Of a stretch of 64,000 nucleotides of DNA, positions 1-64,000 are shown one piece after another (within the stretch, counting starts at the first letter, position 1; the number at the start of each line of letters is the position of its first letter). A program made the position numbers and the translations under genes. Under the pieces are notes generated by a model. It did no database searches. It was not told the DNA's origin and worked only from the letters and a program-made list of their open reading frames with translations. This DNA comes from Mortierella sp. BCC40632 (Eukaryota > Mortierellomycota > Mortierellomycetes > Mortierellales > Mortierellaceae). The stretch lies in the NCBI GenBank assembly GCA_011634665.1, contig WAEK01000002.1, positions 1,824,001 to 1,888,000 on the forward strand, given 5' to 3'.

Positions 1-381
1 GAGAGAGAGAAAGAGGGAGGAAATGTTGGGTTAGGGGGCTAGCTCACTCTTCCACAACGTATTCCATTGACTTTTTAGATCTGGGAGAGGGAATGGGAGG
101 CCAAGAAGGTCCGTGGGTAAGGCAGGAGTGGTGAACAGAGGCAGATGCAGGAGCGTGGGAGGGGTGGTGGAGAAAAGTGGGCGTGGCAGGGTTGGACGAC
201 GGGACGATGGATGATGGTTCTCTGAAGAGGATTCTTTTCTTGTGTGTGTGAAAGAGATCGATAAAATGATAAAATGAAGAAAAAAAAGAGCTCAAAGGGC
301 AGTGGGTCCAGATAGATCGAAGCCCGATTACGCCATATTCCCAGGGTAATAGTAGCCAAGGAAAAGACCAGCTTTTTTTTT

Positions 382-414
<33 letters not shown>

Positions 415-454
415 CTTTGGGGTGTGGATGCAGTAGTGTCATTTTAGCACGAAC
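1..454 (-). other. long intron of the cystathionine beta-lyase gene
   Basis: No exon of the lyase and no other gene is seen here. The stretch holds a T14 run followed by (GT)n around 371-413 and a GA-rich end at 1-20. On the coding strand that end is a CT tract, as expected just before a 3' splice site outside the window. Confidence 0.5.
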
Positions 455-944
455 CTCCGTAAAGATCGTTTCCGGCAATCACTTCCTCGCCTGCCTTGAC
501 CAGTCGAGTAATGACATCCAACGCTGTCATTCCACTGTTGACGGCAAATGCCCGCTTCGCCGACATGATCTTTGCAAGGTGGTTTTCTAGAAGGGAGGGA
601 GAAATAATATACAAAAGTGACAAAAAAGGATTCCTATTAGACTCCGATATAACGTTACTCGGATACAGGATATAGATGCAGCAGTAGGCAGTCGCTTGGC
701 CACCAAGACCATTGAGAGCAGCATAGGGCGATCCATTACCGACATGAGAACGAGTGGGGTTTCCGGAGCGAGAGTAGTCGTACTCGCCCATTTGCGTAGA
801 GGAAGTCTGCTTGAAGGTGGCAGTCTGGTAGATTGGCATCGAGGCAGCATTGTAGTTGTCCTTGGGACCAAGGCCATCCGAGTTGTCAATGTAGACAAGC
901 TCAGTGGCAGGTCTGTACTTGATGCGAGTAGTTGTTTCGACCAT
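455..944 (-). CDS. STR3: cystathionine beta-lyase, N-terminal part (cut by window edge)
   Basis: PLP-dependent enzyme of the Cys/Met metabolism family. Family members of this type cleave cystathionine to homocysteine, pyruvate and ammonia in methionine synthesis. Two exons are visible: 944-740 and 586 to about 455. Joining them across a GTAATG donor and a CTAG acceptor gives a continuous frame. It reads through the family signature YDYSRSGNPTR, then VENHLAKIM, and the NSGMTALDV and NDLYGG blocks. The start is the ATG of MVETTTRIKYRP, which begins just before the conserved fold. The PLP-binding lysine and C-terminal half are not in the window. After NDLYGG the next exon is not found in positions 1-454, so an intron of at least about 450 bases must follow. 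It carries a (GT)n tract and ends at the edge in a pyrimidine-rich run on the coding strand. A cystathionine gamma-synthase-like relative cannot be excluded from this fragment. Confidence 0.8.
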
Positions 945-1475
945 GGAGACTGTCGGTGCGTTTGTGTGTGTGTGTGTCTGTGTGTGTTTTTGAGTATGTA
1001 TGGACAAGGGTTGGCTGTTCCTGGGACAAAAGGATCCTGGCAAGCACGGTGTGTGTAGTGTGTGTGAAATAAAAGTAAGGGTGCGAGTGAGAGAAAGAGA
1101 GAGAAAGAAAGAGAGATAGAGAGAGAAAGAGAGAAAGAGAAAGAGTCCAAAGATGAGAGAGAGAAAGAACAAAAAAAAAATGAGTCCGAGGTCCTAAGAC
1201 ACAATCCTTGTAGAGAAAGGAGAGATTGACGCCAACACAGAGGACGAGCCAACCAGTCCTAGTCCTACCAGTCCAGTCCAGTCCATCGGTCAGAGTCGGT
1301 CTGACCAGTCAATGCACAACAAGAGAAGGATACTTTTCTTCTTCTTCCCCACTCACTCACTCCCCGAAGAGTCATCGGCACTCAGGCTGAGCTCTCTCTC
1401 CCAATTCGCCCACCCAATCACGGGCGGCAGTCCCGTATCACGACATCGATCTTCTTTGGACGTGCACCCCGCTCG

Positions 1476-1507
<32 letters not shown>

Positions 1508-1536
1508 GTAGTCGTCCACACTCCCCCTTCCTCATC
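945..1536. promoter_or_regulatory. shared divergent promoter region, lyase / BRAT1-like gene
   Basis: A 592-base spacer separates two head-to-head start codons. It contains a GA-rich tract (about 1082-1160), a (GT)n tract (about 961-990) and a (CA)n tract (about 1478-1505), the last directly in the 5' leader of the rightward gene. An in-frame upstream ATG at 1312 would extend the rightward protein through the CA repeat, so I treat it as leader. No clear TATA box is seen. Confidence 0.5.
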
Positions 1537-4509
1537 ATGGTGCATCGTCAGGACTCGTCCGAGAAACAGCTCGGCGACCTGCGGGCCGTCATCGCCGCAC
1601 TACCACAGATGCCAAGGAATATCGTTGACGATACCCGCCACGAAAAAGTGCTTTCCTACGTGTCTGCATTCATCGCCCAGGGAGACCCCACTCTCATCGC
1701 AACGATGTTATCTGAATGGGGGATCCTAAACACGATCAGTGTATGCTAATGGCTTGAGAAGAGGAGAGAACGCGTGAACGCGAGAGAGAGAGGAGGAGGA
1801 GGAGGGAGATAGAGATCACTGCATTGGAAAGACTGTTTGTTGTCATGTCATTCCGCTGACCATGTCTGATCTCTCCCGGTTAATCATACCCTTCATCGCT
1901 TGATCACTCCCAGACCTGTTTAGCCCCTGATCAGGACTATCGCATAAGCTGTGTCGCGTTACGGATCCTAGGCTATCTATTGGAAAATGAGCCTGCCCCA
2001 GATCAGATTGGCCAAGAGATCACAGATACTCCTAGGATCTGGACATTGCTCGAGTCGCGCTATCCAACCATCCTCGCCTTTATGCTGCACAACACCCTTG
2101 GCGAGGAAGCCCTAACCCGGTATTCCTGTTGGTTTGCCTTGGAGCGGATTGTCAAAAACGATGAAGGCGCTCAGTGGTATGCGGATCAAATCTCAAAAAG
2201 AAAAAATCGGGAGTCCCTTTTAATCATGTCACTCCTACGAATGTTTGACCCCTTACTAATCGACCTTCATCTATCGTGACTACATCGAGCTTAGGCTGCT
2301 CCAATCTGGCAACTTTTCGGAGATGGTTCGAGCGGCCCTCAAAGACTCAAGTACCTACGTATGTTGTGTCACGAAAGCCTTTTATGCTTTAATGCACCCT
2401 TACTTTGTCAAACGCAATGCTCATGATCCCATTTCTGCTCCTTCCTGTCGACCATAGGTGCTTGCCGCAGCATGTCAGTTTTTGGTAGCCGTCATTGAGA
2501 ACCGAAGCATCGATCCACTCCAGACGACGTCCCATGATGCTCTCTTAGATTCGCTCTTGGTCTCAATTTCGCTCTTGGACTTGATCCAATCCATGGTGAC
2601 TGATCAGTCATCCGAGGCAAACCGGTTAGCTGGACTAGAATTCCTTTGGATGTTAGCCGACTCCAGGTCTGCTCGAAGCGCTGCCTTCTTACAGCAAAGC
2701 CGACTTGTAGGTGTCTTTTTTTTTCAACATTTATTTCTTGATCGATCACCGAAGAAAGGATAGAGTTCATGGCAGTCTAACTCTTGATATAACAATTATT
2801 TAGTTCAACATGTACATGGATCTACTCTTGGATGAATCTCGCTTGGTCAGAGCTCGGACACTGGAAACTCTGTCCATTTTGCTGGAGTCGGCCGAAGATC
2901 CCCTAGGAATTTTGGGCAACGTACCGAAGCAACAAGAAATGGAGCTTGATCGTTCGCATGATGAGGCTCTGGTCCAATGTAAGTCCTGGATAGAAAAAGG
3001 ATATGTATTGCATCTTTGTTGAAATTCGTATTCAGGATCCTTTTGGTCTGATTTTGACTCTTCCTTTGTAGGCTACAAGCACCTTATAGATACCGACATT
3101 GTAACACTTATGGGACAGGAAGGATCCCTAAAGGCAATTCATGTAGCGACCGGAATTTTAGATGCAATGGTTAAACCATTGCATCGCTCGGAGGAAATGC
3201 ACGGGCATGGCAAGTTCTTTAAAGACACTATCCTTTCTGCTATACTCTGGATAATCGACACGATGCACAAAGTCCAAAGCACAGGTTTGCATGACAACCT
3301 CAGTTATACCTCACCCCCAGTAGTCAAAGGGGACATGAAACTTGCACAGCATCTCAACAGTCCCAAGCTCCGAGAGCATGTACAAACTCTGTTGCAAACG
3401 AAACAACCTCGATCTGTGGGTACGCTTCCAAAGATGATCATCATGTCATCCCTGAAGGCTCTACAGAGCCTCGCTCAGCACTTTCCGACAGCTGTTGAAC
3501 AGAGTGATGCCATCCATATTGTGCTCTCAATTCTTTTTGACCAAAAGATGTGCTCGGAGCAAAGAGTTTTCAAGGCTTGTCTGGCCACCATTCCGATCAT
3601 GTTAAAGACCAAAGTACAGAATGGACAACTCTTAGACGAACCACTTTTTTTGAAGACCATGGAAACCATCATCGGTCTGATTCACCGTCCCTCCAGTGGA
3701 AGTTCCTCGTTGAGACTGATTCTGGTCGCTGTTCAAGAGTTTTTCATGGATCCAACTCTTGGAAAAACACTCGTACAGGAGGTAAGGAAAGATTGGTAGA
3801 CAAGAACACAGAAAGTGAAGGAAAGCTTTTTTTTTTTTTTTTTTTTTTTTTAGCCACTCTTTCATCCTTACTGATCTCACTGTTTCGAAAACTAATTCTA
3901 GAGAATTGGTCAAAATTTAGCCAACAGTCTTGGCCGTAAGCTTTATGATATGGAGTGGGATATCCGTGATAATGTAGTTGAGTTTGTTGGAAACTTGTTT
4001 GTTAGCGTAAGTACCAAAAAACAAGTTCTGTTGGAGATATTACCCCCAATCGCTGTATCCTTTACACTTGGATCAACTTTCTCACCAGCGAGTTGGACTC
4101 GTTATCTTCTTTTTAGGGCGGACCAGACAACGGCGTCGAATGGGCGTTAAAGTATGATTTGTTGGAATCTATTTTTCAAAAGTTGTCGGACGAAGAGGCC
4201 TATGTTCGAGCTGCCAGCATTCATGCCTTTGAAGTCATTATGAGAGACACGCGAGGCTGGAAGAGAATGTGTTCTGAGGGGTTGGAGACTCGTTTGAGCT
4301 CTCAGTTGCCAATCTTGATCCGTGACAGCGAAGCATTTGTCCGGCGTGCAGTCTTGGAAGCCATGATCTGTCTGGTGAGCGAACGCGAGTCAGGGATCAT
4401 CATTATGGTAAACGGAACAGATTTGTTTGTAGAGTAAGTGGACTCTCCTTGATCTATAAGTTTGTTTTTATTCTTCATCTTCTTTTTTATATTTATACTC
4501 ACTATTTTA

Positions 4510-4540
<31 letters not shown>

Positions 4541-5277
4541 GGGCGTCACTTCTTGCCAAACGCTGTACTACCTGAAGTGCGGTATTCATGTCACGCCTGA
4601 CCTTGGATGATGCAGACTGGGAGGTTCGAATTCGTGCATGCGAATTCCTTGCAGCTGTATGGGAACACTGTGTCGCCCTAGATGAGAAGGCTGACTACCG
4701 ATCTCGTGCCTCAAAGCGAATGCGGGACTCGGAATCTCTGCAAGAAGAATCGAGTCTTGGTTCGCTCCCATCAACTTGGTGGTTTTACGACATCAAAGGA
4801 GACAAGATCTTGGTCGAGGCTACCCGTGATTCCTCGAGACTTGTGCGCAGAACGAGTGTTGAGATTTTGAAAAAGATGAAAAAAGCCCTTGAGAGTCGCA
4901 TGGATCCTTTGCTTAAGGAGGAAGATGAGGAACAGGCCGCAGTACTCCCCGAACAGGCCAAAGTCTTGGCTAGTGAAAAGGAGGCTTTACCACAGGAGCA
5001 TGATCCAGTCCGAAAGAGAGGTGTCGATGATTCGGACGATCGGGTTGTGGAAGGGGTCGATACGATCACGGGCATTAGCGGGAAGAAGAGTGGTCAGAAG
5101 CACCCTCATGCAGAGTTTTATGCGGTCCTAAAAGGACTTGACTTTGTGAGGTTGGATGCGACAACTTCGCTGGAACAATTGTACGAGGAGGTATTGAACG
5201 TTGAAAAGGTGGAGGACGTGGTCATGGCGGAGACAGAAGACGCAAACTTTGGAAATAATGTCCTCGACTGTTACTAA
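1537..5277 (+). CDS. BRAT1-like HEAT-repeat protein
   Basis: Nine exons (1537-1740, 1914-2176, 2295-2358, 2458-2706, 2804-2978, 3072-3781, 3902-4006, 4117-4433, 4578-5277) join in frame to 928 residues. The protein is almost entirely alpha-helical with repeated HEAT-like pairs, for example around WDIRDNVVEFVGNLFVS and DADWEVRIRACEFLAAVW. The N-terminus (VDDTRHEKVLSYVSAF) resembles the first helices of animal BRAT1 (BRCA1-associated ATM activator 1), and the last residues are LDCY. From memory, structural work on human BRAT1 places a C-terminal Cys-Tyr tail in the active site of the Integrator nuclease INTS11. A conserved Cys-Tyr end here would fit that role. An acidic and basic linker (about residues 790-850) precedes the last helices. 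BRAT1 identity rests on overall architecture plus both termini; another HEAT protein remains possible. Confidence 0.6.
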
Positions 5278-6146
5278 AAAGGCGGCAACCGCAAGGCCCA
5301 TGCGCCGACAGAATGTAGCAACTCATTTGAAGAGAGAATAGGCGAGAAAAATAAAGGGGATGGACGGCAGATACTATTATTCTCTTCATCGTCGTCTTTC
5401 TGTCGTCGTTGTCCGTCGTGTGCGTGTGCGGTCGATGGCTGTGCGAGTCCTTTTTTTTTTTTTTTTTTTTTTTTTGACGATATCCACCCCCTTTTTTTTC
5501 TTATACAAAAAGTCATGCGTAACCGAGTGGGGCGAAGATGAGGTTCTCTGTTCAGGGAGAAGGGGTAAGAGGCCATGTGTCGAGCTTGTGCGCATGCAGC
5601 ACACGAAGAATAGTATCAACAAAGGAGAAAAAATAGGGGCAGTGAGAAGGTCACCCCCGGGCAATGATCTCACTTTGTGAGTCTTGTCCGCCTCACCCAA
5701 CCGACCACAGGACACGATAGACCGCAGCCCTGCAGCGAGCCCAGGAGCAACGACATGCCCATGCAATGTGGGTGCGTGTATGTCCCTCTCTCTCTCTCTC
5801 TCTCTCTCTTTCTTTACTCTTACTCTTCTCACGCGCACTTTTTTTTTTCTTCACTTCCACTCTCTCATTCTCACTCTCACTCTTACTCCCATTCTCTCTA
5901 TTCTTCCCATCCACATTCTCGATTGTCGATTCAGCGACACGACTCATTGACCCTTCCTCTTCCCATTCCTTTGAAACAACCTCAGTGTGCTGGAACAGGA
6001 CTGCTAGCGCGTTCACCTCTTCTGAGCAACCAACATAGTCGAACCCAGCCCCAGGATCCCTTTCTTTCCACCCGACACACTACCTTTCTTTCTTTCCCAA
6101 CTATTATTGAAAACAATACTGGAACCTTCAGACTCGACTCAGCACT
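5278..6146. other. intergenic: BRAT1-like 3' end and formin leader
   Basis: This 869-base spacer holds no recognisable gene. It carries a T-run at 5451-5475, a (CT)n tract near 5782-5810 and pyrimidine-rich sequence up to the formin ATG. The right part is best read as formin promoter and 5' leader. Confidence 0.5.
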
Positions 6147-7729
6147 ATGGGGAAGCAGGACATCATCCAGGTGCTGACTGCGGATCACTCAGTTGAGGCC
6201 ACTTTCCTGGACGAGGATGCCACAATCAGCGACCTGTTGGCAGCCCTGGCAGAAGACAACCCTACTTACGGCGCCGAAGAATGGGCGATCGTTGAGGTTC
6301 CCATGCCCCGCAAAAGTAAGTGCCTATTGACTTACTCATCGGGATACCCATCCTTCCTCCCCCCAAGAGAGGGGAAGGTAGTCCAAAACGAGACTCTGAG
6401 GTACTAAAACTCGACCATTCTTCTCTATGCTAGCTGCCTTAACATATCACGAACTCTTTGCTCTGGACCAAGGTAAAAAAAAATAAAAATAAAAATAAAG
6501 CAGGACAAAGATGAAGAATGAAAATCCGCCAGAAGAGAAAAAAATATCTTTCTCCCCGTGTAGCTCGGTTTGCGTGGTGCCTGATTTTATTAATCGTCTC
6601 CTGCCCTGCTGATCTCTCCCCCCTCCCCCTTTTTTTTTTCTTTTTTATCCAAATAGGCGCTCTATTAGGAGAAACCCGACTTCGTGACATTCAGGACAAG
6701 CACCAGGAACTGCTCAAGGACCAGGATGCAACCGTCTTTAAACTCGTTCACTCTCACCTCACCTTACCCATCGTCTTTCAACATGTGCCGACCGTGCCCG
6801 AGTCGCACTATCGTCAGATTCATGTGACGCCAACTATGAACGTACGACAGATCATGGATATCATGATACGAGAGATGGGTTTGGCGGCCTTGAGTGCCAA
6901 TACCAGTGGTGCCAATGGCGCCAAGCAACCCTCGCCAAGTGATTACATTCTTACGCAACTCAAGGTGAATGCTGACGGAACCGAAGGTAAGAGAACGAGA
7001 AAGGAGTAGCCTACTCCAGACGGTCACAGGATGAGTATGGGATTGGGAAAGACCAACTAATAACTGATCCGATGATCGAAAACTCCCAATAGAGATGAGG
7101 CAGTTGCTAGACGATGAGAACTTGGTCGAGTTATACAGGGAGCACCAGGAGCTACTGATGAGCGAGGAAATCAAGGATTACCACTTTGTCTTTTCTGTCC
7201 CAGACTCTTGGCTCTCCAAAGTTGAGTCTGTCACGTCTCGCATCACCAAGACCTGGACTGGGGCTGCTCGACCACTTTCAATGGCTGTCTATGGTCTTTT
7301 TGGAAACTCCGCCGCCCCTGCAGGGACAACAGCGACAACACATTCAGACTCTCCTCCAACAAAGGAAATTTCGGCTCCTATTCCAATTGCAACAACCTCA
7401 ATCCATCACCCGTCATTTACGGACATGGACCATTCAGGGGACATGAATGCAAAGAACAGGAGGAGGCAGAGTATGATTGCTGGATCCAGGTTAAGTTCAT
7501 TCTTTGATCCAGCTTCGCTTGGAGGATGGCTGGTTCCCGAGAAGAGAACCAGGCACTCTATAGTGGTTGGACATAGCACAGCCAATTTGATAGCGAAGCA
7601 AGCTGGTATCGACCAGCTCGGCTCTGCTGGATCTGAGATTAATGACATGTCGGATAGTGAACTGAGCGAAGCTTTCGAGTCCTTGCTGGTAAGCTTTGGG
7701 GAAGAATGGAAGAGAGGTGGAGGATTCTG

Positions 7730-7766
<37 letters not shown>

Positions 7767-10700
7767 CTTCAAGTCTTGATGGTATTTTGCTAATAGCCCC
7801 TCCCCCCCTTGTATTGCCCGCTCTAGAACGATCTCAACATCAAAGACGCCATTCGTGAGAGCATGTTGCAGTTTCCTCGAGAAAAGAAGATTAGCCTTAT
7901 TCTTCTTAATCAACAGAAACAACAGCAACCAAAAGAACGCATGTTCTCCCCAGATCCTTACTCGGCTGGGCAAACGGGTAGTGTAGGGGGAAATGGCAAT
8001 CGGGCAACGATAAATGGACGACCCAAACACGTTGGCTCAATCTCGTCTCGGGTCTCATTTATCGAACCAGACAGCTCCTCGACAAATAATGGAAAGTTGC
8101 ATTCACGCTATTCTTCTTGGTCGAGCCTAGCCGGTTCATTTGAGGTTCCTGCAGAAGAGGATCCAACTCCGACTTCGCCCAAGCTTGCGGCCTCGGAACG
8201 CCCAATGTCGCCAACATTTGCTGCAGCGGGCTCTCTCTGGTCAAGCTGGTTTGGTGCCAGCCCTCAACCAGACACAGCTTCTGTGGAAGAGAATGCAGAT
8301 GACAGTCCTCAGTTCTATATCGATCAGCTCATGAGCAAGTAAGTTGAAGACAAAACATCTGAGTCTCTGGACTTTGTCGTGGCTGTCCGCTATTAATCTA
8401 TGCTTACACCTGTCTTTTTTTTTTTTCCTTTTTGACTGACAACCTGTTTCTTTTATTACTATTGCTATTCCATTGTGGATAGATCGACAACACAAAAGAC
8501 TTTGGCAAAGCACCTGCTTGGACTCAGAATTGCTCTTTCAACGGCCAAACTTTCATGGATCCGATTGTTCCTGGATGCCAGAGGATTCAGGGCCTTAGAG
8601 ATTGTCCTTGAAAAGATTGCTTTGAAAAAGAGAGCAGGAAAGGCGAATGACTTGGATGAAACCCTGCAATCAGAGTGTGTCCAATGTCTACGTGTTCTCA
8701 TGAATACTGAGGTAAATCTAGAGACCTCGGACACCAAGATTCCCAAAACAGGACAATAGCCTGGAAGCATACTAATCTCTCCTCATCCGTTTGCATGGGA
8801 TCATAATAGCCTGGATTCAACCAAGTTCTTCGTGCTCCCTCATTAATCGCCCATATTGCCTATTGCCTGTACACGACCAACACCAAACTCAGAACCAAAG
8901 TGGCCGAGGTGTTGGCGGCGCTCTGTGTCATGTCACCTGATTCCCATCGTCTCGTCCTGATTGCCTTGTCTGATTTCCGCGTAGCCCACGAGGAACGATT
9001 CCGATTTGAATATCTCGTTCAGACATTGGCTGCTCCTCTCACCAACCCAGAGTCTGGAATTGATGGAGGAGATGGCCAAGAAGGATTCGAATGGGAGTAT
9101 AAAACGGCCTGTCTCAGTCTTATGAATGCCCTTGCCAATTCGCCTGCTAGTCTGGATGACCGTATCTCATTGAGGAATGAGTTGCGTCGACGTGGATTGG
9201 AGGACGTTTTCAAGACTCTTCAGCTGTTGTCCCCACCAGAGTCACTTCTTATCCAAATCAATGTCTATGAAGATGAGAGGCATGAAGACTGGGTAGAATT
9301 GCAGGAGCGAGTGATGGAGACGAACCGGGTTACAAGCAGCGATGAAAGGTATTTGGTGAAGGGCAGTGAAGTGGACACTAGTAATAAGATTCATTGCCAG
9401 CCAACCAAAAAAAAAGTGTACTAACAAGCCTTGACGAATTGTTGTTCTCTCCTTAGCGATGGCAACCCCAACTTTGAGCTCATGAACACGGTCGGAAAGC
9501 TTGGCCCAGTAGACGATGAGCTCTACCCTCGCATTGTCCGAACGTTGCAACAATATGTGGATGCAGCTCTTCACTCATTGTCTCCAGGAACATCCGAAGA
9601 AGATGCAGAGGCGGATTCAGATTCAGAAACCAACTCGATTGCTAATCGAAGCCCGTATGTTTCTTTGATTTTACAAGACGCATCCATCTGGGGATCCGCT
9701 GGCTATGTGTATTAACAAAAAAATATATATACCACTGACTTTCATTTTCTAGGCAATTCAAGGAAGATCTGTGGACTATTGTCGAAAAGTTTGGAGAGCG
9801 GATCTTTCACATGCGGGATATTGAGAAGGAGTGGGCTAGCTGTCAGGACGAGTTCTTGGAAGGCATCCAACACATTGTTGGTAAACGAGGTCTCATCATC
9901 TCAATTCCTGATCCAAATTCCAGCTCATCCTCCTCAGCCTCGATATCCTCGGCTTCGCTTGCCTCGAGTCGACGACATAGCTTTATCGATTTCGAGATTG
10001 AGGGCTTGAGGAGGGATATTGAGGATCTGCGAGAGGAATATGACAGAATCCAGAGGGAACTGGTGGACTCTAGGGCAGAGACTGAAGAAGCAAAAACTCA
10101 GCTGAAGCAACTTCAGCAAACAAAGTCTGCTAAAGGAAGAGAAGCCTCCGAGAGCGAACCGCCCATCTCGTACGGAAAGCGCGAAGTAGGTCGATTTGTC
10201 TGTTGCTATTTCTTTCTTGTCTTTTAATTTTTCTGCTTCTTGGTTTTTGTTAATTGCGAAAAAAAAATATCTCGGATACAACAATGGTCATCTCATGATG
10301 CTATAATTGCACTGGTGTCTAGAACCATGCTGGTGTTGTTCAGAGACTCGTTCAAAAAGAAAAGGAGGTGGCTCAACTTCGGGAGACCATTGAAAGGATG
10401 GAGAAAAAGTACAAAGACAAGGCCGATATTGTATGTACTTTTCTCTTTTGAAACCATACCGCTATCGTTTGCTACAGCACACACTCGGTTCGACGATCGA
10501 GCGTCCCCCCTCCCCACCTGTGGTTTTCTCACCAAATACGCCTCTATTGTCATTTCTTCTTCCTTTTTTTTTCTAGGATGACGAACCCCGCAAATCTGAA
10601 CGCTCAAAGGAAATTGATAGCACAAGATGGAATGCGATGCTAGACGAGGTTCAAACGCAAAAGAACAAGGTATGGAACAGGGCTAATACTCTATCCATAG

Positions 10701-13266
10701 CTTTTTATCAACATCTTTGGCATATCTTCACTAATACTCTATTCTTTGTTTCGAGTAGATTGCTGAGGCAACAAACTTGGCGGATGCGCGCCAGAAGGAG
10801 ATCAGCTATCTTAAGCGTGCTTTGCAGATTGTATGCAATCGATATGAAACAGCCATGGGCGAGAGACCAGCAGTGACTGAGGATGATCATGCTAATCAAC
10901 CCAACCAGTCAGAAACCTCTTTGCAGCTAACCAAGACCTTTGAAGCCATTGCCAAGAAGGACGAAGAGATTATTGAACTCAAGGACGAAGTGGAGAAATT
11001 GCGAAAGGAAGCCACTATCGGTATTACTCCTACTGAGGAAGTTCTATCTCTCAGAGGCAGTCTGAAAGACGTGATGCTGAAGGTAGGCTCCTTGTCATTT
11101 GGCACCATATGCGCCGATAAATGGCTCGTCAAGAAAACTCTTGAGTGTCACTCGCTCCTAAAACTACTGTTCTCTATTATTATTTTTTTATATCTCAGAA
11201 TCAAGAGCTGCAGATTACAGTCAACGAGAAGGACCAAATGATCAAGGGACTAAAGGAGAACTTAATCAAGCTCGAGGCGGCCAAGTATTCGTATGACACA
11301 AACGAGCCTGTGAACGTTCCAGGGCCTGGAAGGATAGAACGTGGACAATCGCGCTCAGTTTTGAGGAACCAAATCAGAGCTCTTTCAGCAAAGGGCTGGC
11401 AAGCTGAGGAAGTAGATGAAGAACAGGAAGAGTCTTCAGGACAGCATAGGAACGGAATTGCACCCACCAGCTCAGACAACAACATCCAGGGTCTGAGCAT
11501 CACGAGTCCAACCCGAATCTCGTCACCACCAGTTGGAAAGCCGCGCGTTCTTGGAACAGGTGGTCGACGACCCTATTTACCCCCGCCTCCACCTCCCCCC
11601 GGTCCCAAGCACCAGCTCTATGGGGCTGCTAATACCAATGGCTCTACACCTGAACCACTTTCTCCACAAGGAACTCCAACTTCGCCCAAGCCCTCCGCGA
11701 CTCCAGCCGCCGCCGCTCCTTTGGCGCCTCTTTCTATTCCTCCTCCTCCTCCTCCACCACCAGTCCCAACCGCAATACTGGGAGTGGGTGCTGCTCCAAC
11801 GACAGCCTCTCCGCCTCCACCTCCACCTCCACCTCCACCACCTGCTCCTCCTGTAGTTGCAGAGCCTCCTGTTTCGGCTTCTCCACCACCTCCACCACCA
11901 CCTCCACCACCTCCAATGGCTCCAGTTATCTCTGTTGACAATACAGGGGTTCTTGTAGCCCCACCCAAGGGCGAGACCTCGAGACTTGCTTCTCCGTTGG
12001 TTCCTAAACCACAAGAAGGGGTTTCTTCTTCATCTCCACCACCTCCACCACCTCCACCGGCGCTCATGGGTGGAATTGGAATGGCATCGTCTCCACCCCC
12101 TCCACCTCCACCCCCAGGACCTATGGGTGGAAACGGTCTCCGGTCACCACCTCCCCCACCACCTCCACCAGCACCTGGTCCAATTCTGATGGGCGCTGCT
12201 GCACTAGATGGTGCAGACCCAACCTTGCCAGTCTTTGTGTCGGGTAATCGACCTGCCAACCCATTGAAGCCGTTCTCAATGGCGATTCCGCAGGTTGTCA
12301 AGCCCACGCGTCCGATGAAGGTAAAAGAGGGGAGAGAAAAAGAGAGAAGAGTCTCTCAGCCTAGTTGCCATCCTTGCGAGAGGTCATAATCGGCTTTCAA
12401 AAGGGAGATTTTGACACTTGGTATTTATTTATTTTCCGAACGTTATTCTAGCAACTTTTCTGGAACAAGTTGCCAACGGTCACCATCACACAAACGGTTT
12501 GGAAGGACATCTGTGACCCATCTGCAGAAATTGAGGTCACCGATTTAGACTTTACAGAAATTGATGAGATCTTTTGCAAGAACCAGGCAGCTTCCACAAG
12601 TAAGGCTCTTTCTTTTTCTGAAATTTTCACTGAAAAAAAAAAGGTTTTGATTCTGATTTTGTTGTATCCTTGAATTTTTTTTTTTACGCTTTTTATAGCC
12701 GCTGCTGCTGCAATGAAGGACAAGAAAAAGGCTGTTAGTTTGCTCAATCACAACCGCGCCAACAATATTGGTAATTTTCTTCTTTTTTTTTTTAAAAACC
12801 CCCTCTAGAAACCATTGAAATCACATTAGCACCGCAAGCTCCTTGGTCCATATGAAAGATATTTATTGACTTTATGAGACTATTCTCCATTGCTTTTATC
12901 AGCCATCATGCTTAGTAGAATCAAGCTATCGTATCCCGAGATCAGAATCGCACTTTTGGAGATTCAGGATGACAAACTGAATATCGAGAACCTAAAGGCG
13001 ATCAAGCAATACGTTCCTGGAAACGATGAGGTAAAACATCTGAGCAATTTTTTTTTTTTTTTTTTTTTTTTGCCTGCAGAGATTTTTGCACCCCAAAAAA
13101 AAAAAAAAAAAAAAAAAAAGACAAATGCTGACAGTAGCCCACGTCTCCTCTTTCTATCTCTTTATCTTTGGTCCAGATCGAGCTCATTCGGGAGTATGAT
13201 GGTGACTTTGAAAGCCTAGGAAACGCGGATCAATTTTACAAACAGGTAAGAGCACAACACTGTAAA

Positions 13267-13302
<36 letters not shown>

Positions 13303-13835
13303 AAAAAGAAAGGACGGGGTAAATGAGGTGAGCTTGTTTTACTCATTGACAACACCCTTTTTGTTTGCTTGTTTGTAGGTCGTTGACATTCCAAGACTGT
13401 CAGAGAGGTTGGCGGCCATGATCTTCAGACGCAGACTTGAGATCGAAGTTGGAGAACTCAAGCCAGTAAGTACAAGAGAGAGAGAGAGAAAGAGAGAGAT
13501 TTGACCTGGAGAGAATTCGCGCGAGTCCTTTGTAATTTGGAATAATTCCTGACTCCATCACTTTTTATGAAAATCTAGGAAATGGACGTGCTGAGGATGA
13601 CAATCGACGAGCTTTATGCCTCCAAGCGACTGAAGGGCCTGCTCAAGGTAAAGAATAAGAAGAAAAAATATGAGAATTGAGCCTTTTGTTCTTGCTTCTC
13701 AGTTTACTAAATCGGCTCATTATGTTGCTAGACTGTCCTGATTATTGGCAACCACATGAACGCTTCGAGCTTCCGAGGAAACGCATATGGATTCCAGCTT
13801 GATGCTCTCTTAAAGGTAACAGCACAAAAGTCTTT

Positions 13836-13875
<40 letters not shown>

Positions 13876-14947
13876 AGAATAACTGGTCATATCATTACCC
13901 AAGGCTCGGATGGACGCATTGCTAAGTACATAATCACACTATATTCTATGAAATAATTAGATCCGTGATACAAAGGGTATTGAAGGTGCCAAGCCAGGAT
14001 CCAACACTCTGCTTCACTATCTAGCCAAGGCACTCCATGAAAAAGATCCTGCCCAGATTCGATTCCTGGAGGAGGTACCTCACCTCGAGGCAGCCGCCCG
14101 AATCTCGGTCACAAATCTTTCCAACTCGGTCAACAGCTTGGTCTCGGGTATGAACCAGATCCGAGAAGAGATCAAGGTCATGCGACAGATCAAGGGCTCT
14201 CCACCTAATGACCGGTTCATCGAAATCATGGAGGTAAGCGATCACACCGGATGCGTTTCCCCAGGCTACTTTATTTTATTTCATTTTATTTCATTTTATT
14301 TTGGTTGGATACCTGACCACGAGTTCTACTCCTCGTTCTTTCATAGAAATTCGCCGATGTGACTGATGAAGGCATCAAGATGATTGTGGAGGTGAACCAG
14401 AACCTTGAACAGGACTTGAAGAAGCTAATGGCCTACTATGGAGAAGACTCTGCCAATACCAAACCAGAAGAATTCTTTGGAATGCTCGTATCCTTCTCGA
14501 CCATGCTCCAGGTAAAGAAATAACTTTAGTCTACCTCGATCAAAAAGCAACTGAGTACCAACAGCCCCTCTCTTTCCCCCTCCTCATTACGTTCGATATC
14601 CCCATTGACACACATTCTCTTTCGCTTTCTCTCTACCCTTATAGAAATCTCAACTGGAAAACGAGGCTCTGGCACTCCGACTCTCCAAGAACCAGGCCAC
14701 ATTGAACAAGAACCGAAGACCCTCGGACACGACCAAGGAGAACAACAACAATCTCTTGGCAGTTCGGGATGGTCATCTCGACGATGCGATCCGAGGCCTT
14801 CGATCAGGTCTTCGTCGCAACCGACGGGATCGACCCATGTCTCATTTGTATTCAGAGCTTAGTATCGATGCTCTTAATGCCATCAACATGAACGTCCCCA
14901 AGGCAGGAGCCTTGACCCACTCTCGACAAAGCAGTCGGATACACTAA
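6147..14947 (+). CDS. formin (diaphanous/Bni1-type actin nucleator)
   Basis: Twenty-three exons join without a frame break to 2029 residues: 6147-6315, 6434-6472, 6657-6986, 7093-7688, 7827-8338, 8483-8711, 8810-9348, 9457-9654, 9753-10185, 10323-10430, 10577-10669, 10759-11082, 11199-12320, 12452-12599, 12699-12770, 12903-13030, 13177-13245, 13379-13465, 13579-13647, 13732-13815, 13961-14233, 14347-14511, 14645-14947. Domains in order: an N-terminal ubiquitin-fold/RA-like region (about 1-180), the GTPase-binding/FH3 armadillo region (about 350-870), coiled coils (about 970-1250), a proline-rich FH1 with about eight polyproline tracts (about 1330-1560), FH2 (about 1560-1930, opening with QLFWNKLP) and a DAD-like tail. 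The tail, DDAIRGLRSGLRRNRR at about 1975-1990, has the hydrophobic then basic layout of autoinhibitory DADs. Formins nucleate and elongate actin filaments at hyphal tips and septa under Rho control. The RA-like N-terminus is not typical of ascomycete Bni1/SepA. Confidence 0.93.
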
Positions 14948-14985
14948 AAGAATACTAGCTAATTGTAATGGGCAACACACTTATC

Positions 14986-14991
14986 AATAAA
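14986..14991 (+). terminator. formin poly(A) signal AATAAA
   Basis: A canonical AATAAA lies 39 bases after the formin stop codon. The next gene (RPL8) ends convergently 231 bases after the formin stop, so both 3' UTRs must be short or overlap. Confidence 0.5.
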
Positions 14992-15178
14992 AGTGAAAGA
15001 TCCTCTGATCATACTCATTTAAATATATCATTGACACGCCCTTTCCAGATCCACATCGGCGGATGAAAAATAAAATAAGTTAAATTAAAAAGTTGGGTTG
15101 GGTTTTTTCACAATTTATTCGGTGAACAAATGCTAGGGATAAGGGAGACCAAGAGAAAAAGGAATAAAGGACGACAAT

Positions 15179-16884
15179 TTACTCCTTGAGCTTCTTGGAA
15201 CCGCGGAGAAGACCAGTGCGGCGAGCAGCAATGAGACCAGCCTTCTGACCGGGGACAGCAGAGCGGGCAATGGTGGAAGCGTGACCAATGTGCTGGTGGT
15301 TTCCTCCTCCGTGGGGATGGTCGACGCTGTATTTTTTGTAATTTTTTTTTTCCAGAAGGATCGGATGAATATAGATTTCATGTCGAGCAAATGATTGAGA
15401 AAAGAGTATCCGTCGATGGAATTGTTTTCCCGTTTGGTGTTGGACAATCAAACAAAGGATATTTGGTTAGAGAGTTTTCAAGACAAACAAAACCCCTCAT
15501 GCACACTTGTACATCTTGCACAAAAAAAAAAAAAAAAAAAAAAATACGTACGGGTTCATAGCAACACCACGAGTCTTGGGCCACGAGTTGCGCTTGACGC
15601 GGTACTTGTGGAAAGCACGGCCGGCCTTCAAGAGGGGCTTGTCAATACGACCACCTCCGGCAACGATACCGACGGTAGCACGGGCGGTGGAGAAGACGAC
15701 CTTCTTGGCACCCGAGGGGAGCTTGATGCGGGTCTTGCCCTCATCGGGGTTGTGGCCGATGACGGTAGCATAGCCACCGGAGGTACGGGCCAAAGCGCCA
15801 CGGTCACCAGCGGACTCCTCGACGTTGCAGACAACGGTACCCTCGGGCATGGAACCCAAAGGAAGAACGTTACCAATGTTCAAGGCAGCCTTCTTACCGC
15901 AGTAGATGAACTGACCGGTGTAGGTACCCTCTATAAGTTTAAGAAAACAAGAGTTTGATTTTTGGTGAGGCACTGTTCCAGTCATGGATTGGGTCCGATG
16001 AAGAGTCGCTCAAGATGAGGGCTGCTCAGTAATGCTTACCAGTGGCAATGAAGGTCTCGGTGCGCATCTTGTATCTAAGCGATGGCGAGTCCAAAGTGGT
16101 CAGGAACAGGTTAGGTGTTGATTACTGATTAAGTCTTCCTCCTCCCTTTCTCTCTATTGGTCGAGATATATGGTGATCAAGCAGCTACTGCTAGTGTTGA
16201 TTGGATGCTGACAGGGAAATCGAATATTGAAGACTATGATAGTTGCCGTCTCGGCGACCAATGCCGCTCACATCAATGAGGTGTATATGGAGATCGTTGT
16301 GGATTTGGGATCTCCAAAGAACTTTACTAATCTGAGATCGAGGGGATATAGCGGGGCTGAAGAGTCGACTGCTGTTGTTGTTGTTGTTGCTGACCAAAAA
16401 AGAATCGCAGCCTGGACGACCCAGTCTTTCTGGTATGCCTCAGGATGTGAGAAGTCGCCGTTCATACTGGTCGTTGGTGTCTGTTGTAGTCCGCCCAAAG
16501 AATGCTGAATGCATACCGCACCCTCTCAGGCAACGGCTGTCGGGAAAAATAATAAGATTCTCCTGTTCCTGGGGGCTGGCCTTAGTCGTGCCTGGCGTAA
16601 TATATATATATATTTGTCGAAGCGCCTTTTCTATCCTCCAATAATCGCTCCTGGGGTGGTTGTCCGGTCAGTCGCTATTACCTGTAGGGATCACGGAACT
16701 GGACCTTGGCGAGGGGAGCACCACGACCGGGGTCGTGGATGACCTCCTTGACGATGCCGCGGATGTAGCCGGTACGCTCGGCGAAATCGAGGGAGCGCAA
16801 CTTGGCGGCACCCTTGCGCAGGCGAGTGTGCGACTTGAAGATTCCTCCGGGACCCTTACGCTGAGCACGAATGACACGACCCAT
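15179..16884 (-). CDS. RPL8: 60S ribosomal protein uL2 (L8/L2)
   Basis: Four exons (16884-16682, 16074-16040, 15930-15552, 15326-15179) give 254 residues, exactly the size of eukaryotic uL2. The start [13 protein letters not shown] and the highly conserved [18 protein letters not shown] block identify it without doubt. That block holds the histidine near the peptidyl-transferase centre. uL2 is a core protein of the large ribosomal subunit needed for subunit joining and peptidyl transfer. The second exon is only 35 bases. Intron 1 is about 607 bases, much longer than the others, and lies near the start codon, as is usual for fungal ribosomal protein genes. It is not low-complexity. I looked for C/D snoRNA boxes in it and found none. 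Confidence 0.98.
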
Positions 16885-17667
16885 TTTGCTATTGACAGGG
16901 GAGGGAGGAGAGAAAAGGAATGATCGTTTTTCGAGTTTTTGATCGAGATTGCCAGTTAGTCGCTGGTGAGCCTAGAAAAGGTGAGGATGGGTGTAATCGC
17001 TCTCTCCTGATGAAAATGAACAAAGCGCCAATATTGGCAAGGTGATGGTAACAGCATGCACGTTGGATTATGTTGATCCGTTCAAGATGAGTGCTGTAAT
17101 CGTTTGGTGGAGGGTGCAAACTGATTGCTTGCAAGTGTCTTTTTTTCCCTCTTTGATGTGATGATGTTGACGACTGTCTGCTCAGTAATCGCCTGGCAGG
17201 AAGATTAGATGGATACTGACGAATGAAAAAAACGATGCCATGCTCCTGTTCAGGTACTCTCGTCCCATGCTGGTTGCCCTGACCATGCAGACAAGTTGAC
17301 TCATTAGCTAAAGTCAGATGCCCCATGGCCAAGAAAACCAGGTCTCCAGAGACAGCCACGAGTTCCAGTATCCGGCAATGGGTGCGAATGTCCATGTTTG
17401 CCAGTTTCTCAGGTGTATCGTTGGATGGATGGTTGGACGATGGAGGATGTGTCCCTCTGCCCCCATGGATGTCCCTTGCTCTTTGCCCCCTTGGGGTGAA
17501 AAATTTCCCAGCCAGAGCACTCACAACTAAAAAATCGTGGAAAGAGAAGGCCTCTCCGAATGTCGCAGCTCTGGAGTATATTACCCAGTTTCTCTTGATT
17601 CTCCTTCATTGAGGACTGCAATTTATTGTGGCTTGTATCAGGTGAGCACATCTCTTGGAACGCGACT
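16885..17667. promoter_or_regulatory. RPL8 upstream region and PEX11 3' end
   Basis: This 783-base spacer is between two leftward genes. It contains open frames on both strands (for example 17325-17612), but none resembles a known protein and none has convincing splice structure. It should hold the RPL8 promoter (right of 16884 on this strand). No clear TATA box or repeat is visible. Confidence 0.4.
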
Positions 17668-17851
17668 CTACTTCTTGTTCACCTTCTGCCACTGGGCCTG
17701 AGCTCCCATGATTGAGGTAACCGTTCCTATAAGACCAACAACACCGTCATCCAAATTGACATATCCCAGAGATGAAGAGGGAATCAAAAGGTCCAATCCA
17801 TCTTGAAGCAACTGCTTGTTGACAGCGTATTGCTCTCTTTTAGACCCAAGC

Positions 17852-17885
<34 letters not shown>

Positions 17886-18889
17886 AATAGCGTTAGAGAC
17901 TCTCTGACAGGCATGGTTTGATAGAACATCTTTCTCCTCTCCAGATGTTGTTTTGCAAAGGATGCTAACCTGTCCAAGCTCTTGACTTCTGTTCGGGCGT
18001 GCGACTTTTCGGATTCGCCCTTGTTCTTCAGGCCACGAGCTGCCGTCTGACGACGGATCTGGATCTGGCGAGTCTTGTATAATCCCGTCAAGAATCCAAA
18101 GATGATGCCAGAGAGCCAAAACTTGTTGGCCAGCTCGGTGTATCGCTTGATGTTCTTGAATTTGTAGGCGCCTGCCCCATCAATCTATTCAAAGGAGAGA
18201 GAAACAAAATTGAAAATTTAGAAGAATAAAAAAAAAGTCTCATGTCAGAGATCTTTTAGGGCAAAGAATAGATCCTTTTCATGTGCTCAAGAGAAAAAAG
18301 AGGAAGAAAACAAACAACCCTCCGCCTCCCTTACAAAGACAAGAGCGTCAAGTGTGAGGTATCCAGCATAAGAAAGTTGCTTGCCAATTGTGAGAAGTCT
18401 GAGAGACTCATCTCGGAGTGAGGTTGCCGCCAAGGCTGATTCAACGTGTTCAACAGGCTTTCCTAAAGTCCGAGAGAGAGAGAGAAAGAGGTAATAGGTT
18501 CATTTCACTCCTTTCAATGCCATATTGCCATGATTGAGATGATACGATGGTCAAACAGTTTGTATTGTATTTTCCTACCGATTCTCATCACTTTTGTTTT
18601 CAGCAACAATGGGAGGGATACACGTTAATACTCGGACACAGGAACCGAACACGCTATTAGAGTGTAAACAGACAGAAAGACGACGAAGGAACTTACGTTT
18701 GCGGGATAGGGCCAAGTTTTTCTTCAAGTTGTTGAATCGAGCAACGGTCTCCTTGGTGGCACCTTGGCGAAGCAAGTACCAAGCAAGGAAGCGCGAAAAG
18801 TACTGGACTGCTCGGTAAAGCTTGTCACGACCGACCGTGGTGGCCGTAAACTTGATCCAGGGCTGGACATTGATGACTGAAGTCGACAT
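17668..18889 (-). CDS. PEX11: peroxisomal membrane protein PEX11
   Basis: Four exons (18889-18697, 18462-18335, 18184-17970, 17836-17668) join to 234 residues, the usual fungal PEX11 length. The N-terminus carries the conserved amphipathic region with GRDKLYRAVQYFSRFLAWYL, which in the family inserts into and tubulates the peroxisomal membrane. Later come KQLSYAGYLTLDALVF and a hydrophobic FWLSGIIFGFLTGLYK segment. The C-terminal region, SLGYVNLDDGVVGLIGTVTS, is the conserved second membrane span. PEX11 drives peroxisome elongation and proliferation. Intron 3 holds an A/T homopolymer of about 34 bases that acts as the pyrimidine tract on the coding strand. The acceptor of exon 4 (AAAAG/AGAGC) is weak but is the only one keeping the frame. 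Confidence 0.92.
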
Positions 18890-19260
18890 GGTTGCTCGTT
18901 GGGTTACGCGTTTGGATACTTATTTTTTTGTCCTCTGTCGAGAGAGAATGTGGTGTGTGATGGGGGGTGAAGATGGTGATGACAGACGATGGGAGAGACG
19001 CCGGAGCAATGGAATGGGGAGGGGAAGAAGTGCCGAAGATGGCTTTTCCAACTGAATAAGGTTCACGTGCGGCGCGATCCGTGCACTGATATTTTTCCCC
19101 ACCCACTGGACACCAAAAGCACGCAACTGGGCACAAGGGTTACCATAGATCAGAGAATACCCAGCGAAGAAGGCCTACGGTAACTCCATTTCGAGTAAAA
19201 CTTTGAAAAGAAAAAAAAAAAAAAAAAAAAGACTCTGATAATGCTTAAACTTTACTCTCC
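18890..19260. promoter_or_regulatory. PEX11 promoter region
   Basis: A 371-base spacer between the PEX11 start and the stop of the FANCE-like gene, both on the minus strand. It contains a short A-run near 19208-19230. No gene or clear core promoter element is recognised. Confidence 0.4.
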
Positions 19261-21688
19261 TCATCTCGTTTTCTTTTTCAGTAGAATATCCAGCTTATTA
19301 ACAACACTCTTCGATTGCCTTGCCTCCAAGCGCGTCGCACAAAAGGTCTTGAGTCGTTCTAAACTCTCAGCATCCTGGCACATGGGCCCTTGTCGAATGA
19401 TCCAGACCATAAGCAATTGAACTAACCGCTGGTTCGACAACCGGAAAGACTCTTGATGCAAATCTCGGACAGATCCATCACTTTTGTCTGCGAACTCTGG
19501 AGAGTATTGCTTCAGAATCTCTGTGCATTTGACATGCCTCTGGTCACCTTTGGGATCTTCTCTCTTCAATTGAGATGGCTCTCGTAGAGTCAACGGGCTG
19601 CTGGACCATGTCGAGGCAAGACTAAAAAGCTGATTCCAGAGCATTTCCAGAGAATACACAAACCGACCCCAGATTCTACTCGGCAGAGGACTCGGGACAT
19701 TCCCATTGCCAAGAACAGTCTGCAAAACAGTTAGATTGGCTCCTGTCAGGTAGACCACAGGTATTTTCTGTAGAATATTGTCCAGTTCGCCCTCGATTCC
19801 ACTGTCTTGGATATGCCCAGTTCCTGCTCCTCGCTGATCGGAAGTGGACGGCTCAAGAAGCTGGCTATTCAGGTCGGGTAGAATGAATAGAGGAAGTGGT
19901 AGGTTTAGCGCCCACTGCAGTCACATTTGGTCGTGATGAGAGAAATAAGTAAAGGAAATGGATAAAGTACCTAATGAAATGAGTTATGCTGGCTGATGAC
20001 AGCTCCCTTGGGATTTTTTGAACAAGCTCCGTAGCAAACTTGGAACAGTTAAAAGGATCTCTAAGGAGAGGCAAGAGAACCCCATCAACCATGGCTCGCC
20101 CGTGAGCTCGACCAGCTGTCAAGAGCGCATCCAAGAAAAGGCGAGACGGATTCGATCTCAACTGAAGTGCCTATGCTCCGAAATTAATCAGGTTCAAGAA
20201 TATAGCCTTTTAGTATGTCCGCTGAATAAAAATTGTAAAGAACAAAGCTTATGATATGTCTTTCATCTTCGATTCAGATACAAGGGCCATGCTTAACCTT
20301 TTGTAGAAACAGTGTTCGATAGAGAAACAGGCTGGTAGGATAAGAAAGTCCGAACAATTTGGTCCGACCCTCCTCCCCTGATGCCAAGTCTGCTTCACCT
20401 TGGACATCCTCGTGTGTAAGAAGCCCACTTCCCACCCCAGTATCTAAGGCTCGTGTATCTTCCGTGTCTTCACCCGCCAAAAAGATTTCGTTTGTGCACA
20501 GCCTGAAAAGGACACCATCCTCTAAATACTGCAGTCCTAGAGAAGATATCGCTTTGCTTGTCTATTATTGGTATTAGATCGTAGACGGCGACAGAGTGAT
20601 TAGAATACACAAATACATGAAATCAGACACCAATGGACTAGATGATTACCTCTTGTATAACTCTATCGCTATTAGACATGGAAGCCAATATAATAATTAG
20701 ACGTAGATCGTCCCACAAAAATATTTGTTGCTGTGAAAGTCCTGTCTGGGACAAGGCTCTGTCTTGCTCTTCAGAGTCAGCTGCATTGGTTCTAGAGATC
20801 GGGTCCAGCCCTTGATCCTTCCCTGAAGAAATGATCGAAAGCTCAATGTCAGAGGGCCGGTATCCAGCTGGCTGGATAATCTCTAGCTTTGGGCCGAGTG
20901 AAGATACAGCCAGAGTCAGCTCTTCGACTTGTTCTTGCTCTTGATTTGAGGTGGTCCTTCCGGTCGAAGCAGTGCTCTCCGTGATCTGATCCACTATCTT
21001 AATCGGCTCTGTGGACTCTTGCATTGGGTGGTCAAGTATCTGCTCTACCAAAGGGAGATTTTCTCCTGCTGTTTTGCTACCCGTCAAATTGTCCTTATTG
21101 ATTTCTAGGTCTCTATCAAGAACTTCTTCCGAGTGAACACTTGCACATTCACCGAGATGTGGGTGTTTCATCTGGTGCCTGGCAAGACTCTTTTCACGCC
21201 GTCTTTTTTGAAGAATGGAACGTACGTCCCCTGATGAAAGTTTTGCTGTTGACGGAGACGCCACTGAGGCTAAGGAAGTGTCCTGGGGCAGAACTGGGAC
21301 CAAGTCGTCAAGGCTTGGGCGAGCAGGGTGATCTAGTAGCTGAAGACACTTGTTCTCTAGACATGAGAAGTAGAGATGCAAGTTTGAAGAAATGAGCTAA
21401 AAGAACAGCATTTATTTTTGCATGGGCCAAACATCTTGCCTTTGCATTACCATCTCCGAATGGCAACAAGGAATCGATTTTCTGATCACACTCCAGGAGC
21501 ATGGTCTTCCAGGAATCAACTGTCTCAAGGTGTCTCCTGAAAGGAAGTTTAGTTTTCTCTCCATTCTGTGACATCGCTCGCTCTCGACAATAGGTACTAT
21601 ACAAAAGGTGTTTTTGAAGAGTGGAGCGAATTGAAAGAGAACTAAAAAGGTAATCTACACAGCCATAGTTCAAATATTGCAACTGGAT
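19261..21688 (-). CDS. FANCE-like protein (Fanconi anaemia core complex), 5' end uncertain
   Basis: Exons 21688-21451, 21356-20650, 20561-20298, 20170-19971 and 19864-19261 keep one frame. From the first clear ATG (21574) the product is 632 residues. However, the frame stays open upstream to a good CTTCTAG acceptor at 21689, so a short upstream exon with another ATG is likely. The middle third is acidic and Ser/Gln-rich, like the disordered centre of vertebrate FANCE. The C-terminal half is helical. Its NPSRLFLDALLTAGRAHG segment, followed by LLPLLRDPF, aligns by eye with the FANCE C-terminal repeats (SASRLL..AL..FC...Y..P.CSALLDPVL). FANCE bridges FANCC and FANCD2 in monoubiquitination during interstrand crosslink repair. 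The assignment is a pattern-level match only. It starts about 180 bases after the stop of the helicase gene on the same strand. Confidence 0.5.
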
Positions 21689-21864
21689 CTAGAAGAGCAC
21701 TACACAGACATACAAAGAAGGAGGGAGCAAGAGAGAAAGAAAGAAGCAAAGCAAAAAAAGAACCGTCCGGGAGGGAAGAACGAATCACCATCAAAAAGCG
21801 CCAACGTGCGTGTAGATCCTGGGAACAGCCATCCGCATAGTGAAGTGTTGTTTTCGTGGTCGCC

Positions 21865-23998
<2,134 letters not shown>

Positions 23999-25561
23999 TT
24001 TGGCTGCGAGAGAATAAGTCAGTGTTCAACATTAGTCAGGGTCAACCACACGGCTGAAGAATGAACAGTAATGAATTAGGAGACGCGATGATTCCATGCT
24101 ACCAATATGGCCATTTTTCGTGGCTCATGGTAGTTTAGGTGCGGAGTGTGTGAATTAGCTTTGGCTCGAGAATGTCACTAGTCATGAATGGTGGCGGAGT
24201 CGACGAGACATAGGGAAAAGGCACCGCCAAAGCAACACCTGAGCACAACCAAGGAAAACTATAGGAGACATGTCAGACGGACGACTTACCAAACTGTTGG
24301 TTCAGATCATGATTGCTCATTATCGGGAGCTGATGTGAATGAGTTGTTTGAAAGAGAAAGGATGGGGAGGAAAAGAGCTAGCCTTGGGGTGCAAGAGGAA
24401 GGTGAGTACAAAAAATCCTCTCGCCAAGATGTCACGGGAAGGGGTTGTGTCCTAGCCTTACTAAGAGACGTAGCCATGGTCCGCCACAAATGTCATGCCA
24501 TGCTCTACAAATCTTTTTTTACCTGCATCGGCCCATTCGCTCACGTTCACCTCCTCATGGCTAGGCTGTCATATGGAACAGCTCAACTTCACCTTCGCCT
24601 TCACTAATATTAATCATACTTCTCTCAGGAACATTCTGGCACGCGAGAGGCACGAGAGACGCGACAGGCGTATCGGCGCATGGGGCAAATGTGGGCATGG
24701 AGCCCTGTCTCTGTCTCATGGAGCATGCGACATGGTCCTACTGCACGTGGACTGACTGCACGTGCGGAGACAGGCGGACGGACGAACGGAGTCCCTGGGG
24801 CGGGGCACTTGGCAGAGAGAGTGAGAGTATGGTCTGGCAACGACAGGCACGGACTGCGTTGCTCAGCTGTGCTCGGGACGGGCAAGATCAAGAGAGGGAG
24901 AGGCTTCTCTCTCTCTCTCTCTCTCTTTCTCTCTTTCTCACTCCCGCCCTGTCACACCGACTCTCTCCCTTTCTCCTCTCCATCCATCTGTCCCTTTCAT
25001 CGATCTGTCAATCCACATTCTCCTCCCATCCCTTCGACTACCCCATCCCTACGACTACCCCATCCATCCGACCTTTCGCACCCCTTCCCCACAAGCTTCT
25101 TCCCCTTTCATTGACTCTGCTGCGCCGATCCATTTCAACCTTCACTCTCTCGCATCTCATTCCTAATTCTCATCGACCTGTGTCCCTGGAGGACCACATC
25201 CAAATCCAACGCCCTTGTGCACATCCCCGCCATCACATCCCAAGGCCCTTCCGCGATTGAGCCCAGGAGTAAATTCTCTTTTTCCCACCATGCTCCGGCC
25301 GTCCTCTCTCGACCGCACTGCACATAGCCGACAAAGCTCCTACGAGGTAGGTCTGCGTGCCACCCGCGCCACTTTTGACCCCATACCACCCTCTCCCCAG
25401 ACTATCTGTTCTGTATTCTGTGGGTGAGATGATGCCAAGAGACATTCTTTTGTCCTCGTTACCTTTTATCTTTTTTTTCCTTTGGGTTCAGTGACGCTCC
25501 TGTTCTGTTTTTATCCGTGCTAGAATCCGCTCCTATACCAAAAACACCGAGAGTGAGAGAG

Positions 25562-25598
<37 letters not shown>

Positions 25599-26260
25599 GA
25601 AAGAGAAAGAGAAAGAGAAAGAGAAAGAGAAAGAGAAAGAGAAAGAGAAAGAGAAAGAGAAAGAGAAAGTGGGTGAGCTTTGTTCGCATACAGGATACAG
25701 GAGCAGGCATCTCCGTACAGAACATCAGTACCGACTTACTCCCTCTCCTGTCTGCATGTGCACCACGTCAGTCTCTGCAGCCTTCCACGGTCGGAATATC
25801 AGAACAGTAACGGAAACAGTAGAAAACGACTCTTTGGGGACGGCAGGACATGCCTATGCAATTTGCACACAGAAAGAGTGTTGTCACTGCGCTCTCTTTC
25901 TCTTTCTCTCTTTCTCTCTTTCTCTTTCTCTCTTTCTCTCTTTCTCTGTCTCTTTCTTTCTTTCTCCGTCCTGCTTGTTGCCCTTTTTCTTGTTCGTTGC
26001 GTTATCATACCATCGCCTTCTCCTCTTCCTCTTCTTCCTCCCCTCCTATAATCCGAACAAAGAGCGAGAGCCCTTGTGCCCGGCTCCGACCGACCTAAGA
26101 GACAGGGCGGTCTCTGTTCTCCCCTTTCACCAAGAGCCAATCCAGCTAATCAACAAGGCTCTTTCTCTCCCCTTCCCTCTCTCTCACTTAGAACGCAGCA
26201 CCCTGCCCGCCCTATATTCAATCTCTGGAGACGCTCCTCCCACCACGCACTACAGACAAG
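23999..26260. other. large divergent intergenic region with simple repeats
   Basis: This 2.26 kb spacer separates the helicase (leftward) and the TRAK-like gene (rightward). Open frames such as 24188-24607 and 24691-25260 show no homology I recognise and are broken by simple sequence. It contains a (CT)n tract at 24906-24930, a GAGAAA hexamer array at about 25553-25669 and a further CT-rich block at 25890-25965. Presumably it holds both promoters. No TATA box is evident. Confidence 0.5.
25553..25669. repeat. GAGAAA hexanucleotide array
   Basis: About 117 bases of nearly perfect (GAGAAA)n, starting with more irregular GA/GAAA. On either strand it gives a fake open frame of alternating Glu/Arg-Lys or Leu-Phe residues. 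It lies about 600 bases before the TRAK-like start codon. Confidence 0.9.
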
Positions 26261-27366
26261 ATGCTCCGTAAGTTCGACCAAACGACATGTCTCTTTTTTG
26301 TACTTGCAGCCCGACAAAGAACGCGTGAGGACGAGCCAAGACTCGGAAAGAAGACGCATGAACAGGCGCGGACCGCACACCTGCGAGATCATGCACCCAC
26401 TGTCTACACACAAGTGAATCTGTTCCGCAATACTTTTGTGTCTCTCCCTTATTTAAAACGACCCACATGCCGACTGCACCTCCCCTACCCGTACGATCAT
26501 CAACGGCTACACAATCGCATTACTTACAGGATGACAAATATTGGTCTCTCTCTCTCTCCCTTTCTATTTCCTTCTTCTTCTCTGGCACCTGCCATGCCTC
26601 TGTACATTTCCATAGGCAAGGAAGTGCATCCAGAGACCAGCAACCTGATCCTCGAGGTCGAAAAGATTCATGACCCGGAGATCCTTAAACGGTTACTGAT
26701 CGAGAAGGAGCAGGAGAGGCAGGACCTAGCATCGAATCTAGACCTTGCTGCTCGCCTCGGCCTTGGGCTCCAGCAACAACTGCAGCAAGTCGAGATGGAA
26801 TCCAATGAAAAGGTACTCTTCTCGTAAAAAAAAAAAAAAAAAAATCCTCCGATAACCTAATGGGACCACTCAACGCGTTTCTCGAATATTTTTTCTTCAC
26901 TCGCTTACGCTTTTCTTTCTCTCCTTCCATGACAGATGCAACACCTTCAGGAGCAGAACCAGGCTCTGCAGAAAAAAGTAAACCTCGCACAGGATCTCAG
27001 CACACAACTCCGGGGATCAGAACATGAGGTTCGCAACCTGACAGGGCACAACCAATTCTTACAGAAAGAACTGGACAGTTGTCATGTCGAACTCAAAGCC
27101 TTCCGGAAAGAATTGGATGAGTTGACGGAACAAATGACTGAAATGGGAGTTGAAATGATTGCCGCCAAAAACAAGGTCAACTCGTATGCACGTCGTTTGG
27201 GCGAAGTGGAACAGGAACTGGCCAGGACCCGGGAATTGAATGTCAACCTTCAAATTCAACTAGAAAAGGCGCTCCAGAAACAGAAACAAACCCACACAAG
27301 CACTGCACAGGCTGTCAAACTGATTCAGTCTGACCTCGGCAAGGTAATTCGATTTGCGGCAGGGAG

Positions 27367-27407
<41 letters not shown>

Positions 27408-29801
27408 ATTGACATCAATTTGGTATTGGTATTGATCTCTGGTTTTGCGTGTGCCGATTGTGATTACTAGGTTGTGGAAGAGAGTGGTACGATGCGGATA
27501 TCATTAGAAGAACTCGAGAGCCGACAAGTCAAATGCGAAGACAAGGTCGTGGAGATGATGACCAACACTCGGGAATATGCTCAATTACTCGAGGAGGCAC
27601 AGGATACGATCCACTCGCTTCGATTAGAATCAGATCTGGAGGGCCGAGGCTGGTCGGTGCGTACACCAGTCGCTGCCATCTGGGATGACAAGACAGGTGA
27701 GAACCCCGAGAATGACCCTCAGTTTAATAGTAATATGAGGTCGTCCCCGCCTTCACCACGACAATCACGGATGCGGCCATCTATTACGTCTCGAGGTTCG
27801 ATTGTTGAAGTTGACAGCGAACAAGAGCGTGACGAGCAATCTGAGGGTGGCAACGGAGGCCATAATAACTTTGCTCCCCGGAGACGACTCTCGATTTTTG
27901 AAGGAGGTGAACGTGCAAGCGACACTGAGCAAGAAGAAGAACAACATCGTCACCGACCCCGTTTAAACCGGCATGAAACAAACTCGGAGATTGTGCAGGT
28001 GGAATGGACTGAAGGCTATGGTGGATATGAAGTTAATTCTTTGGCCCTGGAGTTGTCAATGGGGTCCCTTGGGAACGAGCTGGCTCGGTCCTCATCAGTG
28101 ATGGTCATGGGATTTCCTACGGGTCACACCTTGGACGACGAATTTCAACGAACGAGTTTGATGAGTGAAATCAATGCATCGGATTTACGGTCCAACAGTG
28201 GAAGTGATGCAGCGACAGAGTCATCAAGGACCACTACCGCAGGTTTATCCAATCTGGATATAGACGATGTCGATGACATTGTAGAAATTGGTCGAGGCGT
28301 AGAGACGATTGCTACCACCGTACGGGTGAGCGCCAGCGCCCACATGACACCTCTTCGGCAACGAATCTCCCTTTCTGCAGAACTCCACCAACAACTGGAG
28401 GACCACAATATTTTCCAGAATGTATTGTCTGGTACTCCCACTAGCTCTCGGCCTACATGGAGCCCTGGGATTGCAGGTGTACTGAGTCCGATCGACAACA
28501 GCGGGCACCACGGATCGTCCATGCGTGGAAAGACACTGAGTCTTGTCGGGTTTTCGCCCAAGGCCCTGACTGTCACCTCGACATCGACATCGACAGCAGC
28601 GTCAACAGTGTCCGGAAAGCCCAAGGCCGTCCCCAAGGCCATTGACGGGTCGACACAGACCTCGCCTTTGGTTTCGTCGATTGCCTACATGATCAACGAA
28701 GCTACAGCTCAAAAGAATACCGGGAGCTCTTCGATTGCCAATTCTTCCGAGAGTGGACCTACTTTGTCTGGACAAGGTAGTGGTGGTAGCAGCAGTGGTA
28801 ATGGTGCTAGTTCAGGAGTAACAAATGCTGCAGCCGATACCTCCTTTTCCTCCACGACCTCCAGCGGGTCTGGAGTGACAGGACGACAGCCACTTCGTAC
28901 TGGCGGCACTGGTACAACAAGTGGGAATACAGGATTAGGAGGAAGCGGACTTACTCTGGAACCTCAGAATGCACTAGGACTCAAGTACCTTCTTTCCGCT
29001 TCCAGCTCTGCAGACTTGACGAACGTCGTGACCAAAACTCAGACCACTTCCAAAGGCGCTGCCTCTTCTTCAAACAACCCTGTTACCTTGACCTTCGAAA
29101 AAGACGAAGAGAAGGAGAAGGAGAAAGGAAAGGAAAAGCGAGTGGGTGCTGCCTCTACAACAAAATCTCATCGGACAACTACTGGTGTGGCAAGGAGTAC
29201 TAGAACAAACAGCATCAACAGCGGCAATACAGGGTCTTCCACTACTCATAGCTCTGGAATCCCTATCAAGGAAAAAAAGACGTCATGGGGTCATCCATCC
29301 ATGTCGGCATCGATGCCTTCCTCGGCACCAGTGTCTGGTATGACCAACCGATCCATGACCCGGAGCGTGAGCCCAGGCAAGGCTAGTGGATCGTCAACAG
29401 CAGCATCCACGCATAGCCGAGCTGCCTCGGCGACATCGTCTTCATCTGCCAGGACCACAACGGCGGTGCCAATCCCTGTCCGATCTGGCAGCGGTCGAGG
29501 CAAATCCTCCTCTGTGTCTATTGCATCTTCATGGTCATTGACGTCCTCAGCATTCTTGGGTGGCGGTGGTGGCGGTGGGCATGGCAAACCCTTGTCGTCC
29601 TCAGTGTCATCAACCTCATCATCATCCTCGTCATCATCAACGTCATCATCAGTCTCGTCGCGACGAGCATCCTTGCCACCTGTACCGGGTCCCCTCTCGG
29701 CACTTGCCGGCATGAGCCACAACAACAATAACCACTCTTCTGGCCAACCTAATAATAACAACGGCAAAGGCTCTACACGAGGTCGACCTACCTGGAACTG
29801 A
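26261..29801 (+). CDS. TRAK/Milton/HAP1-like motor adaptor (HAP1_N-type coiled coil)
   Basis: Exons 26261-26267, 26616-26812, 26936-27343 and 27471-29801 give 980 residues. The first coding exon is just ATGCTCC, with a GTAAGT donor; joining it to 26616 yields MLRKEVHPETSNL. Coiled coil spans about residues 10-255. It opens with DLASNLDLAARLGLGL (AARLG at 47-51), matching the CC1-box AAxxG of HAP1/TRAK/BICD adaptors, and ends in YAQLLEEAQDTIHSLR (240-255), like the TRAK MLHEAQEELKNLR block. SLALELSMGSLGNEL (394-408) resembles the TRAK SLAAEIEGTMRKEL segment that holds its Spindly-type motif. The remaining about 550 residues are Ser/Thr-rich and disordered. In animals these proteins link kinesin-1 and dynein-dynactin to mitochondria via Miro. 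An alternative start at an internal ATG inside the first intron is possible, because that frame stays open. Confidence 0.65.
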
Positions 29802-31072
29802 GCTGCTCTTTCTTCGCCCACGAATCACCCATCGTCGCGTCATCGACCTTTTTGATATAGAGCACTATCTCGCTAGAGCCTCTTTGTCAACGCTCTTGTA
29901 TTTCTACACACCCATGTATATTTCATCACATCAATAAAGTCAAAGCCTCGCGAACAAAGGTCCTTACTCAATTACCATTCCATTCCCTACGCTCTCAAAG
30001 CAACATTAAGCAAAAGAGTCCTACAAGAACATGTGAATTGAGTGTCGCGCAGGGGATGTGCACCATCACTTTTGAAATATTAGCCATGCTCTTACATATC
30101 CCCAAGTCAACATGTACCCCGAAATGCCTTTCGGTCAATACGAATAATGCAAGCACTATTCATAGTGCCCACATTGGCCTGATGGAACAAGCTAATACTT
30201 TCACCTACAGTCCAGACACTCTCCTTTACTCTCAATATCAACCTTACTCTTTCAACAATCTTTTACGTTGTTGCAATGCGCTATCATTCCTTTGTCCAGT
30301 TGGTCGTTGATACGACCATCAACCCTGACTGCTTGTTGGAGTATTGTCAGAGTAGAGGAACCACCAATAATGGTGTATCCAAACTCATGGGCGACATTTC
30401 AATCCCGGGAGAGTCAACATTGAGAGTTGCTTAGCACCCTCATATAGTTGGAGCCATGTACAAGATATTCCATTTGGCCTTCATGGGGAATTCATTTTGG
30501 GGTTCTCACCTGACCCTTGAATTTTTCAAATAACATCCGGTGGACTCAGTCAAACGCAATATGCACAACGGTTATTTCGAAATGCGACTTCTGGTCATTT
30601 CACTCTCCCTCTCATTTCCCACCCCTGATTAGAAGCACTAACACTCTTTTTTTTTTTTTTTTTTTTTTTTTGCTTTGTTAACACTCTTATTGTTCCTATT
30701 AACTGGCAGTCGTGTTTAGAAGAGTAGGATCTGATGATCGTATTCTCGAAGAAGGGTTACTGGTCCGATTAGGAACGGGGAGGAATCCGAACCGGCTATT
30801 ATAGACCGAGCTTTTAGAGCCAGTTGTCCCTGCCTAACTAATTAAGACACATCGCGCCCCACCGGCTAGTCCACAGGTACAAAGTATTGATTATGTCAAC
30901 AAGGAATCCGCTTTAAGATCTAAGGATATATATTACGAGACCACTTAAATGGAAAAGACTAGCTATTGGGAGAAAGGGGAGAGACTATGATGTACAGTAG
31001 CAGCGGGAGTGATCTCCATGCGCATTAAAGAGAGAAGGGAGTGTGGATTGAAGAATCTCTAAAAGAAATTCT
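29802..31072. other. convergent intergenic region, gene-poor
   Basis: This 1.27 kb spacer lies between two converging genes. It contains a T-run at about 30650-30671 and an 82-codon stop-to-stop frame at 30182-30436 without any known domain. It also contains a minus-strand stretch around 30783-30866 with tRNA-like A- and B-box spacing that does not fold as a tRNA. No supported gene is present. Confidence 0.5.
29933..29938 (+). terminator. poly(A) signal AATAAA of the TRAK-like gene
   Basis: A canonical AATAAA hexamer 132 bases after the stop codon, in sequence that then becomes AT-rich. Confidence 0.55.
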
Positions 31073-34000
31073 CTAGTTCTTGCGAGGTGCAGCAATCGAG
31101 TTGGTCCGCTGGAGGGAACGAGTTCGGCTAAAGATGGTCTTGATCGTTGGGACCATGTTCAAACCAAGAATCTCGTCGTTAAACGCCGTTGGTCTCAACT
31201 TGCGAAGGACCAGCTGTCGAACAGTCGCATAGAAGATGATGAAGCAACCGAAGGCCATTGGGATCAACAGATACACAAAGGGCGTATCGTTTGACGTTCC
31301 AAAGACCACGGGTAGGCCTGGGCAATAGACGATAAAGAAACCGAGCGCACTACCAAAGATCATGCCAATAAACGTACGGATGTTCGAGAACATGTACATT
31401 CCAAAGGGCAATCGGAGACGAGCCTTGCAAGCAAACAAGTTGAAGAGTTGCATGATCATGATCGACAGATAGAACGACGACTGAGCCTTGGCCAATACAT
31501 CCAGATCGAATTGTGTTCCTTCAGAGGAGAAAGCGTTCTGTTTCTGGAGTGCAACAGCCTGAGCAGGGGTATAGCCTCCCTCCTTGTAAAAGACGACAAA
31601 GAATGTCACCAATGCACCGATCGTCTCGATAATACCAACCTCGAGGTAGGCCCAAGAAAGAAGACCTCCATCGACCAACACCTCATCTTCAGTCGTTTCG
31701 AAGCGCTCGCGCCAGTACACAGCAGTGAACATAGCCTTAAAGTCGTGTTGGAATCGAGCCCAGAACGAAGGCTTGATCTCTTCTCCAGACTCGGCATCGA
31801 AGACAGGGGGCAAAGCACGGGAAGCGAGACGGCGACGACGTTCGATTGAAGCAGGTGTCACAGGCTTACGAGGGGGCAGACGCATCAATCCAGTGCTTGT
31901 CTCGGGCAAGTCCCAAGCAAACGTCAAAGAAACGATGAGTTCGAAACCCAAGTCGATGACCAAGATCAACATGGCGCTGATGGGCAAGGGGACGGAGGCA
32001 ATCACATAAAGCAAGTTGGGAATGACTTCAGGCATGGAGTGAGTGATGGTGTACTGGATCGACTTCTTAAGGTTGGTAAAGATCAAGCGACCCTCCTCGA
32101 TACCACGGACCGTTGAAGCAAAGTTGTCGTCCAAGAGAATCATGGCGGCTGCATCCTTGGACACATCCGAACCCGAGATGTTCATAGCAATACCCAAATC
32201 AGCCTTCTTCAAAGCAGGTGAATCGTTCACACCATCACCTGTGACACCGACAATATGACCCAAAGCCTGAGCGCGCTTGACGATCGTGAGCTTGTGCTTG
32301 GGCGAGGTTCGAGCAAAGATGATTTCGTTCTTGGAAAAGATCAAGTCCCAGTCCCGGTCGGTCAAAGCATCGATTTGTTCACCATGGATCACAATTGCAT
32401 TGTACTCATTGTCGCCCACCTCGTCCACAGAGCAGCCACGGTGCTTGGCGACCATCTCCTTGGTATCCGAAATCATCAAGTTGATCTTGCGTCCAATGGC
32501 CTCGGCCGTCAAAGGGTGATCACCAGTGACCATCATCACACGGATACCAGCAGAACGGCAACGACCGATTGCCTCACGGACACCATGCTTGGGAGGATCT
32601 TCCAGAGAAACAAGGCCGACAAAGCAGAGGTCCGTTGTTGGGTAATTCTTCTTCTCAGTTTCAAAGACATGTCCGTCTGGGTACTGGTCGCGGGGCAACA
32701 ACAACTGAGCGAAAGCCAAAACACGGTGACCCTTGGAAGCCATAAGAGCATACATCTCATCGTACGCCTTGGAGTGCTCTGCAGTCAGAGGGATTGCCTC
32801 ACCATTGACCAAGATCGTGCTGCAAAGACGCAAAATTCGTTCGGGTGCACCCTTCATCAAGAGAGTGAATGATCCAGCAGAGTGTTCCTTCTTGTGAATG
32901 GTCATAGCCCACTTGTTGTCCGAGTTGAAGGGCACCTCAAAGACCTTGGGATAGACATCGTTCAGGCTGTCAAAGTTTCCGATGTTGGCTGCAGCAAAGC
33001 GAGTCAGACCTGATTCAGTGGCGTCGCCGAGGACCTGACGTTCCGAGATAGGGACATCAGTTCGATCAAATTTGGCACGGGAGCAGAGAGCAGAGATAGC
33101 AAGCACTTCAGGAATACCAGCCGAGTTGGCATCAAAAGGAGCACCAGCATTGGCAGCACTACGGAAGGCCGAGTACATGTTGAGCGAGGACCAGATGTTG
33201 GTAACCGTCATCTGATTGCGAGTCAATGTTCCGGTCTTGTCGGTGGCCAGGAGTGTGATTGCGCCGAGGGTCTCGACACCGGTCAAATCCTTGACAAGGA
33301 CGTTCTGGGAAGCCATGCGCTTGGCGGCGATGGTCAAGAGCATCGTGACCGTGGCTGGAAGACCTTCAGGGACAAAGGCGACAAAGACACCAATCGCAAA
33401 GTTGAGTGTGTTAGCAATTCCGGATGAACCCTGGTATTGGTAGACAGCAAAGTAACCGATCAAGAAGAAGATGATGGCAGTCGTAATGGCGATCACGGCA
33501 ATGATCTTGACAAAGTCGTCAATCTCGCGAGAGAGGGGCGACTTTCCAGAGTCCTCGGCGGCTGTCAATCCTGCAATTTGTCCCAAGACGGTGCTGTCGC
33601 CCGTGCGGATGACAATTCCGTATCCTTCACCGTTGACGACGAGTGATCCGTTGAAGCAAATATTACGGGCTTCGAGCGGGTTCTTCATATCATTGGCAAC
33701 AGAGCGAGCCTGGGGGTCAGTCTCGCCTGTGAGCGAAGAGTTGTCGACTTTCATCTCCGTGCAGGCGAATAGCAGGATATCGGCAGGAATTTTGTCACCC
33801 ATGCGTGCAAAGACAATATCACCAAGTACAAGATCCGAGGCGGGGATCTGCAACGACTTGGAATCACGAACGACAAAACACTTTTGGGGCATGAGGTTGA
33901 GGAAAGACTGCAGAACCTGGGCCGACTTGTGGGCTTGGTAGAACTCAATGGCGGCATTCAAGAAAGCGACAATGATCAAGATAGCACCCAAGTAGGTCTA

Positions 34001-34957
34001 TATTTATACAAGATATCCCGATGCAATAAAAGGAACCACAGATAAGGCTTTGTTAGGTTTAAGCTCATTCTCGCGCTACACAGAAAGAACCCTTGCCCGT
34101 GGCTAGCCAAACACTTACGCTCATCTTGTTGCCTTTGGGGTCAATGGCGAGTAGAATGTAGTTGAGGATACCGGCAAGCATCAGCAGCAAGTTGAAGAGT
34201 GAAGTCAAACAGTGGATAAATTTCATAAAGGGCGAGATCTCCTTGGGTGGGGCGAGGACGTTAGGCCCATTCTCGATCAAACGTTGGGCAGCGACAGCCG
34301 AATCAAGACCATGACTGTTGGACGCCCTGGCTGTGTCGATGCTCACACCATGCCTTGCTGCAATGTCCTCGACTGGGAACAGATGTTCTGTCTATTTCGT
34401 TTGTCCGTCCGATCCATGAGTCGTCCCAGCAGGAGTGAGAAAGGCAGGAGAGGGGAGAGAGAGATGTTACAGAGAAAGGAGTGAGCAAAAATAACCCGGT
34501 ATGCAAAACCACCCAGGCCCTGGAGAGAAAAGGAATCGGTAGGAAAAACGACCGCTACAGTGAAGCTCATGGTTTCTGATCAGACAACCACGCGGATACA
34601 GGGAGTGGACCGCACTGCCCTTTTTCTTCATTGTTGTCGGCAGAATGGCGTACGCATGCAGCAATGGCTGCAGAGAAGGGCTGCAGGTGGACAAGCAGGC
34701 AGGGCAAAAGAGGAAAGTGAGGAAGGAAGAGGGATAAAAAAGCTTACGATATCAAGGGCCTTATCATTGCCTGCACGAGCATTGGCCTTTGTCTTTTCGT
34801 TGATCTTCTCGCTGGCCTTTTCCGAGGAAGTGGGAATATTGGCAGTGCCGCTGTGGTTGGCAGTCCTGGTCCGGGTGAGCTTCAATGGCTCGCTGAATGC
34901 AAGCTTGGACTCGCTCTGGATGGGGTCGCCAGAGGAGCTGGGGTGAGATGAGGCCAT
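31073..34957 (-). CDS. P2C-type P-type ATPase (Na+/K+-ATPase alpha-like cation pump)
   Basis: Three exons (34957-34748, 34391-34119, 33997-31073) give 1135 residues. After a variable N-terminus comes the cation-ATPase N domain (TEHLFPVEDIAARHG; LIENGPNVLAPPKEISP). The pump then shows SLTGET (actuator TGES equivalent), VPEGLPATVTMLLTIAAKRMA in M4, the phosphorylation site DKTGTLTRNQMTV (Asp414), KGAPERIL (nucleotide binding), TGDGVNDSPALKKAD, and M5-M6 with YTITHSMPEVIP and VIDLGFELIVS. Four C-terminal membrane spans follow. Overall it matches the Na+/K+- and H+/K+-ATPase alpha branch better than the fungal ENA, PMR1 or PMA pumps. The M6 Asp-x3-Asp of animal Na+/K+ pumps is Asp-x3-Glu here, and the M5 Ser-Asn is His-Ser, so ion selectivity is open. 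A fungal ACU-type alkali cation uptake ATPase is an alternative. No beta subunit gene is nearby. Confidence 0.9.
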
Positions 34958-37900
34958 GGTGTATGTCTTGCTTCCTTGGAAGGCAGAGACGGTGAGGATG
35001 AAGGCGGTGAGAAGCCCTGCGCTTGCAGATCAGAGGTGGACGTGAGCAGGCAAGAGGCGACGCAGTAGAGGTGAGGGAGGGAGAAAGAGAGAGGATGAGT
35101 GTTTGCTTGCTTGCGAGTGTGTGCAGGCGAACGAGCGAACGAAATGAGTGCAAAAGAGTAGAGAGAGGGGGGCGACAGAGAAGAGAAGAAAGTGGGTGTG
35201 CGGCTGCTATTTATGTGAGCTGCTTCCAGTGAGTCCTCCAGTCTGAAATGGCCATGCCCTGGGCCAAAGTCCCCGGCTGGGAGAGAAAAAAAAGAGAGAG
35301 ATTTTCGTCCAGGTATTCTGGTATACTTACTCGCTCTCATCCTCTCATCCGTACCCTCACCGCACTATTATTACCAGCCCATTGCTGCTCTGCAGCTCCT
35401 GCGGCTGCAGTTCCGCCTCGCTCGCCTCCATCCTCCAGCCATGGCCTTTATTGCAATCTGGCAGTGCTCGTATCTCCAGTCGCAGAGGCGAATAGGAGAG
35501 CAGGGGGCGAATGTGGGCAGAAGAACGGCCATATCATACCCCGATCCCCTCCACTGTCTCTTTATCTCTCTCTCTTCTTCTCCTGTCTCTTCTCCACCTG
35601 CTGCTATCCTCGGTATTCTCTCCCGCGTGCCATTGCTTCCCCTGCACTCCTCTTTCTTTCCTTGTAAAGCGCCCTCTCCCATCGTTGCGACATACCTTCA
35701 GGCGATTCTTACGCCTTTGCGCCATGACCCAACGCCTGTTGGATGTTGAACCATCACATCCCCTGTTCAGAACGTCGGTCTGATCCTCCGTGCTCGCTCG
35801 CTCTTTCCTCTCCAATTCTCGGAGTGCTCTCGGAGCGTTCTCGAGTCGCTCTGAATCCTCTTTTTTCCACCCCTCCACTTTTTTTTTCGATGACGATGAA
35901 ATGGTTCTCCAGAGTAGCATGAACTTGCGAGAGAGACAAAGTAGCTCATGAAATCTGATCATGCTATTTCAGACGAGACCGAGATCCTCACTTGAATACT
36001 TGAGAACACGAGACCCTGCCTTTTCCTATCAGCATTCCCTCAAAAATGCATAACGGCGATCGAGGAGCTGGGGAATGAGAGTGCCAGAACAGCAGATGCT
36101 GTCTGTTTTAGCCCCTCTCTTGTCCATTTTTTTTTTTACTGTCGTGCCTTGTTTAAAGGCTACCCTTTTTGATCCGCTCTAAGATCCAGCCGATCAAGCT
36201 GTAGATGGACGAATAACGAGGGTCTTGCACCTTCACTTCTCATATTCTTCCCTGTCTGACCGTCCTTCTTTCTTCTCGTTTCCGGGCTTGCACACCCACG
36301 CCTTGGTCATCTCCTCGGACGTCTCAAGCCCTCCTGGTGTCTCGGTTTGCCTTAAGCCCATTATAGAAGGGAAAAGATGAAGAAAAACTCGATCGATCTT
36401 TTTCTTCCAGCTAAGATATACAGCAGATTGAGAGGGAGGAGGGGAGCTGTGGTATGGGGAAAGGGCCTAAACCAATCCTTGTCAAGGTTTGGGTTTATTT
36501 GCGCGTTTTTTTACAACTCTAAACGAGCGGCTCTGCTGCTGCTCGTATTTTTACTTCTCAGAACGACCAAGCCATGACGAACCATAGCCTACCTCACCCA
36601 GGCCAAAAAAAAAAAAATGGACGTTCGGGGCTTCGAGGCTGTGGGATGAGCGACTTTTTTTTTTTTTTTTTTTTTTTCAGACTATATGAGATAAACCCAG
36701 ACGTCGAATGTCATTGGGAAAAAAAAAACCCTCCTCTCTTGTCCATGAATTGACCCAAATGGCTTTACATATATACCTTTTTCTAAGTCAAGTTGAGCGG
36801 ATCTTGATTGAGATTCCTTTTTCCCTCTCTCTCCCTCTCCTCTACTCTCCCTCGCTCTATCTCACTCTCTTTTCCTCAGCTCGGCCAAAATCCACGAGAA
36901 CGTCCTCAACAGGCTGAACTGCAACAGGGCCGTTTCGAGTCCGAAACAGACCTCTCTCTTCATCCCCTCATTCTTTCCCTCCCGCTCTTTATTTTTCAAT
37001 TCTTTACTGCGTCGTAGGCCCGTTGAAACTCGAGTCGGTGTTTCGAGTCGAGTCGATGGGGAGAGAGGAAGAGAGAGATCAATCTGAACACTGGGTTCTG
37101 GTGGGGTCGAGCAGGGGCAGAGAAATGCAAGCACACATCTTTCCACACGGGGGAGTGGAGTACAAAGACCGAGCTGCACCTCTCAGAAAAATGGCTCGTC
37201 CTCGTTCCAACCACGTTCTAGGCGGTCATCCAAAAAGACCATCTCAATCTGGGCGTGAAAAAAAAAAAAAAAAAAAAAAAATGCTTACTCCAACAGGTGC
37301 TGCATACCTGTTAAACAGGTCGATCATTCTCAGAAGTGTAGACTTGCTCATCGTTCAAGGGACCTCTGTTGCTCGTTCTGTTATTGTCCTTAGTCTGTGT
37401 TCTTCTGAACCTTAGCCCTTTCCCACTGTCGTCACACCACCGCACCACCCCCTTCTCCTGTCTATCCAAGTCCTTTGCTTTCCTCGGCAAATGCTCTCCA
37501 TCTTCTCACATGGTAGTCTATGTCATCACAACCCGCACTTCTCTTCCACATCTTCCAAATTCAGAGCGGGGGAGAAAAAAAACCGAAGCCAATCCTGGCT
37601 GTCTTGATAGATAAATGACGGCCGAAGTTTGTCCCTGATTCAAGCTCTGTGCTACAGGCATCAAACGGTACCCTTTCCTCTTCTCTCCATAGAATTCAGT
37701 CCGAGATTGAAACCGGGCTTTTTTTTTTTTTTTTTAAACCAGGCTAATCTAAGAGAGGTCAAGTTCATTATTGGGCTTTCGGTCTTCACAGTTGTTAAGG
37801 GCAAAGAAAAGCTGACTTCGTAGTTCATACCACCCATGTTCATGTGCCCTTTCCTTGCCGCAGCGATGCTTCCCAAACTACGTATCTCAGACAAGAAAAA

Positions 37901-38127
37901 GAAAGAGGTAAAGATAAAATACGCCCAGCTGCATTCGTTGGGCTTTTTTTTTTTTTGTCTGTCCAGTGAATGGTAGGCCAACAAAGAGAAAAATAGGCAG
38001 TAAAAGGTCACAAAAGGCCTGTTCTTGGCCATTCTCCCCACCTCTGAATCGAAACACGCTGGACAGACTTCCCCTCCTCCCCGCTTTTTCTCGGTCAGAT
38101 CTTTGTTCTCTTCCGTCAAAGTCCCTT

Positions 38128-38168
<41 letters not shown>

Positions 38169-38403
38169 GGCCTCCACTTCCTTGTCAACTTGCATAGTCA
38201 GTAAGAGATCTGTCTCGGAATCCAAATGTGGACCGAGCTCAATAAAAAAAATTTAAGGGTCATTCGTAGGACCACCATTCTACCTTAAAAAAAAACTCCG
38301 AGTAGAACGAAAAAAAGTTGCGCAGTTGTCTACGAAAACGTCCGTAGGGTCAATTCTCTAGGCCTTGAAGAAGGGATACCTTATTAGGTGGCCCCCCCTT
38401 CTT

Positions 38404-38419
38404 TACGGCGGTCGCCGTA
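38404..38419. promoter_or_regulatory. inverted repeat with CGG-N6-CCG, possible Zn2Cys6 factor site
   Basis: TACGGCG and CGCCGTA form a 7-base inverted repeat around a 2-base centre. Inside it, CGG (38406-38408) and CCG (38415-38417) are separated by 6 bases, the layout bound by some fungal Zn2Cys6 dimers. It lies about 185 bases before the carrier TATA box. Binding is inference only. Confidence 0.35.
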
Positions 38420-38603
38420 CAAACAGTCGAGCAATTGAACGCTAACGCGAATTGGGCAGCCCCAACCTGATGGGAAAAAAGAGGAAAGCGGCTCGGACCA
38501 CTTTCTCTGTTAGGAGGACGGTGTCCGGGTTGCCATGGTCAAGAGGCGCCCTTCGGGGGAGCATGCCAATTAAGGACAAGCAAAGAGGAGGTCAGAAAAA
38601 TCC

Positions 38604-38610
38604 TATAAAA
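38604..38610 (+). promoter_or_regulatory. TATA box of the ADP/ATP carrier gene
   Basis: TATAAAA, the clearest core promoter element on this side of the window, 171 bases before the start codon and followed by a pyrimidine-rich leader. It fits a strongly expressed housekeeping gene. Confidence 0.6.
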
Positions 38611-38780
38611 TAAAAAGGGGAAATGTAGCCCATAGTTTCTACTTCAACAAATCCCAGTCCCCTTCTTTCTTTCTTTCTTTTTATCATCTTACAGATCTCC
38701 TTCTACACACACCATCTCCTTCTATCTCTTTCTTTTTTTTTTTTGCTAAGACCCCACCCAAAGCACGCCCCCCTTTCAGT

Positions 38781-40086
38781 ATGTCTACCAATTCTGCCAA
38801 TGGAGCCAAAGGCAAGGACGCCAAGGCCTTTATGGTCGACTTTCTTATGGTACGATGAGCCTGCAAATGAATTTTTTTTAAAAAAAAACGTTATCAGGGA
38901 TTGAAAGCATTCTAAATCGATAGTCTCCCTCCTTTTCTTTGCCTCAATATAGGGCGGTGTCGCCGCATCTGTCTCCAAGACTGTGGCTGTAAGAATCCTC
39001 CTCTTCAAAATTCCCTTTGTTGTCTTGATCAGTCGAATGATAGCTTTGCTCTTCCTCCTTACAACCAACATATTCTTATAATTTTCTCCTCTCCTTACTC
39101 CTATCTCTCTCTAACTAGGCCCCCATTGAGCGGGTCAAACTGTTGATTCAGAACCAGGATGAGCTCCTCAAGTCGGGTCGCCTTCAGCGACCCTATGGCG
39201 GGATCGCCGATTGCTTCCGTCGTGTGATCGCGGACGAAGGCACGGTTGCCCTCTGGAGAGGCAACAGCGTGAATATCATCCGTTACTTCCCGACCCAAGC
39301 CCTCAACTTTGCATTCCGTGATTACTTCAAGTCGCTCTTCAACTACAACAAGAGCCGTGATGGATACGCGAAATGGCTGGTGGGGAACCTGGCTTCTGGT
39401 GGTTTGGCCGGCGGTTTGTCGTTGGTCTTTGTTTATTCGTTGGACTATGCCCGAACAAGACTTTCGAACGATACCAAGTCCAAGGGCGGGAATCAAAGAC
39501 AATTCAATGGGTTGATTGACGTCTATCGAAAGACTCTTGCGAGCGATGGTATTCGTGGACTCTATCGAGGATTCCCTCTCTCCGCGACGGGTGCAGTTGT
39601 TTATCGAGGCTTGTAAGTCAATTTTTTTTTACTCTGTTCCTTTCTTTCCCTCTTTCTCTTCTGGTGCAACTCAACCTTTTCGAGGATACCCCACTTACAC
39701 AGCCCCTTTACCTCCTTCACTAATTCATTGCTTTTAGCTACTTTGGTTTGTACGACTCCATCAAACCCCTGCTTCCTACATCCCTTCAGGGTTCCTTCAT
39801 TGCCTCATTCATTCTTGGCTTCGGCGTCACCAACTTGGCCAGTTTCATTGCTTACCCTATCGACACCATCCGTCGTCGCATGATGATGACCTCGGGCGAG
39901 GCCGTCAAGTACAAGAATTCGCTGGATGCCTTTAAGCAGGTTGTCCAGAAAGAAGGTTACCGTTCCTTGTTCAAGGGAGCGGGCGCCAATGTTCTTCGTG
40001 CCGTTGCTGGCGCCGGTGCCATCTCTGGATACGACCACCTCCAGATCATTGTCCTTGGAAAGGCCTACAGCGGTGGGTCTGCCTAA
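38781..40086 (+). CDS. AAC: mitochondrial ADP/ATP carrier
   Basis: Four exons (38781-38849, 38953-38988, 39119-39612, 39738-40086) give 315 residues. The carrier shows three SLC25 repeats and the diagnostic RRRMMM hexapeptide at 245-250, found only in ADP/ATP carriers. Repeat signatures PIERVK, LDYARTR and PIDTIRRR are present, along with the six-helix layout. It exchanges cytosolic ADP for matrix ATP across the inner mitochondrial membrane. The second exon is only 36 bases, encoding the [12 protein letters not shown] segment of helix 1. The N-terminal extension is short, so no cleaved targeting peptide is expected, as usual for this family. Confidence 0.98.
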
Positions 40087-40375
40087 GGTGAACCTTTCAC
40101 TTGTTGTCTTTTCCGTTCCTTCCTCTTTTCTCTCCCCTATCCTCTTCCTCTTACGATGACAGGATATTGGCGGATACCTCCCCCCTCTCCTCTTAATCGG
40201 TTGATTATCCCGATTGCAAGTATGGCACTCTTTTAAACAAAAGCCCACCTCCCCACTCTAACAAGAAAAAAAATCAAGTCGGATCATGATTTAGTCCGCA
40301 TCTATCTCTTCACTCCCCACTCTACCTATCAATATTCAGACAACAAACAGAAGAAAAGAAAAGGAAAAAGAAGGA

Positions 40376-40426
<51 letters not shown>

Positions 40427-41021
40427 AAGGACTAGTCAATGATTTTCGTCCGCATTTATCTCTCCACTCTCCACTCTCCTTATGAAAGACAATAAACAAG
40501 ACTGCCACTTTGCCTAATTTATGATGCCAAAAAAAAGGGTTTTTTTTTTTTTTTTTTTTATCCTGTCTCAGTGACTCTGTGCCTCTCAAGCACAAAAATC
40601 GATTTGAGCCTTTCCTTAGTAACAATAAAAAGAGAGGTTTTTAATACAGACAAATTTATACTACAACTCAAGCTATCCCCAGAGATGAAAAGAAGAAGAA
40701 GGAAAAAGGAAACCTTGTTGGATATCAAAGGAAGGAGGGGGGAAAGTAGAAGAAAGATGAAAGAAAGAAAGAAAAGAAGAAAAAAAAAAAAAGAGAGAAA
40801 GGAATATATAAACTGTCGCCAAAGTGCCAAAGTAGATCTTGTATACCATTGTATCTCCGAGGATCAAAATATTCAGAGTCCCCCCTCTCTCTCCTTTTCT
40901 GAGACATGCTGAAAAGAAATAACCATCGGTGGTGATGAGTAAAAGTAATGTTATCCTGTCTAAGGAAGCAAATCAATCTCTTTCTCTTCCACTCTTCCTC
41001 TTTTTTTTTTTTTTTTTTCTT
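40087..41021. other. convergent intergenic region with A46 run
   Basis: A 935-base spacer between the carrier and the Csm1-like gene. It has an uninterrupted A-run at 40379-40424 (about 46 bases, the longest in the window), a T-run at 40540-40559 and purine-rich sequence at 40680-40800. It holds both 3' UTRs. No gene is seen. Confidence 0.55.
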
Positions 41022-41984
41022 TCACGAGTCCTCGTTGTTAAAGTTGAGCAGTCTCCAAAAGAACTTGTTCTCAAACTGTTGTTGAAACTCAATCTCATCC
41101 GTGAGGTAATCCGGAAGTGCCTCCACCAGTGTCTTCTCAGTATCCTTGTCGATCGTTGGCGTATAGGTTACCATGTCCGCCTTTTTGTCATAGGTTAATG
41201 TAAATCGCAGCTCTAATACATGTAACAAAGGTTTGGACGATCAAAGCACCCGACGGTTAGTCCTCTATCCTGGATTCAGTAGTATCAGGAGTGCGACCAA
41301 GAAAGAACAAAAAAAAAAAAAAAAAAAAATACAGATTGATGGTGCCTCCAAAATGTTAAAAGATGAGAATCACGTACTTCCACGAGGCCCAGAATGCTCG
41401 CATTCCCAGACTGAGGGTGTTGTGTCCTGGTTCGAAGCCCGGGACGATCTGGAGGAGGTGGTTGGGAATCCTCCTCGAGGAATAATCTTGAGACCCGTAA
41501 GGTTCTCATACATGCGCATAGTCGCCAAAGTCATTGCAGAGTTTGGAGATACATCTGGACTAGCGAGAACCGATGCCATGGACTCCTCTTTAGCTCTCTT
41601 CTTATCCTCTTGATCGCGAACCCGAGCTTTTTCCTCGTGATCCCGAACCTGTCTCTGCAATGTTCGCACTAAGTCGTAGTCGATAAAAAGAACAGGTGAG
41701 TGAAGGAGAAAGAAAAAGAAAATAGGTCACGAAGCAGGAAAAACTATATTGAAGTATCGCATACGAGTGCTGATCACTCTAGTCAACATGGAAAAGACTT
41801 TCTTACCTTTTGCATTCATTTCCTCAGTGTTGTCACGCATTTTTTCGAGGTTGCGCAACGCAGCTACAAATTTCAAGAGCCAAGAAGGAATTGCCAGACA
41901 ATTAGTAAAAAAGAGAAGTGAGGTTCCGATTCAGAGATGGGTTATAGAAATGAAAAAGATCGGTGGCGCTCTCTCTCTCTCTCT

Positions 41985-42023
<39 letters not shown>

Positions 42024-42210
42024 TACAGTCCAGCTGTGGCTCCATCTGTGCCCTGTAGTTCTCGGCACTACGTGTAGCTTCTTCGAGTTTAATACGACAC
42101 TCTTCCAGATTGTGCTCAGCATCTGTCATCCGTAGCTGCTTCAGGTTGTTATACTTGACCTGAAGGTCTTCCAATGCTCCTTTGAGCTAATCCATTTGGG
42201 TGGAGAGAGA

Positions 42211-42287
<77 letters not shown>

Positions 42288-43121
42288 ATCAATACCATGA
42301 TCAACAAAGACAATGATTCATCTGCCAGAAGGGCTTAACTTTACCTTCTCTTCAGAGATGCTCTGAGATTTCTTTGAGGTAGCATTCAAACTGGTGCTTT
42401 TAGTGACATCGCTCATAGAGTGCGTGCCGACACCGTTACCGCTCCCAAATAAAGTCTTAATGTTCTCCTGGTTCTCCTTAGCGAACAAAGCGGTACTACT
42501 CTTGGTTTTCAAGACAGTAGACAGAGGAGTAGAGACTGAGGATGAAGACCGCTGCAACTGCAGTTGCTTCATCGCTGTGGTGGCAGAGGTGGATCCGGTA
42601 GCTTCTGAAGAGTCAGAAGGACTGATGGTGGTGGTTGCGAGGATGTTCTTTCGCCCTTTGGGTTTGGTTCCGAGTGTTTTCTGGATGGTAGCTTTGGGTC
42701 GCCGGATCAAGGGTGCGTCTACATCGTCTGCATCGTAATCGTCTGGATACACGAATGGCATCTCGGTTCCTGCCGACTTTTTTAGCTTTTGTGATCGATC
42801 TATTTTATTTTTTTTAGGGAGAAAGAAAAAGAGAGAGAGAATTCATCCACAGACCAATGTTAGACTTCCTTGCATGTCAAGTTCAAGAGTCTAGCCATGC
42901 ATCCAAATGAATTCAGGCTTACAATCATCGGTCGAATCCTCTGCACGTCGCTTGTCCTGCTTTGTTCGCTAACAATATGAAATCAATCCCGCCATAACCC
43001 ATGGTCGGTCCGATGAATTGTGTGAGTACTAGTCTGATTCACAAAGGCCAGGATGGAGATGGCATGGAAAGGAGGCAATGGATGACAAGAAAGAAAGAAC
43101 CATTACACGTTTGGGTGGCAT
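41022..43121 (-). CDS. CSM1: Csm1/Pcs1-like monopolin kinetochore subunit
   Basis: Seven exons (43121-43107, 42968-42923, 42799-42345, 42186-42027, 41863-41807, 41668-41378, 41212-41022) give 404 residues. The first exon is 15 bases and encodes MPPKR. An acidic/Ser-rich N-terminus is followed by a coiled coil (about 172-280). The C-terminal globular domain shows the Csm1 pattern MYENLTGLKI, then a Trp-x-Cys and GPRGKLRFTLTYD, then VEALPDYLTDEIEF and a final aromatic helix. In yeasts Csm1/Pcs1 forms V-shaped dimers that crosslink kinetochore components or clamp microtubule sites, and it also recruits condensin at rDNA. The symbol is by family; function here is inferred. Intron 3 holds a (GA)35 tract and intron 4 a T-run. 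Confidence 0.75.
42214..42284. repeat. (GA)n microsatellite in an intron
   Basis: About 71 bases of almost perfect GA dinucleotides inside intron 3 of the Csm1-like gene. On the coding strand it is a CT tract ahead of the 3' splice site and may serve as an expanded polypyrimidine tract. Confidence 0.9.
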
Positions 43122-44065
43122 CCTGGCACTCTGAATTCTCAATCCTTGAGTCGGTCCAGACTTTGGGAGATGGTGGCGATTAGGTTGAGTGGACAAAAAA
43201 AAGCTGTATTTGGCGGACATTCATTTTTGACCCTTTTTTCTTCTTCTAGTCCTGCAGGACACACATATTTGCCTCCACCTCTGTTCTCGCTGGTCCTCTG
43301 GATGTATTACACGCCCAAGAAGCACCACACTGGTCCGTGCCTCGACGACGATGTAGGTCTAGTAACGCAATAGTCAATACTGGAGATTGCCTTGGAACCC
43401 TTGAAAGACTATCAAGTCATAGCCATCTCATAGTCATAATTATTTTTTTTATTTTTTTGGCAACAGAGCTCGCTCCGAGCTGGTCGTTGTCCTGCAGTTT
43501 TTTTGTTTTTTTTTATATTGCCTTGCCATGATTAATATCTCAGAAGAAGCCTTTTTTTTTTTTTGTCTTCTTGTCTTCTCGACAAAGACATCATTGTTTA
43601 CTATCTCTGGCTAGACTGGACAAATAATAGAGAACGCCTTGGTTTCATCAAGCTTTCCAGGAACGAGCGATGGCAATACCGAGTTCACTCCAGTTTTTTG
43701 ATTACTGACTCGGTAACAGTTTTAGTTTTTCTCTCTTTCTTCCTCCTTTCAAACCCAATTGCGCCAAGCACACCCACACCTAGGACACTAGACAACTCCT
43801 GCACATCACCCAACCTCAATTCACATCTCGTTTATCTTTGGTTTAGGAACCACAGACTTCGATTAATCGTCTTTGGACTCTTTGTTCTGGTGCCTTCAAC
43901 GTCTGGATTGAAACAAACTGACAGAGTCCGTGAAAAAAAAAGTGATTCATGCATTGTTTTCACTACCAAAAAGGCGAGTTTCTTGCTCTTCGGCAGAAGG
44001 AGCGGAAAGAGGAAGTACAAGTGCCAAAAATGAATTTTTGCGAGAAATTGCAAAAGAGAAAGGAG
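43122..44065. promoter_or_regulatory. Csm1-like promoter side and tRNA 3' flank
   Basis: A 944-base spacer right of the Csm1-like start. A 156-codon frame at 43563-44033 has no recognisable domain. T-rich runs occur at 43441-43458, 43499-43514 and 43552-43564. No other gene is supported. Confidence 0.4.
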
Positions 44066-44138
44066 TGGAGAACCTGGGCATCGATCCCAGTGCCTCTCGC
44101 ATGCTAAGCGAGCGCTCTACCATTTGAGCTAGATCCCC
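44066..44138 (-). tRNA. tRNA-Ala (anticodon AGC)
   Basis: A 73-base cloverleaf read by hand on the minus strand. The acceptor is GGGGATC with GTTCTCC plus discriminator A (one G-U and one mismatch). The D arm is GCTC/GAGC, the anticodon stem CTCGC/GCGAG around TTAGCAT, and the T arm CTGGG/CCCAG with an ATCGATG loop. The A box TAGCTCAAATGG and B box GATCGATGC fit the Pol III consensus. A T4 terminator follows at 44055-44052. There is no intron. Acceptor G3-U70 is the alanine identity pair. Confidence 0.95.
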
Positions 44139-45118
44139 GACTTGTTGAAATGGGAGCTTTCGGAGACAACTCATTCATGGACACGTTAATTCCTAGCAAA
44201 TCTTTATCTCCAAGCACTTCTATTTGCTGGTGCTCATATCGGGCCCTGACTTGGATGCCGCCCCATGGGGCGCCCAACGTTAAAAAAAAAAAAAAATACA
44301 CCCCCCCTCCCCTTGGGCGCCTCGGTGTTCCATAAACTCTGCATGTATTCGTGAGGCCTTCGTTAATCGGACACCACCCTTAGACAACGATACGATTACA
44401 GATTGTAAAAAAAAAAAAAAAAAAACAGCACGATCCTCGAGGAGGCCATCGAGGAGTATGGACGGAAACAGGTACCCCCCTTCCTCTCGTGCAGAGGCCA
44501 TCACAGAAGAAAAAAAAAAAAAAAGGAGTGAGAGGTGACTATCGCCTTGGATACCACTGACGGCAGGGCCGTTTTTTTTTTTTTTTTTCTCCAAGACTCA
44601 ATTCTCATCGTTCAATCCAAAAAAAAGGGGGGGGGGAAGTTTGAAGTCCAAAGAGTGCTCCCTCCACGATAACCTTGGTCAACTATAGGCTTTAGCAAAT
44701 CACCGTAGCAGGGAAAAACGTGATTACGGGTTGACATATGGAGGGATTGCAGACCTTTTGGTAGCCGCCCAGAGTACTCTTTTTTCTTTTTTCTTTTTTT
44801 GTTTTGTTTGGTTTATGTGATATTTGGTGAGAAATAGGAGCGTGTCTATAAATCATTCAAAGCACTGCGCAAAGAAAAACAGGCACAGGTGCTTTTTGGT
44901 GCAAGGCAAACAATACACTTCGCATTTCCAAAGAGAAAGAATACCATTGAAAGAAAAGGAAAAAAAAAAAAAAAAAAAAAAAAAAACGTAAAAGTAGTAG
45001 TAGTAGTGGTAGTAACAATGCAGTTTTTTTCTTTCTTTTTCTTCTTAAAAAAAGGGGAGGGAGTAGTCAATAGCTCCATTCTTGTTAAAGCAGATACTAT
45101 CTTCTACGGACATATTCT
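44139..45118. other. intergenic: tRNA 5' flank and methyltransferase 3' end
   Basis: A 980-base spacer. It contains a perfect 14-base palindrome (44259-44272), a GGCGCCCAA ... TTGGGCGCC inverted repeat spanning about 44269-44324, and A/T runs at 44282-44296, 44406-44424 and 44958-44986. Minus-strand open frames between 44104 and 44594 look like decayed coding sequence, but no family is recognised. Confidence 0.4.
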
Positions 45119-48100
45119 TTACTCGTCTAGCATATCCACTTCCATTTCGTCGATAAGCTGTTCCTCGAGTGCATCCTCATGGTTGTCTGCCATGTCTTGC
45201 TTCTGTCTCCATTCATCATCCTTCTCACTACCTGCTTCAACACTGTTGACTTTGTCGACTGTCGGTGATGGCGTCTGAACCTCCTTCAAAGTCTTCAACT
45301 CGTGGACACTGAACCAACCAGGTCGCAAGCTTTCTTCTCCACCAACTCTCTTGCCCTTTGTTACCTTATGTTTCTTGGCCCAAAGTTCTAGCAACCGACC
45401 CCGACCATTTTCCTTGAGATATCGCGCATCTGGCAAGAGTGTTTCCATCATCTCATATGCACCAACGGGCTTTGGTTCTGTGTAGTTATCCTCAAGCCAT
45501 GAATCTGTGGGCTTTTCAAAATCAATGATCACATCTGCTGTTCTTTGGTGCCGAATATCAAAGCCATCACCCTGTTAATCAAATAAGCACATGAGATGGG
45601 AAGGAAAGCGTGTGTTAGTATCCTTATCTGAGAAGGAAATAAAATGGCAGCACTATGTAATGCTCATGAATTGGAGTCTATGATACCTTCTTGAACATGA
45701 GAAGAATTTCCTTTGAAGTTCGGAAAAAGGGTGACAGCCGGACATTATCAGAGTTGTTCAATGCCCTCTTGTACCAAACCAAATTCTCGACATATCGACA
45801 ACCTAGGACCCGAGTATATATATAAAAAGAGAAGAAAAGATGCCAGTCAGATATCAAATTTTCGTATCTAGCATTTCAAAGTCGGATCCAGTAAACAGCG
45901 GGACAGTGCTTTGGCTTACCAAGACCATGCATAATGCTGACGACTTCAGGGAGGATAGCCTTGTGTGTCCAAATGCTCACGATTCCATTCGGCAACAATT
46001 CCAAAGCATTTCCTATGATCTCGGCCTAGAATAAAGTGAATTGAATAATTAAAGTGTCAGTAGACCGTCTTCAGGACCCGATCCGGAATAAAATGTCGTC
46101 ATGCCGTTTGCTAAACATACAAACTGCTTCGTGGTAAGCCTGCATGAGCCATCATTTCGCCCATCCTCTACAATAAAGTTCCATGGTGGATCAGCTAAAA
46201 TGCCTTGAAAGTTTGCCACAGGCTCCGAAAAACCCTCGGACAGTGAGCTCCAGTCAAATCCGCGCAATGACTCTGTTTCCTTGTAACTATTGGGGTAGAT
46301 GAATAAAATAAGGAAGTTAAAATAGCTTGTCAGTCTTGGTTGCAGGACCCATAGCAGTCTTGACGAAAAGTGGGAGAGGCAATAGCGTCAATGCACGATG
46401 AACGTTACATGCATCCTTCCACAGATCCGCTGTCCTTGTTTAAATTATTGCGTGTGATGATCCTGTGCGCCCAGGTGGGGCGTTGTTCCACATCTTTGGG
46501 GATCATGTCCTTTACAACATCAGGGCATTCGACTCGAACAGGACGAATATTCTTCCAGAAGAGAGACAATCCTACTTGACCCTTGAAAACTGAAGTGTTT
46601 GTCATTGGTGCTTTCCTGATTTCAACCGGGACAATCTTCTTTGCAAAGGGCGATGCAGAAGAGGATGATGAACTAGGAATCGTTCCAGGGACTGTCAACG
46701 ATAGAGGCTCCCGGATTTTCTTGGCCTCGGATTTTTTTCTACCACGCAAAGCATCCCAGACTTATGTTAGACCGACCAAGTTCAGCTCGCCAAAAAAAAA
46801 AAAAAAAAAAAAAAAAGCCTTATGGATCAGCGTGCTCGCCAATCGACTCTTGGCTTACCTCATGAAGGAGGCGTATTCTGCTAGTTTGTCGTCAATATTG
46901 ACAACGGGTATCATATCCGTTTCCTCCGCAAGCTGTCTTGTTGATCGAATTGATAATGAGGAAGAGTAGGCGGGCGCGGTTGTGGCCTTGACTCGGGGTG
47001 CTTCAATAGATGGTCGGAAGACGCCTGAACTATTCTTCATAGCTATCGCAATATTCGGCTTGCTGGCAATACTTAATTTTGACCCGCTGGAAGACGATGC
47101 AATAGTATCAGCCCGTTTTGTTTTTGCGACAGTTGGACGGGGGCTAGAGGTAGTCGAATAAAACTCCATTAATATGCGCCTTACCATGCTCAGGCGTGTT
47201 TAGGAGACCCATTAAATGCTTTCAGTCATACAAATCCTACCCTGCATTGGTGTGGTACTCCTTGATCCACTTATTGATATCCGCTTCAATTTCTTTGACT
47301 TCGTCGGTTTTCCAGCGTTCGCTCAATCCACTGACAGCCATTTCTCCGCCACTTGACTTGTTGACCATAATAAGTTTACCCTTCTCCCAAGCATAGGCAG
47401 GGTCAAAAAGGGTTTTGTTCTCCAAAAGTTTTCGGTAGTAGGAACTGCATTGATATCCCGCTTTGTGGGAGACGCCCATACTGAAAACACCCCAGGAAGT
47501 GCCAATTCGGATGCCTCTGTCTTTCCACTCCTGAAGCCGAGCCATAAACTCTTCGGTTGATTTCTTACTCCATGGTCCATTTTGTTGTCCTTCCGTTGGA
47601 TCTAGATGTATTATCCAAGATGTTGTACATAAATGACTGGAGCGTGTTAAAAAAAACAGTTTCCCTCAAATGATCGGCGTTGAGGGCGACAAATACGTTT
47701 CTAAGGATATGTTGTGGATCTTTACCAACAAACCGATAGTAGAAAGCCTCGACATTCGATCTTCTATGGTCCCATGTCTTAATGCGGACCTCAGACCAGT
47801 TCTTGACTTGATCATGGGTAAAAACGTCTTCCATGCCATTCACAGACCTCATGGTGGACTTTGCTGACTTTGGCTTTATCCCTTTACTCTTGAAGGGTAC
47901 CGAGGTCAACGAGTGACTCAGAGTGGGTCGAGATGATTGCAGGTCATTCGTAATGGCTGACTGTGGGGGTCGAGTCTTTTCATCCACCGATGATGTTGAC
48001 GTGGTCTTGGTTCCTGTTGTCATAAAATCATCCAGATCGTCCAATTCATCCGCCACCTCGTCATTCTAATTATCAAGGCAATAGAAGTGTTAAAAAAGAA

Positions 48101-48662
48101 AAGAAAAAAAGAAAATAGATACAGAGGTATTGGAAAGGATCGCCCAAAACCAAGGGGATGGTGGGGTAGAGAAGAAGCACCCTTTCCTTTGGGTGTACAA
48201 ACTAGTCGAGTCCATACCTCTTTTCTAAGTTTTTTAGTGCTGGGTAAATCCTGTTCCACAGTTAGTTCAGCCTCGTCTATCTCAGCCATGTCCAAGTTGC
48301 TCTTTTGGAATAGATGTTTTTAACAAAGAGAGTTAATAGTCTAACACCAGTAGATCAGTCCGCAGAAACAATAAAAACAACAACAAAGCATCCCCAATCA
48401 TCATGTGGAATCAAACAAGGCCTACCCATTCCTGTTCCAGTGAATCTGATCTTGCCATCGGCACACCTGATGCTTCAGATGCAGTAGACTGAGCATTCTC
48501 TGAAAGTCGGATTCGCTTCAGGGATGAGTTGAGGGTCTGCAAAGGCCCTGAGAGCCGACGTTCAGACATTGAGGTCTGACTCGTAGTGCCAACATCAGCA
48601 TCAGTATTGCAGACCACAGCCGGATCTTCCTTCGGCTCTACGATTGGGTTTCCTGTGAGCAT
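45119..48662 (-). CDS. MT-A70 family adenine N6-methyltransferase with SANT/Myb-like domain
   Basis: Ten exons (48662-48426, 48301-48218, 48065-47726, 47601-47241, 47143-46859, 46738-46409, 46286-46121, 46025-45920, 45802-45687, 45571-45119) join in frame to 825 residues. A disordered acidic N-terminus precedes a domain at about 195-330. That domain reads YYRFV-DPTEGQQNGPWSKK, then WGVFSMGVSHKAGYQCSSYY, resembling a SANT/Myb-like helix-turn-helix. The catalytic MT-A70 fold follows: ILADPPWNF (DPPW at 578-581), then IVSIWTHKAILPEVV, VENLVWYKRALNN, SPFFRTSKEILLMFKK, and a late RPGWFS. All SAM/adenine-binding motifs appear intact. Early-diverging fungi carry abundant DNA 6mA at ApT, attributed to an MTA1/AMT1-type complex. 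Fusion to a DNA-binding-like domain suits a DNA rather than mRNA target. METTL4-like activity is the main alternative. The start (MLTGNPIVEP) is the first in-frame ATG after upstream stops. Confidence 0.8.
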
Positions 48663-50915
48663 GGACGATTGTCCTGGTTGATTGGCTGGTGGGTCGGGAT
48701 TCCGGATGTGATGATGGCCGAGGTGGAAAAGAGCTGACCCTGAGCGGCTCCTTCTCTCCCCAGTGCGATAAACCAAAACATTTTCTTTCTACGCGCCCTC
48801 GCCTGCCAATAGACGCCACCATTTTTTTTTTTTTTTTTTTCAACTCGGTGTGTGACTGACGATTCGGCACTTCACTTTCTCTGGTAGCCAGAATATTGTA
48901 CCCACATCCATGTCTCTCTCTCGCAGCAGTTCATGCTTTTTGCTCACGGGTTTCCCAGCGGACCATCTCTTGCAGCTCCCACAAACTGGGTTCGACCGGC
49001 TCTCTCTCTTTCTTCCCGACTCGACGCTGCGCGGTCCAGTTCAGAGATCGGAGTGGAGTGGGTTGTATCGTTTAACAAACCTAAGTCGATTCCAAGACAC
49101 AGTAAGGACAAAGAGCCCATGAACACTGAGGCTTGTCTAGAAGGATCGTACCCCGGAGTACCATCTGTGGAGCCTTGGGTGAGGAGAGCCATTGGGGCTT
49201 CGCCTTTTGAGAGAGAAGAGAAAAGCGCAGAGAGAACAGGAGATCCAAAAAGGAAGCCGCGGGCGCATTCACGGCCCTGGCCCAATTGCGTCATAGACAC
49301 TGCACTGCCCAGGGCATTTTTAGTGCATTTGCAGATGCCGATTTTTTGTTTTTTTTTTACCCCTAGTCTGCAGCTATATCAGTGGTGAACCATCAAGAGT
49401 AGAGGGCACCAGAGAGTAAAGGGATGATCTTGTAGGCCTCTCGTATCTACTGAAAGCCAGATAGCCCTCTTTCTTGATCCAATGAGAGCCATACAGAATT
49501 GGGCCGGGTAGTGAATGGCGGGTTTAGTGAGAATCTGGACATCTGATCTGCGTGTGGAAAGTCTGCTATTTGGAGAGACTATAAAGGACATCCTTGTTGG
49601 TAAAGCAATTGAGTACGTGTGCTAGGTGGGATAGGCTGCAAGAGAGCATAAGGTGAAAGACATGAATGGAGAGAATAAGAGAGGATATTCTTCGCTCCCC
49701 CTTTTATCCATATTTGGCCTCTTTATTTATTATTGTTATTATTGTTGTAACAAACGCTGATCGCAATTGACCATAGAAAGTTTTGTAGACTCTGGTGCCA
49801 ATGCATCCAACAGAGAAAGATCATTTGAATAGACTCATGAACTCTGGAAAGGCGCCCCATGTACTGAGAGGGTCCCTGCTGCTGCTCTCTGACATCATTC
49901 CATTTTCCAAATGTGTACTGTCAGAGCTATGGGATGTACCTGGGTGTACGTTTCTTTGGCCGATTTTTTATTCGGCCTGTCTGCTCCCAGCCTGACGTTC
50001 TCTTTTGTTGTTGTGTCCAGCTTAGGGAAACCAGAACTGGACGGGCAAATGCTTGCCAACTCTTTGAGTTTGCCTTTTCTCTCTCTAGGTTCGTCCACAT
50101 ACAAGCGGAGAATCTGTCGCTGAACTCTTTTTTTCTTTACTGTCCATTTTTTCGAGCTTGCCTCTGGGAGCCTCCACATGGCTTACGTCGACTCGATGCG
50201 GGGAGTCTCGTTGTTCGCAGGAAGGTTGCGATGGCACACGTGTGGACATCAGTGTGAGCAAAGGAAATAGGGCTAAAGAAAGAGGGCATGTGGACGCCAA
50301 AGGGAGCAAGCGAGATGGAAGGAGGGGAAGGCAAGGCGCACAAAAAGGGAGAAAAAAAAAAAAAAAAAGAAGCATTGTTGGACCCAACGAGATGGACCAC
50401 CCTTTCGGAAGGAAAAGTAGAATTGACGGCCTTTTTTGTCAACTCGTCGTAAAATTTCCCACGGAAACTTTATGAGTGTGTACTCTATTCCTCTCCCAGG
50501 GAGAAAGAGACGGAGGGGCGAGGGCGGAGGGTGGGCGGTCGTTCTACTGGACTCTCGACATGCTCAGCACTAGAGGCAAGAGCACTAGAGTCACTGCTTC
50601 CTAGACTTTTTCCTACTTGATCACTTTTGCTCCGCTTTGTCGCTTAAGCATCTGCGCCATCTATGTCCTCTCCATTGGGGAAGTGGGGGGCCAGGTAAAG
50701 TAAGAGTTTTAGGGGAGGGGGGAGAGAGGAGGAAGGAGAGCGAAAGAGGAAAAAAAAAAAAGCCTTTTTAGACAACTAGGAGGGGGATCTAGGAGAAGGA
50801 GTTAGGGAGGGGAATGCATTGATGGTGGTCCATGGGAACAGGATCGATTCAGGCAAGTGACTAGGTTAGACTAGGCAAACTGGCTCCTTGGGGCCACAGA
50901 GAAAGAGGACGGCCT

Positions 50916-50923
<8 letters not shown>

Positions 50924-50999
<76 letters not shown>
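50924..50999. repeat. (GA)n microsatellite upstream of OAT
   Basis: About 76 bases of near-perfect GA dinucleotides, roughly 200 bases before the TATA box of the ornithine aminotransferase gene. Confidence 0.9.
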
Positions 51000-51002
<3 letters not shown>

Positions 51003-51094
51003 GGCAGAGGCAGATGCATCTCTGTCGACTGATTTTTTCTCAGTCGCATTCAGTCAAAGGGGACGTCGGACCTCCTCGAGACGCTCTCTTCTCG

Positions 51095-51144
51095 TCTCTC
51101 TCTCTCTCTCTCAGAGAGAGAGAGAGAGAGAGAGTCTCTCTCTC
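51095..51144. repeat. back-to-back (TC)9-(AG)11-(TC)n inverted repeat
   Basis: A (TC)n block at 51095-51112 runs directly into (AG)n at 51113-51134 and back into (TC)n. Adjacent arms are perfectly complementary and can form a loop-less hairpin or cruciform. It sits about 55 bases before the OAT TATA box. Confidence 0.8.
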
Positions 51145-51197
51145 CTCCGATTGGGCTGTGCCCAGGGCCACCTGCAACCCCAAACAAAGGTCAGACA

Positions 51198-51205
51198 TAT
51201 ATAAA
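51198..51205 (+). promoter_or_regulatory. TATA box of the ornithine aminotransferase gene
   Basis: TATATAAA, 193 bases before the start codon and followed by a CT-rich leader. Confidence 0.6.
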
Positions 51206-51397
51206 GCCGGCGACCGCCGCCGCCACTCGTTTTTGCTTTTTTCTTCTTTTTCTTTCTTTCTTCTTCTCTCCTTCTCGCCACCACCACCACTCTTTCTCTT
51301 TCTCTCTCTCTCTCCTCGTCAAACAACCATATACACCTGCTTAGCTTAGCTCGGCTCATTCCTCATTTCATCTTTGTCTCATTCCCCTACATCGCCC

Positions 51398-53244
51398 ATG
51401 GCTGCTTCACACGGACTCACCAACAAGGAGGTCATGCACCTCGAGCACCAGTATGGTGCCCACAAGTAAGTCAATCTTGTCTCGTAGCCATCCCCAAAAG
51501 GCGTCTTCTTCCTTTTCGCTTCGCTTGCTCGCTCTCCCTTCTGCTCTGCTGCGCCTGATCCACTCTTACTAACTGATGATCCCATCATCACATGGTCTAC
51601 CTGCATCCTAATAGCTACCACCCTCTTCCCGTTGTCTTCTCCAAGGCCCAGGGCATCTGGGTCTGGGACTGCGAGGTATGATTACCATCGGATCTACTGC
51701 AAAGAATGAAGAGAGACAAGAGACTAAAAAAAAAAGGCTGAGAGCATCGTCTGGACTGGGACTTGATGATTGGACTAGGCCAAGAGTTCTCTCCTATTCT
51801 TCTGTTCTCTGTCTCTCTGTCTCTCTCTCTCCCCCACACGGGACCTTCGATCCCCTGACTCACACATTCTTATTCTCTCGGCTTCTCTTCCTCCAAATAG
51901 GGTAACAAGTACATGGACTTCCTCTCGGCCTACTCGGCCACCAACCAAGGTAAACATCTCTTCATCTTATCGCAATCCCGGTGCAGACACATGCACAGTT
52001 GCTTCTCCTGCCTTGACCGACCGAATTGCATGTCGCACGACCCCCTTTGTCCGCTCTCACATCATTCTAACTCTATATATTTTCCGATTTACTCCTTTCT
52101 TTCTCCAGGTCACTCGCACCCCAAGATCGTCAAGGCTCTCTGCGACCAGGCCCAGCGCCTCTGCCTCTCCTCCCGCGCCTTCTACAACGACATCTTTGGC
52201 CAGTATGCCAAGTTTGTCACCGAGTACTTTGGCTTTGACAAGGTCCTCCCCATGAACACCGGTGCCGAGGCTGTCGAGACCGCCATCAAGCTTTCCCGCA
52301 AGTGGGGTTATATGAAGAAGGGAATCCCCGAGGGTGAGGCCGTCGTCCTCTCCTGCACTGAGAACTTCCACGGACGCACTGTCGGTATCATCTCCATGTC
52401 GACTGACCCCGATGCTCGCGCTGGATTCGGTCCTTATCTCCCCAAGGTTGGCCCCGTCTGCCCCGCCACTGGCCGCACTATCCGCTACAACAACATTGAG
52501 GATCTCGAATACGTCTTGGAGCACAACGGCAAGAACGTCGCTGCCTTCCTCGTCGAGCCCATCCAGGGCGAGGCCGGTATCATGGTTCCTGATGAGGGTT
52601 ACCTCAAGAAGGTCTCTGAGCTCTGCAAGAAGCACAATGTCCTCATGATTGCTGATGAGATTCAGACCGGTCTTGCCCGTACTGGCAAGCTTCTCTGTGT
52701 TGAGCACGATAACGTCAAGCCCGATATTCTCCTCTTGGGCAAGGCTCTCTCTGGAGGTATCTACCCCGTCAGCGCTGTTCTTGCCAGCGACGATGTGATG
52801 CTGTGCATCAAGCCTGGTGAGCACGGCTCGACCTACGGAGGCAACCCTCTTGGATGCGCTGTTGCCATTGCTGCTCTTGAGGTCATCAAGGAGGACAACC
52901 TTGTCGAGAAGGCTGCTGTCCTCGGTGAGAAGTTCCGTGCTGCTATCTCCAAGATCCAGTCGCCCGCTCTTGCTTTGACCCGTGGTCGTGGTCTCTTGAA
53001 CGCTATTGTCATTGACGAGTCCAAGGCAAACGGTCGCACTGCATGGCAGTTGTGCCTCTTGCTCAAGCGCAAGGGTCTTTTGGCCAAGCCCACCCACCAG
53101 AACATCATCCGTCTTGCTCCCCCTCTCTGCATTACTGAGGCTGAGCTCATGGATGGTGTCCGTATGATTGATGAGTCGCTCAAGGAGCTCTTGGCTTTGA
53201 CTGACGCCGAGGCCAAGGCTCTCGAGGCCGAGGATGAGCACTAA
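51398..53244 (+). CDS. CAR2: ornithine aminotransferase
   Basis: Four exons (51398-51465, 51615-51675, 51901-51949, 52109-53244) give 437 residues. It is a class III PLP aminotransferase. Markers are [18 protein letters not shown] near the N-terminus, [40 protein letters not shown] (the PLP-pyridine Asp), and KALSGG with the Schiff-base lysine at 271. [13 protein letters not shown] follows. It converts ornithine and 2-oxoglutarate to glutamate semialdehyde and glutamate in arginine catabolism. There is no obvious mitochondrial presequence, as in yeast Car2, so cytosolic location is likely. Codon use is strongly biased to C-ending codons, suggesting high expression. A long open frame on the opposite strand is a by-product of that bias. 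Confidence 0.97.
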
Positions 53245-54455
53245 ATTGTGCAACACCAATAACAACAACGACAACGGCAGTGTATCCAGGACAGGTTGTC
53301 TGATCGGAAGGAGGAAAAGGAAATAGTCGAGAATACAGGATCACAGAGGAGAAAGGCGATGATAGCAGAAGACGACGGACAAAGCACAGAGGAAAAAACA
53401 AGGCAGGAGGCGGTTGGTTTTCTCAACGGGGACGGGCGAAAGAAGAGGCGCTGGACGCGAATGTATAACTAGATTTCCTTTTTTTCTTTTTCTTTGGGCG
53501 GTGGGGGGATCTCCTCCTCCCCTTCTCAGAGGGAAAATGAGTCTGAAGTGGTTTGCACATCTCCAATTTTCTTTACTGGATTTCCAACATCGTTCAGAGC
53601 TCCCCCCCCTTCTTCGAGAGGGGCGTGGCAAAGGGCGAAGGAGTTCAGTGAAGGATGTGAGATGTTCCTTAACGGGCGTATGAACATGCAGTTTTGCGGC
53701 TCCTCTTTCTCCATCCTTTCTACACATTGTTCTCACATTAGTTGAGATACACCAAACCGTTTTATTATTTTTATTATTCTTTTACTTTTATTTTTTTTTT
53801 TTAGTATCCTACCTTGTAACTTTTTTTTTCTTTGGGCATTTGGTCAGTCTATTCTGTTACCTATTGTCTTTCTCATTTTGCTTTTTTCTTCTCCTTGTGT
53901 CTCTGACAAGAGCTGAAGAAAAAAAGCAAGATGTGATGTACATATACTTGTTATTCATATAGTTACCACATCCATCGTGTACTCTCGAGCATCTCCTTTT
54001 TTTTTTTTCCCTTCACCCAATTTGTACTTTTATTTTTTTTGCCATAGTTTTCTCAATTTCAATGGTTCAACCATTCAATACATTTCTGGACAACCAGAAT
54101 TACAACAACAAAGAAAGAATTGTGTGTTTTTTTTATCTATACGGATTCAACTATAGCTTTGCATCAGAGAGAGAGAGAGAAGAGAGATCAAGGTTTATGG
54201 GAAAGAGTTCTTTTATTGAGGCTTGTTTCAGTGACCCGGTGGCTAGTCCTGGATCCGCAGATTAACCAAGAGAGGACTTATCCGAGAAAACAGAAGAATG
54301 TTTGAGGTACTACCATATTGATCCAAATGATCAATCGCACGACAAAAGAGAGAGAGGGGACAGCCATCCTGGCAACTTTTTTTTTTTTTGTATGTGAGAA
54401 TGTCAGCAGTTTTATTGGGTTGAAAAATAGAAAGAAAGAAAAAAGGATAGCGACT
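53245..54455. other. convergent intergenic region, OAT / mitochondrial carrier
   Basis: A 1.2 kb spacer with both 3' UTRs. The section 53760-54060 is T-rich and probably holds OAT poly(A) sites. No gene is seen. Confidence 0.5.
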
Positions 54456-57049
54456 CTATTCTCCTTTCATAAACTTCATCGTCATCTCATAAAAGAAGAA
54501 AGTGGCCGCATTGGCAGGGAAAGCCCTAGCCATGGTTGGACCAAAGCCCTTGAACCACACCTTCCAGTTACCCTTACCACTCTTTGATTCCTGCAACAGA
54601 GATCGGAAGCATTCGAGTGAAGACTTGTAAGAGAGGTTGCTCTGCATCCTGGATTTGACCACATCTTGTGGGTAACAAGGAATCCATGCACCGAAACCTG
54701 CAATACCACCTGCCAACAACAACTCGGGTGTTGTCAAGGACTCGACATGACCTCCATGGTTCAAGTGAGCCAATATCCGCTTGCCTCCCTCATAGGTGAC
54801 TGTAAAAAAAAAAGGGACCAAGGTGCAGTCAAAAGCCAATGAAAGAAAGTTAATAGATGAGATCTCGTCAAAAGGCGTGCTCTGATTCTTCATTGAGAGG
54901 AGGAAGAGGAAGAGGTAAAAAGGACGAATTACCAAAGTATGTAAAGTAAGAGGGGACATCACGCAGCAGTGTAATGTCCATGCCACGGTACAAGCCTCGA
55001 AGGCCTTGTTGACGGAAAGTCCGGATGCCTGCATCCAGCACTCCCTTGTACTAATCGAGGTGCAAGATGATAAAAAAAAAAAAGGTCAGATCCACTATAA
55101 AGAAAGATAATGACAATAGAGTAAAGGTAGGAGGGGAAGGAGGCACGAAAACAAGACAAAGAAATGTGTATGGCAGTAAGACTTACAGGCTTGCTAACCT
55201 GCTTCTCTGCTACAGCAGCAACAGCTCCAGCAGCAGGACCATATTGAGTCTGGAGTTTGACCTTGAGCAGTTCCACAGGACAGTTCACAAACGCCATCAC
55301 TCCTCCAGCCATCGATCCAGCACATCCGATCTCCACTATTTTGTCAAAGTCACAAAAGAGAGAGAGAGAGAGAGAGAGGGAGAAAGAGAGTTCAGAGAGC
55401 TGTTATCCAGTTTTGAGCGGCAGACACGGTCGTTTCACTTGCAATGATTTGGTTCTTCTTACCAATCGACAACACCTTGGACTCGTCACCTCCCTGAAGC
55501 ATCCTCCTGAAGTGTCCATTGGCAGCAAACATGACAGCATTGCTATGAATGAGAGAAGGAGAGAGAGAGAGAAAAGGAGAGAATCCAGGATGAGCAAATC
55601 ACGTTGAAGGAGGCACCCCTAGCCAGCCCCGGGTCCCAAACAGGTGCCTGGCAGAGTGAGATGGTCCGCCCCTTTTTTTTTTTTTTTTTTGCTCTTATCA
55701 AATCCAAAGTGACTCACGTTTACACCTAGACTTCCAACTCCCCTCTTCACACACACACACACACACACAGACCACCGATCTCTCACTTCCCACATGGGAT
55801 CCTTGCTCCAGAGGATAAGAACCTTACCAAATACCGATGCCCATCAATGGCGAAGTGACACCCTTGTAGAGTCCAGCTGGCTATTGGGGTCATAATAAAG
55901 AGAAAGAAGGAGAGAGATGGGGTCAATATCAGCATTGCATGACGACATTTGACGTTTTTTTTTTTTTTTTCGTTTTTTCGTTTTTTTCGTTTTTTCGTTT
56001 TTTCGTTTTTCGTTTTTTTTTTTCTTTCCACATGAACAGGAGTAAATCATTAACATACGCCTTCTTCCTTCAGGGTGACTCGCAAACAATCCATGGCTCC
56101 GTGGTACTTTGGTGGGTTGGGCTGGGTCTGGAGACGGACCTAGATAACCAAAAGAAGCGAATGAATCAAGATTAGGCCGTGAGCAAAAATATCTTTTTTT
56201 TTTGTTCATGCTTTGCATTCCATTAGAAAAAGAAAAAAGAAAAAAAGAAATTGAGACAAGATCTCCGTTCTCCTTACCTTCAGCGTATCAAAAGGATGGC
56301 CTGTGTGTAATGTGTAAACATGTGGGGAAGGAGAAAAAAAGCAAAAAGAGTAGGAATAAACGAGAGACATGAGTATGCTTTTGGTTGGGTATTTTTTTTT
56401 TTTTTTTTTTTTTTGAAAGGCAAGAGCTTTCTTCCTGAGTTGAGTAGAATCCCACAGTCGTTATAAACAAAATGATAATAACAATAACAATAACAATAAT
56501 AAACGATCCAGGCTTCTTTTGCATTGCTAAACACGGCTTAGTCTAGTTCATGTCCGTGCTTCCTCCCTCTCCCCCTGCCAGGTGCGAACAACAAATCCAT
56601 CGGATCTCTAAGCACTCTGCCCTGAAGGATCTTTTCGATGGAGAATTTTCCTTCTTCAAAAGGGACGATGCTGCTCTTTCGTGGTCCAGTCGCACGGTTT
56701 GTTGTTGTTGTTGTTGTTGTTGTTTTGTCTCCCTGGGTTGTGTTCCGGTGGGTTGGTCCTCGGCTTCCAATGGTCATGAGCTAATGTGCACTCCATCCCG
56801 GAATCTCTCGAGTCCCTGAATCTCCCAGAAGTGAAGCTCTCAAGCAGTCGAGAACGGTCGACGCATGGAAGCAAAGTGGCAAGGCAGGTGGGAAACAGAG
56901 GGGGGGGAGGGAGACAATTGACAGTAGACAATGGAGTGCATGAGTGTACCTGAAATGACCTGGGCCCATCCACCGACTGTGCCAGCGACGACATCATTGA
57001 CCCAGCTGGGAAGGGCAATGCCGGCTTGTTGTTTCTGAGACAGTGCCAT
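54456..57049 (-). CDS. mitochondrial SLC25 carrier (Crc1/Ymc1/Ort1 clade)
   Basis: Eight exons (57049-56950, 56300-56278, 56139-56059, 55880-55828, 55542-55463, 55335-55187, 55050-54933, 54799-54456) give 315 residues. All three carrier signatures are present: PFDTLK at 36-41, PVELLK at 132-137 and PQDVVK at 245-250. GLYKGVTSPLMGIG and GLYRGMDITLLRDVPSYFTYF are typical of the clade that moves acylcarnitines (Crc1), basic amino acids/ornithine (Ort1, SLC25A29) or glycine/related substrates (Ymc1). The substrate cannot be fixed by eye. Its convergent neighbour is ornithine aminotransferase, which makes ornithine attractive but proves nothing. The second exon is only 23 bases, and intron 1 (about 650 bases) is unusually long for the gene. 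Confidence 0.88.
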
Positions 57050-58335
57050 TGGGGATGCTCTTTTGAATGCGGAGGTAGAGGAGAGAGAGTGAGAGAGGGA
57101 GAAAGAGGAAGGAAGAAGGGTGCATTGCGAGCTTAATGTTTAATGGAGTGAAGAAGAAGAAGAAGAAGAAGAAGAGAGAGAAGAGAGAAGAGAGAGAGAA
57201 GCAATGAGCGCAGTGGAGGAGAAAAAAAAAAAAAAACAGGAACCAAAAGAGGTGACTGAAAAAAAAAAAAAAACTTGTTTTTAACACAACTCTGCGGATG
57301 TCCGTCGTCTTCATCTTCGTCGTCTGACTTGAGTGGACCATCTGGTTCAGAAGCTAGGAGAGACTGGAGAGACTGGGGAGAGGGCCCTACTAGAGCCTCT
57401 CTCCGCTTTCTCCCCTTGCTCCTTGCTTCTCCGAAAGCCATTGGCCAGGTCTCCGAGTCGCTCCTTCTTCTCATTTCCTCCCCCTCCCCCCTCTTTCCCT
57501 CTCACCGCTAAGGAAAGGATCTTGACAGTCAGAGAAGCCGTTCATCCGACCCCACACTTTTGTGAGCGTAGCATCCTAGAAAGGACTTTGGATTTCTTTT
57601 CGATCAGAAGGAATGTCTCTTCTAAGATGGGCTTCTCAATGTCATTCTTTTCTCTTTCTCTTTTCTCTTTCTCTCTCCCTCTCTCTCTCTTTCTCATCTT
57701 CCCTGCCTCTGTCCTCCTCCTCCTCGACCCCTATCCTACTCTCCTTCAAAAGAGAGGCCCAGATCGATCCATCGATTCTTCAAAAAAAAAAAAAAAAAAA
57801 AAAAAAACGGCAGAGCAATCGCACTGATGGGCGTAAACTCTAAAACCTGCCATGCGAGAGGTGGTGGCGTGAATCCATGTGGGCGGGGCCCGTGAGAAAA
57901 ACTATGGACCCAAAAAAAAAAAAAATATAGAGAGATAGCTCTACCCAAAGAGTCACTAGCGTGTATGTAGTCCCAATCGAATACATATCATTCTGTGTGC
58001 AACCATCTGCGCGCAGGGTTCTAGACTAAATAGAGAAAAAAAAAAAAGAATTCGTAGATCGCGTTGTTCTGGAAAAGGATGGACAGTATCTTTATTCTGG
58101 GACTCCTCGGATTGTAATCCCGAGGCAGTGGTACCGTAGAAAATCGGCCCACGATGCTGAAGGAGGCAAAGAAAAAACAAAGGGTAGAGGTGGCGGGTAT
58201 GCATGTTTTGGTTTACACGATGGATGTTGACAGATAGTTTGGTCCTAGATTCAAATATTCAAAAAGTTGTATAAAGAAAATCCCTCAGGCGTCAGCAGTT
58301 GCTCAACTATGGGTGCACTTTCTGTCACCCTTGGT
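57050..58335. promoter_or_regulatory. carrier promoter and TMEM184-like 3' end
   Basis: A 1.29 kb spacer. It contains a GAA repeat at 57152-57175, A-runs at 57221-57236, 57260-57274 and 57781-57807, and a CT-rich block at 57640-57700. A 31-residue frame at 58254-58346 overlapping the TMEM184-like 3' end might be an alternative C-terminus, but it does not join in phase. Confidence 0.45.
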
Positions 58336-60470
58336 TCATTCGTCATTACAGCAAAATGTGTTTGACATAAAAAAAATGTGTTCCTTACTGTCAGCATGAC
58401 CCAGCAGAGGCGCTCGTGCTTGATCCTCAGGGCTAGAGTGAGCCTGACTACTTCCAACAGCCTCTGGCGATGCTGGCTCAGGTGTTGCAGAGCCTGTTGC
58501 CGTAGCAGGTTTGCGAGATTTAAAGAATCGATGACGTCTCTTGATACGAATTGTCTGTGCTCGCTCAAGTCTGCCACTCAGATGGCCCTCCCGAAGGGGG
58601 ATAGGTTTACCCTGGAACATGCGGACAGTATCATGACATGCCCAGATCAACTCTCGGATCATGTCAATCGGATTAAAACCATCCCAAAATGATTTCCGCA
58701 AGGGGGTCTCTACACCAGGGACCACATAGGGTAGATACGAGAACGAATAGACGTGGAGAATGGCAAAGACTACCATCTCGGCGCAGATCAAGATTGAAGA
58801 GATACCCTGCTCAACGTTCAGGATCGACCAGTTGTTCTCGGGAGTAAATAGTCCTTTGTTTAATAAAAAGAGAAAGAAAAAAAAAAGGGCGGTGGTCAGT
58901 CATCATATGTCAAAGTGATCAACGATAAAAGACTCAATGGTTTGTTTCATGAGCGCTTCAATTGTTGAGGCGCCTTGGTGTCAAAACAAGAGCAGCGGAG
59001 GAAATGATCGCATTGTTGATTTCGCTCTTACCCATGGCACCAAGCAGACTCAATAGAAGCGTCTGCCAGTAGCAGAAAAAGACAACCATCTTGACACACA
59101 AAAACTTCATGAATGGTGCTACAATGACCAAGAAAGTCGTAGTGTTAATTTGTGGAGGGAAAAATAGGATTCTTCAGGAGCAGGGGAGTGGTCATTCTCA
59201 AATAAGCTCTTCAGGCAAGAGTCAGAGTGGCCAAATCGCTTCCTTACAATATTCCTGGATTTCCTCAGCAATCGTTTGGTAAAAGAGGGCCTAGGTCAAC
59301 CATTTTGAAAGATGGGTTTAGTTCGATCCATTCAGTTCAAAAGAAAGCTTCATCCCATCAGCATTCAGAAGAGCAGCCGGGATCGCTTACAAGACAGTAC
59401 AATGCCACGCTAACCGAGATAAAGTTGATGATAGTGAGGTAGATCATGCCAAAGTGAAAGTCGTATTGGGTCTCGCAATAGAGTCCAAAGTACTGCAAGA
59501 CCACGGCGGCTAGGGTTGTTGCGGGCTTAATCGCCACGTACTGTAGGATACCGTATTTCATATAATAAAGAAAATACTCATGCAAGGGGTTGAAGTGGAA
59601 ACAGTTGAGTGGGTAGAGGAGTCTTCGACGATCCGGACCTGTAATTTTGGACCGCTGTGTCTGGTTGTCCTCGCCCAGGTATGTGAGGAGCAAAATGAAG
59701 AACGAGTAAATGACAAATGCTTCATAACAGTCGCGAATGGTTTCGTAGTAGATAGCTTCCTTGTAGAACCGGTAGGAGAGGAAAGAGATGACAGCGTAGA
59801 TTGGAATCATTAGAATAATCCTCATAATATGCCCTATTCATGAGAAGAAGATAAAAGGTCCAAGAAGTAAGTGTTTGACCGAGATGTATGAGGCATTGGA
59901 TGTTCTAGTCCACGAACGAGCCAGTGTGAAGCGCCGTACGTTGTTCCGAAGGCTGTTGTTCGTAAAAATTCAGGGCAAGTTGGTTGTGATAAAAAAAAAG
60001 ACAGTAGAAGAGTCAAAAAAGGGTATAAGTCAATGGGTGCTTGTTATCTCAAGCTCGTTGGTTTAACAAGACCAGAGAAATACATTAGAAAGAACCGAGC
60101 AAGGGAGGAGCAATTGGTGAGTACCTTGTTGTAGTTCTTAGCGTGTCGGTAGAGAAGATGAAAGGAGATGACGGTGGCGATAAAGGCACAAGATCCAGCC
60201 ACTCCCCATCCGATAAGATGGCCTACAAGGAGAGAGGATAGAAAGTAAAAAGGATGGGTCGGTGCCCTGGAATATTAGTGCTCTGAGAGAGATGTAGTCC
60301 GAAAAGAGCGCTCCGTAGCCTAGCTCTTCGGTCTCTGGCTCAGCTCTGTTTGTCTAGGACAGCATACGTTTCCCACTGAGGCCACCATGCCATGGTCCTC
60401 CATGGCGATCTTCAAAGAAAGAGTTTGAAGGATCGGGATCGTTAAAGTCGGGACATTTGTCGGAATACAT
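58336..60470 (-). CDS. OST-alpha/TMEM184 family membrane protein (Hfl1-like)
   Basis: Seven exons (60470-60368, 60222-60125, 59952-59940, 59833-59391, 59290-59248, 59118-59032, 58853-58336) give 434 residues. The 13-base exon 59952-59940 (PSEQ plus one base) is needed: it turns KNYNK into KNYNK-PSEQ-RHIMRIILMIPIYA, the conserved family junction. About seven membrane spans follow. Family landmarks are IRDCYEAFVIYSFFILLLTYLG, LKYGILQY-type KYGILQYVAIKP, and FMKFLCVKMVVFFCYWQ. The C-terminal 100 residues are cytosolic and Arg/Ser-rich. Fission yeast Hfl1 is a vacuolar membrane protein that binds lipidated Atg8 through its C-terminal tail. The animal relatives include TMEM184 and the OST-alpha bile-salt transporter subunit. 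A GTAAGG near the end could be an unused donor. Confidence 0.85.
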
Positions 60471-60665
60471 CTCGACCAAGAGCCAGGCGCTTTTGTCCAA
60501 GGCAGGGTGGGGAGAGCTGTGGTAGTGGCAGAAGGGAGGAGGATGAAAGAGAAAGGATGAAAGAGAAAGAAGAGATGAAAGCGAATGGACAAAGGAATGA
60601 AGGAATGAATAGGCGGAGGTAAAGGTGCAGTGGGACACGAGGACCTCAGCCTAGAGAGAGAGATT

Positions 60666-60696
<31 letters not shown>

Positions 60697-61417
60697 TGAG
60701 AGAAAAAGGCCCGTGGCTGCATGATTCCTGCACAGGACACAATGCCTTGGACTGGGACTGGACTACTGTAGGCTAGACTGACCCTGTTCTGCTGCTGCCC
60801 TTCCCTGCCTGTCTGTCCGTCTGTTTGTCCGTCTGTTTGTCTGTTTGTCTGCCTGCCTGTTTGCCTGCCCGTGGAAACCCCCTGGCATGGCACACACACA
60901 AAATATATATTATTATTGCTCATTGCACCGTGTCCATTGTCCCCATTCGATACATGCCTGATATCCAGGCACCATGACCGTGCCCATTGTCGTAGTCGTA
61001 CCCAGATACAATCCCGCGCCCCGTATATGCACGTCTGGCCTCTTGCTCTCCTCTTTCGTTTGCTCTCCTTTCTCCTGGTTGGGTTGGTGCTGTTGGTGCC
61101 GCCGCTGCTCATTCACTTTCATTTTCACTTTTTTATCGGTCCTTTTCATCATCTTTTTTCTTTTCTTTTCTCTTTTTTCTTTTTTTCTCTCTCTTTCTCT
61201 TCATCGCATCATCATCATCCTCTCGTTCCATCTCCATCCTCCATCCTTTCTCTTTCTCTCTCTCTCCATCCTTCCATCCATCCTCCCTGCCTAAAGTCCC
61301 CACTGCGGCCAACCACATCGTCAAGCGCGACATTCGCTATCCCTACGCCTTCTCACTCTCTTTCGGACCTCTCCTCTCTCCGTCTTCTCACTCTTCTTTT
61401 CTTTCAGACCAGTCGCT
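60471..61417. promoter_or_regulatory. divergent promoter region, TMEM184-like / septin
   Basis: A 947-base spacer between two head-to-head genes. It includes (GA)n at 60653-60695, a TCTGTCTGTTTG repeat at 60808-60870 and a CT-rich septin leader. An AT-rich TATATATTATTATT at about 60903-60916 is a possible but distant TATA element. Confidence 0.4.
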
Positions 61418-62229
61418 ATGGAACCCCAAGTCGGAGCCGGCATCGGTATCGCCAACCTCCCCAACCAGCGCCACAAGATCGTGGCCAAGCGCGGCGCCAA
61501 CTTTACTCTCATGGTTTGCGGTATGTCGCGGGGCTGTTCTCCTTTCCCCCTTTCACTTCGTGGCCTGTCCGGTCCCTTTTTTCTTTTCTTTTCTTTTCAC
61601 ATTCCTGTTTGCAGACAACACCACGACCATGGAGTGTGCAGAGTCTGTCCGTGCGTGTATATCAAAGGAGTCTAACGGTTCTTCTTGGTCTTGTTTCCAT
61701 GCTTTAACAATGGGCCATATTGGACACTGCCAGGCGAGTCTGGATTGGGCAAGACGACCTTCATCAACACTCTCTTCACGACTACGATCAAGCCGCCAAA
61801 GACCTACAAGCGTCGCTTCAACAAGAACACGGAGAAGACTGTCGAGATTGAGATCATCCGTGCCGGTAAGAGACACAGGCCCAACCCACCCCCTGCTCCC
61901 TGAATGCCTACCGGTGGTCAGGACCATCTTGTTTTTCATTACCAGGCAATTGTCCTGGCTACACATGTTCTTTCTCGCCGGCTCTTTTCGCATTGGACCC
62001 TCCTCACTATCCTCCTTCTCCTCTTCTCCTCGCCGACAATTTGTCCAAGGGCAGTGAGAGAGGGAGAAAGAGATATAGATAGATAGAGAGAGAGAGAGAG
62101 AAAGAACAAAAGAGAAAAAGAGAAAAGAACAGGGAAGGAGCGGGAAGGCGAGCGATCAGGGAACTAGGGACATACTTGCCCGTCCTCAATCTCTCTTTCT
62201 CTCTTTCTCTCTTTCTCTTTGCTTCTCTT

Positions 62230-62316
<87 letters not shown>

Positions 62317-62879
62317 AAGCGACGACTCTCCTTTTCCTTTGGAAATCGTCGCTTCACCCATGGATCTTTTTTTTTTTCACTCTCTTTTTTCCCTTGGACA
62401 TCTCTTTCCTTCGTGTGTCAACTCAAAGAGTTCTCCCCCTTCCTTCTGGTCTTGCCGACCTTCGCCTGTGCTCGGCCAGAGTCGCCCTTCGGCGCAGGAC
62501 CATGTTGTCCTGATTCTTTGCCTTGCACATTCAAACAGACAGACATATTTACAGACACGCGCACTCGTATATGTGTTTACACACAGACAACACCTAGCCC
62601 TCTCTCTCTTTCTCTCTTTCTCTGTCTGTTTGTCTTTCTGTCTCTTTGCCACGGCTCTTTTCCATTCTTTTTAGTGTCGAATGAGCTTCTTTTCTATACA
62701 CACACCCCACTACTCTTTTTTTACTTTGTTTCTTCTTTTGTCAGACCCTTTCCTCTGGTTCAGTTGATTGTGGAAGATTGAGGAGTGGAGATGGTGTGTC
62801 TCCTCCGAGGCTTCACTCTCTTACACACACTCTCTTTCACACACGACCTGAAGGAATGTGTCTTTTTCCACTCTATGAA

Positions 62880-62942
<63 letters not shown>

Positions 62943-63986
62943 GGCATTACCTATATATACCCGCCCGTTTTTCTTTCCTTCTTTTTTTTAATGTTGGCTT
63001 CGGCTCTCAAACATTATTGCCAGATCGCTCAGAAAGACAAAAAAAAAACCGAAAATATGGCCCTGGGACAACAAAGGCACCCATGTGTGTTTCTGTTGTT
63101 GCACCTCTCTCTCTCTCCCTTTTGCGCTCAGAAGATGTCGTATAAAAGAGTTGCGGATAGGATGGAGAGAGCTGGGATGGAGGGCTAGGACAATCTAGCT
63201 CATCTCCTCTACACCAACCAGTCTCCCACAGCATTTTTTTTTTATACAGATGCGCTCTTGGAGTGTGTGTACACTTCTATATTGTTCAAAAGAGAAAGTG
63301 ATGACTGATAACGGAGCTGTTTATGTTCTTTCTTTCTCTCTCTCTCTCTCCCCTGCTCTTTTCTGTTTGGCCCCGACCCCGTCTCCTTGGATTTCTTCTA
63401 GAGCTCGAGGAGAAGCAGTTCAATGTCAAGCTGTCAGTGATTGACACTCCTGGATTTGGAGATTATACCAACAATCGCGACAGCTGGATGCCGATCATTG
63501 ACTTTATCGACGACCAGCACGAGTCCTACATGCGTCAGGAACAGCAGCCAAAGCGTGCTGAGACCAAGGACATGCGTGTGCACTGCTGCTTGTACTTTAT
63601 CCGTCCCACGGGTCATACCCTGAAGCCTCTCGATATTGAGATCATGAAGCGTCTCGGTAGCCGTGTCAACTTGATCCCTGTCATTGCCAAGGCTGACACT
63701 ATGACCCAGAAGGACCTCCACAAGTTCAAGAAGCGCGTAAGTCCCATTTGAGGACGGATCATTTTGGGACTGACTTGAGTAGAGCGGGGAAAGGAAAGCA
63801 TGGGTAGTGGCATAGACCTACTTAAGGAACGGATTGACTCATGGATCGCTTCGTTTCTGCCTCTCCTCATTCCATTTCTCTTTTCTACAGATCAATGATG
63901 TCATCTCTGCCCAGAGCATCAACTGCTACACCTTCCCCATCGATAGCGATGATGAGTCGGCAACCAAGCGCAACGTGAGCATCATG
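61418..63986 (+). CDS. CDC11: septin, Cdc11 type (3' part beyond window)
   Basis: Exons 61418-61520, 61734-61865, 63402-63736 and 63891-63986 encode the first 222 residues; the last exon ends in a GTACGT donor near the window edge. GIGIANLPNQRHKIVAKRGA precedes the P-loop GESGLGKT (35-42). DTPGFGDY (93-100) and AKAD (174-177) complete the G1, G3 and G4 motifs, and the septin-typical NNRDSW and DDQHESYMRQEQQPKR are present. The N-terminal segment before the P-loop is that of the Cdc11/AspA group. Septins form hetero-oligomeric filaments at septa, hyphal branches and appressoria. Intron 2 (61866-63401, 1536 bases) is by far the longest in the window and contains two long CT microsatellites. Confidence 0.93.
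62235..62312. repeat. (CT)n microsatellite in septin intron 2
   Basis: About 78 bases of near-perfect CT dinucleotides. A second CT array of about 57 bases lies at 62882-62938 in the same intron. Confidence 0.9.
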
Positions 63987-64000
63987 GTACGTAGAACTAT

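Follow-up and report, generated by a model that had tools for sequence, protein, structure and literature searches.

The locus described here raises the question of whether a gene of Mortierella sp. BCC40632, whose product joins an MT-A70 methyltransferase-like domain to a Myb-like module, encodes a writer of 6mA in DNA. Symmetric ApT 6mA is abundant in early-diverging fungi, and we know of no settled account of what directs the AMT1 complex to particular sites in these organisms. The sequence-only reading of the window (the whole stretch of 64,000 nucleotides that was analysed) had proposed that the protein is itself such a writer. Our analysis points to a different role: we estimate a probability of about 60% that the protein, 825 aa in length, is a second MTA9 (AMT6/7) family member that carries a Myb-like module and would pair with AMT1, adding a contact with DNA or chromatin in cis.

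Gene structure, domains and genomic context

The gene was read on the minus strand as ten exons, separated by nine introns that are all GT-AG and 95-152 nt long. Its features are the following.

45119..48662, minus strand: whole coding region, 10 exons, 825 aa, a single open frame after splicing
48662-48426, 48301-48218, 48065-47726, 47601-47241, 47143-46859, minus strand: first five exons
46738-46409, 46286-46121, 46025-45920, 45802-45687, 45571-45119, minus strand: last five exons
47602..47725, minus strand: intron 3 (GTAAAG...CTAG), inside the N-terminal module; the junction peptide is shared with orthologs
47243..47834, minus strand: N-terminal module, residues about 185-340, split by the intron at 47725-47602; from profile, AlphaFold2 and fold comparison
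45272..46428, minus strand: MT-A70 methyltransferase-like domain, residues about 540-775
46181..46192, minus strand: DPPW motif, residues 578-581
45780..45794, minus strand: YVENL, residues 640-644, aligned to the MTA1-touching MTA9 residues Y164, E166 and L168 (contacts as given in PMC9174199)
45539..45553, minus strand: RHQRT, residues 682-686, aligned to the MTA1-touching MTA9 residues R246 and T247 (contacts from the same paper, PMC9174199)

This reading bears out the DPPW at residues 578-581 that had been proposed for the spliced protein. The position of intron 3 is backed by the junction FYYRFV/DPTEGQQNGPW, which is seen again in the nearest orthologs; an earlier splice model, with this intron starting at 47657, broke the frame and was dropped for 47725-47602. 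The N-terminal module consists of a Myb/SANT-like core, with the signature W-G-x-F-S...G-Y-Q-C-S-S-Y-Y-R-K-L, and of flanking helices. When the protein was searched against Pfam, as the sequence-only reading had recommended, the MT-A70 domain was found at residues 572-732 (E 8.8e-6, 26.2 bits as compared to a cut-off of 23.9), whereas the module residues, searched alone, matched no family. As regards RHQRT, R, H, Q, R, D and V are invariant in an alignment of 50 sequences. The nearest relative, from Lunasporangiospora selenospora, is 86% identical over residues 500-780 and 92% identical over residues 185-345.

A tRNA-Ala gene (AGC; 44065-44138, minus strand) lies about 1 kb past the 3' end of the gene. 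Other neighbours in the window encode a DEAD-box helicase (21868-23811, minus strand), a P-type cation ATPase (31076-33997, minus strand) and a class-III aminotransferase (51901-53241, plus strand); in a Pfam scan of seven of the eight window frames of at least 260 aa, four of the seven matched no family.

A search of the assembly for MT-A70 genes found three other loci (L004, L005 and L006); this search misses genes split into short exons, such as the 825-aa gene itself, and more loci may exist. L005 is AMT1, with 240 bits to Tetrahymena MTA1 as compared to 119 to METTL3, and has a GNEL tail. L004 is an ordinary MTA9, with 76 bits to the PDB chain 8xyl_B, the motif DPPL and an upstream HYVGYVEDNE motif, and L006 is presumably METTL4-like, judging from its motifs. 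Since the AMT1 ortholog of this genome is another gene, an intact DPPW alone does not mark the writer. The last exon of L005 (G000:C14, locus positions ~3127-3132) shows a one-base frame break within a run of T that immediately precedes the conserved SERRGQSQKPEE segment; it may reflect either misassembly of the homopolymer or genuine damage to the writer gene.

Family placement of the MT-A70 domain

The closest chain in a phmmer search of the PDB was 8xyl_B (E 2e-13), which is MTA9-B according to the titles of sister entries. MTA9/AMT7 chains matched with E values of about 1e-10 and MTA1 chains with E values from 1e-3 to 8e-2, and no METTL3 or METTL14 chain was among the 11 PDB rows obtained up to E 10. 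Protein searches gave 73 homologs, 60 of which are like the 825-aa protein (hereafter, window-type proteins), the other 13 being ordinary MTA9-like proteins. In a tree of 39 rows, several of them long and with METTL14 (present in this tree only) as a long branch, the window-type proteins and an Entomophthora pair formed one clade (99/98), located within the AMT6/7 side (98/97) and apart from AMT1, METTL3 and METTL14. In a reduced tree, from which five long-branch rows were dropped (METTL4, METTL14, P0057, P0073 and P0058) and to which a Paramecium MTA9 fragment was added, the support was 98/96 for the window-type clade and 100/100 for its split from AMT1/METTL3. An AU test rejected one clade of the window-type proteins with L005 and Tetrahymena MTA1 (p-AU 2.76e-6) and did not reject their grouping with the ordinary MTA9s of fungi (p-AU 0.517). 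Since the latter grouping was not rejected, a duplication within fungi is a possible origin of the window-type family. In these trees, the MT-A70 domain lies on the AMT6/7 (MTA9) side, without a fixed place within it.

Two other identities of the 825-aa gene were considered and discarded: AMT1 is ruled out by the PDB search, the tree and the AU test, and METTL3/METTL14 by the PDB search and the tree. The sequence-only reading had asked for an MT-A70 tree and had set the domain apart from METTL3; on this point the tree and the PDB search agree with it. The same results speak against the DNA 6mA writer that it had seen in this protein, as the domain belongs with AMT6/7 (MTA9).

The sole METTL4-like row, L006, stands outside on a branch of 5.2 changes that adjoins the AMT6/7 side in the 39-row tree; this branch is untrustworthy. 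The metagenomic homolog P0073, which has an MTA9-like MT-A70 domain with DPPW, is annotated together with PF05964 and PF05965, which we take to be FYRN and FYRC, and represents another chromatin-type fusion.

MTA9 (AMT6, AMT7) is the helper subunit of MTA1c in ciliates, algae and fungi. Like it, the window-type MT-A70 domain falls on the AMT6/7 side of the tree, which is supported, has the docking motifs YVENL and RHQR-T/S, and lacks the N and E residues that bind SAM. What distinguishes the window-type proteins from ordinary MTA9 is, in the first place, the N-terminal Myb-like module. Moreover, the N-terminal motif GYVEDxE occurs in none of the 60 window-type proteins but in 8 of the 13 ordinary members and in L004, although this motif was recognised in the present analysis, is no published criterion, and its pattern misses P0062, which has GYVEDGE. 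Finally, the window-type proteins keep DPPW, whereas Tetrahymena MTA9 has NALW and the ordinary MTA9 of this genome DPPL. The likeness to AMT1/MTA1 consists in the MT-A70 fold and DPPW, but N360, N370, E371 and the YLQH interface letters are missing, and a joint clade was the arrangement rejected by the AU test.

A published tree of fungal MT-A70 proteins has an AMT6/7 class (PMC8298701), which may include window-type genes that are not commented on. The family architectures in the legend of Romero Charria 2025 (PMC12695648) are defined with MT-A70 and ZZ only. In our searches of the open PubMed Central literature, which covered PMC12695648, PMC11258239, PMC13297926, PMC9852454, PMC9174199 and PMC8298701 among others, we came across no account of an MTA9 paralog fused to a Myb domain.

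Residues of the SAM pocket and of the MTA1 interface

The SAM contacts of Tetrahymena MTA1 were taken from Chen 2022 (PMC9174199), according to which the D182A, D209A and N360A substitutions abolish activity and reduce SAM binding. Residues were counted in 56 window-type rows, cut around [DN]PP[WL] or, for rows carried over from the 39-row tree, around a slightly wider pattern; P0035, P0049, P0064, P0065 and P0066 are left out, and the poorly aligned D182 column has no count. DPPW is present in all of these motif-selected rows and, when no selection of rows is made, in 58/60 window-type proteins, the two exceptions are P0035, in which the gene model does not include this region, and P0064, which consists of a C-terminal fragment. 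K334 and E353 are also kept (54 and 55 of the 56 rows, respectively). The other SAM residues are changed: F355 and R357 are found in no row (W in 55 and K in 49, respectively), N359 in 3, N360 in 1, N370 in 2 and E371 in none. The 825-aa protein has K, K, E and L at the R357, N360, N370 and E371 columns. Ordinary MTA9s are like the window-type proteins at this tail, and full DPPW is found in 4 of the 14 rows that cover the site (P0055, P0062, P0063 and P0073), which shows that loss of the motif is not universal in the helper family. From the alignment, the SAM pocket of the window-type proteins is largely altered, while DPPW is under firm constraint.

These counts bear on the possibility that the protein is an active DNA adenine methyltransferase, either alone or as a second active site in a heterodimer with AMT1 or MTA9, which would be targeted by the Myb-like module and might act, for example, de novo. 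Such frequent conservation of DPPW is odd for a dead enzyme and, like that of K334 and E353, counts against a helper role. However, N360, which is needed in Tetrahymena MTA1 (PMC9174199), is almost always replaced, as are N370, E371 and R357, and the domain groups with the helper family. The writer proposed earlier is further opposed by the presence of AMT1 as a separate gene and by SAM contacts that, except for DPPW, K334 and E353, are mostly changed. Own catalysis of the 825-aa protein is thus doubtful and an active enzyme seems unlikely to us; an alternative helper with its own DNA contact is more likely than the writer itself.

The MTA9 residues that touch MTA1 are named in PMC9174199. Among the 56 window-type rows, Y164 is kept in 54 (two gaps), E166 in 54 (one K and one gap), L168 in 55 (one gap) and R246 in all, and position 247 is always T or S. 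Conservation is weaker at F142, which is F in 21 rows and S in 26, and at R231, which is K in 55. P248 is A in 48 rows and P in 8, and the commonest letters of loop 218-222 differ from those of Paramecium throughout. In the 825-aa protein, Y164, E166, L168, R246 and T247 are kept, while K replaces R231, S replaces F142 and A replaces P248, and loop 218-222 is different. At 166, 168, 246 and 247, the letters of AMT1 and METTL3 are different. It is mainly because the MTA9 docking residues are mostly kept that we expect the 825-aa protein to pair with AMT1. The changes at F142 and R231 count against this explanation, as does the fold comparison, in which, with one best chain reported per entry, the MTA1c and METTL3-METTL14 entries listed were represented by the catalytic subunit and not by the helper.

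The Myb-like module, its fusion to MT-A70 and the possible role of the protein

The Pfam Myb_DNA-binding family was found in 3 of 12 relatives of the module, with a best E value of 8.9e-4. A module profile that included the loci L018 and L019 retrieved c-Myb first from the PDB (E 1.6e-4), followed by WER, B-Myb and the DNAJC2 SANT domain, in a list of 19 rows of which some are unrelated; a profile of window-type modules only gave 3 rows up to E 10, all due to chance and none a Myb chain. In the AlphaFold2 monomer model, the module shows a three-helix Myb fold by fold comparison, the lists including CoREST, DNAJC2 and CDC5L and, as weak matches, the DNA-binding domains of TRF1/TRF2. Taking profiles and model together, the module would be a DNA- or chromatin-contacting Myb-like domain. 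UniRef names some window-type members "Myb-like domain-containing protein", which indicates that the domain had already been seen by automatic annotation.

L019 (G000:C2:1241500-1247000) and L018 (G000:C7:925000-931000) have GYQC-type Myb modules, homologous to that of the 825-aa protein over about 80-105 residues, past the Myb core; the identity is 38% for L019 (E 2e-8) and 32% for L018 (E 8e-10). Unlike the 825-aa protein, they have no MT-A70 domain in the frames read. The end of L019 resembles a U-box (Pfam E 0.005, which does not pass the cut-off), and in L018 the Myb domain is close to the end of the frames read. Both are candidates for comparison with fungal P1.

The ligands of SANT-type Myb domains are often histones or proteins and not DNA. 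This property, and the presence of CoREST, DNAJC2 and CDC5L in the fold lists, would fit a protein that acts on RNA or protein complexes, as a pseudo-methyltransferase that scaffolds a chromatin complex with no link to 6mA. We regard this as highly improbable, since the AMT1-docking residues are mostly conserved and DNA is the substrate of the nearest family (PMC9174199).

The p1 and p2 subunits of MTA1c, which are homeobox-like and bind DNA, also contain small helical domains of DNA-binding type, but they are separate proteins, whereas the module is fused to MT-A70. The arrangement is therefore unlike that of ciliates, as the sequence-only reading had pointed out. The p2 domain has been likened to the TRF1/TRF2 DNA-binding domains (PMC9174199), and fungal P1 has been called Myb-like (PMC13297926). 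In the PDB, the module profiles retrieved neither p1 nor p2 chains, and none is listed in the fold comparison of the module, where absence does not exclude likeness.

By a simple pattern match, the G-Y/F-Q/M-C and DPPW patterns occur together in 54/60 window-type proteins; the six others (P0035, P0054, P0060, P0064, P0065 and P0066) are partial or oddly modelled. The claim that a Myb/SANT-like module and MT-A70 share one polypeptide is therefore upheld, and their pairing is not due to chance. The hosts, which belong to several phyla, are Mortierellomycota, Mucoromycotina (including Umbelopsis, Thamnidium, Rhizopus stolonifer, Cunninghamella, Apophysomyces, Circinella and Endogone), Bifiguratus, Calcarisporiella, Dimargaritales and Entomophthora muscae, besides metagenomic contigs. 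The gene model of P0054, from Entomophthora muscae, begins within the module. In the Entomophthora-like P0061, module and methyltransferase lie in one frame of 636 aa on a contig of 2315 bases, which looks like a transcript and is suggestive of a single chain. In pairwise comparisons with eight deep relatives, identity was 38-64% in the module, 42-54% in the methyltransferase and 22-35% in the linker, which means that both folded parts are held while the linker drifts.

P0057 (596 aa), a metagenomic protein, has NAPL in place of DPPW, and its methyltransferase groups with algal-type MTA9s, Parachlorella among them (100/99). It contains a 21-residue stretch like the end of the module (10/21 identical). 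When 315 sequences were scored with the module profile, P0057 obtained an E value of 2.7e-4, better than any of the 300 shuffled controls (best 0.71); the 12 remaining ordinary members reached 7.5 at best. Pfam did not find Myb in P0057, whose N-terminus looks wrongly modelled, the model being truncated. This hint, which is counted against the preferred explanation, may mean that the fusion is older than fungi or that it arose twice.

The distribution raises a further alternative, namely that the window-type protein is the already reported Mta9 of Mucor and Rhizopus, the ordinary partner of AMT1 there, and that Mortierellomycota keep an additional MTA9. An mta9 homolog is reported in Mucor (Lax 2024), although its accession was not found in the main text of that paper. 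Window-type proteins occur in Mucorales (P0038, P0041, P0042, P0043, P0044, P0053 and P0060), and no Mucorales-named ordinary MTA9 is among the matches listed; if Mucorales have none, the window-type protein could be the Mta9 reported there. Yet the last protein search, in which the best 7994 candidates by shared words were scored, also has no Mortierella ordinary MTA9 among the matches listed despite the existence of L004, so that its silence on Mucorales means little. Furthermore, the Rhizopus Mta9 is drawn as inactive (PMC13297926), yet window-type proteins have DPPW. We therefore hold this identity to be rather unlikely.

According to the explanation that we favour, zygomycete-type early-diverging fungi would have a second member of the MTA9 family, provided with a Myb-like module. 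Its MT-A70 domain would most likely pair with the catalytic AMT1, the product of a separate locus of the same genome, and the module would give the AMT1 complex an extra contact with DNA or chromatin from the same chain. By analogy with Tetrahymena, where AMT1 has two alternative partners, forming a maintenance complex with AMT7 and a PCNA-recruited one with AMT6 (PMC13297926), the Myb-equipped protein might be available to AMT1 as an alternative to the ordinary MTA9, and in this way it might influence 6mA.

A bolder view is that 6mA machinery of a second kind exists in zygomycete fungi: an MT-A70 protein that targets itself, its Myb-like module picking the DNA sites and its conserved DPPW being used in catalysis. 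There would then be AMT1 complexes with two working sites, or a stand-alone and perhaps de novo enzyme, and the missing p2 would be replaced in cis; this we consider speculative and hardly probable. In Mucor, mta1 and p1 are reported to be required for all symmetric 6mA and p2 to be missing (PMC11258239), which provides a context for a partner with its own Myb-like domain. A conserved Myb-bearing partner, distinct from the ordinary MTA9, is a concrete candidate for the aiming of the AMT1 complex or for a second, alternative AMT1 complex in these fungi.
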